NCBI GenBank assembly: GCA_025998755.1
Contig: AP024674.1
Coordinates: 2,372,162 to 2,436,161 of the forward strand
From: Armatimonadota bacterium
Lineage (GTDB): Bacteria; Armatimonadota; UBA5829; DSUL01
Direction of reading: 5' to 3'
Length of the DNA stretch: 64,000 nucleotides
Shown: positions 1-64,000 of the stretch, in pieces
Layout of the letters: each line of letters opens with the position of its first letter
How positions within the stretch are numbered: the stretch's first letter is position 1
The notes under the pieces: generated by a model
The model's input: the letters and a program-made list of their open reading frames with translations, nothing else
Told to the model about the DNA's origin: nothing
Database searches by the model: none
Translations under genes and position numbers: made by a program

Positions 1-1
1 C

Positions 2-913
2 TGGGACTTCCAGGGCTGCCCGTCCTACATCTCCAGCCTGTGGCTGGGAGCGCTGGCTGCGGCGGAGCGTCTGGCGCGCGAAATGGGGGAGGACGAGCTT
101 GCCGGTCGCTACCGGCAGACGCTGGAGCGGGCGCTGGCATCGTTCGAAGAAAAGCTCTGGAACGGCCAGTATTACGTGCTCTGGCGCGATACCCGCACCG
201 GGGAAGCGGACGAGTGCTGTATGAGCGATCAGGTCAGCGCGGAATGGTTCTTCGCATCCTGCGGGTGGGACCCGCTGTTGCCGGAAGATCGCATCCGTTC
301 CGCAATGAGGGCCGTGCTGACTCACAACTTTCGTCCGGACCGCGGTCTCATAAACGCCAGCTATCCCCCCGGCGTGCCGCACCGCATGCCGACATCCGGC
401 AACCTGCAGCAAGATGCCACCTGGACGGGCATCGAGTACACCGTGGCGGCTCTGCTAATACGCCTGGGGATGCTGGAGGAGGCGCTAAATGTCACACGAG
501 ACATCCACCTCCGCTACGAGCGCGCCGGGCGCTTCTGGAACCACGTGGAGTGCGGAGAACACTACTACCGGGCAATGTCCTCCTGGACGCTGCTCCTGAC
601 GGCTAGCGGCTTCTTCCGGGATGCCCCCTCGGGAGAGATCGGCTTCCGGCCGCGCCTGGCGGAGCGTCCGTTCCGCTGTCCCTTCGCGGTTGCCGGAGCT
701 GTGGGCGGCTACACGGAGAGCACCGCTGGCGTGGAGATCGAGATATGGGAGGGAGCTCTGGAAGTCCGACGGCTCCGTCTGCCACACCTGGCCGCGATCA
801 GCCGGGTGGAGCTGAACGGCTCCGAGCTGAAGTTCCAGAGGACGCTCGGGGGAGCGATCGACCTCGGCGGCGTGACACTCCGGCCCGGCGACCGGCTCAC
901 GGCCAACCCGTGA
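2..913 (+). CDS. GH116-type glycoside hydrolase (bile-acid beta-glucosidase/DUF608 family), C-terminal part
   Basis: The reading frame is open from the window edge, so only the last 303 residues are present. Blocks such as PSYISSLWLGALAAAE near the edge, MSDQVSAEWFF, ATWTGIEYTVAALLI and ECGEHYYRAMSSW match the (alpha/alpha) barrel of GH116 enzymes, which hydrolyse beta-glucosides or glucosylceramide-like substrates. The tail after about residue 200 is the beta-rich end typical of the family. The next gene, a sugar oxidoreductase, starts 14 nt downstream, so the two are probably co-transcribed. The catalytic nucleophile region lies upstream of the window, so activity and substrate cannot be judged here. 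Confidence 0.82.
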   Translation, partial: WDFQGCPSYISSLWLGALAAAERLAREMGEDELAGRYRQTLERALASFEEKLWNGQYYVLWRDTRTGEADECCMSDQVSAEWFFASCGWDPLLPEDRIRSAMRAVLTHNFRPDRGLINASYPPGVPHRMPTSGNLQQDATWTGIEYTVAALLIRLGMLEEALNVTRDIHLRYERAGRFWNHVECGEHYYRAMSSWTLLLTASGFFRDAPSGEIGFRPRLAERPFRCPFAVAGAVGGYTESTAGVEIEIWEGALEVRRLRLPHLAAISRVELNGSELKFQRTLGGAIDLGGVTLRPGDRLTANP

Positions 914-927
914 GGAAGAAGGTGCCC

Positions 928-1992
928 ATGAACAGCAGACTCAGGATTGGTATCCTCTCATTTGCGCACGGCCACGTGAACGCCTACGCGAAGCAGATCC
1001 TCACATTCGAAGATGCGGAGCTGGTGGCGTGCTGGGATGATGATGTCCAGCGGGGACAAGCCTACGCGCAGGCGTTCGGCATCACCTTCGTTCCGCATCT
1101 GGAGGACATGCTTTCGCGGCGCGATCTGGATTGCCTGATCATCGCCAGCGAGACAGTCAAGCACGGCGCACTGGCTGTCGCCGCCGTAGAAGCCGGGCAC
1201 AACGTGCTGCTGCAGAAGCCGATGGCGCTGACGCTTGAGGAATGCGACCGCATCATCCGGGCGGTGGAGAACAGGGGCGTCTGGTTCAGCCTTGCCTTTC
1301 AGATGCGATGCGACCCGGCCAACATCCGCATGAGAGAGATCGTCCGGTCGGGCGCGCTGGGAAAGATCGGGACCATCCGGCGGCGCCACTGCATCGGGGT
1401 GCTCTTCGACCGGGCTTTCTGCGAGGGGCCCACCCGCTGGCACCTCTCTGCGGAAGCCAATCGCGGGATGTTCTTCGACGACGCCATCCACCCAATGGAC
1501 TGGCTCTTCTGGACGGTGGGGGAGCAACCGGTCTCGGTGATGGCGGAGATCGGGAACATCCTGACGGACGTCGCCCCGGACGACACGGGCTGCGCTCTGT
1601 TCCGGTTCCGCGACGGCATGCTGGCGGATATTTACAACTCCAGCGTCACGCGCGCTGCCGAGAACACCACGGAGATCTACGGCGACAAGGGCGTCATCAT
1701 CCAGAATCACGGGGACGGGCCGTCCAATGCCATTCTTCCTCCCTGCCCCGTGGCGGTGAAGATGTTCCTGGCCGATGAACCCTGGAAAGGTTGGCAGGAT
1801 CTGGGCATCCCCATCCCAGCAGGGCACGGGGAGCGCATATCGGCCGTGGCGAGGGCCTTTGTGGACGCGCTGCGGCTCGGCGAGCCCATCTGCTCCGCCC
1901 GTGAGGGACGGGTTTCCGTGGAGATGTGCCTGGCGGCCTACGAATCGGCCGCCAGCGGCCAGCGGGTGGCCATCACTCAGGACCCGGCCTGA
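928..1992 (+). CDS. Gfo/Idh/MocA family NAD(P)-dependent oxidoreductase
   Basis: 354 aa. The start at 928 is preceded by GAGGAAGAAGG and opens with a Rossmann fold (RIGILSFAHGH). The family lysine motif, usually EKP, reads QKP here (LLQKPMALTLEECD, about residues 95-108), so the catalytic lysine is kept. The C-terminal half has the usual substrate-binding sheet, with DDAIHPMDWLFW. Members oxidise or reduce sugars, inositols or glycosides. There is no Tat signal, unlike the two relatives at 21.2-23.8 kb, so it should act in the cytoplasm. It follows the GH116 gene closely and overlaps the convergent reductase gene by 16 nt at the 3' end. The exact substrate is unknown. Confidence 0.88.
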   Translation: MNSRLRIGILSFAHGHVNAYAKQILTFEDAELVACWDDDVQRGQAYAQAFGITFVPHLEDMLSRRDLDCLIIASETVKHGALAVAAVEAGHNVLLQKPMALTLEECDRIIRAVENRGVWFSLAFQMRCDPANIRMREIVRSGALGKIGTIRRRHCIGVLFDRAFCEGPTRWHLSAEANRGMFFDDAIHPMDWLFWTVGEQPVSVMAEIGNILTDVAPDDTGCALFRFRDGMLADIYNSSVTRAAENTTEIYGDKGVIIQNHGDGPSNAILPPCPVAVKMFLADEPWKGWQDLGIPIPAGHGERISAVARAFVDALRLGEPICSAREGRVSVEMCLAAYESAASGQRVAITQDPA

Positions 1993-3578
1993 GCGCCGTA
2001 TTTCACTTTCACATCCACCACCCCGATCATCTGCGCCAGCTCCTCATCGGAGTAGCGGCGGGTCCAGTCCCGGAAACTCTCACCGTTGGAACGGGTCTGC
2101 TGGTAGGCGCGAACGATGTTTGCGACCCCCAGTTTCACGTCCTCCGCAGCGATCCGGCGGGCAATCTTCCGGACGAAGCTGGGATCTTCTCCCAGTCCTC
2201 CACCCACGTGGAAGTCGTAGCACTCCACCTCGCGTCCATCGATCTTTGTGGAGGCTCCCTGCAGTCCGATGTCCGAGATGACCTGCTGTCCGCAGTTATT
2301 CGGGCAGCCTGTCATATGGACGCGGATGCGGCGGTCCCAGGTGACGTTATCTTCCAGATAGCTGATGACCTCGCTCATCAGCCCTTTGGTCTCAGTGACG
2401 GCCAGGTTGCAGAACTCTTTGCCGGTGCACACCACGCAGTCGGACTTGACCGTGGTCTCCCCGATATCGAAGCCCAGCGCGCGCAGCTCCGCAGCCGCCT
2501 CCTCTACGCGATCTTCCGGAATGTCGAAGACAATAAAGTTCTGTGAGATGGTGTTGGCCAGTCGGCCACTACCGTATCGCTCCGCGATGTCGGCAGCGCC
2601 GAGCATCTGGTCACCCGTGATCCGCCCGATCTTGACCGTGACGCCGATATAGCACTTTCCGTCCTGCTTCTGCGGATGGATGCCCAGGTGGTCGTGGTGG
2701 GCATCCCGCAGGGGATGACCGCTGGCCGGATAGGGCTCAAATGGCACGCGAGCCGCGATCTCTTCGCGGAACTTCTCCGGCCCCCAGTCGTCCATCAGGA
2801 ACTTCAGGCGGGCGCGGGTGCGTCGATCGCGACCGCCGTGGTCGCGGTAGATCTCCGTGATGGCCACTGCGTAGTCCAGCACCTGGTCTCGCGTCGCGAA
2901 AATGTTCACGGGCTTCGCGAAATGAGGGGCGGTGGAGAGGCCGCCGCCGATGTAGATGTTGTAGCCCTCCTCAGCCACGCCTTCGGGCCCATGAGGCACC
3001 CCCACGAAAGCCACACAGTTGATCTGGGGAAAAGTGCAGTTCACGGCGCAGGCCGAAATGGAGACCTTGTACTTCCTGGGCAGGTTGGAGTATTCCCGGT
3101 TCCCCAGGAAGTGTTTCGAGACGCGCAGGACGTCCGGCTGCGCGTCGAAAATCTCGTGCCGGTCGCAGCCCGCCACGGGGCAGTTGGTGATGTTACGCAT
3201 GATATCCCCGCAAGCGCCCACTGTAGTCAGCCCCACGCGCTCCAGCCGGCTAAAGATGTCCGGCACGTCCTCAATGCGCAGCCAGTGAAGCTGGAACGCC
3301 TGCCGGGTGGTAATGTCGCCGAATCCGCGGGCGTACTGGTTCGCCAGGAGCCCCACCTCGCGCATCTGGGCCGCGGTATAGTGCCCCCCGTGCACCTTGA
3401 TGCGCATCATGAAGTGACCGCCACCCCTCGGCTTCTGCTCGTACAGGCCATACCACTTGAACAGATTGAAGTCGTCGGGGTCTATGGACTCGTAGCCCTC
3501 GCGGGCGTAGCGGTAGATATCCGCCAGAACATCCAGCCCGTCTTTCCTTTTCTTCAGATCTTCAATGGGATTGGGCAA
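1977..3578 (-). CDS. Ferredoxin-type nitrite/sulfite reductase (sirohaem [4Fe-4S] enzyme)
   Basis: 533 aa, full length for the NirA/Sir family. Two ferredoxin-like half-domains alternate with sirohaem/[4Fe-4S] domains. The cluster cysteines are visible as CTGKEFC (C384, C390) and CPNNC (C425, C429), the C-X5-C / C-X3-C pattern that bridges the cluster to sirohaem. It carries out six-electron reduction of nitrite to ammonia or sulfite to sulfide in the cytoplasm, with reduced ferredoxin as likely donor. The sequence alone does not tell me which anion it uses. It stands alone, without sirohaem-synthesis or nitrate-reductase genes nearby. A consensus promoter lies at 3661-3689. Confidence 0.88.
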   Translation of the reverse strand: MPNPIEDLKKRKDGLDVLADIYRYAREGYESIDPDDFNLFKWYGLYEQKPRGGGHFMMRIKVHGGHYTAAQMREVGLLANQYARGFGDITTRQAFQLHWLRIEDVPDIFSRLERVGLTTVGACGDIMRNITNCPVAGCDRHEIFDAQPDVLRVSKHFLGNREYSNLPRKYKVSISACAVNCTFPQINCVAFVGVPHGPEGVAEEGYNIYIGGGLSTAPHFAKPVNIFATRDQVLDYAVAITEIYRDHGGRDRRTRARLKFLMDDWGPEKFREEIAARVPFEPYPASGHPLRDAHHDHLGIHPQKQDGKCYIGVTVKIGRITGDQMLGAADIAERYGSGRLANTISQNFIVFDIPEDRVEEAAAELRALGFDIGETTVKSDCVVCTGKEFCNLAVTETKGLMSEVISYLEDNVTWDRRIRVHMTGCPNNCGQQVISDIGLQGASTKIDGREVECYDFHVGGGLGEDPSFVRKIARRIAAEDVKLGVANIVRAYQQTRSNGESFRDWTRRYSDEELAQMIGVVDVKVKYGAQAGS

Positions 3579-3660
3579 CCCTGCTTCACTCCTTCCAGAC
3601 CGGTTTTCAAATCAGGAGACGCGGCGCGGCCGCGCTTTATTTCTGACAAAGTCAATCTGG

Positions 3661-3689
3661 ATTATAGGTTTTCACTTCGCTCCTGTCAA
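3661..3689 (-). promoter_or_regulatory. Consensus sigma-70 promoter for the nitrite/sulfite reductase gene
   Basis: On the minus strand TTGACA (3689-3684) and TATAAT (3666-3661) are separated by exactly 17 nt. Both hexamers are perfect. Transcription would start near 3654, giving a leader of about 75 nt before the start codon at 3578. Confidence 0.75.
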
Positions 3690-3704
3690 CACGCGCGCGG
3701 CGCA

Positions 3705-3732
3705 GGATTATGCGTCCTTCGGGACGTAATCC
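3705..3732. other. TTCG-capped hairpin in the divergent nir/araB intergenic region
   Basis: GGATTA and CGTCC pair with GGACG and TAATCC around a TTCG tetraloop, with a two-base bulge. It lies about 50 nt upstream of the araB start and has no T-run, so it is more likely a leader structure or operator than a terminator. Function unknown. Confidence 0.4.
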
Positions 3733-3783
3733 ACAGCGGGCGCGATGCGCCCCCCATATCCTGTTTTCCGGACGAGGTGTGGC

Positions 3784-5448
3784 ATGCCCCGATACGCTCT
3801 CGGGATAGATTTTGGAACCCTCTCGGGACGCGCTGTCCTGGTGGACGTGGAGACCGGAGAGGAGCGCGCAACAGCCGTCTGCGACTACGCTCACGGCGTG
3901 ATTGACGAGATTCTACCCGCAACCAGGCACAAGCTTCCGCCCGACTGGGCCCTGCAGGATCCAGCGGACTACGTGGCGGCGCTTCAGGACATCGTTCCGC
4001 GTGTGATGCGGGAGTCCGGGGCGCGACCTGAGGACGTGGTGGGCATCGGGGTGGACTTCACGTCTTGCACCATCCTGCCCGTGCGCGCCGACGGGACGCC
4101 GCTGTGCTTCGAGGAGCGCTGGAAGGGCGAGCCTCACGCCTATGTGAAGCTCTGGAAGCACCACGCCGCCCAGCCGGAGGCCAATCGCATCAACGAACTG
4201 GCCGAACGGCGCGGAGAGACCTTCCTGAAACGTTACGGCGGCAAGACCTCCAGCGAATGGTTTTTCGCCAAGGCACTTCAGATCCTGGACGAGGCGCCGG
4301 ACGTGTACCGCGCTGCGGACAAGATCATCGAGGCGGGAGACTGGATTGTCTGGCTGCTGACGGGGCAGGAGAAGCGCAGCGCCTGCCAGGCAGGCTACAA
4401 GGGGCTGTGGTCTGCAGAGGACGGCTTCCCCAGCCGCGACTTTTTGAGCGAGCTCCACCCGGAGCTGGCGGACATCGTGGACACGAAGATGAGCCGCCAG
4501 ATCCACCCGGTGGCCTCTCGGGCCGGTGAGCTGACGGCAGAGATGGCATCGAAGCTGGGTCTGAGGGCTGGCACCCCTGTGGCAGTCGCCAGTATTGACG
4601 CCCACGTGGCCGTTCCGGCGTGCGGAGTGACGCGGCCAGGCACCATGGTGATGATCATGGGCACGTCCACCTGCCACATGGCCCTTTCCGATGAGCCCAG
4701 GGTCTTCGAAGGACTGGCCGGCTACGTGAAGGACGGCATCATCCCGGGATACATCGGCTTCGAGGCCGGGCAGTCCTGCGTGGGGGACCACTTCGCCTGG
4801 TTTGTGGAGCGCTGTATGCCGGCGGACTACGCGGCGGAGGCTGAAAGGCTCGGCATATCAGGCCACGAGCTGCTGAGCCGCAAAGCGGCAGAGCAGAAAC
4901 CGGGCGAAAGCGGGTTACTCGCGCTGGACTGGTGGAATGGCAACCGGTCGGTGCTTATGGACGCGGACTTGACCGGGCTGATGCTCGGCGTGACGCTGAC
5001 TACCCGCCCCGAAGAGATGTACCGCGCACTCATCGAGGCGACGGCCTTCGGGACGCTCGTCATCATCAACGCGTTCGCGAACAACGGAGTCCCGGTGGAG
5101 GACATCGTCGCGTGCGGGGGACTGGCGGAAAAGAACCCGCTCCTGATGCAGATCTATGCCGACGTTACGGGCCGCGAGTTCAAGATCGCCGCGTCCGGTC
5201 AGGCGGTGGCGCTGGGCTCCGCCATGTTCGGAGCGGTGGCCGCGGGCAAGGCCGCCGGCGGATTCGACACGATGGACGAGGCGGCTCAGAAAATGGCGCG
5301 TCTGAAGGACGAAAGCTACCGGCCCATCCCGGAGAACCACGAAGTCTACCGGCGGCTTTTCGGGGAGTATCTGAAGCTACACGACTACTTTGGGCGCGGA
5401 GTAAACAACGTGATGAAGACGCTGAAGGCGATGCGCCATGTGTCCTGA
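3784..5448 (+). CDS. araB: Ribulokinase
   Basis: 554 aa, the normal AraB length. It phosphorylates L-ribulose with ATP to L-ribulose 5-phosphate in arabinose catabolism. The FGGY-kinase fold is clear: phosphate-1 loop GIDFGTLSGRAVLVD at the N-terminus, the AraB-type stretch GGKTSSEWFFAKALQ, IMGTSTCHM, IPGYIGFEAGQSCVGDHFAW in the middle, and the C-terminal ATP-site segments VACGGLAEKNPLLMQIYADV and ALGSAMFGAVAAG. I chose the ATG at 3784 because MPRYALGIDFG is the usual N-terminus; an in-frame codon 39 nt upstream adds only non-conserved residues. No araA or araD lies next to it. A hairpin terminator follows at 5483. Confidence 0.93.
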   Translation: MPRYALGIDFGTLSGRAVLVDVETGEERATAVCDYAHGVIDEILPATRHKLPPDWALQDPADYVAALQDIVPRVMRESGARPEDVVGIGVDFTSCTILPVRADGTPLCFEERWKGEPHAYVKLWKHHAAQPEANRINELAERRGETFLKRYGGKTSSEWFFAKALQILDEAPDVYRAADKIIEAGDWIVWLLTGQEKRSACQAGYKGLWSAEDGFPSRDFLSELHPELADIVDTKMSRQIHPVASRAGELTAEMASKLGLRAGTPVAVASIDAHVAVPACGVTRPGTMVMIMGTSTCHMALSDEPRVFEGLAGYVKDGIIPGYIGFEAGQSCVGDHFAWFVERCMPADYAAEAERLGISGHELLSRKAAEQKPGESGLLALDWWNGNRSVLMDADLTGLMLGVTLTTRPEEMYRALIEATAFGTLVIINAFANNGVPVEDIVACGGLAEKNPLLMQIYADVTGREFKIAASGQAVALGSAMFGAVAAGKAAGGFDTMDEAAQKMARLKDESYRPIPENHEVYRRLFGEYLKLHDYFGRGVNNVMKTLKAMRHVS

Positions 5449-5482
5449 CCCCGCGCAAAAGGCTGAAGCCTGATCGAAAGAG

Positions 5483-5514
5483 AACGGGCCGGCGGCCTCG
5501 CACCCCGGCCCGTT
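5483..5514. terminator. Bidirectional intrinsic terminator between araB and the PEP-CTERM gene
   Basis: AACGGGCCGG (5483-5492) pairs perfectly with CCGGCCCGTT (5505-5514). It sits between two convergent genes. On the minus strand the stem is followed by CTCTTTC, a weak pyrimidine tail. Confidence 0.65.
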
Positions 5515-5539
5515 GCATCTGGTCCGGAAACGAGCTCCT

Positions 5540-6211
5540 TCAGCGGGCGAACCGACGCCGCAGGATGGCTGCCAGACCGATAACTGAAAGCGCCAGAGTA
5601 GCCGGCTCCGGAATGGGCACGACCGCCGGTCTGAGCGGATCATTGTCGAACCAGGTGGACACCGGCTTTCCGCCGATCATCCACGCGGCGGAGTCCTGCC
5701 ACTTGCCCAGCTTCGCGACAGGGTTTCCATCCAGGAGACCGGATTCCGGAACGACCGCCCCAACGTGGGAGAGGAATGCCGTGACGGGATTCCCGAACGC
5801 ATCCACCGCAGACGGGGCCGAGTTGAGGAACGGCTCCGACGGATCAAACGCGTACGTGAACACCAAGGTCTGCTGCGGCCCAAGGGCCGGAGGCGTGTAA
5901 TACTTCTGGCTGCTCTTGTCGATCTCAAACCCGCCATTTTTCCACACCCATCCCTCGGGAGCACTATAGGCCTTCGGAGCGGGAATGTTGCAAGGCACCA
6001 GGCTCCACGAGAGCACCGCCGGGGCCCCGGGGACCGCTCCTGTGGTGTTCAAAGCTTCCCACTTCACCACCGTGTAACCGTTGACCGGATCCAGGTAGCT
6101 TTGCGTCACCACGATAAGGTCCTGCGTGATGGCGGCGTTGAAGTTCGGAGCGGCATGAACGGCCCCGGCGGCGCAGACGAACGCAATGATGAAAGTGAAA
6201 ATCTGCTTCAT
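5540..6211 (-). CDS. PEP-CTERM sorting-domain protein
   Basis: 223 aa exported protein. The N-terminus (MKQIFTFIIAFVCAAGAVHA) is a signal peptide and the C-terminus is a classic PEP-CTERM tripartite signal: PIPEPATLAL, a hydrophobic helix and a final RRRFAR. An exosortase would process it for surface anchoring; no exosortase gene lies in this window. The central part is beta-rich with no domain I recognise. The start at 6211 has an ideal AAGGAGG ribosome site; the frame is open further upstream but that part lacks signal-peptide character. It is monocistronic, facing the araB terminator. Confidence 0.85.
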   Translation of the reverse strand: MKQIFTFIIAFVCAAGAVHAAPNFNAAITQDLIVVTQSYLDPVNGYTVVKWEALNTTGAVPGAPAVLSWSLVPCNIPAPKAYSAPEGWVWKNGGFEIDKSSQKYYTPPALGPQQTLVFTYAFDPSEPFLNSAPSAVDAFGNPVTAFLSHVGAVVPESGLLDGNPVAKLGKWQDSAAWMIGGKPVSTWFDNDPLRPAVVPIPEPATLALSVIGLAAILRRRFAR

Positions 6212-6585
6212 GGTCCTTTTCCCTCCTTGCCATGGGTCAGGAGCGGCCCCGCCGCCCCTAGACGGCTTTGCTGGCAGGCAACAACAAAAGATGAACGGCA
6301 GCACCCGTCATACCGGGCCGGCAGATATCGTCACTCTTGTGAACTCTATGAGCCGTAATGCTTACTTCTATAGTAGCCTTCCCGTCGGCAGATGGCGCAG
6401 GCAATAATACCTGATTTTCAAAAAGAAACCGGTCTACGACCCAATTCCGTCAATATTCCTGCAATCCCACCAGAATACCATTGCCACTCCTCCGCGAACA
6501 TGTGGACTCGCCCTGCACCTCGCGGAGGGGAGGACGGCACGCCGGAGAGAGGCTGCCGGAACACGAAAAGGCCGCTAAATGAGAG
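6212..6585. other. Intergenic region upstream of the PEP-CTERM gene
   Basis: This stretch separates the PEP-CTERM gene from the 3' end of the sigma-factor gene. It is less GC-rich than its surroundings around 6340-6440. I looked for a sigma-54 site like the one at 45890 and did not find one. The sequence near 6427-6440 contains AAACCGG but matches the LacI-type motif described elsewhere only partly. No convincing promoter is visible. Confidence 0.4.
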
Positions 6586-6609
6586 AAGGGCCGCCCCGCA
6601 GGGCGGCCC
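6586..6609 (-). terminator. Intrinsic terminator of the SigH-like gene
   Basis: GGGCCGCCC (6588-6596) and GGGCGGCCC (6601-6609) form a perfect 9-bp stem with a four-base loop. In the minus direction it is followed by TTCTCTCATTT. It lies about 30 nt past the stop of the sigma-factor gene. Confidence 0.7.
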
Positions 6610-6639
6610 CGGAAAAGAATTCGGGCTTACAGGAGAAAG

Positions 6640-7326
6640 TCAGACGGGCTCCTCTGAGAGAAGCCAGTTCACTGGCGCGTTCGCCACCTTGCGCTTGATG
6701 CGCGCCAGAGCGTTGTCCACACTCTTGGTGTTGCAGTGCAGGTCCGCCGCGATCTCGCGGTAGCTCTTGCCTGTCCGGTACCCGTTCAGCACCCGCCATT
6801 CGAAGTCCGAGAGCATCCGCCGCAGCATGGTGGACATCCGCTGGCTCTCCTCCTGCTGCAGCAGCAGCTGCTCCGGATCCACCGTGTCCGACGCCGCGAT
6901 GACATCGGCCAGACTCCATTCGCTGTCGGAGTCCTCAGCCGGATACTCAAGGGAGACGGACTGGTTCAGGGGAGACTGCTTTTGACGGGTGGCTGTCTTG
7001 ATGGCGGTGATGACGTGGCGCTCGATGCAGATGCGGGCAAAGGAGAGAAAACTGATGTCCTTTTCGGAACGGTAGTCCTGAATGGCCTGCCAGAGGCCGA
7101 TCATCCCGATCTGCAGAAGGTCGTCCTTCTCGGCGCCCATCAGGAAGTAAGACCGCACCTTGGTTCGGACCAGACCGCGGTACTTGTAGAGCAGATACTC
7201 TGAGGCGTACTCTTCGCCGCACTGCGCCCGACTGACAATCTCGCGATCTGACAGGTGGGCAAACCTCGACCTGGCCATCGGGCTCAGCTCACACCCGCCG
7301 TTCACCGCGACCGTTGGTGATGCCAT
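6640..7326 (-). CDS. sigH: Sigma-70 family RNA polymerase sigma factor, SigH-like
   Basis: 228 aa. Region 2 reads LLYKYRGLVRTKVRSYFL, DDLLQIGMIGLWQAIQDY and FARICIERHVITAIKTATRQ; region 4 ends with GKSYREIAADL and KSVDNALARIKRK. These blocks match Firmicutes sigma-30 (SigH) closely, the transition-phase factor for competence and early sporulation. Its role here may be stationary-phase or stress control rather than sporulation. I chose the ATG at 7326, preceded by TGAGGA; a TTG codon 21 nt upstream has no ribosome site. Other sigma-70 groups are possible but fit less well. Confidence 0.85.
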   Translation of the reverse strand: MASPTVAVNGGCELSPMARSRFAHLSDREIVSRAQCGEEYASEYLLYKYRGLVRTKVRSYFLMGAEKDDLLQIGMIGLWQAIQDYRSEKDISFLSFARICIERHVITAIKTATRQKQSPLNQSVSLEYPAEDSDSEWSLADVIAASDTVDPEQLLLQQEESQRMSTMLRRMLSDFEWRVLNGYRTGKSYREIAADLHCNTKSVDNALARIKRKVANAPVNWLLSEEPV

Positions 7327-7409
7327 CCTGAGCGATTCCTCACACAACTCTGAGGTGTCGTCGGCCCGGGGAGCCCTTTCAGGAGCGTCCCTGTCCCGAC
7401 TTTCGCGAC

Positions 7410-7438
7410 ATTATAAGGCACCCATGGCCGATATGCAA
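7410..7438 (-). promoter_or_regulatory. Sigma-70-type promoter for the SigH-like gene
   Basis: On the minus strand TTGCAT (7438-7433) is followed after 17 nt by a perfect TATAAT (7415-7410). It lies about 85 nt upstream of the chosen start codon. Confidence 0.55.
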
Positions 7439-7487
7439 GGAAAAACGAGCGGTAGATTTTGATAAGTGTGTGAACTCAGGCCCGCAA

Positions 7488-8339
7488 TCAGGATTCTCCG
7501 TCCGTCAGGACGAACGAAGCGTAGGAAACCACCCGGTCATAGTCGCCGCTGGCCTCGGCGGAGGTGCGGTAGTCCGCCAGATGCGCGCGCTGCGCTCCCA
7601 GGCCGGCAGCGGCCCTCAGCACCGCAGCCGTCGGCATCACCCCGCACATGGTGATCCGGCGGTCCCTCACAACGCGCACCAGGCCCTCCGGGTCCATCCG
7701 CAGCACGGCCTGGATCGCTGGCTCGTCCTCGCGGCGGGCGGCGGCGTCACTGAGATAGTGGCTCATATCGGTGCTGGCAACGATGAGAGCGCTGCGGCCT
7801 TCCAGACAGCGCGCCAGAGCATCGCCCAGCTCCAGGCACAACTGCAACCCGAACTCATCCGGCCGCACTCCCAGGCAGACAGGCAGGATACTGAACCCCG
7901 GGGCAAGCCGTCGCGCCGCGAACGGCAACTGCACCTCCAGCGAGTGTTCCATGAGGTGAGCACCGTCATCCCGCGAGGCTCCCGGCACCAATGAGCAGAG
8001 ATGCCGGGCCAGTTCCCGGTCAACGGGGTAGAGCACGCCAGCCACACGCCAGGCGTCGGCTGCAGCAATGGACACCGCACTGCCCAGCCCCGTATGATTG
8101 GGGCCGACCAGCACCAGACAATCCCGCCCTTGCCCCTGTGGCAGAGCCAGCCAGGCGCTTGCCGCAGCCGCCCCGGAGTAGATGTAACCGGCGTGAGGAC
8201 AGACAAGGGCGATCACCTCCCCGGTCACTGCCGGATGCCTCGCCGTGGCGAAGCACCGGTCCACCAGCGCCTCAACGGCCTCGGGTGTTCCGGGGTAAAA
8301 CGCCCCTGCGACGGCAGGCTCTCGCACCACCATCTCCAT
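7488..8339 (-). CDS. MEMO1 family protein (AmmeMemoRadiSam system protein B type)
   Basis: 283 aa. The family signature is plain: REPAVAGAFYPGTPEAVE at the N-terminus, CPHAGYIYSGAAAASAW, VLVGPNHTGLG, MEHSLEVQLPF and STDMSHYL. MEMO proteins share the fold of extradiol dioxygenases and class III nitrilases; the bacterial forms usually occur with an AMMECR1 protein and a radical SAM enzyme. Neither partner is next to it here, so its reaction cannot be stated. I took the ATG at 8339 (MEMVVREP); a second ATG two codons later is equally possible. The upstream DNA carries a 13-bp tandem repeat. Confidence 0.87.
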   Translation of the reverse strand: MEMVVREPAVAGAFYPGTPEAVEALVDRCFATARHPAVTGEVIALVCPHAGYIYSGAAAASAWLALPQGQGRDCLVLVGPNHTGLGSAVSIAAADAWRVAGVLYPVDRELARHLCSLVPGASRDDGAHLMEHSLEVQLPFAARRLAPGFSILPVCLGVRPDEFGLQLCLELGDALARCLEGRSALIVASTDMSHYLSDAAARREDEPAIQAVLRMDPEGLVRVVRDRRITMCGVMPTAAVLRAAAGLGAQRAHLADYRTSAEASGDYDRVVSYASFVLTDGES

Positions 8340-8367
8340 ACCCCAAGTGTACCTCACGAAGATGCAT

Positions 8368-8400
8368 GGCAAACCTGACAGGCAAACCTGACAGGCAAGC
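8368..8400. repeat. 13-bp tandem direct repeat upstream of the MEMO gene
   Basis: GGCAAACCTGACA occurs twice back to back (8368-8380, 8381-8393), followed by a partial third copy GGCAAGC. It lies 30-60 nt upstream of the MEMO start codon, where a promoter or operator would be expected. It may be a regulator-binding array or a replication-slippage product. Confidence 0.6.
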
Positions 8401-8442
8401 CCTCCAGAACCCCGTAGATATACTTGATTTTTCCCATCTGCC

Positions 8443-8472
8443 TTGACTCGGCCGGAAGGCGGCCCCTATACT
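8443..8472 (+). promoter_or_regulatory. Strong sigma-70 promoter of a short orphan transcription unit
   Basis: TTGACT (8443-8448) and TATACT (8467-8472) are spaced by 18 nt, each one base from consensus. It precedes a roughly 400-nt unit that ends at the hairpin at 8866-8893. The hexamers and the GGAAGG in the spacer resemble the promoter 509 nt downstream. Confidence 0.65.
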
Positions 8473-8600
8473 CGGACTTAAGGAGTGGAGGCTGCCGTTG
8501 GCAGATCTACAAGGGAAGCATCGGGGGCTCCGGCCATCCGGTCTGAAAGAGCCGCAACCTCCGCGGCCGGGCTAACTGTAACTGAGGAGAAACGACCGCC

Positions 8601-8864
8601 GTGAAAACCCAGCAGAGCGGCAATCTGCCGACCAGGAGGGGGATCCCCAGGCTTCCGCGCCAGGCTTTCCGGAACGGAGCGCGAATCACCCTGCCGGTGG
8701 GAGACACGTATTCGGCAAGAGGATGGCTCGGGATCCTGATGCTTGCCGTGTTGCCTGACGGGGTTCCTTCCCTGTCCGTTCCCCGCGACCCCGGGATTCC
8801 GGAACTGCGGCGGCAGTCCGTGAGCCCGGCTGCCGGAGAGGGCAAGCGCGAGGAACGGGCGTGA
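8601..8864 (+). CDS. Possible small protein, 87 aa, unknown
   Basis: A GTG-started reading frame of 87 codons sits in an otherwise complete transcription unit: promoter at 8443, ribosome site GAGGAG about 11 nt before the start, and a hairpin starting two bases after the stop. The product is Arg- and Pro-rich (NLPTRRGIPRLPRQAFRNG near the start), with a short hydrophobic patch LGILMLAVLP, and matches nothing I recognise. The 120-nt leader before it is rich in potential hairpins. It may instead be a non-coding RNA whose frame is open by chance in GC-rich DNA. Confidence 0.35.
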   Translation: MKTQQSGNLPTRRGIPRLPRQAFRNGARITLPVGDTYSARGWLGILMLAVLPDGVPSLSVPRDPGIPELRRQSVSPAAGEGKREERA

Positions 8865-8865
8865 G

Positions 8866-8893
8866 CCGCGCGCCAACTGGCGCGGTTCGTTGC
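8866..8893 (+). terminator. Terminator-like hairpin after the orphan unit
   Basis: CGCGCC (8869-8874) pairs with GGCGCG (8879-8884) around AACT, followed by GTTCGTTG. The stem is short and the T-run poor, so termination would be partial. It separates the orphan unit from the next promoter at 8952. Confidence 0.4.
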
Positions 8894-8951
8894 GGAAAGC
8901 TTACGAAAATTATAAGATTCCTCCACCTTGCCACAAGGCGGCGATTTTTCC

Positions 8952-8981
8952 TTGACAAGGCTTCGGAAGGAGCCCTATAAT
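8952..8981 (+). promoter_or_regulatory. Perfect sigma-70 promoter for the secreted-protein gene at 9307
   Basis: TTGACA (8952-8957) and TATAAT (8976-8981) are both perfect, with an 18-nt spacer. Transcription should start near 8988, giving a leader of about 320 nt. The start site coincides with a LacI-type operator, so the promoter is probably repressed by default. Confidence 0.75.
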
Positions 8982-8984
8982 CAA

Positions 8985-8998
8985 TGTAACCGGTTCCA
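8985..8998. promoter_or_regulatory. LacI/CcpA-type operator at the transcription start
   Basis: TGTAACCGGTTCCA is a 14-bp inverted repeat around a central CG with one mismatch, and it fits the cre-type consensus TGWNANCGNTNNCA at every position. It lies directly behind the -10 box, a classical place for a repressor to block transcription. Related sites occur at 11788 and 24160. The regulator gene is not in the window. Confidence 0.55.
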
Positions 8999-8999
8999 T

Positions 9000-9300
9000 A
9001 AGGGGAGCATTTTCTGCGCCGCGGCAGCCAGCCTGAGAGGCTGAGGCCGCGAGCGGAAGAAACGCGCTGGGACGAATGAACAAACGGGCAGAGAGATCGG
9101 CGGCAAGCCGGCACGGGTGAAGGAAAGGCCCCTCTGCAGAAAGCTCCGCCAGCCCAGGGCGGAGGAAATGGATCATTCAGTCCCCGCAGATTCGGCCCCT
9201 CCGAGAAGAACCGGCCGGGGAATCTGGAAAGCGTGCGAAGCGCCCGGAGGCGTCACCATAGCGGATCGCCCAGCCGGGTGCCTGTCTTGCGGAAGGAGAA
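9000..9300 (+). other. Long structured leader of the secreted-protein gene
   Basis: About 300 nt of untranslated leader lie between the promoter and the start codon at 9307. A strong hairpin at 9019-9051 (CCGCGGC/GCCGCG with an inner CAGCC/GGCTG stem) forms at its 5' end. I do not recognise a known riboswitch in it. The ribosome site AAGGAG lies just before the start codon. Confidence 0.4.
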
Positions 9301-9306
9301 AAAACC

Positions 9307-11670
9307 ATGAGGTCCCTCAGAGGGTGGATGGCCACCCGGCTATTGCCGGCGATGGCCATCTTGGCGGTTGCCGCCGCTCTGGCGGGTGTGCCCGCAACGG
9401 CGGATGTTGTGATCGTCGAAAGCCGCACTGCTGCCGGCGCTGTCACCCCTTATCCCCCCTATCAGGAGATCGGAAGCTGGCTCAACACGTCTGCCAAGAG
9501 CACAGTGCCGGGACTGGTTGCGCCTGGCGCGCGCTTCGTGACCAGCGGGGACGGCAGGGGTATCAAGATCAAACCCACGCTGGCTGTTCCGGGCGGTGAT
9601 TACCGTGTGGAGATCACCCAGAATACCAACGCGGGCAATGTCTCTGCCGATGTCGTCATCGCCATCTCCGTGACCGGCGCTTCCGGACTGCCGGCAACTA
9701 CCAATGCCTTTCAGAATCCGGGGTCCAACACCTGGAAACTGGTGGGCGATATGAAGCTGGATCCAGGCGTCACGGAGCCCGAGATCACGTTCACCTACCA
9801 GAGCGGTACCGTGTCCGGCACCAGCCGCTGGATCTTCGATTCCATCCGGTTCACACAGATCCAGCCCTGCCTGAATACCCCGCCCGTGACTGCGGTGGGG
9901 CCGTTCGACGCCGGCGCGTCGACCGTGCGGGTGACAGGCGTGTCTACGGACCCGGCAGCCTCGGCTGTGACGGTTTATCAACTTGTGGGCGGAGTGCCTT
10001 CGGTCATCGGCACGGCTGACCCGCAGGGTCAGGCGAACGTCGATGTGCCGGTGAGCCCGTTGGTGCGGGGCACTCAGGTGTTTGCCACTCAGACGGTCAA
10101 CGGTCAGGAGGGGTGCCTGCCCACCGGCGGCGCACTGGTCGGCTCCGGGCCGAACCCGCCCGTGCTGGTGTCTCTGGGTATCCGGGAGACCCTCACCACT
10201 GGACCGGTCGGAACTGACGGCGGTACCAGCGGCCCGATCGAGTGGATCGGACCCAAACAGACTCTGAGTGGGTCCCCGATGGGCAAGCTGGTCATTCCGT
10301 CCAACCAGTGGCAAACAATCACGTTTGACCCCCAGACCGATCCGGTGCTTAGCTTCAACGCGGGGAACAACGAGCTGGATGGAGGATTTGGAGTGCTGGA
10401 GCACCTGGCCGTCGCCCCGGCTCGATTCGGTGACGGCGACCCGGGAAGCTACAAACTCTACATTGACTGGGTGAAGAACGGGGACACCGTCATCACGGAC
10501 TTTGAAAGCTTCAATGCCGGCGATTCGGTGTTGCTGCGCCAGCCCAGCTTCTCCGGTACCACCAGCGGAAACCTGCGTCTCCCGGCTCCGAACGAGGCCG
10601 TGGTGGACGATACGGTCTCGGAGAGCGGATCGAAGTCGCTGCGCGTCTGGTTCCAGTTCCTGGACGGGGCTCCCGCCCGATGGGTGCGCTTGACCACGTT
10701 CAACGCGCCCAACGTGCCGAACCCTCAGGTGGACCTGACGAAGCCCATCTCCCTGCGCATCCTGCTGCAGCCGGCTGCCGAAAGCGGCAACCTTAGCCTT
10801 GTCGGGCCGGCGAGTGTGACGGCCAGCGACGGCGATCCGGCTGTCTTCAGCGTGACCGCCCTGAACGCCAGCGGCACCGTGCACTACCAGTGGTACCAAA
10901 ACGGGCTGCCTATCCTGAATTCGGACACGCCCAGCCTGACTTTGCCGGCCGTCACCATGAATGACAATGGTGCAAAGATCCGAGCCACGGCCTTCGATGG
11001 GAGCAAGCGGGTCTACAGCGCGGAAGCCACCCTTACCGTGGTTGTCAAGCCCGCCCCGATCGGCGAGGTGAAGTCCAAGGCGGACGGTGCTCAGGTTAAG
11101 CTGAAGAATCCGGTGGTGGTTACCAAGTCCGACTCCGGCGGCTACTGGGCGCAGGAGCAGGACCGCTCCTCCGGTATCCGGGTGGTTTCCTCCCAGAATC
11201 CGCCGGTCAATACGCTCGTCTCCAACGTGGAGGGCGTCATGGCCACCAATCCCGAGACCGGTGAGCGCTACATTGACGCATCCGGCAAGACGGCCTCGAT
11301 CGGTTCGCCCTTCACTCCGGAGCCGCTTGGCCTCAACAACAGAGCGGTCGGTGGTTCCCGGGTGACAAGCGGGGTGGGAGTGCCCAACGATGGCCTCCTC
11401 GTGACGGTCTGGGGCAAGGTGACGGGTGTGGACTTCAGTTTCCCCGTCTCGTTCTATCTGGATGATGGTTCGGGCGTGGTCAACGACACACCTACGGATT
11501 TCGTCACCTCCGCTGTGCCCGGGATCAAGGTGCTGGTGGAGTCATTCTTCCCGAGCATCGGAGACTACTACAAGGTAACGGGTATCTCACGCCTTGCCCT
11601 CAAAGACGGAACGACCTTCCGCGTGGTTGAGGCGCTGAGCGATATGCATATTGAGCGCGTCGCGCCCTGA
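9307..11670 (+). CDS. Large secreted protein with Ig-like and OB-like C-terminal domains
   Basis: 787 aa. The ribosome site GGAAGGAG precedes the ATG, and residues 1-32 form a signal peptide ending near GVPATA. The N-terminal 190 residues look like a golvesin/carbohydrate-binding type beta-domain (YRVEITQNTN, WIFDSIRFTQ). A central region with FGDGDPGSYKLYIDWVKNG is followed by an Ig-like domain (VHYQWYQNGLPI). The last 210 residues resemble an OB-like fold: a GYWAQEQDRSSGIRVV strand set and FYLDDGSGV later on. The same C-terminal unit recurs in the proteins at 12801 and 59359. It has no anchor signal, so it is probably released or held by the S-layer. Function unknown; expression is probably sugar-regulated given the operator at 8985. 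Confidence 0.75.
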   Translation: MRSLRGWMATRLLPAMAILAVAAALAGVPATADVVIVESRTAAGAVTPYPPYQEIGSWLNTSAKSTVPGLVAPGARFVTSGDGRGIKIKPTLAVPGGDYRVEITQNTNAGNVSADVVIAISVTGASGLPATTNAFQNPGSNTWKLVGDMKLDPGVTEPEITFTYQSGTVSGTSRWIFDSIRFTQIQPCLNTPPVTAVGPFDAGASTVRVTGVSTDPAASAVTVYQLVGGVPSVIGTADPQGQANVDVPVSPLVRGTQVFATQTVNGQEGCLPTGGALVGSGPNPPVLVSLGIRETLTTGPVGTDGGTSGPIEWIGPKQTLSGSPMGKLVIPSNQWQTITFDPQTDPVLSFNAGNNELDGGFGVLEHLAVAPARFGDGDPGSYKLYIDWVKNGDTVITDFESFNAGDSVLLRQPSFSGTTSGNLRLPAPNEAVVDDTVSESGSKSLRVWFQFLDGAPARWVRLTTFNAPNVPNPQVDLTKPISLRILLQPAAESGNLSLVGPASVTASDGDPAVFSVTALNASGTVHYQWYQNGLPILNSDTPSLTLPAVTMNDNGAKIRATAFDGSKRVYSAEATLTVVVKPAPIGEVKSKADGAQVKLKNPVVVTKSDSGGYWAQEQDRSSGIRVVSSQNPPVNTLVSNVEGVMATNPETGERYIDASGKTASIGSPFTPEPLGLNNRAVGGSRVTSGVGVPNDGLLVTVWGKVTGVDFSFPVSFYLDDGSGVVNDTPTDFVTSAVPGIKVLVESFFPSIGDYYKVTGISRLALKDGTTFRVVEALSDMHIERVAP

Positions 11671-11691
11671 GAACAGCGCAGAGACTGTTGA

Positions 11692-11719
11692 GCCCCCGCG
11701 CCCTTCCGGGCGCGGGGGC
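11692..11719 (+). terminator. Strong intrinsic terminator
   Basis: GCCCCCGCGCCC (11692-11703) pairs perfectly with GGGCGCGGGGGC (11708-11719) around TTCC, 21 nt after the stop codon at 11670. The tail is GAAGATTT, so T-richness is modest. Confidence 0.75.
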
Positions 11720-11787
11720 GAAGATTTCCCCCTGATCTCTTGAATCCACCTCTAAAGCAACCGGGGAATTCGAGCCGAAAGGGGTGG

Positions 11788-11801
11788 TGTAACCGGTAAC
11801 G
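11788..11801. promoter_or_regulatory. Second LacI-type operator-like site
   Basis: TGTAACCGGTAACG shares its first ten bases with the operator at 8985 and forms the near-palindrome GTAACCGGTAAC. It is about 240 nt upstream of the next secreted-protein gene. I see no clear promoter hexamers beside it, so the claim rests on the motif alone. Confidence 0.4.
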
Positions 11802-11916
11802 CAGCCGCCAAATATGGAACCAGCATATACGGCGAGCTGACATTTCCCGCCGGGTGGGACCGAAGAGTTCCCCCGGCGGGCAGTGTGCAGGCTGCCGGTT
11901 CTGCGCCAAAAAGATC

Positions 11917-11954
11917 GGCACGGCTGGCTCGGGGAAGTGACGAGCTGCCGTGCC
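11917..11954 (+). other. Long hairpin in the leader of the gene at 12042
   Basis: GGCACGGC pairs with GCCGTGCC, and an inner GCTCG pairs with CGAGC, giving a 13-bp interrupted stem about 90 nt before the start codon. There is no T-run. It belongs to a 320-nt untranslated stretch after the terminator at 11719 that otherwise shows only the site at 11788 and the ribosome site. Confidence 0.45.
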
Positions 11955-12041
11955 TGAAGATGGCACGCTTCCTTACGCGGGACGGAAGCGCTGTCCATCA
12001 AAAGATGTCCCGCAGCAATCTGTGTCAAGGGAGAATGCGAA

Positions 12042-12755
12042 ATGCGACCAGGCAGGCTCCTGAGCCTGTTGGCCATCGCGGCGGTCTGCGCCGGACTGGC
12101 CGGGCTGCTTGCCCCGGCTCCGGCTGAGGCGGCCATCGGAATCGTCCGGTGGCACGCCGTGGGGTCGGACCCGACAGCCACGATCCACTACAGGCTCAAT
12201 CTCCCCGCCACCTCGGGGACCATTCAGATCAAACGCGCATCCGACAACAGCGTCATCAAGACGATCACGCTGTCCGCGTCGGATCTCACCGACGGGCCGC
12301 ACTCGGTCCTTTGGGACGGCACGAACGATGCGGGAGTGTCCGCCCCGACCGGAACCTACTATGCGACCATCACCGTGAACCGCGGTCCCGTGCCGTCCAG
12401 CCCGGACTACGGACGGGCGTTCCGCATCCGGGATCATTCTGTGCAGAACCCGCTGACGCACCGCTATTTCGGGATTGACGCGGACAATAATCCGGCCAAC
12501 AACAACCAGCTGGACCCGGCTCTGTCCACGTTCGGCAACATCTACCTTGCCAACACCGTGTCGAAGAACATCGAGGTGTGGCTGCCGGGCAATCCGGACT
12601 CTGCGGACTACGCCACCTGTGTTATCGGAAATCCCGAGGTTTTGCCCGGATGGACGACCGCCTTCGCCGGCGGCAGCGCTCCCTTCGGGGTCGCCGTGTC
12701 GCGCAGCGGCCGCGTATTCAGCACGGACCGCTCCCAGATCCGGCACGCCAACTAG
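12042..12755 (+). CDS. Secreted FlgD-Ig/beta-propeller protein, N-terminal part, ended by an in-frame amber codon
   Basis: 237 aa ending at TAG 12753-12755. The ribosome site AAGGGAGA precedes the ATG, and a signal peptide ends near APAEA. Residues 40-110 resemble the FlgD immunoglobulin-like domain (LSASDLTDGPHSVLWDGTND, TGTYYATITV). From about residue 130 the start of a beta-propeller is visible (GNIYLANTVSKNIEVWLPG). The same frame continues without another stop to 15347 and the propeller continues in it, so this is probably one 1101-residue protein cut by a point mutation or sequencing error, or read through. Treat this entry and the next as two halves of one gene. Confidence 0.7.
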   Translation: MRPGRLLSLLAIAAVCAGLAGLLAPAPAEAAIGIVRWHAVGSDPTATIHYRLNLPATSGTIQIKRASDNSVIKTITLSASDLTDGPHSVLWDGTNDAGVSAPTGTYYATITVNRGPVPSSPDYGRAFRIRDHSVQNPLTHRYFGIDADNNPANNNQLDPALSTFGNIYLANTVSKNIEVWLPGNPDSADYATCVIGNPEVLPGWTTAFAGGSAPFGVAVSRSGRVFSTDRSQIRHAN

Positions 12756-12800
12756 AACTGGGACGGATCGGATCGCCGCGGAACGACAGCGAGTTCGGCG

Positions 12801-15347
12801 ATGGGCAACACCCGGGACAATGACGTCCTCGGCCTGGACCCTGCAGACGACGGAGTCTATCACGCTGCAGTCTCCAGCGGCCCTAAGTTTGGAGCCGTGA
12901 AGCTGGGCGCCGACTACACTCCGCCGAACGATTTCGGAGCTTTCAAAGTGCTCGCCACCTCCGTTGCTGCGCCGGATACCTGGAGTGAAACATCCGGGGG
13001 CATAGGCTTCGGCGATGAGACCGCTCCAGTCACGAATGCCACGTGGTACATAGCCAGCGCGGTGAACGGCTGGGTCAAGCGCTGGACCACCAGCGGCTCC
13101 AGCTGGGATGACATCGTGGCCACCCAGGATCTGGGCTTCAATCTGGCGGTCAGCACCGCGTCCGACATCGCCATCAGCCCGAAGAACCCGAACATCGCGG
13201 TGGTGACCCGGGCCGCCCCGGCGGCGGGTGAGCACAACATCGAGGTCTGGGACCTGAGCACGCAGACCCGGCTGGGAACGTTCTCCATTGGAACAGCGGC
13301 GACCGCCAAGGCATCGTTTGATGCCTGGGGGAACGCGCTGATCGTCGCGGGAAACGCCAGCACCACCGCACAGGTTGGTGGTTTCTGGGCATATCTGTAC
13401 GAGTTACCGGACAACGGGTCCACGGACTCGCGGGACACCATCACGTTCGTCCACACCGGTGGTGCCACCCCGCCTGTCATCGAAAGCGCCGTGGCCAGTC
13501 CGGACACCATTCCGCTGGATGACTCGACAACGACGACGATCACCATCACCGTCCGCGATGCGGAGGGTATCGCTACGGTCACGTCCGTGCTCGTGGATCT
13601 CAGCCCGCTGGGATACTCGGCCACGACGCCGGCCGTGAAAGTGAGCGATCTGAGCGCGACCCGAGCCATCTACGAAGTGACCGGAGTCAAGGCCAAGCCC
13701 TCCAGCAGGGCGGGTTTGCTTTCGCTGACGGTGACCGCGACGGACAACTCCGGCAAGACCGGTACGGGTTCCTGCGCGCTGACCACCACCGGCGGAACGC
13801 TGACCGGGGTCATCCGGCACCAGACCGGCGGATTCCCGGTGGCTCAGGCCTCTGTGTCTGCGACCGACGGCAAGAACGTTTACACGGGCACCACTGACTC
13901 CGAGGGGGTCTACACGCTCCAGGTGAACCCCGGAACGTTCACAGTGACGGCCAGCAAGATCTATTACGGGGCTGGCTCTGCTTCTTCGGCCACCGCGGTG
14001 ACGCTGGGTGGCACCAGCTCTCCTGCCACTGACGCCACCGTCGGCTCAACTGACATCAACCAGGTGCGAAGCGCCCCGCTGGGCTCGAAGGTATGCGTTG
14101 AGGCTGTGGTCTGCGCCGCAGGCTATAATCCGGAGAGTGCCGCGGACGCGCGGCCGAAGTTCTACCTGCGCGACTCATCTGGCGCGGCAAACAACGGTCT
14201 GACCACCCCCACCAACAACCTCGGCATTCGGGTCTACGCGCCTGATGCCGATCCGGCTCCCGCCGAGGGCGACCGAGTGGTGGTGGAGGGCATCAAGACG
14301 TTGAACGCGTTCGAGGAGCTGCGCATCTCGCAGGTCTCCAACTACGCCCGCATCGCGACCGGACAGAGCTATCCCGCCCCGGATGCCGCAGTGGCCAACG
14401 ACATCAACGACAATATGAACAACCTGAGTGACGCCCGGTGGGGGAATCTGGTCAAGCTGAGCGGCGTGACCGTGGCCTCCGTCACTCCGGACGCCACCGC
14501 CGACTGGCATGAGATGACGGTGACCGATGAATCCTCCGCCACGCCGGGGCTGGTCATCGTCTGGAAGGCCACCGGTGTCGCCGCCGCAGACCTGCCGAAT
14601 GTGGGGGACGTGATTGACGTCACGGGCGTCATCAGCCGCAAGGAATCCACGGTGCTGGGCGGGCGCCCGAACTGCGTGGAGCCGCGCCGTCTGGCCGACC
14701 TCCAGAGCGCCGTGGTGGACGTGGACAGCGTCGGCAAGGCCAAGGCTCAGCCGAACGGCATGACGGTGAACATCACCCAGCCGATGGTGGTGACTCTGTC
14801 GCCCTTCGGCGCACCCGACCGCTTCTGGATCCAGGATCCTGATGGGACCGCTGGCATTCGCGTGAAAGCTGACGGCGACCGGCCTTCGGTGGGACAGACC
14901 GTGCTCGTCTCCGGCCGCCTCGCCGTGGATACTACAAACGGCGAGCGGATGCTGGTGAACTCCTCCTACACGGTAGTGGGCACCGGCACCACCAAAGTGT
15001 GGACCATCAACAACAAGAACATAGGCGGCAAGGGCTATGTGGGCCCGAACGGCCAGCCTCTTACGCTCGGCATCGAGAACCAGGGACTTCTGGTCCGGGT
15101 GTTCGGCCAGGTGACGAAGGTGGAGTTCTCGCCCGAAATGTACTTCGTGCTGGACGACGGCAGCGGAGTGGACTCCGGTGCCGGCACCGGCATCAAGGTG
15201 ATTGAGACGCAGGCGTTCCCTTCGGTGGGCGACTACCTGAGTGTTGTTGGTGTCATCTCCTCGGAGATCGTCGACGGCAAGAAGGTGCGCGTGCTGCGCG
15301 GTAGGGAGGGTCTGTTCCCCGAGGACATCACCGTCCTGGCGCCGTGA
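12801..15347 (+). CDS. Secreted beta-propeller/OB-domain protein, continuation after the amber codon
   Basis: 848 codons in the same frame as the preceding entry; the frame is in fact open from 12756. The ATG at 12801 has no ribosome site, so independent translation is unlikely. Propeller blades continue to about 13430. A Ca-dependent or Ig-like segment follows (TTITITVRDAEGIATVTSV), then a carboxypeptidase-regulatory-like domain at 13790-14040 (VAQASVSATDGKNVYTGTT). Two OB-like domains close it, with FYLRDSSGAANNGL, RFWIQDPDGTAGIRV and FVLDDGSGV motifs. The C-terminus is clearly paralogous to that of the protein at 9307. A strong terminator follows. Confidence 0.7.
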   Translation: MGNTRDNDVLGLDPADDGVYHAAVSSGPKFGAVKLGADYTPPNDFGAFKVLATSVAAPDTWSETSGGIGFGDETAPVTNATWYIASAVNGWVKRWTTSGSSWDDIVATQDLGFNLAVSTASDIAISPKNPNIAVVTRAAPAAGEHNIEVWDLSTQTRLGTFSIGTAATAKASFDAWGNALIVAGNASTTAQVGGFWAYLYELPDNGSTDSRDTITFVHTGGATPPVIESAVASPDTIPLDDSTTTTITITVRDAEGIATVTSVLVDLSPLGYSATTPAVKVSDLSATRAIYEVTGVKAKPSSRAGLLSLTVTATDNSGKTGTGSCALTTTGGTLTGVIRHQTGGFPVAQASVSATDGKNVYTGTTDSEGVYTLQVNPGTFTVTASKIYYGAGSASSATAVTLGGTSSPATDATVGSTDINQVRSAPLGSKVCVEAVVCAAGYNPESAADARPKFYLRDSSGAANNGLTTPTNNLGIRVYAPDADPAPAEGDRVVVEGIKTLNAFEELRISQVSNYARIATGQSYPAPDAAVANDINDNMNNLSDARWGNLVKLSGVTVASVTPDATADWHEMTVTDESSATPGLVIVWKATGVAAADLPNVGDVIDVTGVISRKESTVLGGRPNCVEPRRLADLQSAVVDVDSVGKAKAQPNGMTVNITQPMVVTLSPFGAPDRFWIQDPDGTAGIRVKADGDRPSVGQTVLVSGRLAVDTTNGERMLVNSSYTVVGTGTTKVWTINNKNIGGKGYVGPNGQPLTLGIENQGLLVRVFGQVTKVEFSPEMYFVLDDGSGVDSGAGTGIKVIETQAFPSVGDYLSVVGVISSEIVDGKKVRVLRGREGLFPEDITVLAP

Positions 15348-15385
15348 CGCCCAACACTTGATAAGCCGTGCTTACGGCCGGCTCA

Positions 15386-15420
15386 CGGGCCGGGGAGCGA
15401 CGCTCCCCGGCCCGTTTCTC
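15386..15420 (+). terminator. Strong intrinsic terminator
   Basis: CGGGCCGGGGAGC pairs with GCTCCCCGGCCCG around a short loop and is followed by TTTCTC. It ends the split secreted-protein gene. Confidence 0.8.
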
Positions 15421-15654
15421 TCCTCACTGGGCCTTGGACTTACTGGATTCTGATCTCCATACGCGCGCCCGCGGCCGCTGATCGACCCGGGCAGGGGTCG
15501 AACGGCTCCGCGACTTTCGCCAGAACTCCGGCGGGAGTCGGCGCCTACCCAGGCTCCCGCGTGCGGAGCAGGGGGACGGCATGGTATATCCTCGTGACAC
15601 GGTCCCGCGAGGATCGTTCCGTTTCAAGCAAACCAGCACAGGAGATCTTCGAAG
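15421..15654. other. Intergenic region before the PfkB-type kinase gene
   Basis: No promoter with good hexamers is visible. CGACT/AGTCG with an inner CGCC/GGCG stem forms a hairpin near 15511-15540. A GGGTCGAAC stretch near 15495 looks like a tRNA T-loop but lacks a pairing arm. The ribosome site AGGAG for the kinase lies at the end. Confidence 0.4.
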
Positions 15655-16746
15655 ATGCCCAGACTTCAGTTGCGGGACGCGCAGACCTGCCGCCACGACT
15701 TCCTCTCCATCGGAGCCATCGTACGCAGGCTGGATCCCGGTGTCATTCCTCTCCATGAGGCCAGCCACTATGAATGCCACTGCTCCGGAGGCGAGTATAA
15801 CCCCGCAGCCGCCCTGGCAAAGACCTTCGGACTACGCGCCGCCGTGGTTAGCGCCAGCGTGGAGTACCCGCCAGGATGGTGGATCGCCACTCAGGTGCGC
15901 AAAATGGGGGTGGAAGCCTACCTGAAGTGGTTCCCTTACGATGGCGTGGGCTCTCCTCGGATTGCCACCGTCTACAGCGACAGGGGATTCGGCGTCCGGC
16001 CCCCGGAGGTCTTCTATGATCGCGCCAACGAGGCCGGGGCCATGCTCAAGCCCGGAGATGTGGACTGGAACGACCTGTTCGGCGTCAAGGGGGTGCGCTG
16101 GTTCCACAGCGGCGGCATCTTCGCCTCGCTTTCTCCCACGACAGGCGAGCTGATTATCGAAGGCATGAAGGCCGCCCACCAGCATGGCACGGTGACATCC
16201 TACGATCTTAACTTCCGTGAAAAGCTCTGGAAGGCGTCCGGGGGCGTGGAACGCGGCGTTGAGGTGAACCGGCGCATCGTGGAACACGTGGACGTACTCT
16301 TTGGCAACGAGGAGGATCTGCAACGGGGGCTCGGCATTCCGGGTCCCGACGTGGAATCTTCGCGGAGCGCTCTGGATCCGGAAAACTTCAAAATCATGAT
16401 CGGACGTCTGCTGGAGGAGTATCCGCACATCCAGCTCGTGGCCACCACCCTCCGTGAGGTGCATTCGGCCTTCCGGCACTCCTGGAAGGCGGTGATGTAC
16501 TACGACGGCCAGTTCTACGAAAGCCCGCAGTGCGAGCTGGACGTCTACGACCGCGTCGGCGGCGGAGACGGATTTGCTTCCGGACTGATGTTCGGACTGC
16601 TGACAGGTGAGGAGCCGGAGCAGGCGCTGCGCCTGGGATGGGCACACGGAGCTTTGCTGACCACCTACCCCGGCGACGTCTCGATGGCTCGCCTGGAGCA
16701 GGTGCGGCGGCTGGCTCAGGGAGGAAGCGCCCGAATCCAGAGATAG
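15655..16746 (+). CDS. PfkB-family sugar kinase (2-keto-3-deoxygluconate kinase-like)
   Basis: 363 aa with an AGGAG ribosome site. It has the PfkB fold: early GG motif in CSGGEYNPAAALAKTFG, SYDLNFREKLW, a VLFGNEEDLQRGLG segment and the C-terminal anion-hole motif DRVGGGDGFASGLMFGLL, whose aspartate is the catalytic base. The FNxxDL-like NEEDL block and overall length fit KdgK, which phosphorylates 2-keto-3-deoxygluconate before aldol cleavage; fructokinase or another sugar kinase remains possible. It is monocistronic and converges on pfkA with a shared hairpin between. Confidence 0.85.
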   Translation: MPRLQLRDAQTCRHDFLSIGAIVRRLDPGVIPLHEASHYECHCSGGEYNPAAALAKTFGLRAAVVSASVEYPPGWWIATQVRKMGVEAYLKWFPYDGVGSPRIATVYSDRGFGVRPPEVFYDRANEAGAMLKPGDVDWNDLFGVKGVRWFHSGGIFASLSPTTGELIIEGMKAAHQHGTVTSYDLNFREKLWKASGGVERGVEVNRRIVEHVDVLFGNEEDLQRGLGIPGPDVESSRSALDPENFKIMIGRLLEEYPHIQLVATTLREVHSAFRHSWKAVMYYDGQFYESPQCELDVYDRVGGGDGFASGLMFGLLTGEEPEQALRLGWAHGALLTTYPGDVSMARLEQVRRLAQGGSARIQR

Positions 16747-16756
16747 ACTGCTTTGC

Positions 16757-16791
16757 GGGGCGGTCCATCCGTCGCGGCTACGGGCCGCCCC
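16757..16791. terminator. Hairpin between the convergent PfkB kinase and pfkA genes
   Basis: GGGGCGG (16757-16763) pairs with CCGCCCC (16785-16791), with a 21-nt loop that can pair further. It lies midway between two convergent stop codons and could serve both directions. The tail is not T-rich. Confidence 0.5.
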
Positions 16792-16805
16792 AGCGATCTT
16801 GCTTG

Positions 16806-17792
16806 CTAAAGAGCCATCACTGGACTGAGCTCCAAAAGGGCCTCGTCCAGGGGATGAGGAAGGTTGATGGCATCGTCCAGGTCCACGTGGACCAGCTCCG
16901 AGCCGCGCACGCCCACCATCGTCCCCCATTTGCCGGAGATGAGAGACCGGGCGGCCTCCGCGCCCAGCCGTGTTGCCAGGATGCGCTCGTCCGGTGTGGG
17001 CGAGCCACCTCGTTGCACGTGACCCAACACGGTTGCGCGCACGGTGAAACCGGAGCGCTCCATCGCTTCCATGAACGCCTTGCCCTTCGGACCTGTGGCA
17101 AGCTGAAGGGCCTCCGCGGCGACGATGATGTAATGCGGCTTGCCTCGCTCCCGCGCTCGCCGCGCGTCCAGAGCCAGAGCCTCCACGTCGAATTCCCGCT
17201 CGGGAATCAGAACGGCCTCGGCTCCACCCGCCACGCCGGCCGCAAGGGCGAGCCACCCGGAGTTCCGCCCCATCACCTCCACCACGAAGGCACGCTCCAG
17301 ACTGCTGGCGGTGTCTTTAAGCTTGTCCAGCGCGTCCACAATGGTCTGCAGGGCGGTATCCACGCCGATGCACAGATCGGTACCGTACAGGTCGTTGTCA
17401 ATGGTGGCCGGCACCCCGATGGCCGGGTATCCCTTGCGCACCAGGGCCCGGACCCCGGCCATGGAGCCGTCGCCGCCGATGACAACCACTCCCTGAATGC
17501 CCTGAGAGCGCAAGTTAGCCAGCGCCCGCTCCTGACCTTCGTCTGTCTTGAATTCAGGACAGCGGGAGGATTGCAGGATGGTGCCTCCCTGCCGCAGTAT
17601 CCCACCGACCGTACGGGAAGACAGCTCCTGGAAGCGGCCTTCCACCATCCCGCGGAAACCGTGCAGGATGCCCGTGACGCGGCACCCTTCGGCGATGGCC
17701 GCCCGGGTCACCGCCCGTACGCACGCGTTCATTCCCGGCGCGTCCCCGCCGCTGGTGAGAACTCCGATATGAGTCAGCTTCTGTCCCGCCAC
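16806..17792 (-). CDS. pfkA: ATP-dependent 6-phosphofructokinase
   Basis: 328 aa. It phosphorylates fructose 6-phosphate at the committed step of glycolysis. Family motifs are intact: GVLTSGGDAPGMNACVRAV (ATP site), IGGDGSMAGVRAL, PATIDNDLYGTD (catalytic TIDND), VEVMGRNSGWLAL and LGHVQRGGSPT. I chose the GTG at 17792 (MAGQKLTHIG) because it has the ribosome site GGAGAGGAGAGG; the frame is open upstream into ndk but that part shows no PFK similarity. It lies 34 nt downstream of ndk on the same strand, so the two are likely co-transcribed. Confidence 0.93.
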   Translation of the reverse strand: MAGQKLTHIGVLTSGGDAPGMNACVRAVTRAAIAEGCRVTGILHGFRGMVEGRFQELSSRTVGGILRQGGTILQSSRCPEFKTDEGQERALANLRSQGIQGVVVIGGDGSMAGVRALVRKGYPAIGVPATIDNDLYGTDLCIGVDTALQTIVDALDKLKDTASSLERAFVVEVMGRNSGWLALAAGVAGGAEAVLIPEREFDVEALALDARRARERGKPHYIIVAAEALQLATGPKGKAFMEAMERSGFTVRATVLGHVQRGGSPTPDERILATRLGAEAARSLISGKWGTMVGVRGSELVHVDLDDAINLPHPLDEALLELSPVMAL

Positions 17793-17826
17793 CTGCGGCC
17801 TCTCCTCTCCGGATATCCGTTGACTC

Positions 17827-18246
17827 TCAGTCCAGCAGCTCGCCCTCGGCGAACCACAGAGCCACCTCCGAATCCGCAGTCTCGGGCGAGTCCGATCCAT
17901 GAACCAGGTTGGTCTGAATGCTGGTGGTGAAGTCGCCGCGGATGGTGCCAGGCAGCGCCTCCTCCGGCTTCAGCGCACCCATCATCGTGCGCACCAACCG
18001 CACCGCGTCCTCGCCTTCCCAGACCATCGCCACTACCGGCCCCGACGTGATGAAGTCCACCAGCTCGCCGAAGAACGGCTTGTCTCTATGCACGGCATAG
18101 TGCCGCTCGGCCAGTTCCCGGCTGACGGTCTGCAGCTTCATCCCCACCAGCCGAAGCCCTCTGCGCTCGAAGCGTCCGATGATCTCTCCCACCAGACGAC
18201 GCTCCACGCCGTCCGGCTTTATCATGACGAAAGTGCGTTGAATCAA
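17827..18246 (-). CDS. ndk: Nucleoside diphosphate kinase
   Basis: 139 aa with the chosen TTG start at 18246, which yields the usual N-terminus [21 protein letters not shown] 36 nt upstream would add 12 residues and has a poorer ribosome site. It transfers the gamma-phosphate between nucleoside triphosphates and diphosphates through the histidine in [12 protein letters not shown], which is present. The GTIRGDF block is also normal. It is followed by pfkA, a pairing of two ATP-linked housekeeping functions. Confidence 0.92.
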
Positions 18247-18499
18247 CTCTTCCGTGTCTCTCCTTTTCAGGGCGTCAATCAAGCGCGCCCGTACACCTTA
18301 CCGGCAACCGGCGGTGCCCGGCAAGAGCAGGAGGGATCCTCAGAGGGTAAGCAGGAGCGGCAATGAAGTGGAGAAAAGACCGATCACCGCCAGGCGCTAC
18401 ACAGTAAAGAAGCGGCGGAAGAGCGAAGAAAGCAACGCCGGCAGTCCATCACTCGAGGGGAAAGAAATCTCGCTCCAGATGCAGCCCTACGCCAGGGAG

Positions 18500-18830
18500 G
18501 GTCAGCCTGGAAGCTGAGCAGAGCCGGATGGCTGGCGCTTGTGGTCCACCTCCGCCGGGGCCTGACGGTGGAGACCTGGTCAGGGGTCCGCCACCATCAG
18601 GCCACCTTCGGAGACTGGCGTCTGGCCGCACAGATCGGCATATCCGCCGTGTGGGCCTCTTGTGGTCTGGCTTTGCTGGTGGGAGGTATGCTCCACAACA
18701 ACCAGGCGGTGCGGGTCACCGCGCTGATCATCCTTGCGCTGAGGACAGCGAAAGTCTTTGTGTTGAGTCTGATCCCGGTGGAAGCGCTTTCTCCTGGATC
18801 GTGTTGTTCCCTGTTCGCCCCGAAGGGCAA
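18500..18830 (+). pseudogene. Decayed C-terminal fragment of a DUF2339 membrane protein gene
   Basis: The frame beginning around 18500 encodes GWLALVVHLRRGL, then RLAAQIGISAVW, GLALLVGGML, VRVTALIILAL and TAKVFVLSL. This is the order of the last transmembrane segments of DUF2339 proteins. After VEAL (about 18787) the frame loses the expected membrane helix, consistent with a frameshift, and no N-terminal part is present upstream, where several hundred codons would be needed. The fragment abuts the 3' end of the CheX-like gene. The region 18247-18500 before it holds nothing recognisable. Confidence 0.6.
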
Positions 18831-18832
18831 TA

Positions 18833-19417
18833 TCAGGCGGCCAGAGGAACAGGCTCCGCAGCCGGACTCTCCCCGGGGGACAGGCGCAGACTGCGCCGCG
18901 CAGCCAACCTGGCTTCGGGGCTGGCCCACGCGAACGGCGCGTAGCCCTCAAACATAACGTTCACGTTCACTTCGCCCACAGCCAGCGATAGCGGAGCGGC
19001 GAGGGTGGGTTCGCTGAAGGGTGTGACCCGCTCTTCCCGGCCTGTCACCACCCCCGACCAGGTGGAGTAGCAGAGCGCTCCCCGCTCCTCCAGCAGGGCC
19101 AGGGCGGTGTCCGTGACCAGCGTCCCGAGCTCCGCGAGCGCACTCTTCTCCAGGCGGCCGAACCCGGTCACCTCTCTGCGCAGCATCTGGCGCAGGATGG
19201 CCATGGCTGCCTCTTTCGACATGCCCAGGAAGATCTCCCCCGAGATGTCGCCGGAGATGCGAGTGACTATGGTCAGCTCGTCGCGCGTGAACTGGATGGG
19301 CGTGATCTGCATCTGACCCCGGCGCGGAGGCAGCTTCAGCAGATCCGTCAATACCATGGTGGCGGCGTCAATCACTGCCTCCGCCAACTCCCGTTTGTCG
19401 AGACGAACGCTGTCCAT
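18833..19417 (-). CDS. CheX/CheC-like chemotaxis-phosphatase family protein lacking the catalytic asparagine
   Basis: 194 aa. The start at 19417 has the ribosome site GGGAGG. The fold signature is there: LAEAVIDAATMVLTDLL at the N-terminus, SGDISGEIFLGMSKEAAMAIL in the middle and KSALAELGTLVTDTALALLEE. CheX, CheC and FliY dephosphorylate CheY-P using an E-x2-N motif, normally read as ElgN. Here the motif is E96-L-G-T99, so the asparagine is replaced by threonine. It lies 71 nt downstream of a CheY-like gene, probably as one unit. It may bind CheY-P without dephosphorylating it. Confidence 0.75.
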   Translation of the reverse strand: MDSVRLDKRELAEAVIDAATMVLTDLLKLPPRRGQMQITPIQFTRDELTIVTRISGDISGEIFLGMSKEAAMAILRQMLRREVTGFGRLEKSALAELGTLVTDTALALLEERGALCYSTWSGVVTGREERVTPFSEPTLAAPLSLAVGEVNVNVMFEGYAPFAWASPEARLAARRSLRLSPGESPAAEPVPLAA

Positions 19418-19488
19418 CTCATAACCTCCCGGATCGTTCATCAGCAAAGCGTTTCAGGAATCGGGTGGACCGGACAGGTGCCGCGGCT

Positions 19489-19851
19489 CTATCCGATCAG
19501 CTTGCGGACACTGTTCAGAACGGAGCGGTCGCGGAACGGCTTGGTTACGAAGTCGGACGCTCCGGCCTGAAGGGCCTCCATAAGCAGCGAGCGCTGGCCC
19601 ATGGAGGAGCACATCAGAATCGTGGCTTGCGGGTCGATCTCCCGGATCTTCTTGACTGCGGCGACCCCGTCCATCTCAGGCATGACCACATCCATGGTCA
19701 CCAGATCCGGACGGAGCTCGCGGTAGCGCTCCACGGCTTCCTGGCCGTTTCGCGCCTCTCCCACCACCCGGTATCCCCGGGAGGTCAGGATGTTTTTCAA
19801 CTCCATGCGGCAGTAGAGGGCGTCATCCGTAACAAGGACGCTTTTGGACAT
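19489..19851 (-). CDS. CheY-like single-domain response regulator
   Basis: 120 aa, a stand-alone receiver domain with no output domain. The acidic pair is DD (9-10), the phosphoacceptor is D54 in TMDVVMPEMDG, the switch Ser/Thr is in LMCSSM and the lysine is K104 in VTKPF, so it should be phosphorylatable. The ribosome site GGAGG precedes the ATG. It heads the pair with the CheX-like gene. No histidine kinase, CheA or flagellar gene is in the window, so its input and output are unknown; type IV pilus-driven movement is one option. Confidence 0.88.
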   Translation of the reverse strand: MSKSVLVTDDALYCRMELKNILTSRGYRVVGEARNGQEAVERYRELRPDLVTMDVVMPEMDGVAAVKKIREIDPQATILMCSSMGQRSLLMEALQAGASDFVTKPFRDRSVLNSVRKLIG

Positions 19852-20206
19852 TTTGAGGAACCTCCATCAACAGAGGGGCCTGCGTGGCCGACCGCATTGA
19901 GCCGGACGCTAACGGGCCCCCGGGCCTTCCAGGTCATCTGCCTGTGAGAGGGCGGCCGCGATTGGCCGGGCCCGATAAAGGGGTCTCGAAGAGGCGCATC
20001 TTTCTGTCAGAGGAGAACAAACGGCGCTCCGAAGCTCCGGGATGAGCGCGGCAGGTCCCGGGCGGCAGGCTCCGGATCAGCGCCACCCGCGAGTGCGTCG
20101 CGGAAGACGGGAAGCGGGGGCTTTCGCCGGTGGTTCTCCGTTCACTGATAATGTCCCATACCCGGAGGCTGAGCGAAGCCCGTTCGATTACCGGGTTTGC
20201 GTCGTG
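19852..20206. other. Intergenic region upstream of the CheY-like gene
   Basis: It must contain the minus-strand promoter of the CheY/CheX pair, but no good hexamers stand out. ACCCGG and CCGGGT flank an inner GGCT/AGCC stem near 20159-20195, a hairpin just past the apbE stop that could be its terminator, though it lacks a T-run. Confidence 0.35.
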
Positions 20207-21142
20207 TCAGGTCTCAAACGCGTGCCCACGCGCAAGCATTCGACCGTCCGGCAACCATACGGCCGCGGAGAAGTCCGCCGGCAGTTGAACCGCGCCCGTG
20301 AATGCGGACTCCCCCAGCACCAGCAGAGCCGTGGACCAGGCGTCGGTGCGAGCGCCGTCCGGCCCCGTGACCGCCGCCAGCAGCGCACCTTCCACCGGCA
20401 GCCCGGTACGGGGGTCCAGCACGTGACCGGCCACCCGGCCTTCCCACTCAACCGTGCGGCCATGAACGCCCGATACCGAGAGAGCGGCATCCTTCAGGCG
20501 CACCACCGGACCGCCGTCTCGTTCGATGCCAGGAACGGCGATCCGCACCGCCCACGACGGCTCGTCCGGCGGGGAGCCCAAAGCCACGGCTGTGCTCGTG
20601 CCGCCGTGGGCGAGCGCCGAGACAGCACCGCACTCGCGTAAGGCCATTGCAGCCCGGTCCAGGGCATACCCTTTCCCGATAGCGCCGGAGTCCAGCTGCA
20701 CCCCCTCCGCCAGAAATCGGACCGTGCGCGACTGCGCATCGAGTTCGATCAGATGCATGCCGCAACTGAGTCTGACCCGTTCCAGGTCCTGGGGGGACGG
20801 CTCACGGAAGGTTCCGCCCCGGAAGCCCCACAGCCTCATGAGGGGGCCGACAGTGGGGTCGAAAGCCCCTCCGGTGGCGCGCCACACCTCCTGCGCCATC
20901 TGAAGCAGAGCGAATAGCCGGGGATCCACACGCACAGGTCCGGCTGCAGCCCCGGCGTTCACGGCGGACAGATCGCTTTCCGGCCGGAAGCAGCTGAGCA
21001 GGCGCTCCGCCGCCTCCACCTCCTCCAGCGCCGCTTCCCCTGCGGCACGGAGCCGGTCCGCCTCCGCGCCGTACAGCGCGATCTCAAAGCGTGTGGCCAT
21101 ACAGAAGCGGGATACCCGCACCAGACCGGCGACGGGACTCAT
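20207..21142 (-). CDS. apbE: FAD:protein FMN transferase
   Basis: 311 aa. ApbE attaches FMN covalently to threonine in targets such as Rnf or Nqr subunits. Motifs are GGAFDPTVGPLMRLWGF, LDSGAIGKGYALDRAA, ALAHGGTSTAVALG and HVLDPRTGLPVEG followed by RTDAWSTALLVLG. The usual Sec or lipoprotein signal of ApbE is missing; the protein starts directly at MSPVAGLVRVSRFCMATRFEI, so it appears cytoplasmic, or the start is misplaced. No obvious flavinylation target is encoded nearby. A hairpin terminator separates it from the upstream oxidoreductase gene. Confidence 0.88.
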   Translation of the reverse strand: MSPVAGLVRVSRFCMATRFEIALYGAEADRLRAAGEAALEEVEAAERLLSCFRPESDLSAVNAGAAAGPVRVDPRLFALLQMAQEVWRATGGAFDPTVGPLMRLWGFRGGTFREPSPQDLERVRLSCGMHLIELDAQSRTVRFLAEGVQLDSGAIGKGYALDRAAMALRECGAVSALAHGGTSTAVALGSPPDEPSWAVRIAVPGIERDGGPVVRLKDAALSVSGVHGRTVEWEGRVAGHVLDPRTGLPVEGALLAAVTGPDGARTDAWSTALLVLGESAFTGAVQLPADFSAAVWLPDGRMLARGHAFET

Positions 21143-21165
21143 CGCTCAGGCCCTGAGATGCGATG

Positions 21166-21191
21166 GGGCGGCGCCGGATTGCGCCGCCCCG
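21166..21191 (-). terminator. Intrinsic terminator after the Tat oxidoreductase pair
   Basis: GGGGCGGCG (21166-21174) pairs with CGCCGCCCC (21183-21191) around an 8-base loop, about 40 nt past the stop of the oxidoreductase gene. Confidence 0.65.
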
Positions 21192-21228
21192 CAGGCAACT
21201 GCATCCCCCTCCGCAACAGGCCGTCCTT

Positions 21229-22500
21229 TCAGACGATCTTGCGGGTGGCGGGATCGAAGTTCATGGTCTTGTTCTCCAGCCAGGACTTCTCCGCCAGGGT
21301 CACAATGGTCTGCACCTTGGCAGCCAGCTCGATGTGGCAGTTCGGTCTCTCGCCGGTGCGGATGCAGTGGAACCAGTTCTTCTCGTGCTCCTGCACGCTC
21401 TCGCCCGGTCCGATGACGGGGACGTCCTCAGGGTCTATCTCATCCGAGAACGGCCGCTCCGGCCGGATCTCCACCTTGCCGCCGCCGAAGTAGATGGTGG
21501 CCTTGGTGCCGCGGATCATGTCCGGCACGCCCTGCTCATTGACCGTGGAGCCCACCAGCAACATATGCGAGCCGTCCGCGAACTTCACCAGGACCTGAGT
21601 GTTGTCCGCCACATCCCGGTCGTCGTTGCCCAGAATAGACCCGATGCAGGTGACCTGGACGGGATACTGGTCGCCGCAGGCGATCATCAGCGGATGCAGC
21701 CGGTGCGGGAAAAGATCCGAGAGGATGCCGGCCGAGTAGTTGGTGTATTTGCGCCACTGGAAGTAATGGCGGGGATTCCAAGGGACCTTCTTCGCCGGCC
21801 CCAGCCACATATTCCAGTCCAGGTTCTTGGTGGGATCGGCCTCCGGGTCTATGGGATAGTTCCATTCACCATTCGGATTGTTCCGGCAGTAGCTGCCCTG
21901 GCTCAATACAATGCGCCCGATCTTGCCCGCGCGGATCTGCTCGCCGGCCGTCCGCCATTTGGCGTCGGAACATCCCTGAGAGCCAACCTGTACTACGCAG
22001 CCGGTCTTCTTCTGGGTGGCCAGAAGCTGCTCCACCTCCTGCAGGGTGCGGCACATGGGCTTCTCTATATAGACGTGCTTGCCCTGCTCCATGGCATCTA
22101 TGGCGATGCGCGCGTGCCAGTGCTCCGGCGTTGCGATCATCACCGCGTCAACATCCTTGTCCTCCAGAAGCTTGCGGTAGTCCCTGTATGCCTTGGACTC
22201 CGGCAGCTCCACCGCCGCAGCTGCCGCCAGCCGCCGCTTGTCCCAGACATCGCAGACCGCAACCGCCGCCACGTTCTGCTCGGAGGCGTACTCCTTGACG
22301 TGACCCAGATGGCCGCTGCCCATGCCGCCTACGCCAACATACCCGATGTTGATGCGGTCATTTGCTCCGATGACCCGGGCTGGAGCCACGGCATAGACAG
22401 GGCTCTTCGCCACCGAGCTCACCATCAACCCTGCGACCGTCACACCGGCCGCCTTCACGAACTCGCGGCGCGAGAGGCCGCCGTTTTTCTCTTCGCTCAT
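21229..22500 (-). CDS. Tat-exported Gfo/Idh/MocA family oxidoreductase
   Basis: 423 aa. The start at 22500 gives a twin-arginine signal, GLSRREFVKAAGVTVAGL. The Rossmann motif is INIGYVGVGGMGSGHLG and the catalytic lysine motif is intact (YIEKPMCRTLQEV). Tat export with a bound nicotinamide cofactor is known for glucose-fructose oxidoreductase, the family's founding member, so this enzyme probably works outside the inner membrane on sugars or glycans. It is the second gene of a pair, 32 nt after the first. The C-terminal domain ends TMNFDPATRKIV. The substrate is not evident. Confidence 0.87.
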   Translation of the reverse strand: MSEEKNGGLSRREFVKAAGVTVAGLMVSSVAKSPVYAVAPARVIGANDRINIGYVGVGGMGSGHLGHVKEYASEQNVAAVAVCDVWDKRRLAAAAAVELPESKAYRDYRKLLEDKDVDAVMIATPEHWHARIAIDAMEQGKHVYIEKPMCRTLQEVEQLLATQKKTGCVVQVGSQGCSDAKWRTAGEQIRAGKIGRIVLSQGSYCRNNPNGEWNYPIDPEADPTKNLDWNMWLGPAKKVPWNPRHYFQWRKYTNYSAGILSDLFPHRLHPLMIACGDQYPVQVTCIGSILGNDDRDVADNTQVLVKFADGSHMLLVGSTVNEQGVPDMIRGTKATIYFGGGKVEIRPERPFSDEIDPEDVPVIGPGESVQEHEKNWFHCIRTGERPNCHIELAAKVQTIVTLAEKSWLENKTMNFDPATRKIV

Positions 22501-22532
22501 AGCAGATGCTCTTTCAGCACTCCCTTCGTTTT

Positions 22533-23789
22533 TCAGCCCAGTTCGAACCATTCCGGCTTGAACTCCACTTTTCCTCCCGCGGCCACGGCCTCCGCCGCCT
22601 TGATGGCCGTCACCGCGCTCTGGAACCCAGCCACAGCATCCGCCGGCGGCGCCTGGCCGGTCTGGATGGCGTAACAGAACTCTTCCATCGCGTAATACAG
22701 GGCGTCCTTCGACTCATCCATGCCCTCCTTGCCCGGCTCCTTCCCGGCCTGGATGATCTTGGTGGCATCCGCTACCAGCGCAATGCCCGTCTCGTCCCCG
22801 ATCTTCTCCTTGTGAGCGTACACCTCCCAGCCCAGCATGGCCGAGTCGGCCTCCTTGAACATCCAGGAGCGCTGGCCCTTCAACAAGATGGTTGCTTCAC
22901 TGCCGTACAGCATCTGATAGGATGAGTCGTACGAGCTCACCAGCGTACCTGTGTAGACCGCGTTCATTCCGTCTGGATACTGGAATATGCACTGGACGGT
23001 ATCCTCCACTTCACGACCGTCCCGGTAGAACGTGATGGCGCCCATCCCCGTGACAGAGACCGGGCGCCTATCCAGATACCAGTTCAGAAGGTCGAAGTAA
23101 TGGATGCCTAGCTCCCCTGGCAGTCCAGTGCTGGTGGCGCGCTGCAGCCGCCAGTTCAGTTCGGCTTCCCGCTCGGGAGTGGGAGCCATCCGCTTCCAGC
23201 TCTGTTTTTTGTTGTTCTGAGCGCGAGCCATCGCCAGCGTTCCCGGAACCCCCGTGCGCACGAACTTGAGAACGTGACGGTGCAGATGGTCGGCGCGCAG
23301 TTGCAGTCCCGCCTGGAAGACCTGCTTGCTGTCACGACCCGCTCGCGCGATCTCGCGCGCCTCGTCCACCGTTCCCGCGATGGGCGCCTCGCAGTAGACA
23401 TGCTTGCCGGCCTGGAGGGCATCCAGCACTATCTGCCGGTGACGGTGGGTGGGCGTGGCCACGATGACCGCCTGAACGTCCTTGGACTCCAGCATTTGAC
23501 GGTAGTCCGTATATGTGGCGGCTCCGGCGGCCAGCTCCGATGCGCGCCGGATGCTGGGTTCGTACGTGTCGCAGATGGCGGCCACCTTCGCGGCCGGAAC
23601 CTTGCCCAGAGCGCCCAGAAGGTCGCGGCCCTGCAACCCCAGGCCGATAACGCCGATAGCCACCGGCGGCCCGGGAGCCGCGGCGGGCTGCTCTTCCGTC
23701 GCAAACAGCTCCTGTCCGATCAGCCAGACGCCGGCCGCAGCCGCAGCGCCGGCCATGAAGTCACGCCGAGAGATAGTGTCTCCAGCCAA
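22533..23789 (-). CDS. Tat-exported Gfo/Idh/MocA family protein with EAP in place of EKP
   Basis: 418 aa. I chose the TTG at 23789 because it has a strong site (CGGAGG, 9 nt away) and gives MAGDTISRRDFMAGAAAAAG, a proper twin-arginine signal; the frame is open much further upstream without similarity. The Rossmann motif is IGVIGLGLQGRD. The catalytic motif reads YCEAP (E134-A135-P136), so the lysine conserved in nearly all members is an alanine. The rest of the family fold is intact, including GELGIHYFDLLNWYL. It is the first gene of the pair with the entry at 21229. It may be inactive, regulatory or use a different mechanism. Confidence 0.83.
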   Translation of the reverse strand: MAGDTISRRDFMAGAAAAAGVWLIGQELFATEEQPAAAPGPPVAIGVIGLGLQGRDLLGALGKVPAAKVAAICDTYEPSIRRASELAAGAATYTDYRQMLESKDVQAVIVATPTHRHRQIVLDALQAGKHVYCEAPIAGTVDEAREIARAGRDSKQVFQAGLQLRADHLHRHVLKFVRTGVPGTLAMARAQNNKKQSWKRMAPTPEREAELNWRLQRATSTGLPGELGIHYFDLLNWYLDRRPVSVTGMGAITFYRDGREVEDTVQCIFQYPDGMNAVYTGTLVSSYDSSYQMLYGSEATILLKGQRSWMFKEADSAMLGWEVYAHKEKIGDETGIALVADATKIIQAGKEPGKEGMDESKDALYYAMEEFCYAIQTGQAPPADAVAGFQSAVTAIKAAEAVAAGGKVEFKPEWFELG

Positions 23790-24232
23790 TAGCCTGAACC
23801 TCCGTCCGGCTCCGCCGGCGAACGATCGCCTGACGCGGGCCGGGAATGATGCCGCCGCCCGTCCTTTTCCCGATGTTCTCTTCCGCATCGGCGCGCAGAC
23901 TGCCTTCCCGTTTTGAACAGCAACGGCGGGCCGCAAGAACGTTCCCCAATGCGACCGTAGGGTTACGAGTGCACAGCTGCCCGTCCTTAACTTCAAGACC
24001 GCCGGCAAGGCGTCCCCGGTTGCGCTTCGCTAGCCAACGGAATGCGCCGGGCTTTGCCATTCTTCTCAAGTATACTCCCCCGGAGGCAGCCCGGCATGGC
24101 CCTGCAGGCATGTTTGGAGAGGATAAACAGAGCGTGGCGGCGAAGTGGCGGATGGCGCGGGGAATCGGTTACACATGCCCCGTGGGGTGGCCAGAACGCC
24201 GCCTGCCAAGCTTTTGTTGAGGTGATTTCCCC
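23790..24232. other. Divergent intergenic region between the Tat oxidoreductase and ROK genes
   Basis: A TATACT at 24071-24076 could be a -10 box for the ROK operon, but no -35 lies at the right distance. The LacI-type site at 24160-24173 is the clearest signal. Nothing else is recognisable. Confidence 0.4.
24160..24173. promoter_or_regulatory. Third LacI-type operator-like site, upstream of the ROK operon
   Basis: Read on the minus strand this is TGTAACCGATTCCC, sharing TGTAACCG and TTCC with the operator at 8985. It lies 60 nt upstream of the ROK start codon. Its dyad symmetry is weaker than that of the site at 8985. Confidence 0.4.
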
Positions 24233-25612
24233 ATGGATCTGATCAAGCCCGGGCTGGAGCCCGAACTCGACCCCGGCTTCGCGCCGGCCGTGCTTGCCAA
24301 TCGCGCATTCCGTTCGCTGGTGGAGCGCTCGGGGGCGGCGGCCCCTCTGAAGATCGCTCTCGAGCGCGGCGGAGGGCTAAGAAGCGTCTACGAGACCACC
24401 GTGCTGGAGCCGAACCATCCGGAAGCCGCCAAGAACCTGCGCTATGTGGAGCGGCTGGTGAAGTTCCTGCTCTGGCAGCGCGGAGGGTGGAAGATCACCA
24501 TCGCCGGTCCGAAGCCTGTGGCGGATTACATCAGCCAGGTGTACTCGCCTTCTGGAGAGCGGGCGTTCGATTACGAGTTCATGGGCGGCGTCTACGGCCA
24601 CACGTTCACTGTGGAACACTGCGCCTACGAAGACGCTCCGGAGCCTCACGAGGCCGCCGTGCCGGTGGGACGCCACCTGGAAGGATGCCGCATCGGATTC
24701 GACGCCGGAGCCAGTGACCGCAAAGTGGCCGCCGTGATCGACGGGGAGCCGGTCTTCAGCGAGGAGGTTCCCTGGGATCCGCGCAACCAGTCGGATCCCG
24801 AGTATCATTACTCGCACATCCGGGATGCCTTCCGGCGCGCGGCGGAGCACATGCCGCGCGTGGATGCCATCGGGGTGAGCTCGGCGGGCATCTACATTGA
24901 CAACCGCGTGCGTGTTGCATCGCTGTTCCGCGGCGTGCCGAAGGAGCTTTTCGAGGAGAAGATCGCTCCCCTTTACATCAATCTGGGCAAAGAGATGGGC
25001 GTCCCGCTGGAGGTGGCAAATGACGGGGATGTGACGGCGCTTGCCGGAAGTATGTCGCTGGGGGTGAACCGTGTGCTGGGAATCGCAATGGGCTCCAGCG
25101 AGGCGGTGGGCTATGTGGACGCTCAGGGCAACATCACCGGCTGGCTGAACGAGCTTGCGTTCGCTCCGGTGGACTACCGCCCGGACGCTCCGGCGGACGA
25201 ATGGTCTGGGGATATCGGCTGCGGAGTGCAGTACTTCTCGCAGCAGGCGGTCATCCGGCTGGCTCCCGCGGCTGGACTCTCTCTGAAAGAGGGTTCCATG
25301 CCCGGCGACAAGCTGGCGGAGGTTCAAGAATACATGAAGGCCGGCGACGAGCGTGCGGCCGCCATCTTTCGAACCATCGGGCGCTTCCTCGGATACGGCG
25401 TGGCGCACTACGCGGACTTCTATGATCTGGAGCACGTGCTCATCCTGGGCCGCGTCACATCGGGCCAGGGTGGACAGATAGTGCTGGACTGCGCCCGCGA
25501 GGTGCTGAACCAGGAGTTCCCCGAGCTCTCGGGCATCACCATCAACCTGCCGGATGAGAAGAGCCGCCGGGTGGGTCAGGCGGTGGCAGCCGCGAGCCTG
25601 CCGAAGATCTGA
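24233..25612 (+). CDS. ROK-family (repressor/ORF/kinase) protein with a novel N-terminal region
   Basis: 459 aa with a GAGGTGA ribosome site. From residue 153 it shows an ASKHA sugar-kinase core: GFDAGASDRKVAAVIDG, IGVSSAGIYIDN, VANDGDVTALAGSMSLG (with the catalytic-type aspartate) and LGIAMGSSEAVGYVD. The canonical ROK zinc motif C-x-C-G-x2-G-C is absent; only SGDIGCGVQYFSQQA occupies that region. The first 150 residues contain no helix-turn-helix and match nothing I know. It leads an operon with a PIG-L deacetylase, suggesting action on an amino sugar or glycoside, but neither activity nor substrate can be fixed. Confidence 0.7.
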   Translation: MDLIKPGLEPELDPGFAPAVLANRAFRSLVERSGAAAPLKIALERGGGLRSVYETTVLEPNHPEAAKNLRYVERLVKFLLWQRGGWKITIAGPKPVADYISQVYSPSGERAFDYEFMGGVYGHTFTVEHCAYEDAPEPHEAAVPVGRHLEGCRIGFDAGASDRKVAAVIDGEPVFSEEVPWDPRNQSDPEYHYSHIRDAFRRAAEHMPRVDAIGVSSAGIYIDNRVRVASLFRGVPKELFEEKIAPLYINLGKEMGVPLEVANDGDVTALAGSMSLGVNRVLGIAMGSSEAVGYVDAQGNITGWLNELAFAPVDYRPDAPADEWSGDIGCGVQYFSQQAVIRLAPAAGLSLKEGSMPGDKLAEVQEYMKAGDERAAAIFRTIGRFLGYGVAHYADFYDLEHVLILGRVTSGQGGQIVLDCAREVLNQEFPELSGITINLPDEKSRRVGQAVAAASLPKI

Positions 25613-25650
25613 CGGGGGCATACCCCGGACCGGAAGGAGATCGAAAGACG

Positions 25651-26499
25651 ATGAAGTTCGCAAACGAATCGGCTGAGCTTTTCATACCGGACGGAAAGCC
25701 CGTCGAGGAGGCTTTGAAGCGCACCACGGACCTGGGCATCTGCGCCCATCAGGACGACCTGGAGATCCTGGCGTATCCCGGGATCCTGCGTTGCTTCGGG
25801 CAGGAGAACGAGTGGTTCGGAGGAGTGTGCGTAACGAACGGCGCGGGCAGTCCGCGCGACGGGCTTTACGCTGCCTATACGGACGAGGAGATGCGCCAGG
25901 TCCGCCGACAGGAGCAAAAGAAGGCTGCGGTCATCGGAGAATACTCGATGATGGCGCTCCTGGACTATCCATCCAGCGCGGTCAAGGATCCCGCCAATCA
26001 GCCACTGGTGGAGGATCTCAAGACCATCGTCACCCAGTGCCGCCCTCGCACGGTGTGGACGCACAACCTGGCGGACAAGCACGATACGCACGTGGGGGTG
26101 GCTCTGCGGGTCATCCGCGCCCTTCGCGAGGTGGACGAACGAGCCCGGCCGGATCACGTGTACGGCGTGGAGGTGTGGCGCGATCTGGACTGGCTGGTGG
26201 ATTCCGACAAGAAGGCGTTCGATGTAGCGGCGCACGAGAATCTGGCCGCCGCACTTCTAGGCGTGTTCGACTCTCAGATCGCAGGCGGAAAGCGGTACGA
26301 CCTGGCGACGCTGGGCCGCCGGAGGGCCCACGCCACTTATCACGCATCGCACGGGACGGACGACACCACGCAGCTGGTGTTCGGGATGGACCTCACTCCA
26401 CTGGTGCAGGATCCAACTCTGGATGTCCGGGAATATGTGCTGGGGTTCGTGCAGCGCCTGGCCGACGACATCGCGGACCGCATCAAGCGCTTCTCCTGA
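25651..26499 (+). CDS. PIG-L/LmbE-type deacetylase
   Basis: 282 aa, 38 nt after the ROK gene and with GGAAGGAG as ribosome site. The zinc-binding motif appears as AHQDDLEI (family consensus AHPDD), with a second part WTHNLADKHDTHVGV supplying the remaining histidines. Relatives remove N-acetyl groups from GlcNAc-linked small molecules such as GlcNAc-PI or mycothiol and bacillithiol precursors. Paired with a ROK-type kinase it may take part in amino-sugar salvage. A strong terminator follows. Confidence 0.85.
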   Translation: MKFANESAELFIPDGKPVEEALKRTTDLGICAHQDDLEILAYPGILRCFGQENEWFGGVCVTNGAGSPRDGLYAAYTDEEMRQVRRQEQKKAAVIGEYSMMALLDYPSSAVKDPANQPLVEDLKTIVTQCRPRTVWTHNLADKHDTHVGVALRVIRALREVDERARPDHVYGVEVWRDLDWLVDSDKKAFDVAAHENLAAALLGVFDSQIAGGKRYDLATLGRRRAHATYHASHGTDDTTQLVFGMDLTPLVQDPTLDVREYVLGFVQRLADDIADRIKRFS

Positions 26500-26534
26500 G
26501 CATCATCCCGTCTTCGTCCTTTTCTGACTGCCTG

Positions 26535-26569
26535 GAGCCGCCGGATCTCGCGATCCGGCGGCTCTGTCT
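26535..26569 (+). terminator. Strong intrinsic terminator after the PIG-L gene
   Basis: GAGCCGCCGGATC (26535-26547) pairs perfectly with GATCCGGCGGCTC (26552-26564) around TCGC and is followed by TGTCT. It separates the ROK/PIG-L unit from the kinase gene at 26673. Confidence 0.82.
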
Positions 26570-26672
26570 AGCAGAACAGCCCGGCGTCTTTACTTGGAAA
26601 AGCCTTTGTGCTAACCTCAACCCGGCGCTGTAGCCATCACCGAGAGTCCCAGAGAGGGAGGAGTCATCGCCC

Positions 26673-28541
26673 GTGAGCGAACCGTTCCGCCTCGATGCCC
26701 CACCGGCTGATCCACTGAGCCTGGCCCGCATTCTGGAAACAGGCGGCCCCGCCGTGGACCGTTACCTGGGAGAGGAGATCTACGCAAACACCGACGCGGC
26801 CTATCTGGCGCGGCAGCGCGAGCGGCTGGCGCGGACGGTCCATCTGCATCGGGAGCGTACCGGAGCCGCCCAGTGCTGGCTGCTTCGCGCCCCGGGGCGC
26901 CTGAACGCCTTTCTGGAATACCTGGATATGTGCCGCGGCGATCACATGTCCACTACCATTGACGGCGACATCCCGGCCGCCGTCACCCCAAGGACGGACG
27001 GTCTGCTCAACGTGGGGAACGCGAACGATCTTTTTCCCCCGGAGACCGTGGACATCCGGGAGGAGTTCCGACGCTTCCGGGATGCTCCGTGGGCTCCTTA
27101 CGCCTCCGAGATGGAGGACAACTGGGACAACCGCTCGCTGATCTACCCCCATTACGGCCGCCTGCAGGGCAACTGGCTGAACTACGTGCTCAGCCCCTAT
27201 ATGCGGATGCAGTGGGAACACCCGGACCTTGAGTTGCGCGGCGCGGACATCACTTTCGGGCCCGCCACGGCCCCGTTCCGCGCCGGGACGTCGTCATCCT
27301 CGGCGCTGGTGGTGCTGGCGTTCCTTGCGCTTTACCTGTGCAACCGTGACAAGCTGCCGGAGATGCGGATCGGCCAGGTGTGCCGTCTGCTGGGTGAGGC
27401 GGAATGGTATGTGGGCACGCACGGCGGCGCAAACGATCAGATGACCATCCTGCGCAACCCCGTGAACAGCGTGCTCTACAACCGCCACTCGCGCGACGAT
27501 CTGGCGACCACACCTTTGCCGTTCGTGCGCGGGGTGCACGTGGTGCTCGCCAACTCGCTCTGGGAGGTCAACAAGACGATGGGTGGCAACCAGAGCTTCA
27601 ACATGCGCAAAGGGTGGATCCGGATGGGCGACGAGGTGACGCGACTGATCATCTCGGCCGCTCTGAAACAGGTGCGCGCCGGAGGGAACAGCCGACCCGG
27701 CTGGGTGGGCGAGATGCTGGAAAGTGAGTTCGGCCTGACTCCGGGCGGCCCCACGCCTCTTCTGGATTCTCACCCGGACTACTGGGAGCTGCTGGGGGAG
27801 CGCTACCGCGAGTTCGGCAGTCTTCACACGGACATACTGGGGATCCCCACGGAAGCTATTGACGAGCTGATCAGCCTGCTGCCCGTCAAACTTACTCCCG
27901 TGGAGGCCGGGCGCATCCTGGGGAGGGACCCGCGGACCATCGAGCGCCTCTACACGGCACCCCGGCGGCAGATCGGAGGGTATCACCTGCGCACCACCGC
28001 CCGCTTCTTCCATCGGGAGAACCAGATCGGGCGGAAGCTGGAAAAGATCTTCCTGGAAGCGGAGGAGCGGGTCGCAAGCGGCAAGCTTTCCCCGGAATCG
28101 CCCGAGTATGACCGCTACCGGGTGGAGGTGGGCAGGATGCTGGACGAGGTTCAGGACGCCCTTTCGTTCGATTTCCGGGTGTCCATACCTCAGCTGGACC
28201 TGCTGCTCACCATCGCGCGGCGCGGCCCCGGATATCTGGGTGGGAAGCTGACGGGCGCGGGCAAGGGCGGCTGCGTATCGCTGCTGGTGCGGCAGGAGTG
28301 CTCACAGGCCATGTGCGAGTATCTGGACCGAGAATACTACGGGCGTCCGGAGCGGTTCGAGTTCTACCGCCAGGTGCTGGAGGACGACCGCGATAACTCC
28401 GAACCCGGGAGCCCGGAGTATGAGTCGGCTATCGAACGCCTGAAGATCCTGGAAGCGGCGCTGGCGAACATCCCGGAGCAACGGAGGGTCATCACCTTCA
28501 GCCGCGGTGCCTGCGTCCTGGAGATGCCGGGCAATGCGTGA
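26673..28541 (+). CDS. Large galactokinase-like GHMP kinase
   Basis: 622 aa, well above the 350-450 aa of ordinary GalK. The GTG start has the site GAGGGAGGAG. All three GHMP motifs are present: APGRLNAFLEYLDMCRGDH near residue 70, FRAGTSSSSALVVLAFLAL (ATP loop) near 208 and LTGAGKGGCVSLLV near 530. The galactokinase signature, normally GRvNLIGEHtDY, reads GRLNAFLEYLDM, so the sugar-binding residues differ and the substrate may not be galactose. About 200 extra residues lie between motifs 2 and 3. It is a single-gene unit behind the terminator at 26535. Confidence 0.8.
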   Translation: MSEPFRLDAPPADPLSLARILETGGPAVDRYLGEEIYANTDAAYLARQRERLARTVHLHRERTGAAQCWLLRAPGRLNAFLEYLDMCRGDHMSTTIDGDIPAAVTPRTDGLLNVGNANDLFPPETVDIREEFRRFRDAPWAPYASEMEDNWDNRSLIYPHYGRLQGNWLNYVLSPYMRMQWEHPDLELRGADITFGPATAPFRAGTSSSSALVVLAFLALYLCNRDKLPEMRIGQVCRLLGEAEWYVGTHGGANDQMTILRNPVNSVLYNRHSRDDLATTPLPFVRGVHVVLANSLWEVNKTMGGNQSFNMRKGWIRMGDEVTRLIISAALKQVRAGGNSRPGWVGEMLESEFGLTPGGPTPLLDSHPDYWELLGERYREFGSLHTDILGIPTEAIDELISLLPVKLTPVEAGRILGRDPRTIERLYTAPRRQIGGYHLRTTARFFHRENQIGRKLEKIFLEAEERVASGKLSPESPEYDRYRVEVGRMLDEVQDALSFDFRVSIPQLDLLLTIARRGPGYLGGKLTGAGKGGCVSLLVRQECSQAMCEYLDREYYGRPERFEFYRQVLEDDRDNSEPGSPEYESAIERLKILEAALANIPEQRRVITFSRGACVLEMPGNA

Positions 28542-28821
28542 TACCCTCGACCCAGTAAGCGAGGGGGCACGGGATCTATCGACCTGTATCGCGTATGCTG
28601 CCCGGGCAAACCACCCTGGCGATGCCCTGTTCCTGTCGACGGTCACGGAGCCCGGCGCTCAGCGGCCCGTGTGTCGCAGACTCGGTCATGTGACCGCGAC
28701 AAGCGGAACCTGACCAGCAACGGATGCGGGATGAGTCTGAACACGTCCTCACCGAGCCAGGTCAATCTTGGCAACGGCTGTCCGCTCTGATAGCTGCAAA
28801 GCCACTTCCCGGAAAAGCAGG
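28542..28821. other. Intergenic region after the GHMP kinase gene
   Basis: It lies between convergent genes. I see no promoter, RNA gene or coding frame I would defend. The terminator of the minus-strand gene closes it at 28822. Confidence 0.35.
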
Positions 28822-28849
28822 GGGGCGCGGAGTCTGAATACCGCGCCCC
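28822..28849 (-). terminator. Intrinsic terminator of the exported protein gene
   Basis: GGGGCGCGG (28822-28830) pairs with CCGCGCCCC (28841-28849). In the minus direction it is followed by CCTGCTTTTCC. Confidence 0.7.
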
Positions 28850-28888
28850 TGGAAGATCGCAAGAAACGGGGAAATCCGTAATCTGTCG

Positions 28889-29362
28889 TCAGAGCGGCTT
28901 CTGAGGGGTGGACTCGGGCACCGTGCGGCGAAGGTTCTTCGCCCAGATCTCGGCCAGCGTCTTCGGATCGGTGTTGTTCACCTTCGCCGAGTACGCGTCG
29001 GCTGTGATGATCATGATGTCCTTCACAAACACCGCCCATTCGTTCTTCACCCTGCGCACGGTGATGTCCTTGGGAAACACCAACCCGACGCTGAGTGAGT
29101 CCACAATGCGCATCTGCACCTTGTCCGCCCGCTGCTGGCAGTCCAGTCCCCCCGCCGGAGCGTGGATGCGCAGGATCACCTCGCCCGCCAGCGACACCTC
29201 TCCCGGTCTGTCGCACTTGCCGGCAGGCTGCGCGGGCGGAGCCGCTGTGCCGGACGCCTGCGCCACGTGATAGTGATCCGCTCCCGAATGATCCACGCCG
29301 TAATGCGCGCTTGCCGGTCCCATCACCAGAACCGCCACGACAGCCAGTGCAAAAAACTTCAT
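28889..29362 (-). CDS. Small exported protein of unknown function
   Basis: 157 aa. The start at 29362 has a perfect AGGAGG site and gives a signal peptide ending near GPASA. The mature start is His-rich (HYGVDHSGADHYH), a possible metal-binding stretch, followed by a Pro/Ala linker and two cysteines around residue 53 and 75. The rest is a compact alpha/beta region (LRIHAPAGGLDCQQRADKVQMRI) that I do not recognise. It is a single-gene unit with its own terminator. Confidence 0.7.
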   Translation of the reverse strand: MKFFALAVVAVLVMGPASAHYGVDHSGADHYHVAQASGTAAPPAQPAGKCDRPGEVSLAGEVILRIHAPAGGLDCQQRADKVQMRIVDSLSVGLVFPKDITVRRVKNEWAVFVKDIMIITADAYSAKVNNTDPKTLAEIWAKNLRRTVPESTPQKPL

Positions 29363-29595
29363 CAGGAACCTCCTGTTCAATGGTATTGCGTCTTCCGGAC
29401 TCCCACTCTTGGGAAGGCGGATGCTCGCCACCCTACAGGGTAGCACGCTTCCGCAGCTGCCGCTTTTGACTTGAGAGACCAACCTGCAGTTTCGCGCAGG
29501 ACCGCCCTCATCCCGCCGCAGAACCACAGAACAAACGCCGGGCAGCCACGGGCTTTCTGCCGGCTGCAAGCCCCGGCAAATCTGAGGATCTGCCC

Positions 29596-30138
29596 ATGGA
29601 ATCTCATCATCTTTCGGCCGGATCATTGAAGGAGCATCTGCAGGTCAAGCACTATGCCCACGATCATCCGCCGGTCCGCGACGCCAACGAAGTTTTCGAA
29701 TCCAGACTGAGCCCGCTGGACCGGCTCGCCGTGTTCATCACGGACAAAGTGGGCTCGATGGGGTTTTTCGGCATCATCTTCCTGTGGACTGTCGGGTGGG
29801 TGGGCTACAACACTCTGGCCGCGAAAGTGCCCGCACTGGGCTGGAAGGCCTTCGACCCGTTTCCGGCGTTCGTGGCCTACCTGTTGATCTCGAACGTCAT
29901 CCAGATCCTGCTGATGCCGCTGATCATGGTTGGGCAGAACGTGCAGGCAAGGCACAGCGAAGTGCGGGCGGAGCTGGACTTCGAGATCAATCAGAAAGCC
30001 GAGAAGGAGCTTGCCATCGCGCTGGAGCGTCTGGAGCAGAACAATCAGGTGCTGCTTACCATCCTTTCCCGGTTGGATGCCCTGACCTCCAACCCGCAGG
30101 AGGCAGAGCAAGACCAGGAACACAAAGAGTCCTCGTGA
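29596..30138 (+). CDS. DUF1003 membrane protein
   Basis: 180 aa. A soluble N-terminus (SPLDRLAVFITDKVGSMGFF) leads into two transmembrane helices, IIFLWTVGWVGYN and FVAYLLISNVIQILLMPLIMVGQN, and a C-terminal coiled coil (EINQKAEKELAIALERLEQNN). This is the DUF1003 layout. The family has no settled function. The start at 29596 is preceded by TGAGGATC. It converges on mfd with only 20 nt between the stops. Confidence 0.87.
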   Translation: MESHHLSAGSLKEHLQVKHYAHDHPPVRDANEVFESRLSPLDRLAVFITDKVGSMGFFGIIFLWTVGWVGYNTLAAKVPALGWKAFDPFPAFVAYLLISNVIQILLMPLIMVGQNVQARHSEVRAELDFEINQKAEKELAIALERLEQNNQVLLTILSRLDALTSNPQEAEQDQEHKESS

Positions 30139-30158
30139 GAAACTCATGCCCGCCAGGG

Positions 30159-33100
30159 CTACCGGGCCGCAGCGGCTTTTTCCCGGCGGCCTGGCCGTGA
30201 GATGGACCTGCCGAGCAGCCGCATCGTCTCGCTTACAAGTTCCAGCGGTGCAGTTCCATCCATCGCCAGCCGCACACGTGTCGCCTCCCACCAATGCTGC
30301 GGGAACGCTTTCTTCAGGGTCCTCAGCACGTCCAACGGAATGAGGGCGCCCGGCTCCAGAGTCACCGCAATGCGCCCATCCTCCTCCGCGACCGAGCGGA
30401 TGCCCAGCTCCCTGGCCCGCAGTCGCAACCTCAGGATGGTGAGCGCGTTCAGAACGGGCGCGGGAGGCGGACCGAACCGGTCGTCCAGCTCCTCCTCCAG
30501 CCTTGAAACCTCTTCCTCGGAACGCTGCGCGGCCAGCTTGCGATAGATGGCGATGCGCATCGCCTCGGTGGGGATGTAGCTCTCCGGAATATAGGCTTCC
30601 ACCGGCAGCTCCACCGGCGGAAGAGTCTGCTCTTCCTCGTCCTCGTCCACCGGTCCCTTGCCCTGGATCTCGCGGACCGCCTGCGCCAGTAGATGGCAAT
30701 ACATATCGAATCCCACAGAGATCATCTGGCCGTGCTGTTCCGCCCCCAGCAGGTTGCCCGCCCCCCGGATCTCCAGATCCCTGAGCGCCACTTTGAACCC
30801 GGAGCCCAGATCCGCGAACTCCCGCATGGCCGCCAGCCGTTTCTGCGCTTCCTCGCTCAGGATCTCCTCCGACCGATAAAGCAGGTAAGCGTAGGCTTGG
30901 CGGTTGCTGCGCCCCACCCGCCCGCGCAGCTGGTAGAGTTGGCTGAGCCCCAGTTTGTCCGCGTTGTTGATGATGATGGTGTTCACGTTCGGGACGTCCA
31001 GCCCGCTTTCGATGATGGTGGTGCAGATCAGCACATCGTAGCGGTGCTCGTAGAATGCCATCATCACGGATTCCAGGTCGTGCTCGTCCATCTGGCCGTG
31101 GGCGACGGCTATCCGCGCATACGGGACCAGCTGGCTGACACGCCGGGCCGCCTCGTCTATGGACTCCACCCGGTTATGCACGAAGTAGACCTGACCGTTG
31201 CGGTCAAGTTCCCGTACGATGGCTTCCCGGATGAGCGAGTCGTCCGCCTCCCGCACGTAGGTCCGCACCGGCATGCGCCCCTCCGGGGCCTGGTTGATGA
31301 CGCTCATATCCCGGATGCCGGCAAGGGACATGTGCAGAGTGCGGGGGATGGGGGTCGCCGTCAGCGTCAGCACGTCCACGCTGACGCGCAACTGCTTCAA
31401 ACGCTCTTTGTGCGCCACGCCGAAGCGCTGCTCTTCGTCCACTACCACCAGGCCCAGGTCGTGGAACTGCACGTCCTTCGACAGAAGCCTGTGCGTTCCG
31501 ATGATGATGTCCACGTTGCCCGCGCGCAGATCGTCCAGAATGGCGCGCTGCTCGCGGGGCGAGCGGAACCGCGACAGCATCTCCACCTTCACGGGGAACG
31601 CCGCCAACCGCTCCGAAAAAACGTTGTAGTGCTGCTGTGCGAGAACAGTGGTGGGGCACAGCACGCAGACCTGCTTACCCTCCAGAACCACTTTGAACGC
31701 TGCGCGGATGGCCACTTCGGTCTTCCCGAAGCCCACGTCGCCGCACACGAGCCGGTCCATCGGCTTCGGCTGCTCCAGGTCCCGTTTCACCTCCTCAATG
31801 GCGCGAAGCTGATCCGGAGTCTCCGTATAGGGGAATGCCTGCTCCATCTCCGCCTGCCACGGAGAATCCGGCGGATAGGCCGTCCCTCCCAGCGCCTCGC
31901 GGGCGGCGTAGATCTGGAGCAGCTCCTTCGCCATCTCGCGGACGGAGGCTTTCACCTTCTTCTTGGTGCGCGCCCAGTCGCTCCCTCCCAGGCGATGGAT
32001 GGTGGGCGGTCCAGAGTCCGCCCCCGAGTATTTCTGGATGCGGTCCATCTGATCGGCGGGGACGTAGAGTTTGTCTCCTCCGGCATACTCCAGCAGCAGG
32101 AAGTCGCGAACGCCCGAGGCCGTCTCCATCTGCCGCAGGCCGCGGTACACTCCTATGCCGTGATGCACGTGGACGATGTAATCCCCTTCCTTGATGTCCA
32201 CAATGGAATGGATGGGGCGTGTGTCGCGCCGGGTGAAACGGGGCCTTCGCGGCGAACGAGCTCCGAAGATGTCTGCCTCCGCCACCACCAGCACCTTCTG
32301 CTCCGGCAACTGGAAACCGTGGGGCAGATCGCCCTCCAGAACGTATGCCCCCGGCTCAAACTCCGTGTGCAACTCGCCCCGCACCGGTCTAACACCCAGT
32401 TCACGGAGCATCTGTCCTATCCGCAGCACGTTGGGCGTCACCACCACGACGGAGCATCCGTGCCCGATCCAGGTCTTCACGTTCTCCGCGAACACTCCCG
32501 CCTGCGATCCGAACGAGTCCATCGCCGCGGACGGGAAGCTTAGGCGGTGCGGCGTCTGTTGCCAGGAGCTCTGGTGCGGCAGGCTGCTGACGGCCACGCA
32601 ACGGCGCTCCAGAATACGCTCGCGGGCGCGCTCGAAGGGGACGTGATGCTCCCGATCCAGCGCCAGCGCCTGTCCGCGTGTGACCCTGGCCGCGTGCACC
32701 TCGGCCAGCTCCTCCTGAAGGCGCTCCCATCCCGACCGGCAAAGGGCCGGCTCGTCCCAGATGATCAGTGCGTCCACCGGGAGCCAGTCCAGCAGGCACT
32801 GTTCGCCGGAGACCAGGAACGGCAGGTAATACTCCATTCCGTCGAACGCGGTACCCTGACGGATGGCGCTCAGATGCTCGCTGACCCGCAGCTCCAGCGC
32901 GTCGGCATCGGCAGATCTGCCCTGGGCGCGAAGCGCCTCCACCTGCTCGTCCAGATGCGCCTGCAACACGTCCGCGGCTCGCTCTCCCGCCTCTCCCACA
33001 ATAATCTCGCGTGCCGGCGGCAACAAAACGCTTTTAAGATGGGAGGTGGAGCGCTGGCTCTCCACCTCGAAAGAGCGGATGCTCTCCACCTCATCGCCGA

Positions 33101-33713
33101 ACAGTTCCACGCGGACGGGAGAGCCGGACACAGGAGGCCACACGTCCAGGAGACCACCGCGCACGCTGAATTCCCCCACCTCCGTGACCAGGTCCTCGCG
33201 GCGGTAGCCTCTGGCCGCGAGGTCTGCCGCCGTGCGGTGCAGATCCAGTCGGTCACCCGTGGAAACCTCCGTAACCCCTGATGCGAACTGAGCCCGAGAG
33301 CAAGTTCGCACCAGCGCCGCGGACAGCGGCATCACCGCGACGCAAGGCCTGTGAAGGGCTAGATGCGTGAGCCCCCGCAGCCGGTTTCCCAGCGCGCTCC
33401 AGTCCGGAGCGCCGTCTTCGAAGAGGATGCCTTCCATGGAAGGCACAAGCAGGGTCCGCTCCGGCGGCAGGCCAAACGCAATGAGACCTTCGTGCAGGCG
33501 CTCGGCTTCCTCCTCGGAGTAGGCAATGATGGCCACGGGAGTCTGCTCCCCCGCCGCCAGACAGGCAGCGAACAGGGGCTTTGCCTCCGGGGCAACCTCC
33601 TCCACGGAGATGAGCCGAGCCGATCCGGAGAGCAACCGGCGCAGTGTGGGAAACGGCTCTCCGGCGGAGATCAATCTTCTAAGAGTCTCAAGCGGCGTTG
33701 CAGTTTGCGACAT
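30159..33713 (-). CDS. mfd: Transcription-repair coupling factor
   Basis: 1184 aa, full length. Mfd removes RNA polymerase stalled at DNA lesions and recruits UvrA. In order: the UvrB-like N-terminal module (about 1-330), the RNA-polymerase-interacting CarD-like domain (VDIKEGDYIVHVHHGIGVYRG, about 510), the translocase with Walker A CGDVGFGKTEVAIRAAFK, the DEEQRFGV box, TATPIPRTLHMSLAG and QLRGRVGRSNRQAYAYLL, and the C-terminal autoinhibitory domain with AYIPESYIPTEAMRIAIYRKLA. It is transcribed alone or from the glycan operon upstream; a weak hairpin and an extended -10 element lie in between. Confidence 0.96.
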   Translation of the reverse strand: MSQTATPLETLRRLISAGEPFPTLRRLLSGSARLISVEEVAPEAKPLFAACLAAGEQTPVAIIAYSEEEAERLHEGLIAFGLPPERTLLVPSMEGILFEDGAPDWSALGNRLRGLTHLALHRPCVAVMPLSAALVRTCSRAQFASGVTEVSTGDRLDLHRTAADLAARGYRREDLVTEVGEFSVRGGLLDVWPPVSGSPVRVELFGDEVESIRSFEVESQRSTSHLKSVLLPPAREIIVGEAGERAADVLQAHLDEQVEALRAQGRSADADALELRVSEHLSAIRQGTAFDGMEYYLPFLVSGEQCLLDWLPVDALIIWDEPALCRSGWERLQEELAEVHAARVTRGQALALDREHHVPFERARERILERRCVAVSSLPHQSSWQQTPHRLSFPSAAMDSFGSQAGVFAENVKTWIGHGCSVVVVTPNVLRIGQMLRELGVRPVRGELHTEFEPGAYVLEGDLPHGFQLPEQKVLVVAEADIFGARSPRRPRFTRRDTRPIHSIVDIKEGDYIVHVHHGIGVYRGLRQMETASGVRDFLLLEYAGGDKLYVPADQMDRIQKYSGADSGPPTIHRLGGSDWARTKKKVKASVREMAKELLQIYAAREALGGTAYPPDSPWQAEMEQAFPYTETPDQLRAIEEVKRDLEQPKPMDRLVCGDVGFGKTEVAIRAAFKVVLEGKQVCVLCPTTVLAQQHYNVFSERLAAFPVKVEMLSRFRSPREQRAILDDLRAGNVDIIIGTHRLLSKDVQFHDLGLVVVDEEQRFGVAHKERLKQLRVSVDVLTLTATPIPRTLHMSLAGIRDMSVINQAPEGRMPVRTYVREADDSLIREAIVRELDRNGQVYFVHNRVESIDEAARRVSQLVPYARIAVAHGQMDEHDLESVMMAFYEHRYDVLICTTIIESGLDVPNVNTIIINNADKLGLSQLYQLRGRVGRSNRQAYAYLLYRSEEILSEEAQKRLAAMREFADLGSGFKVALRDLEIRGAGNLLGAEQHGQMISVGFDMYCHLLAQAVREIQGKGPVDEDEEEQTLPPVELPVEAYIPESYIPTEAMRIAIYRKLAAQRSEEEVSRLEEELDDRFGPPPAPVLNALTILRLRLRARELGIRSVAEEDGRIAVTLEPGALIPLDVLRTLKKAFPQHWWEATRVRLAMDGTAPLELVSETMRLLGRSISRPGRREKAAAAR

Positions 33714-33756
33714 GTCCGGCCTTCAGGCAAACCGGCATCCGGTACACGCCGACAAA

Positions 33757-33779
33757 GCCCGGAGGCGTTTCCTCCGGGC
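33757..33779 (-). terminator. Terminator or attenuator hairpin between the glycan operon and mfd
   Basis: GCCCGGAGG (33757-33765) pairs perfectly with CCTCCGGGC (33771-33779) and is followed in the minus direction by TTTGTCGG. It lies between the ligase stop and mfd. If the promoter at 33808 is real the hairpin is part of the mfd leader. Confidence 0.6.
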
Positions 33780-33807
33780 CCCTGGCAAATCCGTATCCGG
33801 CAGGTTC

Positions 33808-33816
33808 ATTGTATCA
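33808..33816 (-). promoter_or_regulatory. Possible extended -10 promoter for mfd
   Basis: The minus strand reads TGATACAAT, an extended -10 (TGnTATAAT with one mismatch). No convincing -35 is present. It would start mfd transcripts about 90 nt before the start codon. Confidence 0.35.
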
Positions 33817-33842
33817 CACTGCCGGGCGGCTGTGCGCGTCGC

Positions 33843-35918
33843 CTACGGCCTCCGGGAGGGCGGCGGCCTGAAGCCCCATCCGCCCGCGCCCCCCGTGCCG
33901 CGGCGCTCCGGACCCGGCAGGTCAGGGAGGCGTTTCAGAGCTTGCCGAGACTCCTCCAGCACCTTTCGTGCCCGCTCCTCCGTCTGCGGATCCGATAGCC
34001 CCCCGGCTCCCAGGACGGGCCGCATCTCCTCCAGTGATTTGGAATACTTCTCCAGAATCTCCACCGCCCGGCGGTAATGCCGCCGGGCGCGCCATTCGCG
34101 ACCTCGCTCTTCCGCCCTGCGGCCGAGGGCGGCGTGGGCGAAAGCGTAGGAGGGCTCCACCATCTGCGGCAGCGCCAGTACCTGCCCGTAAGGACTGAAC
34201 TCCACCGCTATCAGCTCCATCCAGCGCCGGACGGCCTCCTCGTCCCTTCCCGCATCTTCCAGCGCTGAGGCTTCCTCCAGCAGCAACCGGGGCGAGTGCG
34301 GATCCAGCTTGCGCGCCTCCTCCAGCCAGTGGAGCTGACGGTCCCGCAGTCCGTGCCGCTCGAAAGCCACGGCCGCGGCATGAGGGATTTTGGGATTGGT
34401 GGGCTCCAGCTTCCGAAGCCGGTTTATCCGCGCCTCGAAATCGTCCGGTATGCCTGGCGCGGCATCGTAGAGCAATACGGAGAGAGACGCAGAGACGCTC
34501 CAGGGCATCCAGGCCGCGGCAGCTCTCCAGGCCGCACCAGCCGCCTGATGATCCCCCTGACGCTCAGCCTCCTGCGCGGCGTTCACTTCGCTCAGACCGC
34601 GCTGCAGCATCAGAGAAAGAATGATTCCCGCCACTCCAGCCGCCCCCAGCGCCCATCCGGGAGCCCTCCACGCGCCCTCAACCGCGCCATCCTCGGGGGA
34701 GATTTTCGCCAGGTGCCCGGCGGAGAACGCCGCGCCCAGAAGGATGGGCAGGCACCACCAGTCCGAATCGAAAACACCCCGGACCGTCGTCGCAGCCATC
34801 GCCGCTCCAGCGCCAACGGTCATCCAGACAGCCGCGGCGTCCGTCCGACGCCGCATCACCCGCCAGAGTGCCGCTCCCCACAGCCAGGACCAGCCGGCGG
34901 CCAGCGCCAGCCCCGCTCCCAGCCCACTTTCGGCCGCAGCCTGGAGCCAGGTGGAGTGCGCAAGGCGGGTGTACCCGGCGATGGTGAAGGGATAGAAGGC
35001 CACCTCAAAGGTTCCGGGACCGAAGCCGGCTATGGGCCGCTGGCGCGCCATCTCCACCGTTCCCTTCCAGGTATACACGCGAAACTGCAGACTGTGACCC
35101 TCCTGTGCGGCCGCCTGCACACGCTGCCCGGCGGGCTTGCCCGCTGCGATGGCCGCCGCCACACAGATCGACGCAATAACCAACAGGCGCAAGGCTCTCC
35201 GGCGATCAAAGGCGCGCCCGATGGCCGCGCACACCAGCAGAACCGCCACCCCTGCGGCGAGAGCCAGCAACCCGGCGCGCGCGCCGCTCAGGAAAAGCGC
35301 AGCCGTCTGAAGCGCAGCGGCGCCCCCCGCCAGCGCAGCGGCCCATCTCCTCTCCAGCTGCAGGGCCAGGCCCAGCGTCAACATCAATGAGACAACCAGA
35401 TACCCCGCCAAGAATCCGGGATTGTAGAAGCTGGAGAAAATACGCCAGCCTGCCTCGCCCGCCCGTACATGGGCCAGATATTCCGCCAGTCCAAGAGCCG
35501 CTACCGCGGCTGCGCCCGCTGCAACTCCCGCCGCGCAGGAGACGGCCGCGCGGCCGGCCGGTCCGCCCCAAGACACGGTCACGAACACCGCCGTCGCGCA
35601 AACCAGCTCCAGCATCCGGGGGATGGTCCGTTCGGGACTAACGGTATAGATGGCGCTGATCAGCGTGAACGCTCCAAGGGCCGCAGCCAACTGCCATGCC
35701 GGGAAAAGCTCCAGATGCGCTCTCCCCGTTCCCAGTGCCCAGCCCAGAGGGATGGCGCAAAACAGCAAGATGAGCAGCAGCACCGGCAATTCGTCCAGCG
35801 TCTGCATGGTGCCGGCGGAGAGGGGCGCGAGGGCCAGCGCCAGCGCCGCGGACCACTCCGGCAAACGGAGCGCCAGCCCGGCCCAGTCCACACCGCTCGC
35901 CCCCCGCGGCGCGCTCAT
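33843..35918 (-). CDS. O-antigen ligase/polymerase family membrane protein with TPR-like C-terminus
   Basis: 691 aa. About twelve hydrophobic helices fill residues 10-440, with the Wzy/WaaL landmarks LFLSGARAGLLALAAG and a periplasmic loop containing RPIAGFGPGTFEVAFYPF. From about residue 470 a soluble helical region with TPR-like repeats follows (KIPHAAAVAFERHGLRDRQLHWLEEARKLDP). Such proteins polymerise or ligate glycan repeat units outside the inner membrane. The start ATG at 35918 overlaps the stop of the upstream glycosyltransferase (ATGA), and a second ATG 18 nt further up is less likely. It is the last gene of the HAD-GT2-GT2-ligase operon. Confidence 0.82.
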   Translation of the reverse strand: MSAPRGASGVDWAGLALRLPEWSAALALALAPLSAGTMQTLDELPVLLLILLFCAIPLGWALGTGRAHLELFPAWQLAAALGAFTLISAIYTVSPERTIPRMLELVCATAVFVTVSWGGPAGRAAVSCAAGVAAGAAAVAALGLAEYLAHVRAGEAGWRIFSSFYNPGFLAGYLVVSLMLTLGLALQLERRWAAALAGGAAALQTAALFLSGARAGLLALAAGVAVLLVCAAIGRAFDRRRALRLLVIASICVAAAIAAGKPAGQRVQAAAQEGHSLQFRVYTWKGTVEMARQRPIAGFGPGTFEVAFYPFTIAGYTRLAHSTWLQAAAESGLGAGLALAAGWSWLWGAALWRVMRRRTDAAAVWMTVGAGAAMAATTVRGVFDSDWWCLPILLGAAFSAGHLAKISPEDGAVEGAWRAPGWALGAAGVAGIILSLMLQRGLSEVNAAQEAERQGDHQAAGAAWRAAAAWMPWSVSASLSVLLYDAAPGIPDDFEARINRLRKLEPTNPKIPHAAAVAFERHGLRDRQLHWLEEARKLDPHSPRLLLEEASALEDAGRDEEAVRRWMELIAVEFSPYGQVLALPQMVEPSYAFAHAALGRRAEERGREWRARRHYRRAVEILEKYSKSLEEMRPVLGAGGLSDPQTEERARKVLEESRQALKRLPDLPGPERRGTGGAGGWGFRPPPSRRP

Positions 35919-36850
35919 TCGCCCTTTCTCAGCCATCCGTGCAGTTTGTTCCTTCCAATGAAGTAAGCAGCCCGCAGCACCAGCCCCGGCGGTGTGATGA
36001 CCCTCTCCAATACCCCGGCGCGTGGCCGGTAATGCGTCCGGTAAAAGATGTACATACTGCGGTGATGATGGTAAATCATCCGGTTGGGCATCAGATCGCT
36101 GGCCCGGGCCTTTTTATGCGTCACTTCGGCGTCCGCGCAAAACCAAACCTCCCATCCTGCCTGACGGGCCCGCCAGCACAGATCCACATCCTCCACGTAC
36201 ATGTAATATCGCTCGTCGAAGCCTCCCAGCTCCCGCACGGCCTCCTCGCGGATCAGCATCGCGGAGCCGCTGACCCAATCCACCTGCCGGGAGTCGCGGT
36301 GATCCCAGTCGCTCTGAAGGTAGCGGCGGGTGTGGGGATTGTCCGGGAACAGCTTTCCCAGAAGGCTGTGACGGTAGAGGGCCGCCATCAGCGTGGGGAA
36401 GGCACGCGCCGAGTGCTGGATGGACCCGTCCGGATTCAGCACGCGCGGTCCGATGACCGCCGCCCGGGGATGCGCCTCCGCGAAGTCCAGCAGGGCTTTC
36501 AGGCAACCCGCCGAGACGGTGGCATCAGGGTTCAGAACGAACCGGTAACGTCCCCGGGCTGCCGCGAACGCCCGGTTGTGACCGGCCGCAAATCCCAGAT
36601 TCCGATCCATCCGTAACAGGCGGACCACCGGGAAGATGTTCTGAACGGCATCGGCCGAGAAGTCCTGCGAGTTGTTGTCCACCACCGTTACATCGCAGAA
36701 GACTCCTCCGGACTGAAACACGCATCCCGAGGGCAGGTGTCTGCACTCGCGGGGAATGATGCTGGAGAGACACTCCAGAAGGTCGCTGCGCGTGTTCCAG
36801 TTCACAACAGAGACGCTGATGTCCGGGACTGTGGAAACATCCGGGCTCAC
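35915..36850 (-). CDS. Family 2 glycosyltransferase (rhamnosyltransferase-like)
   Basis: 311 aa. GT-A fold with VSVVNWNTRSDLLECL at the N-terminus, DVTVVDNNSQD, the acceptor region NLGFAAGHNRAF and the metal-binding RFVLNPDATV. The late motifs VSGSAMLIREEAV and GGFDERYYMYVEDVDLCWRARQAGW are those of dTDP-rhamnosyl-type transferases. The GTG start overlaps the previous stop (GTGA), indicating translational coupling. It is a paralogue of the gene immediately upstream and probably adds a different sugar to the same glycan. Confidence 0.9.
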   Translation of the reverse strand: MSPDVSTVPDISVSVVNWNTRSDLLECLSSIIPRECRHLPSGCVFQSGGVFCDVTVVDNNSQDFSADAVQNIFPVVRLLRMDRNLGFAAGHNRAFAAARGRYRFVLNPDATVSAGCLKALLDFAEAHPRAAVIGPRVLNPDGSIQHSARAFPTLMAALYRHSLLGKLFPDNPHTRRYLQSDWDHRDSRQVDWVSGSAMLIREEAVRELGGFDERYYMYVEDVDLCWRARQAGWEVWFCADAEVTHKKARASDLMPNRMIYHHHRSMYIFYRTHYRPRAGVLERVITPPGLVLRAAYFIGRNKLHGWLRKGE

Positions 36851-37710
36851 CGTGCGGCCGCCCTCCGCGCGCTGAGCGTCCGGCCCACGCAGTTCAGCCA
36901 GGAGACAAGGCTTGCCAGCCAGATGGCGATCGCGGGGGTGCGCCCCCGCATGTTTTTGCGGTAGAAACGCACCAGCCCCAGGTGCGATTCGGCGAACATC
37001 GCCGCCCCCCCTTTTTTCGTGCCCGCACCTCCCACGTGCAGAACACGCGCTTCCGCCACGAACCAGATCTCCCAGCCACTCTGGCGCACCCTCCAGCAGA
37101 AATCCACATCGTTGAACAAGATGGGGAATTCTTCGTCGAATAGTCCGATCTGCTCCACCACGCTCCTGCGCACCGCCCAGCAGGTGGCCATGGGCTGATC
37201 CACCTGGCGGGTGTGGCGATGGTCGAACCAGGTCATGCGATAGGCGCCGAGCAGCCTGCTCCGGGGAAACATCAGGTGAAGCCGCATGGCCGTGAACAGG
37301 ATGCTCATCGGCCAGGGAAAGGAGCGGCAGGAATCCTGCACCGTGCCGTCCGGGAATACAAGCTGTGGCGCGGCGATGGCGGCGGAAGGGTGGTGGTCCA
37401 GAAAGTCCAGCAGAGTGTCCAAGGCTCCGTCAGTCACCTGCGTATCCGGGTTCAACAGCACCAGATGCCCGCCTGTGCTGTGTCTCCACGCCAGGTTGTT
37501 TCCAGCCGCGAAACCCAGGTTCTCACGCTGCGCCAGAAAGCGTACCTCGGGGAACTCCCGGCGGAAAGCGGCCTCGTCGAAGTCGTCGCTTGCGTTATCC
37601 ACCACGATGACCTCCTGACCGCCGCTGGCCGGATGGCGCCGCAGCGAGAGCAGCAGCTCGCGAAGCAGCTCCGACGTGCGCCAGTTAACGATCAGGACCG
37701 AACAGCGCAT
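36847..37710 (-). CDS. Family 2 glycosyltransferase (rhamnosyltransferase-like)
   Basis: 287 aa. Motifs parallel those of its neighbour: CSVLIVNWRTSELL, VIVVDNASDD, ENLGFAAGNNLAW, LVLLNPDTQV and IGLFDEEFPILFNDVDFCWRVRQSGW. The start at 37710 lies inside the HAD gene (26-nt overlap) with CGGAG as ribosome site; an ATG further up would extend it to 304 aa but adds nothing conserved. Second gene of the operon. The acceptor and donor sugars are unknown. Confidence 0.9.
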   Translation of the reverse strand: MRCSVLIVNWRTSELLRELLLSLRRHPASGGQEVIVVDNASDDFDEAAFRREFPEVRFLAQRENLGFAAGNNLAWRHSTGGHLVLLNPDTQVTDGALDTLLDFLDHHPSAAIAAPQLVFPDGTVQDSCRSFPWPMSILFTAMRLHLMFPRSRLLGAYRMTWFDHRHTRQVDQPMATCWAVRRSVVEQIGLFDEEFPILFNDVDFCWRVRQSGWEIWFVAEARVLHVGGAGTKKGGAAMFAESHLGLVRFYRKNMRGRTPAIAIWLASLVSWLNCVGRTLSARRAAAR

Positions 37711-38395
37711 CGCACAGGCTCCGCAGATCGGGGAAGACGGCATCTGCCCCCACATCGTCATAGTATCCGGGCTCCCGCCCTCCCAGCAGTCCCACGGTGC
37801 GGCAGCCGGCGTCCCGCCCGGCCCGGATGTCCATGAGGTGATCCCCCACCATCAGCGCCTTTTCCGCCGGCACGCTGAGCGCCTTCAGCGCCTCGTGGAG
37901 GTGAAGCGGGTCGGGTTTGGTGCGGGAAACGTCCTCGCGGGCGAGCCACACGTCCACCTTCACGGGCAGCATCCCGATCAAGACGCTGGCCGCCCGCCTG
38001 CAGTTGCGCGTTACGATGCCCGTCCGGATATTCCGCTGCTGCAGCCCTTGCAGGAGTTCGCTGCATCCATCCACGAGACGGGCACCGGCCAGGGACTGCA
38101 TCTCCATATCTTCCAGCATGTCCCAGGCCAGCCGCCGGAACTCTTCCGCCCGCGGGCGGGGCATCGCGCAAGCGGCATGCTCGATGATGGAGAGAATATC
38201 TCTGTCTGCCAGCAGGTCGGGGTCCGCGCCGTGGCGCGCGCAGAGCTCCAGCGTCCGGCGCTTCATCAGGGTGAAGTCGATATTGGTCTCCACCAGAGTG
38301 CCGTCCAGATCGAACAGGACAGCGGCGATATCCTGCAGCAGCGGAGGGAGTTCAGACACATCAGGGATGATACCGGCCCGGCCCCGGCCCGTCAA
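37685..38395 (-). CDS. HAD-superfamily phosphatase (phosphoglycolate-phosphatase-like)
   Basis: 236 aa. HAD motif I is FDLDGTLVET, motif II IVTRNC, motif III around RTKPDPLHLHEAL and motif IV MVGDHLMDIRAGRDAGC, with a helical cap between I and II. The TTG start at 38395 has a good site (GAGGAG, 6 nt). The family removes phosphate from small phosphorylated compounds. As the first gene of a glycan operon it may act on a sugar phosphate, or on 2-phosphoglycolate; the sequence does not decide. Confidence 0.85.
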   Translation of the reverse strand: MTGRGRAGIIPDVSELPPLLQDIAAVLFDLDGTLVETNIDFTLMKRRTLELCARHGADPDLLADRDILSIIEHAACAMPRPRAEEFRRLAWDMLEDMEMQSLAGARLVDGCSELLQGLQQRNIRTGIVTRNCRRAASVLIGMLPVKVDVWLAREDVSRTKPDPLHLHEALKALSVPAEKALMVGDHLMDIRAGRDAGCRTVGLLGGREPGYYDDVGADAVFPDLRSLCDALFGPDR

Positions 38396-38472
38396 TCACG
38401 GCTCCTCACAGAACGGAATGTTTGGGCGACAGGTTCGCACGGGAAAAATTACCAGTTTTTTGTCTATGGGCG
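38396..38472. other. Divergent region between the HAD operon and the candidate small RNA
   Basis: This AT-richer stretch should hold the promoter of the glycan operon on the minus strand. No minus-strand hexamers with correct spacing stand out. Confidence 0.35.
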
Positions 38473-38501
38473 TTGACAACGCGCCCAAATAGCGGTAAAA
38501 G
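38473..38501 (+). promoter_or_regulatory. Promoter of the candidate small RNA
   Basis: TTGACA (38473-38478), a 17-nt spacer and TAAAAG (38496-38501). The -35 is perfect and the -10 moderate. Confidence 0.5.
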
Positions 38502-38507
38502 GGTAGT

Positions 38508-38668
38508 GTCATAGGTCTACTGACCGCCCGCTCAAGTTTCCGGCAAAAGCCGCCGGGTCAGAGGTGCAAGGGGGCGCCCGTGCTCCGACGTATAACCCAC
38601 CTCCCTCGGGTTGTCCCCTTGCCCCACGTTTGTACAGGGTTCCCTCGACTTCTCATCTGACGTTTTTT
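38508..38668 (+). ncRNA. Candidate terminated non-coding RNA, about 160 nt
   Basis: Downstream of the promoter at 38473 the sequence can fold into CGGC-AAAA-GCCG (38541-38552) and then a long branched structure: GTCAGA (38557-38562) with TCTGAC (38656-38661), and GCAAGGGG (38566-38573) with CCCCTTGC (38615-38622), enclosing AACCC/GGGTT. It ends in six T residues (38663-38668), an intrinsic terminator. No reading frame of note lies in it. Size and closing stem recall 6S RNA, but I cannot match its conserved elements; SRP RNA, tmRNA and RNase P signatures are absent. Confidence 0.45.
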
Positions 38669-39099
38669 CCGCACTCCTGGCTGTCCACCCTCCTGAGACG
38701 CAGACTTCCTGCCCGGACCGCCACTCTGTCCTTCACCTCCCTCTGACGGATTACAGAACTCTCAAAAACCCTGTGAGCTATCCGGTGCCGCTGTGGTAGA
38801 ACACGGGTGGAGGAAGACTGCGGAACTTCAGGCACCGCCCTCTGTGCGGGAAGGCATCAGGTTCCGTCAGCGTCGAAACGGTTTTGCGCGGGGGCCTCGC
38901 GCTCCGCGCGCAAGACGGGCGCCGTGCTCGCCATCCTCCTCCCGCGGCGCCCGGTTTCTTCTTTTTGCTCCCCTCCTCGCTCTTTTCCCATGGCGTTGCC
39001 CGGCGGCATCCCTTCCGGTATAATGGACCGGCGCGTCCGCAGCCCGTCCTGCGTGAACAAGAGAGGGTTCCGGCGCGTCTAAGGGTTAAAGAGGACCGC
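38669..39099. other. Leader/intergenic region before the PQQ-type protein gene
   Basis: About 430 nt, pyrimidine-rich at 38930-38990. Short frames here are unconvincing. The sequence CCGGTATAATGG at 39015-39026 contains a perfect TATAAT (39018-39023), a likely -10 box about 75 nt upstream of the gene, but the -35 region is poor. Confidence 0.4.
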
Positions 39100-40866
39100 A
39101 TGAGATCTCGACCGTTTTTCGCTATCGTCGCTGCCGCGGCCGGCCTGGTCTGTCTGAGTCCTGCGGGGGCGCAGGCCGAAGACTGGCTGCTTCCGCGGAA
39201 CAATCCCCAGCTCACAAACTCCACCCTGGAGCCGATGCGGGCGCCGCTTGCGCTCGCCTGGAGGTTCGGGACAGGTGCTCAGGACCCGGGAAACCGCTCC
39301 CAGCCGGCGGTGGCGGGGAACACGGTGGTGTTTGCCGCCGACAGGCGCGTCTACGCCCTGGATACCCTGACGGGGGCGCAGAAGTGGGTGTATCCCTCGG
39401 ACCAGGCGCTGGGCAGCGTCATCCGCAGCAGCATCGCCATCTACTCCAACCGGGTCTATTTCGGGGCGAGCGACGGAGATGTCTATCAACTCTCTCTTTC
39501 CGACGGACGGCTGATCGGGGTGTATCATACGGGCGGGCCGGTGCGATCCTCGCCCATCATCGAGGACGGTCGCCTGTTCATCGGCTCGGACGACAACGCC
39601 CTTCACTCCATTGACCCGCTCTCCGGAGAGCCATTCTGGCTGGGAGGATTCCGCACGCGGGATGACATCCCCACCATTCCTGCCCTCTCCGGCGGGCTGG
39701 TCTATTTTGCTTCGCGGGACACGTTTCTGTATGCGGCCGGCGCGCAGACGGGCCGGCTGTTCTGGATGTACCGGATCCCCGTGCCGGTCATCAACATCAA
39801 TCCCGTGGTGGGCGGGGATTCCGTATTTCTGGCCGCCGGAAGCCAGCTTTTATCGTTCAGCGCGCGGGGGGGAGTGCGGCGCTGGCAGTTGACCTTCCCG
39901 GCGGAGATCGCCGCGCCTCCGGCTCTGGCGGATCAGGTGCTTTATGTGCCCCTGCGCAACGGCAAGATGTATGCCGTGTTGACCAATGGAAGACTGGCCT
40001 GGGAGAAGCCGGTCGAGACGGTCTTCCCGCTGCGCTCATCGCCGATGGTGGCCGGCAACATCGTGGTGACAGCGGCCGAGCGAGGCGTGATCTCGGCCTT
40101 CGACGTGGAGACGGCCGAGCTGGTCTGGCGGTATGTGCTGCCCCCTATCGTGGAAGGCACTAGGAAGCGCTTCAATAACGTGGAAGCCTCCCCCGTCTGG
40201 TCCAACGGAGGGCTCTATGTGGTGGCGGATGACGGCGCGCTTTACTGCTTCCGCCCTGAGGCGCCGGACAACGACGCGCCGGAGATCTTCTTCCTGACTC
40301 CTTCACCCGGTATGCAGGTATCCGGCAGCCCGCCCCTCAAGATGTCGGCTGCCATCGAGGACCGGGGCTCCGGCATCGTGCCGGATTCCATTTCGATGCT
40401 TCTGGACGGCCAGCCGGTGGAGCACAAATTCGATCCCGACTCGGGAACGGTGAGCTACAGCACACCGCTGGGAGCGATGCAGACCCCGCTTCAGGATGGA
40501 CGCCACGAGATCACGGTGCAGGCTCTGGACTGGAAGGGCAATGCGCTGAACTTCACCTGGTCGTTTGTGGTGGACAATTCCCTGCCCAAGCCTCGCGTGC
40601 GGGCTCCCCGTCCCGCCGCGTCGGCGCCCACCCGCCCCACCGGACGTCCGGGCGTTCAGGAGACACAACCTGTTGAAGAGGAGCGCCGGGGATGGGGCCG
40701 CGGACGGGGCCGGGGCGATGAGAATCGCGAACGGCCACCCGATGAAATGCCGCCTCCTCCACCGCCTCCTCCGGGCGGGCCGGGTATGGAAGGACCTCCT
40801 GGTCCGGGGCCCGGCGGGCCTCCCGGGCCGATGATGGGTCCGGACGAAGGACCTCCTCCCTTCTGA
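39100..40866 (+). CDS. Exported PQQ/WD40-type beta-propeller protein with Pro/Gly-rich tail
   Basis: 588 aa; GAGG site and signal peptide ending near GAQA. Residues 35-385 carry repeated blades of the PQQ/BamB type: RVYALDTLTGAQKW, VYQLSLSDGRLIG, NALHSIDPLSGEPFW, LYAAGAQTGRLFW, MYAVLTNGRLAWEK and ISAFDVETAELVW. An Ig-like domain follows (about 400-490, with SGIVPDSISMLLDG). The tail is low-complexity: an RG-rich patch, then runs of Pro and Gly. Such propellers serve as scaffolds in the cell envelope or as sugar-binding surfaces; the blades give no catalytic hint. The next gene, dprA, starts 15 nt later. Confidence 0.82.
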   Translation: MRSRPFFAIVAAAAGLVCLSPAGAQAEDWLLPRNNPQLTNSTLEPMRAPLALAWRFGTGAQDPGNRSQPAVAGNTVVFAADRRVYALDTLTGAQKWVYPSDQALGSVIRSSIAIYSNRVYFGASDGDVYQLSLSDGRLIGVYHTGGPVRSSPIIEDGRLFIGSDDNALHSIDPLSGEPFWLGGFRTRDDIPTIPALSGGLVYFASRDTFLYAAGAQTGRLFWMYRIPVPVININPVVGGDSVFLAAGSQLLSFSARGGVRRWQLTFPAEIAAPPALADQVLYVPLRNGKMYAVLTNGRLAWEKPVETVFPLRSSPMVAGNIVVTAAERGVISAFDVETAELVWRYVLPPIVEGTRKRFNNVEASPVWSNGGLYVVADDGALYCFRPEAPDNDAPEIFFLTPSPGMQVSGSPPLKMSAAIEDRGSGIVPDSISMLLDGQPVEHKFDPDSGTVSYSTPLGAMQTPLQDGRHEITVQALDWKGNALNFTWSFVVDNSLPKPRVRAPRPAASAPTRPTGRPGVQETQPVEEERRGWGRGRGRGDENRERPPDEMPPPPPPPPGGPGMEGPPGPGPGGPPGPMMGPDEGPPPF

Positions 40867-40881
40867 GCAGCCGGGCCGGTC

Positions 40882-41991
40882 ATGGTTGAGACGGATCGGG
40901 AAGAGCTGCTCGCCAGCCTGGCTCTGGCGTGCGCGGAGCTGTCTGCGCGGGCGTGGCTGGTTCTGAGGGACAAGTTCGGGAGCTCGCGGGACATCCTGGC
41001 TGCGGAGGATCTGGCTCTAGCGGCGGTGCGGGGTGTTTCGGCGCACGCGCGGGCCCGCGTTCAGACCGCGCGCAAGAAGCTCCCGGAGATGCCGGACCTT
41101 CTTGACCGGCTGGCCGCGATGGGCGCGACCGCGGTGCCGTTCACGGATCCCCTGTATCCTCCGCTGCTGAAACAGATCGCCGACCCGCCCGGGTTGCTGT
41201 TCGTCCGCGGTGAGCTGACGGAACAGGACCGGTTTGCTGTAGCCATTGTGGGGAGCCGCTCACCGCGGCCCTACGGCGTACAGATGGCCCGGCGGCTGGC
41301 TTCCGACCTGGCTTCGGCTGGCCTGACCATCGTCAGCGGCGGAGCCCGCGGGATAGACGGATCCGCCCACGACGCCGCCATCCGTGCCGGCGGACGCACG
41401 ATCGCCGTACTGGGAAGCGGTATTGACGTGGCCTATCCTTCCGAGCACCGCGAGCTTTTCAACCGCATCGCGGCCAGTGGAGCGCTGGTGAGCGAATTCC
41501 CGCCCGGCGCCCCGCCCGAAAGTTGGCGCTTCCCCCGGCGGAACCGCATCATCAGCGGCCTGTCCCGTGGAGTTATCGTGTGCGACGCGCCGGAGGACTC
41601 CGGATCGCTTATCACAGCCACCTGCGCGGCGGAGCAGTCCCGGGAGGTGTTCGCTGTGCCGGGCAACGTGGACACGGGGCATAACCGGGGGGCCCACCGC
41701 CTGCTGAAGGAGGGGGCAAAGCTGGTGGAGAGCGCAGACGATGTGCTGGAGGAGTTCGGCATCGAGCGTTCTCCGGAGCGCAAAGCCCCTGTCGAGCGTC
41801 CCCGGATGCAGGTGACGCCGGACGAAATGCGCATCCTGGAACTGCTGGACCTGGAGCCGGTCCCGCTGGACGTCATCATCGAGAAGACCGCCCTGCCTCC
41901 CAGCGACGTGGCCGGGCTGCTGACGTTCCTTGAGATGAAGCGGCTGGTCAAGCGGCTGGCCGGCCCCTCCTACGTGCGCGTCGTGGGGTAG
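40882..41991 (+). CDS. dprA: DNA-processing protein DprA
   Basis: 369 aa. DprA loads RecA on incoming single strands during natural transformation. The Rossmann core is present: AIVGSRSPRPYGVQMARRLA, IVSGGARGIDGSAHDAAI, GSGIDVAYPSEHREL, FPRRNRIISGLSRGVIVCDA and EVFAVPGNVDTGHNRGAHRLLKEGA. An N-terminal helical SAM-like part (1-70) and a C-terminal winged helix (about 310-369) flank it. With a SigH-like sigma factor in the same window, competence is plausible. It is followed by topA, as in Firmicutes. Confidence 0.95.
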   Translation: MVETDREELLASLALACAELSARAWLVLRDKFGSSRDILAAEDLALAAVRGVSAHARARVQTARKKLPEMPDLLDRLAAMGATAVPFTDPLYPPLLKQIADPPGLLFVRGELTEQDRFAVAIVGSRSPRPYGVQMARRLASDLASAGLTIVSGGARGIDGSAHDAAIRAGGRTIAVLGSGIDVAYPSEHRELFNRIAASGALVSEFPPGAPPESWRFPRRNRIISGLSRGVIVCDAPEDSGSLITATCAAEQSREVFAVPGNVDTGHNRGAHRLLKEGAKLVESADDVLEEFGIERSPERKAPVERPRMQVTPDEMRILELLDLEPVPLDVIIEKTALPPSDVAGLLTFLEMKRLVKRLAGPSYVRVVG

Positions 41992-42295
41992 TGCAGCCGG
42001 GGCAGGTTTGACACCCCCGGAGGGCGGGGGTAAGATTCGCCTGCAGAGACCCGCCCGGCCCCTGGTCTGCGGGAACCGAGCGAGCAGGCGGGTTGCCTGA
42101 AGCCGGACCAGCAGCCGTCCGATAATCCGGGCCGGGCTGCGATGTGGCCAGCCCCGGCAAGGAGACCTGTCCCCGAACCTGCCGGAAACCAGAGTGCGCG
42201 AGTGTCCGTTATCCCCCATTGTGGAGTGAAACGCCGGCGGAATATGGAGAGAAAAAGGACGGGGTGAGGAGCGCGAAGCGCAAGAACGGGAGCAA
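41992..42295. other. Intergenic region between dprA and topA
   Basis: It holds the promoter at 42008-42036 and then about 260 nt of leader without a recognisable RNA motif or reading frame. Confidence 0.4.
42008..42036 (+). promoter_or_regulatory. Sigma-70 promoter for topA-trmFO
   Basis: TTGACA (42008-42013), 17-nt spacer and TAAGAT (42031-42036). The spacer contains CCCCC and GGGGG, which can pair around AGGG-type sequence. Supercoiling control is usual for topA but no specific site is visible. Confidence 0.55.
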
Positions 42296-44443
42296 ATGGC
42301 AAAGGCAAAACCGCTGATCATAGTCGAGTCGCCTGCGAAAACGCGGACGCTGAAGAACTTTCTGGGCGGAGAGTTTGACATTCAGGCGTCCATGGGGCAC
42401 GTTCGCGACCTCCCCAAGAGCGAGATGGGGATTGACATCGAGCACGGCTTCCAGCCGCGCTATGTGGTGCCCCGGGACCGCGCCAAAGTGGTCAAGGCGC
42501 TGAGAGAAGCGGCAGGGCGGGCCAGCGAGGTGTATCTGGCTTCGGACCCGGACCGCGAGGGTGAGGCCATCGCCTGGCACGTGGCGGAGCTGCTGGGCGT
42601 CCCGGATGCCCGGCGCATAGAGTTCAACGCCATCACGCGCGACGCCGTTCTGGAGGCGTTCAAGCACCCCCGCACCATTGATCACGACCGGGTGAACGCG
42701 CAGCAGGCCCGCCGCGTCCTGGACCGTCTGGTGGGTTACCGCCTGAGCCCTCTGCTCTGGAAAAAGCTTGGCAAGCGGACACTGAGCGCGGGGCGGGTGC
42801 AGAGCGTGGCGTTGCGGCTCATCTGCGACCGCGAACGGGAGATCCAGGCGTTCATCCCGGTGGAATACTGGACCATCACCGCCACGCTGACTCCCCACGG
42901 CCAGAAGCACCCGTTCGACGCGCGTCTGGCGCAGATTGACGGCAAGAAGGCCGAGATCGGCACAGGGGAGCAGGCGGAAGGAATCGTCCGGGAACTGGAC
43001 GGTGCCGAGTATCGCGTGGCGAAAGTGGAGACCAAGGAGCGTGTCCGGAACGCTCCCGCTCCGTTCATCACCAGCACGCTTCAGCAGGAAGCGGCCCGCA
43101 AGCTGGGATTCACGGCCAGCCGCACCATGCGCGTTGCGCAGGATCTCTACGAGGGCGTGGAGCTTCCCGGTGAAGGCTCCGTGGGTCTCATCACCTATTT
43201 GCGCACGGATTCCACCCGGGTGGCTCCCGAGGCGGTGGAGGAGGCACGCGCCTACATCCGCGACAACTACGGTCCCCAGTATCTCCCCGCCGCCCCGCGC
43301 ACGTACCGGAAGTCCAAGGCGGCGCAGGACGCCCACGAGGCCATCCGCCCAACCAGGGTGCACCGGGAGCCAGACTCGCTAAAGGCGCATCTGTCGGACG
43401 AGCACTACAAGCTGTATCGCCTGATCTGGCAGAGGTTTGTTGCCAGCCAGATGAACCCCGCCGTCTACGATGTGGAGACGGTGGACATCTCTGCCGGGCG
43501 GTTCACGTTCCGGGCGACAGGCTCCACGCAGAGGTTCGATGGCTTCCGCAGGGTCTATTCGGAGGGACAGGACGACACACCCGCCGAGCCGGCCGACGAG
43601 GATCGCCCGCCGCTGCCGCAGATGGCCGAAGGGGACGTGCTGGATCTGCTGAAGCTCCTCCCCGAGCAGCATTTCACGGAGCCGCCTCCACGCTACACGG
43701 AGGCCACGTTGGTGCGGGCACTGGAAGAGCACGGCATTGGGCGGCCCAGCACCTACGCGGGCATCATCTCCACCCTCAAGGAAAAAGAATATGTCCGACT
43801 GGAGAAGAAGCGATTCCACCCCACCGCCCTTGGGTTCGCCGTCTCGGACCGGCTGGTGGAGCACTTCCCTGGCATCATGGACGTCAAGTTCACCGCGGGG
43901 GTGGAGGCCGGACTGGACGAAATCGAAAAAGGCCGCACCGAATGGACCCGGCTGGTCTCAGACTTCTATGGCCCGTTCGAGGAGGCTCTCAAGCGCGCCG
44001 ACGCAGAGATGGAGCGGGTGAAGCTGGAGCCGGAGCGCACCGATCTGAAGTGCCCGAACTGCGGCGGAGACGTGGTCATCCGCGACGGAAGGTTTGGCAA
44101 GTTCCTGGCCTGCAGCCGGTATCCCGAGTGCAAGACCATCATCAAGGAGCGCAAGGAGACCGGCGTCTCCTGCCCCTCGTGCGGCGAGGGTCACCTGCTG
44201 GAGAGGAAAAGCAGGCGCGGCAAGGTGTTCTACGGCTGCGACCGATACCCGTCGTGTGAGTTCGTACTCTGGGATCGTCCGGTGGGCGAGTGTTGTCCGG
44301 ACTGCGGTGGCCCGCTGGTGGAGAAGGTGACCAAGTCGCGTGGTCGGGAGATCCGCTGCTCCAACCGTGACTGCGGCTACGCCCGCTCGGTGGAGGAGCA
44401 GGAGTGCGAAGACGCGCCTGAAGTGACGGCGCTGGCCTCCTGA
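42296..44443 (+). CDS. topA: DNA topoisomerase I (type IA)
   Basis: 715 aa. It relaxes negative supercoils by cutting one strand. The TOPRIM domain has E11 in IVESPAKT and DPDREGEA (84-91); the catalytic tyrosine is Y301 in GLITYLRTDSTR. The HEAIRPT block and YTEATLVRALEEHGIGRPSTYA are also present. Three C-terminal zinc ribbons follow (CPNCGG...CSRYPEC, CPSCGEG...CDRYPSC, CPDCGG...CSNRDC). The start has GGGAGC as site. The gene ends 17 nt before trmFO, so the two are co-transcribed. Confidence 0.97.
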   Translation: MAKAKPLIIVESPAKTRTLKNFLGGEFDIQASMGHVRDLPKSEMGIDIEHGFQPRYVVPRDRAKVVKALREAAGRASEVYLASDPDREGEAIAWHVAELLGVPDARRIEFNAITRDAVLEAFKHPRTIDHDRVNAQQARRVLDRLVGYRLSPLLWKKLGKRTLSAGRVQSVALRLICDREREIQAFIPVEYWTITATLTPHGQKHPFDARLAQIDGKKAEIGTGEQAEGIVRELDGAEYRVAKVETKERVRNAPAPFITSTLQQEAARKLGFTASRTMRVAQDLYEGVELPGEGSVGLITYLRTDSTRVAPEAVEEARAYIRDNYGPQYLPAAPRTYRKSKAAQDAHEAIRPTRVHREPDSLKAHLSDEHYKLYRLIWQRFVASQMNPAVYDVETVDISAGRFTFRATGSTQRFDGFRRVYSEGQDDTPAEPADEDRPPLPQMAEGDVLDLLKLLPEQHFTEPPPRYTEATLVRALEEHGIGRPSTYAGIISTLKEKEYVRLEKKRFHPTALGFAVSDRLVEHFPGIMDVKFTAGVEAGLDEIEKGRTEWTRLVSDFYGPFEEALKRADAEMERVKLEPERTDLKCPNCGGDVVIRDGRFGKFLACSRYPECKTIIKERKETGVSCPSCGEGHLLERKSRRGKVFYGCDRYPSCEFVLWDRPVGECCPDCGGPLVEKVTKSRGREIRCSNRDCGYARSVEEQECEDAPEVTALAS

Positions 44444-44460
44444 AGGAGGGAGGACCTGCG

Positions 44461-45807
44461 ATGTCTTCCCGCCGTCCCGAAGTGACGGTCGTCGGCGGAG
44501 GTCTGGCGGGCTGCGAGGCAGCCTGGCAGCTGGCCGTCAGAGGTGTGGACGTCGTTTTGTGCGAGATGCGCCCGACTCGCCCGACGGGAGCCCACCGCAC
44601 CGGTGACCTGGCGGAGCTGGTCTGCAGCAACTCCTTCAAGAGCAATCTTCCCCACACGGCCAGCGGCGAGCTCAAGCGCGAGATGCGCCATCTCGGGTCC
44701 TTGATTTTGGATGCCGCAGATGCATCCAGTGTGCCGGCGGGCGAGGCGCTGGCAGTGGACCGCGACCTGTTCGCCAGGGAGGTGGCGAGACGGCTGGAGG
44801 ACACCGGCCGGGTCCGGATTGATCGGCGCGAGGTTGAGCGTCTGCCGGAAGACGGGGTGGTGATCGTGGCCACCGGTCCTCTTACCTCAGACGCTCTGGC
44901 GGCGGACATCGCCTGCGTGACAGGCTCCGAAAGGCTTTTCTTCTATGACGCCGTAGCCCCCATAGTGGACGCGGAGACCATAGACTACGAGCGCTGTTTC
45001 CGCGCCTCCCGCTACGGGCGGGACGAAGGATCCTACCTGAACTGCCCCCTGACGGAAGAGGAATACGACAGCATCTGGCAGGCCATCTGCGCGGCGGAGA
45101 CCGTCCCGCTGCATGACTTCGAGGACGCGCGGTTCTTTGAGGGATGCCTCCCTCTGGAAGTGTTGGCGCGCCGGGGGCGCGACACGCTGGCGCACGGTCC
45201 CTGGAAGCCGGTGGGACTGCGCGACCCGCGCACAGGCCGGCGCCCCTATGCTGTCGTGCAGCTTCGCCAGGAAAACCGTGAAGCCACGTGTTACAGCATG
45301 GTGGCCTGCCAGTCGCGGATGACCTGGCCGGAGCAGCGCCGCATTTTCCGAATGATCCCCGGCCTGGAGAACGCAGAATTCCTGCGCCTGGGAGTGGTAC
45401 ACCGCAACACGTATCTTCGTTCGCCAGGCCTTCTGGACGCTTCGCTCAGACTGCGGTCGCGTCCGGATCTGTTCTTCGCGGGACAGCTCGTGGGGGTGGA
45501 GGGTTACCTGGAGTCGGCGGCGACCGGGCTCGTGGCCGGAGTCAATGCGTGGCTGACAGTCGTCGGAGCAGAAGAGGACTTCATCCCTCCGCCGGACACC
45601 ATGCTGGGAGCGCTGCTCCGTTACGTCAGCGCCTGGGAATCCCCAGACTTCGCCCCCATGAACGCGAACTTTGGCATTCTGCCGCCCCTGGAGCGGGCCG
45701 GGCGTATGAAAAAGCCCGAGCGCAGGGCCGCAGCGTGCGAGCGCGCCTTCCGGGCCGTGTGCGACTACGTTCGAACCCGCCCGAACCTCGCGTTCCGCGG
45801 TCTGTGA
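44461..45807 (+). CDS. trmFO: Methylenetetrahydrofolate-tRNA-(uracil-5-)-methyltransferase TrmFO
   Basis: 448 aa. It makes m5U54 in tRNA using 5,10-methylene-THF and FAD. The FAD site is VTVVGGGLAGCEAAWQLA, followed by the TrmFO-specific ELVCSNSFKSN and ALAVDRDLFA. The catalytic cysteine is the one in ELVCSNSF or the later YSMVACQSRM region, both intact. PGLENAEFLRLGVVHRNTY and FFAGQLVGVEGYLESAATG are further family blocks. The ribosome site is GAAGGAGGGAGG. The order topA-trmFO is conserved in Firmicutes and relatives. Confidence 0.96.
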   Translation: MSSRRPEVTVVGGGLAGCEAAWQLAVRGVDVVLCEMRPTRPTGAHRTGDLAELVCSNSFKSNLPHTASGELKREMRHLGSLILDAADASSVPAGEALAVDRDLFAREVARRLEDTGRVRIDRREVERLPEDGVVIVATGPLTSDALAADIACVTGSERLFFYDAVAPIVDAETIDYERCFRASRYGRDEGSYLNCPLTEEEYDSIWQAICAAETVPLHDFEDARFFEGCLPLEVLARRGRDTLAHGPWKPVGLRDPRTGRRPYAVVQLRQENREATCYSMVACQSRMTWPEQRRIFRMIPGLENAEFLRLGVVHRNTYLRSPGLLDASLRLRSRPDLFFAGQLVGVEGYLESAATGLVAGVNAWLTVVGAEEDFIPPPDTMLGALLRYVSAWESPDFAPMNANFGILPPLERAGRMKKPERRAAACERAFRAVCDYVRTRPNLAFRGL

Positions 45808-46176
45808 TTCACCTCCGGCCTGCCGATACCCCCTTCTCTTTCCTCTGGGAATTGCGCGAATTACGGGGTTTTGCGAAAGCGGCCCCGAGTGGCACGCGTC
45901 TTGCACTCCCCTTTAGCAGAAAACGTGTCAGGATCGCGCGGACTTGACGGCAGGCTCATCCGCTTGGCGGGTCCATTTGAGGCCCGGGGCCTCCGCGTCT
46001 TTCGCATTCCGGCATTCACAAAGCAATTTGAAAGTTGTAGGCGGCTTCGTGACGCGGGGGAACTGTGTCCCGCCCCTTTTGGATCGATGCCGTCCTGAAA
46101 AACCGAACACCATCGCGCTCTCCGGCCTATATTCGCCTGCCGGGACGGCGCGTTGAGACAGGAGTGGTATCCAGTA
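45808..46176. other. Leader region of the PEP-CTERM gene at 46177
   Basis: Contains the sigma-54 promoter at 45890 and a 260-nt leader. GCGGG (46053-46057) can pair with CCCGC (46069-46073) just before CCCTTTT, a weak attenuator-like structure. No riboswitch is recognised. Confidence 0.45.
45890..45905 (+). promoter_or_regulatory. Sigma-54 (RpoN) promoter upstream of the PEP-CTERM gene
   Basis: TGGCACG (45890-45896), four bases, TTGCA (45901-45905). The GG and GC doublets have the canonical spacing. It lies about 270 nt upstream of the PEP-CTERM start codon at 46177. PEP-CTERM genes in several lineages are known to be driven by sigma-54 with the PrsK/PrsR system. No rpoN or activator gene is in the window. 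Confidence 0.65.
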
Positions 46177-47022
46177 ATGAAACGAATGACGACAGCGACA
46201 GCGGCGATAGCGGCAGGGCTAGCCGTCCTGCTGGCGTCTCTCCCCGCTTCTGCGGAGCGCACGCCGCCTGGCTCCTTCCTCCGGGACCGCGTGGATTCAC
46301 CGCAGGCCCTTTCGGCTCAGGTCAAGAGCGTCAACTATGTGGGTCAGCGCTACGCAAATTTCTACGGTCTGAAGGTCGACGAGGTTGCTCGCCGCTTCGC
46401 GGCTCTGGAGTATCGTCATCTGCAGAACGAACTGCGGACGCGGGTCTGGTTCGTGGGCAAGGGCAACCGCATCCTCTCCGAGGTGCGCACGTTCAAGGCC
46501 GGGACACCGATGTTCTTTACAAAGACTGGGCAGCCGGTGCTTGACGGCCGGTGTGGGAACCCGCTGCGCGGAGACCTTCCGCAGGCTGTGGCTCAGCAGC
46601 CCGCTCCGCAGACCACCAGCGTGCCAGAGGCCCAGGTGGCGGCACAGGGCGGAAGCAGTGAAGCGGCGGAGGTTGCGCTGACCGAGGCTCTTCCGGTGCA
46701 GCCCGAGCCTGTCATCACGCAGGTGCTGGCTCAGCCAGCCGAGATCATCGTCCCGCCCAGCGAGGTGCTCATCACTGAAACGGTCGTTCCCACTGTGACG
46801 GAATCAGTGGTCGCTTCGGCAGTGGAGAGCCTTCCCGCAGCAGCGGCCGGGGGCAGCTCTTTCGGTCCGCTCGGCCTGCTGGCGGTTCCGCTCGTCGCGA
46901 TCGCGGCGGGCGGCGGTGGTGGAGGTGCTACAACCGTCATCCCCGAGCCCGGATCTCTCTTCGCACTCGGCAGCGGTCTTATCGCTTTCAGCGGCGTCTT
47001 GCTCCGCGCCCGCAGAGGGTGA
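46177..47022 (+). CDS. PEP-CTERM sorting-domain protein
   Basis: 281 aa. Signal peptide MKRMTTATAAIAAGLAVLLA, then an alpha/beta domain (residues 25-125, VDEVARRFAALEYRHLQNELRT and WFVGKGNRILSEVRTF), a long Gln/Pro/Val-rich linker, a hydrophobic GPLGLLAVPLVAIAAGGGGG segment and a PEP-CTERM signal VIPEPGSLFALGSG with a final RARRG. I chose ATG 46177, 12 nt after AGGAG; a TTG at 46153 is possible. It would be anchored at the cell surface by exosortase. Expression is likely sigma-54 dependent. The function of the N-terminal domain is unknown. Confidence 0.82.
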   Translation: MKRMTTATAAIAAGLAVLLASLPASAERTPPGSFLRDRVDSPQALSAQVKSVNYVGQRYANFYGLKVDEVARRFAALEYRHLQNELRTRVWFVGKGNRILSEVRTFKAGTPMFFTKTGQPVLDGRCGNPLRGDLPQAVAQQPAPQTTSVPEAQVAAQGGSSEAAEVALTEALPVQPEPVITQVLAQPAEIIVPPSEVLITETVVPTVTESVVASAVESLPAAAAGGSSFGPLGLLAVPLVAIAAGGGGGGATTVIPEPGSLFALGSGLIAFSGVLLRARRG

Positions 47023-47074
47023 AAACCGGTTGCGGACCGTGGTTTGACCCGACGGACGCTCCCGAGTAAGGAAC

Positions 47075-47106
47075 GGCCCGGTCCACTCCCTCTGTTGGAC
47101 CGGGCC
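47075..47106. terminator. Hairpin terminator, first of two
   Basis: GGCCCGGTCCA (47075-47085) pairs perfectly with TGGACCGGGCC (47096-47106) around ten bases. It follows the PEP-CTERM gene. The tail is not T-rich. Confidence 0.65.
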
Positions 47107-47145
47107 GGCCTTCCAGTCTGGATGCGCCGGCGCGAGGCAATCGAA

Positions 47146-47180
47146 GAGGGCCGCGCTTCTTATAAGGGAGCGCGGCCCTC
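47146..47180. terminator. Hairpin terminator, second of two
   Basis: GAGGGCCGCGC (47146-47156) pairs perfectly with GCGCGGCCCTC (47170-47180). It lies between convergent genes and can act in both directions; on the minus strand it is downstream of the zinc-ribbon gene. Confidence 0.65.
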
Positions 47181-47261
47181 GGGCTTCGTGCGGCATCAAA
47201 TGCGAATCAGTCCAAGGCATTCCCTGTGGCTCTCCAGCCGGAGGGATCTGCCGGATGTATG

Positions 47262-47522
47262 CTAGTCAACCTCCCACCCGCCGGCAAACGGGCTGTCTTC
47301 TTCGGATCCGGGATCGTCCCCGAACGCGCCGCTGTCGGTCAAGGCCGGAGCGGTTTTCTCCTCGTATACCCAGTTGTCGCAGTCGCGGCGTGAGCAATAG
47401 AACATCTTCTTGCGGTTCCCATCCGTGAGAAGCACGTCCGCGACATAGGCGAAGTTGCACCGAACGCAGTAGATCGCGTTCTGGATCTTCACCACTTTGA
47501 GACTTTCGACATCCCTGTTCAT
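47262..47522 (-). CDS. Small zinc-ribbon protein
   Basis: 86 aa. Two cysteine pairs, CVRC (residues 19-22) and CSRRDC (43-48), would bind one zinc ion. The C-terminal third is acidic and probably disordered (DDPGSEEDSPF). It starts 3 nt after the stop of the STAS gene, so the two are translated together. Function unknown; a nucleic-acid or protein adaptor is possible. Confidence 0.65.
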   Translation of the reverse strand: MNRDVESLKVVKIQNAIYCVRCNFAYVADVLLTDGNRKKMFYCSRRDCDNWVYEEKTAPALTDSGAFGDDPGSEEDSPFAGGWEVD

Positions 47523-47525
47523 TGT

Positions 47526-47996
47526 CTAGTCCGCCAGCCTGGCGGTGGTTGAGCGGGTGTCCCAGCAGGCGACGACCGGCAGCCGCTTAATCTTCAGCAA
47601 CGCTTCCGCTTCGGAAGCGCAAAACTGCAGCAGCCCCTGAAGCTCCTGTGAGATCCTCTGCCCGACCTGCTCCAGGCGTGTTACGAGAATCACTCCTCCG
47701 TAATGTCTCTTTACCTCGCGCAACAGACGAGAGAGCGGCGCAAGCGCCCGCGCATTGGCGACGGCTGCGTGCTCAATGTTCAGCACCAGATGATAGTGCC
47801 CCGCCTTCGCCAGTTCAGAGGCCGTCCGTTCGATCATCCGGACCGTGGTCCTGTTGATCTCGCCGAACACCTCCAGCACCGGCACCCCGCTCATGTTCTT
47901 GATCAGGACCCTGAAAGCATCCTGCGGACCGTGCTGCAGGCCACCGTTCGTGGGGGCGGCTCCGCTGCCGTTTTCCGATGATTGCTTGAAGAGCAT
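47526..47996 (-). CDS. STAS-domain protein (anti-sigma-factor-antagonist-like)
   Basis: 156 aa with start 47996 and GGAGAG site. Residues 30-130 resemble a STAS domain: VPVLEVFGEINRTTVRMIERT, HYHLVLNIEHAAVANARALAPLSRLL and GGVILVTRL. In SpoIIAA-like antagonists the phosphorylated serine sits in a D-S motif near the middle; here the corresponding stretch is EHAAVANARA without a serine, so phospho-switching may be absent. It precedes the zinc-ribbon gene. No partner kinase or sigma factor is adjacent. Confidence 0.65.
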   Translation of the reverse strand: MLFKQSSENGSGAAPTNGGLQHGPQDAFRVLIKNMSGVPVLEVFGEINRTTVRMIERTASELAKAGHYHLVLNIEHAAVANARALAPLSRLLREVKRHYGGVILVTRLEQVGQRISQELQGLLQFCASEAEALLKIKRLPVVACWDTRSTTARLAD

Positions 47997-48202
47997 CGTT
48001 TCAGGACTCTCCTCAACCTTATTATTGGGAGGCCCGGCCGCCGCTCTATACCAATCGGCGAAGAACCGGTATTCCTGACAGGGAACGCAGACACGCGCCC
48101 AGGCGACCTCCCGGCCCGATCGCAAAGACGCCGGATAACGCCTCCGCGGCCAGACAACCGGGTCACATTATCGGCGCAATAAAGGGCCGGGCTGGAGGTG
48201 GA

Positions 48203-49762
48203 TCAGAGGAGCGGAAGGGTGGGATGGTGGCGCCGCCCGCCGACAATGGTGAACTCGGGCCGCAGCTGCAGAATGTCCTCCTGCGAGAGATCGAACGGAT
48301 TCTCCGGGTACACCACCAGATCGGCCAGCTTGCCTTCCTCGATGGAACCGCGATCGTTCTCCTGGTGCGCGGCGAACGCGCTGCCCAGAGTGTAGGCCCG
48401 CATGGTCTCGAACGGAGTCAGCGCCTCCTCACGCGAGTGCTCATCGCGCACCCACGCACGGTAGATCAGCTCATAGGGGTCCAGACGCTCCACGTAACAA
48501 TCGCTGGACATGGCAAGCGGCACTCCGGCGCGCAGCATTGTCTTGAAGGGATAGGACCAGCGATAACGCTCCGCCCCCACACGCTGGCGTGTCCAGAAGT
48601 CCGTGATGATGAACTGGGGCTGCACGGCGGCCGGAATGGTATAGTGCGCCATTTTCACCAGAGCCCTCTGGGTCATCTGAGACGCATGCTCGATGCGATG
48701 GCGCAGGCGGTTGTTCTGGTGGGCGCAGGCGGACTCGATGGCGTTGACGGTGATATCCACCCCCCGGTCGCCGATGGCGTGCGTGGCCGTCTGAAATCCG
48801 TGAGACTGGGCGTGCTTGATCATATCGGTCAGCTCGGCCTGTTCAATCAGCATTACACCCCGGTTTCCGGGATCGTCCGCGTAGTCGTCCCAAAGGGCGG
48901 CCGTCCGCGCGCCCAGAGCCCCATCAGCGAAGATCTTAGCCGCCCCGATGGTCACCCAGGCATCGCCGGAGCCTGTCTGGAAGCCGCGGTCCACCATCTC
49001 TTCCAGAAGACTGTAGCTGAACATCACATAAAACCGGATGGGAAGCAGGCTCCGGCTGTGCAGCGCGAACAGCCGGTCTATCTGACGGACGTCCGTGATG
49101 AGGCAATGAACTCCCGTGATGCCCAGCGACGCCGCCAGATCCCCGGACTGCAGGATGGCACGGTCTATCTCCGCCTCCGTCGCGGCCGGAACCCCGGCCA
49201 TCAGCAATCCGACATCATCCTCGGTGACCAGCCCTGTGCGGCGAGCTTCCTCGGGGAGCTCCGCGTCGCAGAGCTCCAGGGCACGCGTGTTTCCCACCGC
49301 CGCATGGCCGCACAACCTGCGGATGACCACCGGCCGATCGCGAGAAACCTCGTCCAGATCCTGCCGGGTGGGAAAAGAGCGCGTTTCCAGGAGCTCGTGG
49401 TCGAAACCGTGTCCCAGGACCCACTTCAGCGGACTGCCAGACTCCTGAAGCCGCACCATGTGGTCTCTCAACCTCTGTTGCAGCTCAGCGACCGACCGGC
49501 ATCCGGAGAGGTCAGCCATCCGTTGCAGGGTGAGCCCGTAGTCTATGAGATGCACGTGCGCATCCACCAGCCCGGGGATGACGTGCGCGCCCTCCAGATC
49601 GACCACTTCCGGGAAGTCCCCCGCCATGTTGCGGACATAGCGCTCCGGCCCCACGGCGATGATCTCCTCGCCCGAGACGGCGAACGCCTGCGCCACGCGC
49701 GCGTCGGTGTCGAAAGTATGGACGTGGGCGTTGATGTAGACGGTGGTGCGCTCTTTGGCCAT
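48203..49762 (-). CDS. Amidohydrolase family protein (YtcJ-like)
   Basis: 519 aa. The metal-binding motif is GLVDAHVHLIDYG, with the further ligands in ATHAIGDRGVDITVNAIE, RIEHASQM and AMSSDCYVERLDP. The small beta-domain at both ends is made of INAHVHTFDTDARVAQAFAV and GKLADLVVYPENPF. YtcJ-type enzymes hydrolyse amide or related bonds of small molecules; the exact substrate is unknown. It starts 12 nt after hisI and is the last gene of the minus-strand run that begins at 54195. Confidence 0.88.
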   Translation of the reverse strand: MAKERTTVYINAHVHTFDTDARVAQAFAVSGEEIIAVGPERYVRNMAGDFPEVVDLEGAHVIPGLVDAHVHLIDYGLTLQRMADLSGCRSVAELQQRLRDHMVRLQESGSPLKWVLGHGFDHELLETRSFPTRQDLDEVSRDRPVVIRRLCGHAAVGNTRALELCDAELPEEARRTGLVTEDDVGLLMAGVPAATEAEIDRAILQSGDLAASLGITGVHCLITDVRQIDRLFALHSRSLLPIRFYVMFSYSLLEEMVDRGFQTGSGDAWVTIGAAKIFADGALGARTAALWDDYADDPGNRGVMLIEQAELTDMIKHAQSHGFQTATHAIGDRGVDITVNAIESACAHQNNRLRHRIEHASQMTQRALVKMAHYTIPAAVQPQFIITDFWTRQRVGAERYRWSYPFKTMLRAGVPLAMSSDCYVERLDPYELIYRAWVRDEHSREEALTPFETMRAYTLGSAFAAHQENDRGSIEEGKLADLVVYPENPFDLSQEDILQLRPEFTIVGGRRHHPTLPLL

Positions 49763-49774
49763 ACCGGGCTACCG

Positions 49775-50167
49775 TTACTTTCTGTAGATCTCTTCCGGGG
49801 CCTTCAAACGCTCCTCCACAGTCTCCAGGGCTCCGTCCCGGCCCACCCTGCGGAAGAAGCAAGAGCGAAATCCCTCATGACAGGCGGCGCCCACCTGCTC
49901 CACCTGAACGAGAATGGCGTCCTGATCGCAGTCCACGCGCACATCCTTCACAAACTGAAAATGCCCGCTGGTCTCGCCCTTCACCCAGTATTTCTGGCGG
50001 CTCCGGCTGAAAAAGCAGACTTTGCCCTCGGTCAGGGTGCGCCGGAGCGCCTCGCGGTCCATATAACCCACCATCAGCACCTGGCCATTCGTGGCGTCCT
50101 GAACAACGGCGCATACCAGTCCGGCGTCGTCGGTCTTCAGAATGTCGAACAAATTCTCCTGCGGCAT
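49775..50167 (-). CDS. hisI: Phosphoribosyl-AMP cyclohydrolase
   Basis: 130 aa, HisI without the HisE domain. It opens the purine ring of phosphoribosyl-AMP, step three of histidine synthesis. Motifs are [31 protein letters not shown], the magnesium site DCDQDAIL and the zinc cysteines in [12 protein letters not shown], all intact. It is far from any other his gene here, lying between an unknown gene and an amidohydrolase in the same operon. Confidence 0.95.
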
Positions 50168-50199
50168 CGTCTCCTCACGTTGCTAAACCGGCCGGATTC

Positions 50200-50772
50200 T
50201 CAGGAGATGGCCTGCCGGTATGTCCAGTCCACCAGCAGACGTATCTCCACGGCCTGAACCGCCTCCAGAGCCTGCTCCTGACCCGGACTGCCTTTCTCTT
50301 TTGCGCGCTCCACCAAAGCTATGAACGCCATCGGATTCCAGGCCGCCCAGGTCTCCATCTCCTCCCTGAGCGCCGTGGCTTCGGGTGTTCCCACAGCGCC
50401 TAGCGCGTCCAGCGCCCCGCTGTAGATCTCTGGGAAGACGGGATGATTCCCCACGCGCCCGAACCAGTACCGGGCGTTCGGGTAATCCGGCTCCCTGCGA
50501 TGCATAATGCCATGCCAGAAGCTGCCCGTTGTGTTTGGAATCTCCTGGCTCAGGCGGTGCGACTCCTCCAGACAGTCCGCCCAAAGCAACAACCCCGCCA
50601 CGGTGGCCCCTGCAAACTCGGGTCGGCGGATCTCATCCCGTGTTAGATCCTGCGGGTTGATCTGCATCAGCTCGCGGGCCACCTCCTCATCCCGGTTGAA
50701 GGGCGGCCACAGCCGGGGATTGCCCCGCGCTTCCAGCCGTCTCTTTAGGCGGTCAAATATCTCTTCAGGCAT
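50200..50772 (-). CDS. Protein of unknown function, 190 aa
   Basis: Start ATG 50772 has GGAGGAG as site and overlaps the end of the transporter gene by 8 nt. The sequence is largely helical, soluble and tryptophan-rich (LLLWADCLEESHRLSQ, GSFWHGIMHRREPDYPNARYWFGRVGNHPVF). The histidines in FWHGIMHRREPDYPNARYWF form a recognisable cluster that could be a metal or active site. I do not recognise the family. It is the third gene of the run from 54195. Confidence 0.65.
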   Translation of the reverse strand: MPEEIFDRLKRRLEARGNPRLWPPFNRDEEVARELMQINPQDLTRDEIRRPEFAGATVAGLLLWADCLEESHRLSQEIPNTTGSFWHGIMHRREPDYPNARYWFGRVGNHPVFPEIYSGALDALGAVGTPEATALREEMETWAAWNPMAFIALVERAKEKGSPGQEQALEAVQAVEIRLLVDWTYRQAIS

Positions 50773-52045
50773 ATTCCGCTCCTCCGCGCGTCTCGGCGGA
50801 CCGCTGCAGCGTGAATGCCGCGGCCAGCGCCGCTGCCATCGCCGCGAACATCCCGGGCAACAGCAGGAACGCTTGCTTCTGCCCGGCGGCCGCTGCCGCC
50901 AGTCCCAGCACGCCCGGTCCGGCCGCTGCTCCCACAGCGCCTGCTCCGATGATCCACGGGTAGGCAAGCGCCTGCCGCGGTCCGTAAACCTCTCCGGCAT
51001 AGGAAACTATGGTCGGCCACAGCGCCGCGAATGTCAACCCCGTCACACCCGCGGCCGCCAGCGCCGCCTGTGGAGAACCCAGAGCCAAGAACACCACCAG
51101 GGCCACCACTCCGCCTGCGGAAGAGACCTTCAAGATCCCGGTGTCCCCCAACCATCGCCCGGCCAGCCCGGCGCTCATCCTTCCCAGGATCACTCCTGTC
51201 CAGAATACCCCGTTCGAGGCGGCGGCAAGCGGCTCCGTGGACTTCAGGACTGTCAGGAAATATGTCGGCAGCCAGTAGCAGATGCCCACCTCTGCCGCCA
51301 CATATAGTCCCATAGCCACGGACATTGCAAGGCAGAATCCGTCGGGCACGAATGCAGGCTGAGCCCGGACAGTCCAAGGCGATCCCAGACGGTGCGTTCT
51401 GCTGCGGATGGACTGGATCGCCGCCGCCGCGCATAGCGCCGCTGCGGTGACGAATGCGATCCTCCACTCCGCGCCGGCCCGGATGAGCGCCGCCACGCCG
51501 AGCGGAGTCCCGATGGCCCCAGCCGCGAACGCGACATGCGCCAGATTGAGCACTCTGGTGCGGTTTCGCCCGTCGAACAGCTCGCCCAGAAGCGCAGATG
51601 AGGTCATCTCCACCAGCGCCCCTCCGATGCCCAGCAACACGGCGGCAGCCGCAAGCACGGTAAAGCTGCCCGCAGCCGCCGCCAGCACGCAACCAGCGCC
51701 CATCCCCCAGCATCCCGCCATTACTAGCCACCCTCTGGGGAAAATCCGGCAAAGCCGACCGGAGGCCGCTACAGTGGCCAGAAAGGGCACAAAGATGCAC
51801 GCGCTGAGCTGCCCCGCCTGACCGGTGCTCAGACCCAGATCCGGCTTGATCTTCACCAGCGCGGGCGGCACCACGGACATGCCCACCGAGAAGACCAGAA
51901 GAGCCATCGAGACAGACCAGGCGGCCTGACGTGCACCCTCTTTCCCGGCGAGAGCCGCAAGCCCCGAAGACGGAATGCCGGCCTCCGGCGCAACGTCGGC
52001 CGGCGCGCCCGCTGGCTCTTCAGCTCTCCCGCTCTCCAAATTCAC
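50765..52045 (-). CDS. Major facilitator superfamily transporter
   Basis: 426 aa, about twelve hydrophobic helices. The loop 2-3 region is ASGRLCRIFPRGWLVMAG and the loop 8-9 counterpart GRMSAGLAGRWLGD, as in MFS. I chose GTG 52045 because it overlaps the upstream stop (GTGA); the frame is open further upstream inside the preceding gene but that is a shadow. The substrate is unknown; the neighbours, a phosphoesterase and an amidohydrolase, hint at a small organic compound. Confidence 0.83.
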   Translation of the reverse strand: MNLESGRAEEPAGAPADVAPEAGIPSSGLAALAGKEGARQAAWSVSMALLVFSVGMSVVPPALVKIKPDLGLSTGQAGQLSACIFVPFLATVAASGRLCRIFPRGWLVMAGCWGMGAGCVLAAAAGSFTVLAAAAVLLGIGGALVEMTSSALLGELFDGRNRTRVLNLAHVAFAAGAIGTPLGVAALIRAGAEWRIAFVTAAALCAAAAIQSIRSRTHRLGSPWTVRAQPAFVPDGFCLAMSVAMGLYVAAEVGICYWLPTYFLTVLKSTEPLAAASNGVFWTGVILGRMSAGLAGRWLGDTGILKVSSAGGVVALVVFLALGSPQAALAAAGVTGLTFAALWPTIVSYAGEVYGPRQALAYPWIIGAGAVGAAAGPGVLGLAAAAAGQKQAFLLLPGMFAAMAAALAAAFTLQRSAETRGGAEYA

Positions 52046-54195
52046 TTCCGGCCCATCGCGGTCAGACGTCCACCGAACGTGCTGACAAATGCCGCCGAAC
52101 CGTCCGAAGCGACGGAAGACATGACATACAGCCCCGGCGACGCCTGATACCGCCAGAGGATCTCCCCGTATCGCGCCGACACAGCCGACACCATCCCGCC
52201 CGCCGAGCAAACGTAGACCACGCCGCTCTTCTCCACCGGAGCTGCCGGGACGGCGTTCAGTCCCGCATTCACGGACCATAGCACGTTGCCGTCCGCATCC
52301 ATCTTCACCAGCTCCCCGGACACCTGGCGCAGATAAATGAACTTACCGTCTTCGGAAACTCCGGTGGCGGCAACCCCTTCGCGGGAACTGACCACTTTGC
52401 CGGTAAGCGCGTCGTATACGGTCAGCATATACTTGCGGTCCGCGATGAACAGCTTCCCGCCGGCCAGATGCAGCGTGGCATCCCCGGCGCTGTAATAGCG
52501 CTTGGCGGCGGTGGCCGTGCGGCTGCCCTCGCAGAGCTCTTTCCAGACCAGTCTGCCCGTCCGGGCATCCACGCAACGGACGTACTGATCCCACGCCCCG
52601 AACCAGACTCTCTCCCCGTCGGTAACGGGCTTGGACTCGATGCTGTACTCCGCGTCGCGATTCGTCCAGAGAAGCCTGCCGGTCCGCACATCCACAGCGT
52701 GAAGTGCTCCGCTCAGATCGCCGAAGACCACCGCTTGACCGGCAAGAACGGGAGAGGAATACACAGCCGCCCCCGCTCGATAGCTCCAGAGCGGCGCGCC
52801 GTCCTTCGCAGAGTAAGCGGCCACCAGTCCCTCACCGTTGCCTACAATCACCCGGTCACCCGTGATCAGCGGCTCGGTCAGGATCTCAGCCCCGGTCTTC
52901 ACTGTCCAGATCCCGGCTCCCGTGGCGGCGTCCACGCAGCGAAGCGTCCCGGCGTTGTCTCCCAGATACACCCTGCCGGCCGCGACTGTGGGTGTGCACT
53001 TGCTGGCCGCCCCAAGGTAAAGGCTCCATAAGGCCCGACCGCCAGCGGCATTCCGGGGAGCCGCCACCGTCACGGAGGCGCTGCGGGTATACTCCCTGTC
53101 TCCAGCCCTGTAGGTGATTCTCAGATAGTGCTCGCCGGGCAGTAGGTCGTGCGTGCTCTGGCGCGCGGTCGCGCGGAAGATGTCACCGTCCTTCACCAGA
53201 GCCACGGGCACGGTGATGCGGTCATTGATGGTCAGGCTGGCCTGCTCCATACTGTCCAGGCCGCGGAGCGTGGATTCCACGACAATGCGTTCATCTTCCA
53301 GCCCGTCTGCGTCCCGGAACTTCTCCGTGCGGACGTCCAGCGTTATCTCGGGGTATGTGGAGCGAGCTGGGATGGGCTTCTCAAGGCGGGATTCCATCGG
53401 GGCGGGCTGGTCCGCGCGCCGGTAGGCCACACGCAGCACGCCGTCCTGCACGGAGATATAGGTCAGGCCGGCGTTGGCGCCGAATGTGGTGCCGCCTATC
53501 ACCTCGTCCACTCCAGCGGAGACGCGAGCCACCGTTCCGTGCGAGTGGCCGGTCATCACCAGCACCACGTTGTAAGGCCGCAGCTCGTCCAGCACCCGGT
53601 GCCAGTCGTAGGGGCTGCAGAACTCGGAGCCCCCGATCGGGTGATGAAAGTACACAAAGACAGGTGTCTCAGGCGAGACCTTCTTCAGATCCTCGCGCAG
53701 CCAGACGATCTGATCTTCCCCGAATGATGGCCGGGGGTCCTGGATGGTGGCTGACATCAGGCAGATGAAGTGGCAACCATGGGCGTCGAACGAGTAGTAA
53801 GGCCCCTGGCCGATCCCCCGGAGCTGCTTCAGGAGGGAGTGCCAGGTATTGTCGTGATTGCCCACGGCGTGGTAGACCTTCATCCCGGACGGTTTCCAGT
53901 AGTCCAGATACTCCTCCCACCAGCCGTTCCCGCCACCGAACTCGGTGAGGTCGCCGGTCGCCACGGCGAAAGAAGGAGCCCGAACTTTGATTCCGTATGC
54001 CGCCAGGTCCACCTCGCCCTGACCCGCCAGAAGCCCAAGAACATCGCGGCTCTGGGGCATCGGTGTGTGAATGTCCGTGGCCTGGATGAACGTGAAGTCC
54101 TCGACGGCTGACGCTTGTGACTGCGCTCCAGCGGCAACCAGGACGGCGGTTGAAAGAAGGAAAACAAGACGGAGAGAGAGGGCAGGTCTTTTCAT
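52042..54195 (-). CDS. Exported metallophosphoesterase fused to a PQQ-type beta-propeller
   Basis: 717 aa; signal peptide ending near SQASA. Residues 35-240 are a calcineurin-like phosphoesterase with metal ligands in QATDIH, ATGDLTEFGG, GNHDNTWH, YFHHPIGG and MTGHSHG. A short beta linker follows, then from about residue 390 seven or so PQQ/WD40-type blades (RVYLGDNAGTLRCVDAATGAGIW, LHAVDVRTGRLLW, YVRCVDARTGRLVW, MVSAVSARYGEILW). It probably dephosphorylates or hydrolyses phosphodiesters outside the membrane. It starts the run that includes the MFS gene. The propeller resembles the one at 39100. Confidence 0.88.
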   Translation of the reverse strand: MKRPALSLRLVFLLSTAVLVAAGAQSQASAVEDFTFIQATDIHTPMPQSRDVLGLLAGQGEVDLAAYGIKVRAPSFAVATGDLTEFGGGNGWWEEYLDYWKPSGMKVYHAVGNHDNTWHSLLKQLRGIGQGPYYSFDAHGCHFICLMSATIQDPRPSFGEDQIVWLREDLKKVSPETPVFVYFHHPIGGSEFCSPYDWHRVLDELRPYNVVLVMTGHSHGTVARVSAGVDEVIGGTTFGANAGLTYISVQDGVLRVAYRRADQPAPMESRLEKPIPARSTYPEITLDVRTEKFRDADGLEDERIVVESTLRGLDSMEQASLTINDRITVPVALVKDGDIFRATARQSTHDLLPGEHYLRITYRAGDREYTRSASVTVAAPRNAAGGRALWSLYLGAASKCTPTVAAGRVYLGDNAGTLRCVDAATGAGIWTVKTGAEILTEPLITGDRVIVGNGEGLVAAYSAKDGAPLWSYRAGAAVYSSPVLAGQAVVFGDLSGALHAVDVRTGRLLWTNRDAEYSIESKPVTDGERVWFGAWDQYVRCVDARTGRLVWKELCEGSRTATAAKRYYSAGDATLHLAGGKLFIADRKYMLTVYDALTGKVVSSREGVAATGVSEDGKFIYLRQVSGELVKMDADGNVLWSVNAGLNAVPAAPVEKSGVVYVCSAGGMVSAVSARYGEILWRYQASPGLYVMSSVASDGSAAFVSTFGGRLTAMGRK

Positions 54196-54222
54196 CTCGG
54201 CTCCCTGGCGTTCCCGTCAATG

Positions 54223-54241
54223 GGGAGAGTCGCCCTCTCCC
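54223..54241 (-). terminator. Short hairpin downstream of the SRPBCC gene
   Basis: GGGAGAG (54223-54229) pairs with CTCTCCC (54235-54241). It sits between the SRPBCC stop and the phosphoesterase start on the same strand. Weak terminator at best. Confidence 0.35.
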
Positions 54242-54308
54242 GGTGGTTCGCCGAGAGGTATTCTACCTCAAAAACGCTGCCCGGGACGGCGGACGGGAGA
54301 GCGCAGTC

Positions 54309-54806
54309 TCAGAGGGGAGCGCTCTCTTGGCTGAGAATCTCGGCCAGGCGCTGTTCGCGGTAATCCCAGATCTGGCGCAGTTGCCGGTCCACGAACAGCC
54401 TTCGCGCGATCTCGCCCAGAACGCCGAACCCGATCTGGTATTCCACGCGGTCTCTCATCAGGGTGGCGCCCTCCACCGCCTCGAACGTGTGCTCGTGACG
54501 CCAGAGCTTATAGGGCCCCTTCTGCTGGACATCCACAAACCGGTGCGGCGGGTCGTATTCCGCGATGAGCGTGCGCCAGTAGACGGGAAACCCGTTGATG
54601 CGCAGGTTGTACTCGATGATGGCCCCCCGTTTCATCTCGATGGGAGTTTTCGTTATGAGGCGGAACTTCAGCCAGGGTGGAGTAATGGCCTCCAGATTCT
54701 CCGCGCGAGAGAAAAAGGCGAACGTGCGCTCCAGCGGGAGGGGAATGAGCTGCTCCCGTTCAAGAATGTGCACCGCGCGGCGACCCGGACCTGTGCTTCC
54801 CGTCAT
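54309..54806 (-). CDS. SRPBCC-family (START/polyketide-cyclase-like) ligand-binding protein
   Basis: 165 aa. Features of the helix-grip fold are ERTFAFFSRAENLEAITPPWLKF at the start, PVYWRTLIAEYDPPHRFVDVQQKGPYKLWRHEHTFE in the middle and a long C-terminal helix (RRLFVDRQLRQIWDYREQRL). Close relatives are annotated as cyclase/dehydrase or cell-division-inhibitor-like proteins. I chose ATG 54806, with GGAGG upstream; a GTG 15 nt earlier is possible. It follows the lipoprotein gene by about 100 nt on the same strand. The ligand is unknown. Confidence 0.8.
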   Translation of the reverse strand: MTGSTGPGRRAVHILEREQLIPLPLERTFAFFSRAENLEAITPPWLKFRLITKTPIEMKRGAIIEYNLRINGFPVYWRTLIAEYDPPHRFVDVQQKGPYKLWRHEHTFEAVEGATLMRDRVEYQIGFGVLGEIARRLFVDRQLRQIWDYREQRLAEILSQESAPL

Positions 54807-54909
54807 TACAGTATCCTCCACCTAGCCGGCGCGGCCGCCGGAGATTCCATCTGACCCGCGCTTTCGCCGTAAAAGCAGCCTGTTCCTTCCCGGCAGGCCC
54901 TTCGTCCTT

Positions 54910-56376
54910 TCACTGCAAGCTCACCTCCAGAGATGCCGCCGCTCCCGGTTGGCCTCCGGGCGAGCGCAGCGCCGCCGTCAGCCGCAGCCGCGCGCCGGGG
55001 CGCACGCTCAGATGCAGCGGGCCCGTCTCCAGCGCACCCTGTCTCATCTCGGGTGCAGAGAAAACCAGGGTGTCGCTGATGCGGATGTCCCGCACCGGGT
55101 AATGTTTTCCCTCCACTGTCCGGAACATCTCCAGAGTCTCGAACCGGGAACGCTCGGCGTGAGTCAATACCCCGCTGGGATAGCTGATCCTCAGGCGGAT
55201 GGAGCCGGGTTCAAGCGCCGGCCGGCCGCAGCCCACGTTGTCCACCCGGGCCACAACACGGTTGCGGTCCTCCTGGAACGGCCGGAGCGAAATCTGGGGT
55301 TCGGGATGGCAATCCTCTCCCCGCAGAGCCCGCACGATCTCCTCATTGGAGCATGCAAGCTCGTCCGGGAGCTCGCGGGGAACGGTCACAATGGCGCCGA
55401 GAAAACCGGAACGTCGCGGGTGAGGCAGGGCTTTCAGCAGCCGCCGCAGGCCGGCTGAATGGGGCGCGGCGGCCAGGATCCCGCGGGCGGGGAATCCCTC
55501 CCGGCTCCGATACAGCATGAAATCCGTGGTCCTGCTTGCGGGAAGTCCCGCGCGGGGGGCAACCGGTCTTGCCGGCACCAGGCCGTACCGTTGACGCTCG
55601 ATCTGCCGCAGCGTGACGCCGGTCAGGCGCGGAGGCTCTCCCGCGCACTCGAAATATGTGGGCTGCGGATCCAGGACAATTGCAAACGGCCGGTTCAGCA
55701 TCTCCGCCCGAGCCGCCCAGCGCTGCAGGTCGGATGAATCATAAGGCGCAGCGGCGGCCTCTTCGGGAGTCTGCAGATCCTCCGGCCATCGCCAGCGTAT
55801 GACCAGATACTCTGTGGAGCGCGCGAGCTGCCCTGCCGCCAGCGAATCGAGGAGCGAGGGCGGACAGCTTGCGGAGATCTGCAGGCCGCTGCGCAACTGT
55901 CGGGCAACGGTCTGAACAAGGTCCGCGTAGCGCCCGCCCGAGACCCTCGGATTGACCAGATCGAGCATCACCCCCCGCGGTGCGACTCCCGCCGCGCGGG
56001 CCTTCGCCAGCGCCGTCCGCACCTCGCGCGCGACCTCCCTTGCGGCGGCTTTCCAGTCTGACGCCAGGGCGTCCGGCAAACCGTCGCCCTCCAGCCCAAC
56101 AACCAGCGTGATGGGCAGCCCGGACCCTGGCCGCTGCCAGTCATACCCGGCCGCATCCGAGGTGATGCGTCCGTCTGAGAACCTGACCGTGGCGCAGCGC
56201 ACGAAGACCTGCGTTACCCCGCCCTCGCGCCACTGGCGCGCGCGGTAGTCCCGCATGCTGAAGCCTTCCCACTCCCAGAGCACGCCGGTGAACGGCAGGA
56301 TGTCCCCGCTCTCCTGCGAGCAGCTTCCCGCAAGAAGCGCCAGGCCCAGAGCCGCCGCGATCGGCAACGCTCTCAT
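54910..56376 (-). CDS. Lipoprotein of unknown function, possibly DUF3142-like
   Basis: 488 aa. The N-terminus is a lipoprotein signal with lipobox LLAGSC, so the protein should be anchored at a membrane by its first mature cysteine. Residues 30-330 look like an alpha/beta barrel (GVLWEWEGFSMRDY, GVTQVFVRCATVRF, GVAPRGVMLDLVNPRVSGGRYADLVQ); the pattern reminds me of DUF3142 but I am not certain. The last 130 residues are beta-rich. The ATG overlaps the hepT stop (ATGA), so it is translationally coupled to the toxin-antitoxin pair. Confidence 0.65.
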   Translation of the reverse strand: MRALPIAAALGLALLAGSCSQESGDILPFTGVLWEWEGFSMRDYRARQWREGGVTQVFVRCATVRFSDGRITSDAAGYDWQRPGSGLPITLVVGLEGDGLPDALASDWKAAAREVAREVRTALAKARAAGVAPRGVMLDLVNPRVSGGRYADLVQTVARQLRSGLQISASCPPSLLDSLAAGQLARSTEYLVIRWRWPEDLQTPEEAAAAPYDSSDLQRWAARAEMLNRPFAIVLDPQPTYFECAGEPPRLTGVTLRQIERQRYGLVPARPVAPRAGLPASRTTDFMLYRSREGFPARGILAAAPHSAGLRRLLKALPHPRRSGFLGAIVTVPRELPDELACSNEEIVRALRGEDCHPEPQISLRPFQEDRNRVVARVDNVGCGRPALEPGSIRLRISYPSGVLTHAERSRFETLEMFRTVEGKHYPVRDIRISDTLVFSAPEMRQGALETGPLHLSVRPGARLRLTAALRSPGGQPGAAASLEVSLQ

Positions 56377-56816
56377 CCGCGCCCACCCCGCCGCGCGGGC
56401 CGTCTGGAGGCAGCCAGGGCGGCCGCAATGAAGCTCCGCAGATCCTCTATGCCCTGCCGGAGGAATCGCGCCGTTTCATGAGGATCTATTGTCAGATAGC
56501 CGTGGACCAGAATATTGCGGAACCGCGCAAGGTCGGAGAGCCTGCGGGCGTGCTCGCGCTCCAGTATAGCCGCTTCGGAGAGGACCTCAAAACTCTCGGC
56601 GTATGTCCGGGGCTCCCGGAGCCGCAGCCCCGTGATGATGACCCCGGCGGCGTCCAGTGCCGACTGAATGGCGATCTGCGTGTGCCGCTCGATGGCGGCA
56701 GTCCGCTCGTCCGCTTCGTCAAGGTCGCCCGGACCCAACGAGCGGTACGGCTCCAGCAGAGCCAGCCGCCGGTCCAGCTCCGAAAGATGGGTGGTCAGGA
56801 GCTCCTCATCCATCAC
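56373..56816 (-). CDS. hepT: HepT-like toxin (DUF86 family)
   Basis: 147 aa, all helical. The HEPN RNase motif R-x4-H-x-Y is intact: R100-NILV-H105-G-Y107. HepT cleaves RNA or tRNA in the cognate MntA-HepT systems, and MntA silences it by adenylylating the tyrosine. The start overlaps the mntA stop by 4 nt (ATGA), the usual gene order and coupling. The C-terminus is Arg-rich (ASRRPARRGGRG). Confidence 0.88.
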   Translation of the reverse strand: MMDEELLTTHLSELDRRLALLEPYRSLGPGDLDEADERTAAIERHTQIAIQSALDAAGVIITGLRLREPRTYAESFEVLSEAAILEREHARRLSDLARFRNILVHGYLTIDPHETARFLRQGIEDLRSFIAAALAASRRPARRGGRG

Positions 56817-57304
56817 CGCTTGTCCCCACCGTAGCGCTGTTCCAGCGCCTTCCGCTGAATGGCGCGAAAATAGGCCATATCCAGCCAGTCCCGCCGCGCC
56901 TGGCTTTCGAATCGCGCCAGCTCCTCCTCTCCCGCGCTATAGATGAGGTCGCGGTCCCGGATGATGCGGTAGCGCAGGGCGGCGGAAGCCTCGTTCGCGA
57001 TAACCAGGTCGAAGTCCTCCCGCCCGAACACGCGCTCCAGGGCAGCCCGCAGCTCATACCAGGCCTGGCGCATGGTCTCGCGCGGGGTCTCGGGCGGGAA
57101 TACCACGGCAATGTCCAGGTCGCTGATGGCCTTGCGGTCGGCTTCCCGGCCCCGCGCAAGCGAGCCGAACACGTACGCAAGCGAAACTCCCGTCTGATGG
57201 AACGCTTCTTGCAGTCGGGATGCGTGCGCGTCCAGGTCCGAGCGTTGCCAAGGCGGCAAGCTGCGCAGCACCGGAGCGCCCATTCCTCCGGGCGGATCAC
57301 TCAA
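56813..57304 (-). CDS. mntA: MntA-type nucleotidyltransferase antitoxin
   Basis: 163 aa. Minimal nucleotidyltransferase with VFGSLARG (G47-S48) and the DLD dyad (D62, D64) plus a later FDLVIANE. The spacing between GS and DxD is 13, not the 10 typical of MntA (GSX10DXD). The TTG start at 57304 has a good GGAGG site. It adenylylates and inactivates HepT. Its promoter must lie in the short gap shared with the promoter of the riboswitch unit. Confidence 0.85.
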   Translation of the reverse strand: MSDPPGGMGAPVLRSLPPWQRSDLDAHASRLQEAFHQTGVSLAYVFGSLARGREADRKAISDLDIAVVFPPETPRETMRQAWYELRAALERVFGREDFDLVIANEASAALRYRIIRDRDLIYSAGEEELARFESQARRDWLDMAYFRAIQRKALEQRYGGDKR

Positions 57305-57351
57305 TAGCAGCCTCCGCCAGCAAAATTTCCAAGTTTTCCGCGCAGACCCCC

Positions 57352-57381
57352 TTGACCCGGCGAGCCCGCCTGCGATATAGT
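57352..57381 (+). promoter_or_regulatory. Sigma-70 promoter of the cobalamin-riboswitch unit
   Basis: TTGACC (57352-57357) and TATAGT (57376-57381) with an 18-nt spacer. Transcription would start near 57388, about 20 nt before the riboswitch. Confidence 0.65.
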
Positions 57382-57409
57382 CGAGGTGTCACAACTTCAT
57401 ATTGCAATG

Positions 57410-57606
57410 TGGTCGGGTGGTCCCGCAAGGGGCAGCTCTTGCAAGGGACCTGAAAAGGGAAGACGGTGAAAGTCCGTCGCGGGCCCGCCGCTGTGATCGG
57501 GGACGATGCCGGCACTTGCCGCCACTGCAGCGTCGCAAAGCTCAGAGGACGCTGTGGGAAGGCGCCGGCGGAGGATGATCCGAGAGCCAGAAGACCTGCC
57601 TGACCA
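57410..57606 (+). promoter_or_regulatory. Cobalamin riboswitch
   Basis: The conserved core is easily read: AAAGGGAAGACGGTGAAAGTCCG, then GGGCCCGCCGCTGTGAT (consensus GCCCCCGCnACTGTA), GCCACTG, GGGAAGGC and a 3' end GCCAGAAGACCTGCCTGAC (consensus GAGTCAGGAGACCTGCC). It senses adenosylcobalamin or a related corrinoid. The downstream terminator at 57678-57707 suggests a transcriptional expression platform. There is no B12-synthesis or BtuB-type transport gene after it; the first long gene is the PEP-CTERM protein at 57997. Confidence 0.9.
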
Positions 57607-57636
57607 ACGCTCTCTGTCACATCTTCGGAGGCAAAG

Positions 57637-57876
57637 ATGGCGAGGATCCTGAGAGACACGGAAGTGTCTCAGGCTGGCCCGCGTATCTCCGGATTGCGGG
57701 TTTTTTTGTTGCCGGATGCGCGGGTCAGCGCGCCGGTTGCAAGCGCTCTGGCGGAGTTGCTCCGCGTGGTGGCCGAAATCGGCGAACACGCGGCGCAGTC
57801 CCCTCTCTCTCCGGCCGATCCGGAAGGCAAGGAAGCCGAAACCTTCTTGCTTCCGGGAACCGGGACGGAGGGTTAG
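57637..57876 (+). CDS. Possible small leader protein, 79 aa
   Basis: The ATG has a good site (GGAGG, 5 nt) and lies 30 nt after the riboswitch. The frame MARILRDTEVSQAG then LLPDARVSAPVASALAELLRVVAEIGEHAAQ is partly amphipathic. The terminator at 57678-57707 lies inside it, so either the frame is a chance one or the hairpin acts only when it is untranslated. I rate chance as more likely. Confidence 0.25.
   Translation: MARILRDTEVSQAGPRISGLRVFLLPDARVSAPVASALAELLRVVAEIGEHAAQSPLSPADPEGKEAETFLLPGTGTEG
57648..57707 (+). terminator. Riboswitch expression platform: hairpin plus intrinsic terminator
   Basis: First hairpin: CCTGAG-ACAC pairs with GTGTCTCAGG (57648-57673, two-base bulge). Second: CCCGC (57678-57682) with GCGGG (57696-57700), with an inner ATC/GAT stem capped by TCCG, followed by seven T residues (57701-57707). 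This is the best intrinsic terminator in the window. Ligand binding probably favours it. Confidence 0.75.
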
Positions 57877-57996
57877 CCCCGTTCCAGCGGGGCGACAGGC
57901 GGCAGAACCGTCGCCGGGGCGACTGCGCGCCGTGGCCGGCTCCAAGGGGGCCAATCCCGGCAAAACTCTGACAGAAAGGAAGAAAAGACCAACTCA

Positions 57997-58554
57997 ATGC
58001 GACGTCTGAAACTCCTTGCGGCGATCGCCGCAGCGCTGACTGTCATCGCTATTCCTGCCGCCCACGCCATCAGCCTGAGCGACCTGATCGTTTCCGGTTC
58101 CGCCGGATCCGGGAACAGCACGTCTTACCTGGTGGTGGACTTCGGACCTGACTCTTATGCTTTCGTCTACTACTACGACGGGGTGAAGACCGGGTTTGAC
58201 ATGCTTCAGGCCATCTCCGCCGCGGTTCCGGGCTTTCAGTTCACTTATTCGGATTACGGCGGGGGAGCCATCTTCGTGAACACGTTCGCCTACGGGTCTT
58301 ACCCGCAGACGGGTGGCGGAACCACGTGGTGGTCGTACTGGCTGAGCGACAACGGCACCGACTGGAGCTTTGCTCCGGTGGGCGCTGGCGCCCGTGTGCT
58401 GGCCGACGGTTCCTGGGACGGCTGGAGCTTCGTTCCCAGCTTCAGCGCCCCCGCGCCGCGTCCGGATGTGCCGCTGGTCCCGGAGCCCGCATCGCTGGCA
58501 GTGCTGGGGTCACTCTGCGCGGGGTGGTTCGCTGTCTCGCGTCGCAGGGGTTGA
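57997..58554 (+). CDS. B12-riboswitch-linked PEP-CTERM protein, DUF4430/transcobalamin-like
   Basis: 185 aa. Signal peptide ending near AHA and PEP-CTERM signal PLVPEPASLAVLGSL with a final SRRRG, so it should be surface-anchored by exosortase. The mature domain reads TSYLVVDFGPDSYAFVYYYD, GFDMLQAISAAV, TTWWSYWLSDNGTDWSF and VGAGARVLADGSWDGWSF. This order (a start strand, a VLDAL-type helix, a WWsYw-type strand and an end with G-A-x-DG-x-W) resembles DUF4430, the fold of the transcobalamin/intrinsic-factor C-terminal domain. Together with the riboswitch it suggests corrinoid binding; this is inference. Confidence 0.7.
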   Translation: MRRLKLLAAIAAALTVIAIPAAHAISLSDLIVSGSAGSGNSTSYLVVDFGPDSYAFVYYYDGVKTGFDMLQAISAAVPGFQFTYSDYGGGAIFVNTFAYGSYPQTGGGTTWWSYWLSDNGTDWSFAPVGAGARVLADGSWDGWSFVPSFSAPAPRPDVPLVPEPASLAVLGSLCAGWFAVSRRRG

Positions 58555-58582
58555 TGCCCGCCCTTGAAGGGATGACTTGAGT

Positions 58583-59347
58583 ATGATGAGCGTGAGGCCC
58601 CCATCGGTCAGGGCAGACGTGACCGGAATGGCCCCTCGCATTCGTGGGGCGGGCTTCACGCTCATCGAGCTTCTTGTCGTGATCGCCATCGTGGCGATCC
58701 TGGCCTCCATTCTGTTGCCGGTGTTTGCGGCGGCGAAGAGGAGATCGGCTCAGACGCAGTGTCTATCCAATCTGAAGCAGCTCGTCACGGCCTGGCAGAT
58801 GTATGCGGATGACAACGGGGGCAGGGCCTGTCCGTCCTACTACTTCTCCGAAGGACGTATGGTGAGCTGGGATTTCACCACCTGGCCGGGAGGTTGGAGT
58901 CACGGACTTCTGGGACCATATCACCGCAGCGGCGAGATCCACCGTTGCCCGTCGTTCGCAGGCCAGGGCTGGGACAGGCCGTTCACCGGCTATGCCTACA
59001 ACGCTTCTTACATCGGTGGGGACGCCATACGGTCAGGAAACGGGTCTATCTTCGTACGCCTGCCAGTGCGCCTTTCCGAGATTGCCGATCCGGCGGGCAC
59101 GGCCGTGTTCGCGGACGCGGGCTTCGGCAATCCGGTGAGCGCTCATAACTATCTCCGTGCGCCCTCGGACCGCACGAGCGGAACCTTTCGCAGCGGAACG
59201 GTGCATTTTCGCCACAACGGCGCGGCCAATGTGGCCCGGGCGGATGGAAGCGTGATCTCCACCCGCACCATCTACCGCCATCGCCCGGACCTGGCCCCGA
59301 TGTGCGGCACGCTTTCAGAGGACGACTCGGCATACGATCTTCAGTGA
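58583..59347 (+). CDS. DUF1559-type pseudopilin-like protein with prepilin N-terminus
   Basis: 254 aa. The prepilin signal has the cleavage motif [20 protein letters not shown], where G is cut before F and methylated in type II/IV systems. The helix is followed by [28 protein letters not shown], the hallmark of the DUF1559/H-X9-DG type common in Planctomycetota and Armatimonadota. The C-terminus has [19 protein letters not shown], the H-x9-DG block. The start may be 58583 or 58586. It lies 28 nt after the PEP-CTERM gene, so it is co-transcribed and B12-controlled by read-through. Confidence 0.87.
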
Positions 59348-59358
59348 GACAGTTCCGG

Positions 59359-60879
59359 ATGAAGACTCAAAAGGTGATTGCGACGAACCGGAGGCTGATG
59401 CGGCTCTGCCTCTTTCTGGCCGCCCTGAACATCTTGACCTTGAAGGTGTGCTCCGCCTCTTACCTCCCTGTCAGCGTCAGCGCGAGCGGAACTCTGGGGT
59501 ATCCACCCTACGATGATCCTCTGGCCGCATTGCATCGCCCTTCGCTGTATGTGCAGGATCCCGGATTCCCCCCGTTCGTGCCACCGGCTAAGTTTGCGGT
59601 TTCAATGGTCTATTCGGCCTGGGGCACAGGAGCGTCCGGCGAAAAGTTGATCGTAACGCTTCGGGAGGGCGCCTCTCTGACTGCCGAGTTCAACCCGCCA
59701 CTGATGGACGATCCGGCGAACTGGTATGGCAAAGACTTTCTGGTCTTTGGAAACTCGTTCTTCGGGGCGTCCGCGTTCGTGCAGGCTGACTCCGACATGG
59801 AGTTGATCTCCATCCGCGGCAGTGAAATGGTTTCGGCAGAACCGATGACCGTCAGTGTCAGTCAAGACGGGGTCACCTGGTATTCCTACTCCTCTGGGCC
59901 ATTCGCGGACAGCTTTGCTCCCACTCAGGCGTTCGCTTGGGACCGGGTACAGAAGCGGTGGGGGCCGGAGCTGGACTTCACCCGGCCTCTGCCGGCCGGA
60001 CTGACGGCGGCGGATTTCGCGGGCCTGAAGGTGGCAGACGCCATCGATCTCTATCGCGACTCCGCAGGCGGCACGGCGTTCGATCTTGCAGATCTCCCGT
60101 TGCCCGTGCATCCGATCACAGGCCGGAAATGGGCAAGGTTCGTCCGGGTAACCGCAGACCGGCTCGATGAAGATGGCTTCGCCCTGGAGGGCGAGGTAGA
60201 CGCTTTCGCCCGCGTTTCCCACGCCCGGCCGGAGGTGTCTATCGGGTCGGCGAAGCTGCTCCCGGACGGAGCCCGGGTGGACCTGAAGCCGGCCATCGTC
60301 TCGGCTGGGACCTTCGAGGCCGGCCCGTTCTGCTACATCCTATCGCCGGACCGCTCAGCGGGCGTCCGCGTGCTGGGTCGGGTGGTCCCGCAGGGCCGTC
60401 TGGTATCTCTCACGGGCGTGATGGAAACTGAAGACGGCGAGCGCGTCCTTCGAGCCACATCGCTTCAGGATCTGGGAGAGACCGCCCTTCCCGCGCCCGT
60501 CGCTCTCAGGGTCAGTCAGGCCGGAGGGGGACCTTTCCATCATGATCCCGCCACCGGCGCGGGCCAGGAGGGAGTCGTAGGAGGGGCCGGTCTGAATACT
60601 GTGGGACTCCCCGCAAGGCTGCACGGCAAAGTGATATCGGTGGCTGCGCAGGCAGAGACGTTCACCCTGGATGACGGCAGTGGCCCTCCGCTGGAGTGCC
60701 GCGCCCCGCGCAACCCGGACGGATCCGGGTCCGTGCATCCCGGGTTTTCGTTGCCCCAAGTCGGAGCGTTCGTAGAGGTTGCCGGCATAATCTCTGTGCG
60801 CCGCGAATCGCAAGGAGGTCTGAAGCCTGTCCTCTTGCTGCGCAAGCCCGCGGATCTGAGGCTTCTGGCCCTGCCCTGA
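59359..60879 (+). CDS. Exported surface protein with jelly-roll/OB-like domains
   Basis: 506 aa. Signal peptide: MRLCLFLAALNILTLKVCSA after a basic start. Residues 30-220 contain KFAVSMVYSAWGTG, LREGASLTAEFNPPL, GKDFLVFGNSFFGASAF, TVSVSQDGVTWYSY and WARFVRVTADRL, a beta-sandwich pattern that I remember from surface proteins in B12-regulated loci of Bacteroidota; I could not check it. The C-terminal 200 residues are OB-like (FCYILSPDRSAGVRVLG, GGAGLNTVGLPARLHGKV, FTLDDGSGPPLECR) and match the C-termini at 9307 and 12801. A GTG at 59344 (GTGA overlap) is an alternative start. Last gene of the riboswitch unit. Confidence 0.7.
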   Translation: MKTQKVIATNRRLMRLCLFLAALNILTLKVCSASYLPVSVSASGTLGYPPYDDPLAALHRPSLYVQDPGFPPFVPPAKFAVSMVYSAWGTGASGEKLIVTLREGASLTAEFNPPLMDDPANWYGKDFLVFGNSFFGASAFVQADSDMELISIRGSEMVSAEPMTVSVSQDGVTWYSYSSGPFADSFAPTQAFAWDRVQKRWGPELDFTRPLPAGLTAADFAGLKVADAIDLYRDSAGGTAFDLADLPLPVHPITGRKWARFVRVTADRLDEDGFALEGEVDAFARVSHARPEVSIGSAKLLPDGARVDLKPAIVSAGTFEAGPFCYILSPDRSAGVRVLGRVVPQGRLVSLTGVMETEDGERVLRATSLQDLGETALPAPVALRVSQAGGGPFHHDPATGAGQEGVVGGAGLNTVGLPARLHGKVISVAAQAETFTLDDGSGPPLECRAPRNPDGSGSVHPGFSLPQVGAFVEVAGIISVRRESQGGLKPVLLLRKPADLRLLALP

Positions 60880-60991
60880 AAACCTACCCGGCAGGACTCA
60901 GGCGGTCCCTGGGGTAACTCTATATCTGGCTTGACGCCGGCCGGGCGGAGATGTTCCCGCCCGGCCGCGCGCGCCGGGGGAGCCTCGGGAA

Positions 60992-61708
60992 ATGACGACT
61001 GCCTTTCAGGAACTGTTGGCGCTTCAGCAGATAGACTCCCGCATCCAGGAGCTGGAACGGGAACTGTCGGGACTGGATACGGGTGCGCAGGCGGGACGGG
61101 TGCGGGACGCCGCCCGCGCAAGGTTGGACTCCGCCACCGCTGAGCTCCGGCGCATCGAGTCCGAACTGGCGGACACAGAACTCGCCATCAAAAGCGCGGA
61201 ATCGAAGATTCGCGAGATCGAGGTACGGATGTACTCCGGCAAGGTCACCAATCCTAAAGAGCTGGAGTCTCTCTCACAGGAGGTGGAGATGCTCAAGCGA
61301 AACCAGGACAAACTGGAGACGCGTGAGCTGGAGCTGATGGACGAGCAGGAGGCCGCAAGAGAGACCGCTGCGAAAGCCCGCATCCTGTTCCAGAGGAAGC
61401 AGAAGGAGTACGATGACATCGTCGCATCTGCAAGAGCGCGACGGGCGGAGCTGGAAGGCGAACTGGCGCAGGCCCGCGCCTCGCGAGAGGAGCAGGCGGG
61501 GCGGATGAAGGCAGCCTGGGAGGATCTGCTCCGCCGCTATGAGAGCCTGCGCCCCAGGCTGGGAGGTGTGGCTGTGGCGGCGGTGCAGAACGGCTGCTGC
61601 GGGGTTTGCAAAGTGCGCATCTCCAGCCAGGTGCTGACCGCCATCGAGAAAGGCGAAGGGGTCGTCATCTGCGATTCCTGCGCCCGGATTCTGGTTGCCG
61701 GGCAGTAA
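60992..61708 (+). CDS. Coiled-coil zinc-ribbon protein (DUF164/C4-type)
   Basis: 238 aa. Residues 5-180 form a long coiled coil (LLALQQIDSRIQELERELSG, SGKVTNPKELESLSQEVEMLKRNQ), and the C-terminus has a zinc ribbon (CCGVCKVRISSQVL, GEGVVICDSCARIL). This is the conserved bacterial protein of the CT398 type; some homologues interact with sigma-54 and type III secretion, but function in most bacteria is unknown. The GGGGGAG site precedes the ATG. It is followed after 110 nt by the sigma-factor operon. Confidence 0.88.
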   Translation: MTTAFQELLALQQIDSRIQELERELSGLDTGAQAGRVRDAARARLDSATAELRRIESELADTELAIKSAESKIREIEVRMYSGKVTNPKELESLSQEVEMLKRNQDKLETRELELMDEQEAARETAAKARILFQRKQKEYDDIVASARARRAELEGELAQARASREEQAGRMKAAWEDLLRRYESLRPRLGGVAVAAVQNGCCGVCKVRISSQVLTAIEKGEGVVICDSCARILVAGQ

Positions 61709-61766
61709 ACGGAAACGGTTGGTTACGGATGCGCGGGGCGCAAAACTTTCCCCGCCGGGATCTAGT

Positions 61767-61820
61767 CATAGGAGTTGACGGAGGGCGGACCGCAGGGAAA
61801 GGTCCGCGTCAACTGCTATG
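61767..61820 (+). promoter_or_regulatory. Long hairpin sequestering the start codon of the ECF sigma gene
   Basis: CATAG (61767-61771), AGTTGACG (61773-61780) and CGGACC (61786-61791) pair with GGTCCG (61801-61806), CGTCAACT (61807-61814) and CTATG (61816-61820). That is 19 paired bases with one-base and five-base interruptions. The sigma ATG (61818-61820) lies in the outer stem. No T-run follows, so it is not a terminator. Confidence 0.6.
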
Positions 61821-62384
61821 GCTCACGCGACGGTTCTGGCGAAGGTGAGAGAGAGTCCGGCAGGCGATGACGACCGGATACTGGTCGAGCGCTTTCAGCG
61901 CGGCGACGATTCGGCGTTCGATACGCTGGTAGGCCGGCACGAGGAGTTCGTCTACAACATCTGCCTGGGCATATTGAACAGCACGGACGACGCCGACGAC
62001 GCCGTGCAGGAGACCTTCCTGGCAGCCTACCGCGCGCTCAAAAAGTTCCGGGGAGATTCCAAGGTCTCCACCTGGCTGTACCGTATCGCCGTGCGCGAGT
62101 GCCTGGACATCTCCCGCAGACGCAAACGCTCCTCTAGTCTCGACGAGATCGTAAACGAGCCGTCGGTCGGCGACGGGGCGGACGATCGGGCTTTGGCGGG
62201 CATGGTGCGCGCCACGCTGGACGAGTTGCCCGCTCATTACCGCTCGGCTCTCGTGCTCCGCTACTACGGCGGATTGTCCTATGATGAGATCGCAGAAGCC
62301 ATGGGAAGCACCCCGGGGCGCGTCAAGATGATGCTGCATCGCGCGCGAAGGGCATTCCAGAATCGCTGGCCGGAGCAGGGATAG
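61818..62384 (+). CDS. ECF-type sigma-70 factor
   Basis: 188 aa. Region 2 reads FDTLVGRHEEFVYNICLGIL, DDADDAVQETFLAAYRALKKF and VSTWLYRIAVRECLD; region 4 reads LPAHYRSALVLRYYGGLSYDEIAEAM followed by GRVKMMLHRARRAF. No region 3 is present, so it is an ECF sigma. No ribosome site precedes the ATG; GTG 61845 is an alternative start with no better site. It is followed 15 nt later by its anti-sigma factor, which probably holds it at the membrane. Confidence 0.92.
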   Translation: MAHATVLAKVRESPAGDDDRILVERFQRGDDSAFDTLVGRHEEFVYNICLGILNSTDDADDAVQETFLAAYRALKKFRGDSKVSTWLYRIAVRECLDISRRRKRSSSLDEIVNEPSVGDGADDRALAGMVRATLDELPAHYRSALVLRYYGGLSYDEIAEAMGSTPGRVKMMLHRARRAFQNRWPEQG

Positions 62385-62399
62385 GGAACAACAAGTACG

Positions 62400-63284
62400 A
62401 TGTACCGGTGCAGGCGATACATCGATCAGTTTTCGGACTATATTGACGGCGAGCTGACTTCCGCCGAGCGGGACGAGCTCTCGCGCCATCTGGCGGAGTG
62501 CGGTGCCTGCGCGCGGGAGTTCGAAGGGTTCCGGCGGGCGCATGAGGCGCTGTGTGTGCTGGCCCGGCCGGTGCAGGGCCGCCCGGTTCTCGCCAGTGTG
62601 CGAGCGCGAATCCGCCAGGAGGAGGAGCGCCGCAGACGCCTCCTCTGGAGATGGCTTCCCGCTCCCGCTCTTGCAGCGGCAGCTCTTGCCGTGGCGGTCA
62701 TCCTGCTGCGGAACGCTGTACCTGTGCCGCAGGACGTGGCCGTCGCGCCTCCGCCGGCGTCTGTCACGGCTCCCGCTCCCCTCCCTGCGCAGCCCGCCGT
62801 GGAGGTGGCCCGGGAGCAGCCTGCCCGGCCCTCTCCGGCGCTTGCTCCGACAGTGACACACAAGCCTGACCGCCCTCCGCAGATGCGGGATATGCGGGCG
62901 CCCGCCAGGCCGCGCCCGGCGCCTTTGGTCCGCGTGGCCAAAACCGCGCCGACGGTTGCGCCTGCGCTCGCGCCTGTTGCTCCTGCCGTGCGTCCGGAGC
63001 CTGACGTCAGGGCAGTCCCGGTGGAGCCGAAGATCGTGGTGGTGGCTTACCGGCCTCCCGCCAACTACTGCGCCCACTTCACGGACCCCGTCTCGGGCGC
63101 AGGAATCGCCGAAGTCTCCGTGAATTCAACCTATGCGCCGGACGGGACGGTGCGCAGCGCTAAGGTCGTGCTGCACTTCCCGGCGGCTGCGAAAGCTGCA
63201 GAAAGCAATGACGAGAAGAGCGACAGGTCTATTGATAGCAGCGACGGTCGCGCTTGGCCTATTCTGCTTCCCGGCGTCATTTGA
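62400..63284 (+). CDS. Membrane-bound anti-sigma factor with zinc-finger HC2 domain
   Basis: 294 aa. The zf-HC2 zinc site is H-x3-C-x2-C in HLAECGACAREFE, with DYIDGELTSAERDELSRHL before it. One transmembrane segment (PAPALAAAALAVAVILL, about 95-112) follows, then a long Pro/Ala/Val-rich periplasmic region and a small C-terminal domain (ISVNSTYAPDGTVRSAKVV-like) resembling a TonB-C beta segment. It should bind the ECF sigma encoded upstream. The last 77 nt overlap the next gene in another frame. Confidence 0.86.
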   Translation: MYRCRRYIDQFSDYIDGELTSAERDELSRHLAECGACAREFEGFRRAHEALCVLARPVQGRPVLASVRARIRQEEERRRRLLWRWLPAPALAAAALAVAVILLRNAVPVPQDVAVAPPPASVTAPAPLPAQPAVEVAREQPARPSPALAPTVTHKPDRPPQMRDMRAPARPRPAPLVRVAKTAPTVAPALAPVAPAVRPEPDVRAVPVEPKIVVVAYRPPANYCAHFTDPVSGAGIAEVSVNSTYAPDGTVRSAKVVLHFPAAAKAAESNDEKSDRSIDSSDGRAWPILLPGVI

Positions 63285-64000
63285 GCCGGCGCTGGCGCAG
63301 GGAGGGCTGGTAAGCTGCTCCGTCACCGATGTTCCGGTGCGGCTGGCCATCAAGGTGCTCTGGTCGTCCGGAGCACCGCAGGGCAGCGCGTATGAGGTCT
63401 CGCCGGACGTGCCAGAGGAGACACGGGTGACGCTGTCTCTGGAAAATGTGCCGTTCGAGGCCGCACTGGACGCGTTCTGCCGCGCCGCGGGACTGAAGTT
63501 CGAGGTGCGCGACAACCGTTATCTGTTCTCGCGCAGCGATCGCCGGGCGTCCAGTATCTCCATCGTCCGATCCGGGGACCGGGTGAGTTGGAAGCTGCGG
63601 GATGCGGATCCGCTGGAAGTGCTTCTGCAGCTGCTGGAGGCATTCGGCAAGAAGGCGGAGTTGAAGCTGGATCAGGACCCGTCCACAGAGCTTCAGGAAC
63701 AGGCGCGTCGGTACGCTCAGGAGCTTCAGCAGGCGCAACAGGCTCCTCCCGCCGAGCAGGCCAACAGGATCCGTGAGATCCAAAGGGATGCCGAGCGCTT
63801 CCTCAAGCCGCCAAAGAGACTGCCAGCCGGTTCTTCGAGGTCCATTAGCATCGAGCAGACGCAGGTGCCCTTCTCTGAAGCTCTGGACGTTTTGGGCAAC
63901 GCGGGCGGGTTCCTGTGGTTCCGGGGACCAGAGGGAAGGATCCTGGTGCGGGACACGGCTTCGCCGGATGTCATCCGTAGCATCTTTCAGAGAGAGGGGG
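63208..64000 (+). CDS. Exported protein with secretin-N/STN-like repeats, partial
   Basis: The frame from ATG 63208 is open to the window end (264 residues seen). It begins with a good signal peptide (MTRRATGLLIAATVALGLF, then ASFEPALAQ). Two similar blocks, SCSVTDVPVRLAIKVLWSSG with LSLENVPFEAALDAFCRAAGLKFEVRDNRYLFS, and later ISIEQTQVPFSEALDVLGNAGGFLWFRGPEGRILV, look like STN/secretin short domains (a beta-strand, ANFxxxxxLLA-type helix). Between them lies a Gln-rich coiled segment. It overlaps the anti-sigma gene by 77 nt. It may be the target or sensor of the sigma system. Confidence 0.7.
   Translation, partial: MTRRATGLLIAATVALGLFCFPASFEPALAQGGLVSCSVTDVPVRLAIKVLWSSGAPQGSAYEVSPDVPEETRVTLSLENVPFEAALDAFCRAAGLKFEVRDNRYLFSRSDRRASSISIVRSGDRVSWKLRDADPLEVLLQLLEAFGKKAELKLDQDPSTELQEQARRYAQELQQAQQAPPAEQANRIREIQRDAERFLKPPKRLPAGSSRSISIEQTQVPFSEALDVLGNAGGFLWFRGPEGRILVRDTASPDVIRSIFQREG

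Follow-up and report, generated by a model that had tools for sequence, protein, structure and literature searches.

A sigma-54 regulon in the family of the genome analysed here probably unites a minority of PEP-CTERM genes with EPS-related genes and multi-copy small RNAs (sRNAs), and the sRNAs most likely repress other PEP-CTERM mRNAs. The window is a stretch of 64,000 nucleotides (bases 2372162-2436161) of genome G000, which comprises 3.29 Mb in one contig. We compared G000 with three relatives from the same family, f1 (G001, G002 and G003). The family relatives include the Armatimonadetes MAGs SJ273 and WAS_Bin_18, and the same loci were found in H1_Bin_MAXBIN__082. The analysis is computational throughout; what these sequences show directly is the boxes and their neighbouring genes, the homology and terminators of the sRNAs, conservation, domain content and excess complementarity.

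Results

A sigma-54 box upstream of a PEP-CTERM gene

The original prediction placed a near-ideal sigma-54 motif with canonical GG/GC spacing 5' of a PEP-CTERM gene, and we confirmed this observation. Window positions 45890-45905 on the + strand (TGGCACGCGTCTTGCA; TGGCACG-N4-TTGCA) match the -24/-12 consensus at 12/12 positions, with a GG-GC spacing of exactly 10 bases as in TGGCAC-N5-TTGC. This is the sole box with zero mismatches across the window. It lies in a 369-bp gap, 82 bp past the stop codon of a trmFO-like gene (44461-45807, +) and 287 bp 5' of the ATG of the PEP-CTERM gene (46177-47022, +). Translation of the latter gives a protein of 281 aa with a signal peptide and a PF07589 tail domain (46939-47016; 23.3 bits vs. 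the Pfam cut-off of 20.7).

Sigma-54 geometry points to a +1 at G45916, and so do the sRNA copies described below, whose homology starts at an equal distance from the box. The predicted 5' untranslated leader would then span ~260 nt (45916-46176, +) and include the Shine-Dalgarno (SD) sequence AGGAG at 46160-46164 (+). An identical box stands 5' of the orthologous PEP-CTERM gene in the nearest relative, G001 (L141), amid flanking sequence that varies. A perfect box also occurs at 120 after trmFO in G003 (L340; G003:C270:8000-11225), as in the window; nusA follows, with no PEP-CTERM gene at this place. We consider it likely, as the best explanation of the site, that 45890-45905 serves the 46177 gene as a true sigma-54 promoter and belongs to a small sigma-54 regulon.

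Two further PEP-CTERM genes in the window have no plausible sigma-54 promoter. One (57997-58554, +) was recognised by PF07589. An 11/12 box at 57198 was rejected as its sigma-54 promoter because the box is internal to a nucleotidyltransferase ORF on the opposite strand and because a sigma-70-like promoter and a cobalamin riboswitch precede this PEP-CTERM gene. The riboswitch (RF00174, 111.5 bits; 57398-57617, +) is directly upstream of the gene; the interval contains a hairpin with a T-run and, at 57637, a short ORF. The gene is followed by a prepilin-like gene, an odd neighbour for a B12 riboswitch. The other PEP-CTERM gene (5552-6211, -; domain at 5552-5617) has no sigma-54 box.

Perfect boxes precede PEP-CTERM genes and predicted sRNAs

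A single such site might have arisen by chance, but we observed 6 perfect sigma-54 boxes in G000, where its base composition predicts 0.42 (Poisson P about 5e-6). Three PEP-CTERM genes account for four of the boxes, since one of them carries two, and the remaining two precede sRNAs. By chance, the upstream regions of the 46 PEP-CTERM genes, taken as 400 nt each, would be expected to hold ~0.001 perfect boxes in total. One-mismatch boxes showed no genome-wide excess in G000 (27 vs. 27), so only near-perfect sites are informative, and our claims rest on those. A box at 825963 was attributed to chance because it falls within a def-like gene.

One more PEP-CTERM gene in G000 carries an 11/12 box; when it is counted, 4/46 PEP-CTERM genes have a sigma-54 box, and the other 42 lack a good box within 600 nt. 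An 11/12 box also precedes a gene for a REC-PilZ regulator, after which come genes for a UbiA-like prenyltransferase and a glycosyltransferase. The box is perfect at the G003 orthologue of this regulator.

The same motif was found before PEP-CTERM genes in the three relatives, which together hold 24 perfect boxes compared to 1 with a reversed-pattern control. Half of them (12) precede 11 PEP-CTERM genes. The others precede sRNAs (5), a REC-PilZ gene (1) and a glycosyltransferase gene (1), or lie in the trmFO/nusA gap (1), at contig ends (3) and within a subtilase gene (1). The box in the subtilase gene (L157) was dismissed as a chance match.

Sigma-54 and a candidate activator

Sigma-54 itself is encoded in G000, as a promoter of this type would require: we found one rpoN (TIGR02395, 329.8 bits vs. 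cut-off 277.35), with AID, CBD and DBD all present in the product. Alongside sigma-54 the genome holds at least one activator, and only one of its bEBPs (sigma-54 activators) is complete. Its Pfam domains are a receiver, a Sigma54_activat AAA+ domain with GAFTGA and an AAA lid, where the protein stops; a Pfam domain search detected no Fis HTH. A receiver and AAA+ domain with GAFTGA, lacking a C-terminal HTH, is the architecture of group 5 bEBPs. On the FlgR model the protein scored 344 (cut-off 750). The gene immediately upstream encodes a kinase of 1184 aa with four GAF domains, PAS, HisKA and HATPase.

The original prediction had linked the box to the PrsK/PrsR route and to a PrsR-like activator. 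The bEBP scored 405 bits on TIGR02915 (PrsR; cut-off 502.6), below AtoC- and NtrC-type models, and the kinase scored 96.8 bits on TIGR02916 (PrsK; cut-off 300). We therefore rejected a PrsR/PrsK assignment of this pair on cut-offs and domain content. Because the bEBP fails the PrsR model and has no Fis HTH, and the kinase is not PrsK, the evidence speaks for sigma-54 control of PEP-CTERM genes but not for the PrsK/PrsR route. The proposed broader link is thus supported in part: a sigma-54/PEP-CTERM association extends outside Proteobacteria, to Armatimonadota, and the route named for it lacks support.

Close homologues of the HTH-less bEBP were present in 23/28 genomes of the class, and the orthologous frames are mostly 400-456 aa, most of them too short for an added HTH. 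A second bEBP of ~460-500 aa, with room for a C-terminal HTH, occurs in families of the class outside f1 (e.g. L218-L224). It is ~50% identical to the HTH-less bEBP and absent from the window's family. The sole complete bEBP of G000 is most likely the activator of the regulon. Having no DNA-binding domain, it would act without enhancers. Inspection by eye revealed no shared element at the position expected for a motif 1 enhancer (~63 nt upstream of the box).

A predicted multi-copy sRNA family

No gene lies downstream of the G000 perfect boxes at 2555118 (+) and 2778257 (-). Each has instead a predicted transcript of ~76-80 nt from the predicted +1; the two are homologous, and both end in a terminator made of a GC hairpin and a T-run. 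All four genomes of family f1 carry the sRNA, with 2-5 copies per genome and a length of about 76-84 nt. The homology begins at the predicted +1, and each copy retains the GC hairpin and T-run. The core, AUCUUUU(U)CUCCUUCUGUCA, is an extended anti-SD sequence and is predicted to be mostly unpaired. At the DNA level the core (ATC-TTTT-CTCCTTCTGTCA) is the same in almost every aligned f1 copy; one copy has an A inserted. We observed no reading frame conserved across the copies. The predicted promoter and terminator of their own, together with this lack of a coding frame, are the features of trans-acting anti-SD sRNAs.

Some copies have degenerate boxes (TTGTA in G001a, GTGCA in G002b). A tandem second copy in G002 (L128/L130, G002:C23) lies 134 bp downstream, has a one-base change in the core and carries no sigma-54 box; it is a decaying or read-through copy.

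Units of box and core, searched with a looser pattern, were found in 16/28 class genomes from four families, often in tandem. A control pattern with a spacer one base shorter gave 0 matches in the class, and in the rest of the phylum (263 genomes) the search gave 4 chance-like matches. Weak matches in the phylum outside the class (L269, L274, L276, L278, L292-L295) were discarded as chance because either the TGGCA box or the terminator is missing. Three Bacteroidales matches of the collection scan (L133, L135, L136) have neither the GGAAACC leader nor a terminator and are unrelated. The sRNA relatives in family f3 (L304-L310, L316, L319) are longer; they also have in common one more conserved block, CTTAAAGTGTTGTGGTTTA, on the downstream side of the anti-SD core.

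No Rfam family matched the sRNA at its gathering score, and Qrr was absent among matches up to E=10. We did not accept the sub-threshold matches to suhB/MmgR (RF00519, 22.3 vs. 41 bits) and to a toxic sRNA (RF02278, 20.7 vs. 50 bits).

Predicted pairing with PEP-CTERM mRNAs

G000 contains 46 PEP-CTERM matches (PF07589) and three exosortases (PF09721), and so has a PEP-CTERM/exosortase system. We computed pairing with the sRNA core on start regions from -40 to +15, with start codons picked by a heuristic, and used a sample of 155 other SD-bearing G000 genes as background. Mean pairing energy was -17.9 kcal/mol for PEP-CTERM genes compared to -12.8 kcal/mol for other genes (p=2e-10). The excess held in an SD-matched comparison (p=2e-9), and in a windowed scan of the sRNA the signal peaked at the core.

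Decoys that kept CUCCUU and had shuffled flanks averaged -14.4 kcal/mol (sd 0.9) against PEP-CTERM genes, and 0/300 reached the real core. Against other genes the same decoys averaged -12.6, matching the -12.8 of the real core. The PEP-CTERM excess was also observed in G002 and G003 (0/200 decoys each), making three genera in all. When decoys were made by reordering pyrimidines, 2, 1 and 1 of 60 reached the real core in the three genomes. The complementarity of the core to the RBSs of its predicted targets thus exceeds that of decoys, as expected of an anti-SD sRNA. Within G000, AAGGAGA occurs in 18/44 PEP-CTERM leaders vs. 5/155 others, and GACAG, which lies outside the SD, is enriched in PEP-CTERM genes (10/44 vs. 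6/155). Non-PEP genes of G002 lean slightly to the real core (7/200). Purine-rich SDs, as a general property of PEP-CTERM genes, may explain part of the pairing signal.

The PEP-CTERM genes of the window illustrate a contrast between sigma-54-driven genes and predicted targets. The RBS of the 57997 gene (TGACAGAAAGGAAGAAAAGAC; 57969-57989, +) is a predicted sRNA target (-22.3 kcal/mol), which makes this gene a candidate for repression, whereas pairing is weak at the SD of the sigma-54-driven 46177 gene (-12.7 kcal/mol), which is not a predicted target. Pairing at the 5552-6211 gene was -18.9 kcal/mol. Across G000, sigma-54-driven PEP-CTERM genes paired more weakly (-12.7 to -15.3, vs. a median of -18.05; p=0.014). 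The relatives followed the same trend, which was not significant there (p=0.15-0.20).

G012, from another family, has the sRNA; in a 400 kb sample it showed one PEP-CTERM candidate and no special pairing. Presence of the sRNA where PEP-CTERM genes are scarce in that sample suggests that the ancestral targets of the sRNA were something else, and it may be directed at PEP-CTERM genes in the window's family only.

Discussion

The pattern of boxes, domains and complementarity is consistent with a switch between surface proteins. A histidine kinase with four GAF domains and a PAS domain would phosphorylate the HTH-less bEBP, which would then activate sigma-54 polymerase at all promoters of the regulon without enhancers. 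Output of a few PEP-CTERM proteins and of the EPS genes (REC-PilZ, UbiA-like prenyltransferase and glycosyltransferase) would rise. The sRNAs would cover the SD of PEP-CTERM mRNAs that are not sigma-54-driven and lower their translation, and the net outcome would be an exchange of the exosortase-sorted surface set. We infer transcription, activation by the HTH-less bEBP and repression as the direction of the sRNA effect; repression is the expected direction because the pairing covers the SD itself. A wider proposal is a surface-coat switch in Armatimonadota whose repressive arm is a class-wide multi-copy sigma-54 sRNA family that Rfam does not describe: one HTH-less activator would switch on transcription of a few PEP-CTERM and EPS genes, and the sRNAs would silence dozens of other PEP-CTERM mRNAs at the RBS. 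For this proposal we see roughly even chances.

The box at 45890 could be a chance match, with its PEP-CTERM gene using a sigma-70-type promoter within the 369-bp upstream gap. The leader is long at ~260 nt from a +1 that is only predicted, single-mismatch sites have no genome-wide excess, and the equivalent box in G003 has no PEP-CTERM gene behind it. This reading is nevertheless very improbable, given that the six perfect sites far exceed the 0.42 expected and are each assigned to a PEP-CTERM gene or an sRNA, and that the G001 orthologue keeps an identical box amid variable flanks. A PrsK/PrsR-type system, in which most PEP-CTERM genes would be switched on by an NtrC-like PrsR from an enhancer located 5' of the box, would account for the kinase/bEBP gene pair and for sigma-54 boxes before PEP-CTERM genes. 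We regard it as the least probable reading of all, because the bEBP is under the PrsR cut-off and lacks an HTH, the kinase is under the PrsK cut-off, and a box is found at only 4/46 PEP-CTERM genes.

A less remote alternative, although still an unlikely one, accepts the regulon of a PEP-CTERM subset, EPS genes and sRNAs and denies any sRNA action on PEP-CTERM mRNAs. On this view the CU-rich core would serve other targets or protein binding, and the RBS match would follow from purine-rich SDs. Consistent with this, the core is conserved class-wide, even in G012 with its one PEP-CTERM candidate per 400 kb and no special pairing; anti-SD cores suit any strong SD; and non-PEP genes of G002 show a slight preference. 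Against it, in three genera decoys with the anti-SD and flank composition preserved fall behind the real core at PEP-CTERM genes and not at other genes, the excess survives SD matching, and the GACAG enriched in G000 lies outside the SD.

Across the genomes that they examined, Haft et al. 2006 (PMC1569441) saw the shared motif in Proteobacteria alone. In Proteobacteria, 99/167 PEP-CTERM genes carry the box. In Aquincola tertiaricarbonis, pepA is RpoN1-dependent (PMC9850573). Like these PrsK-PrsR/EpsH systems (PMC1569441, PMC9850573), the family described here has individual PEP-CTERM genes that follow -24/-12 boxes and have long leaders, a genome that also encodes exosortases and contains EPS genes, and a histidine kinase adjoining a sigma-54 response regulator. 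It differs in its Armatimonadota host, in an HTH-less activator and a GAF/PAS kinase that fall under the PrsR and PrsK cut-offs, in the small boxed subset of PEP-CTERM genes (4/46 vs. 99/167) and in the inclusion of sRNAs in the regulon. Group 5 bEBPs without a DNA-binding domain are recognised, namely FlgR and CtcC (PMC7175178). The G000 bEBP resembles them as a receiver and AAA+ sigma-54 activator without an HTH; its predicted control is of PEP-CTERM genes, EPS genes and sRNAs, not of flagella or chlamydial development.

The sRNAs themselves can be compared to two groups. Their CU-rich core, able to cover the SD, recalls the anti-SD sRNAs suhB/MmgR (RF00519) and RF02278, with weak, sub-threshold similarity; they differ in scoring below the gathering thresholds, in having sigma-54 promoters and in belonging to a different phylum. 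The Vibrio Qrr sRNAs are activated by LuxO and sigma-54 (e.g. PMC10162802, PMC2680268). They occur as multi-copy siblings with rho-independent terminators and have a biofilm/EPS link. LuxO carries an HTH, and the Qrr targets are quorum-sensing regulators. The shared features are multi-copy sigma-54 sRNAs, terminators, a phosphorelay-type bEBP and a biofilm/EPS link, which on our side are predicted from sequence. Unlike Qrr, the sRNAs described here have a different, shorter sequence with no Rfam match at gathering score, an activator without an HTH, and PEP-CTERM RBSs as predicted targets.

A search of openly accessible literature returned nothing joining PEP-CTERM with small RNAs, or Armatimonadota with PEP-CTERM. 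The regulon extends sigma-54 control of PEP-CTERM proteins beyond Proteobacteria, with a different activator, so that the original prediction is partly supported as an interpretation, and it adds a predicted post-transcriptional layer to PEP-CTERM regulation. With a single complete bEBP and so few perfect promoters, the genome offers an uncommonly clear model system for an entire sigma-54 regulon, and the target prediction is specific and can be checked gene by gene. The parallel with Qrr would represent an independent case of multi-copy sigma-54 sRNAs governing a surface lifestyle. Overall, these predictions suggest a previously undescribed on/off exchange of the surface coat in the little-studied Armatimonadota.
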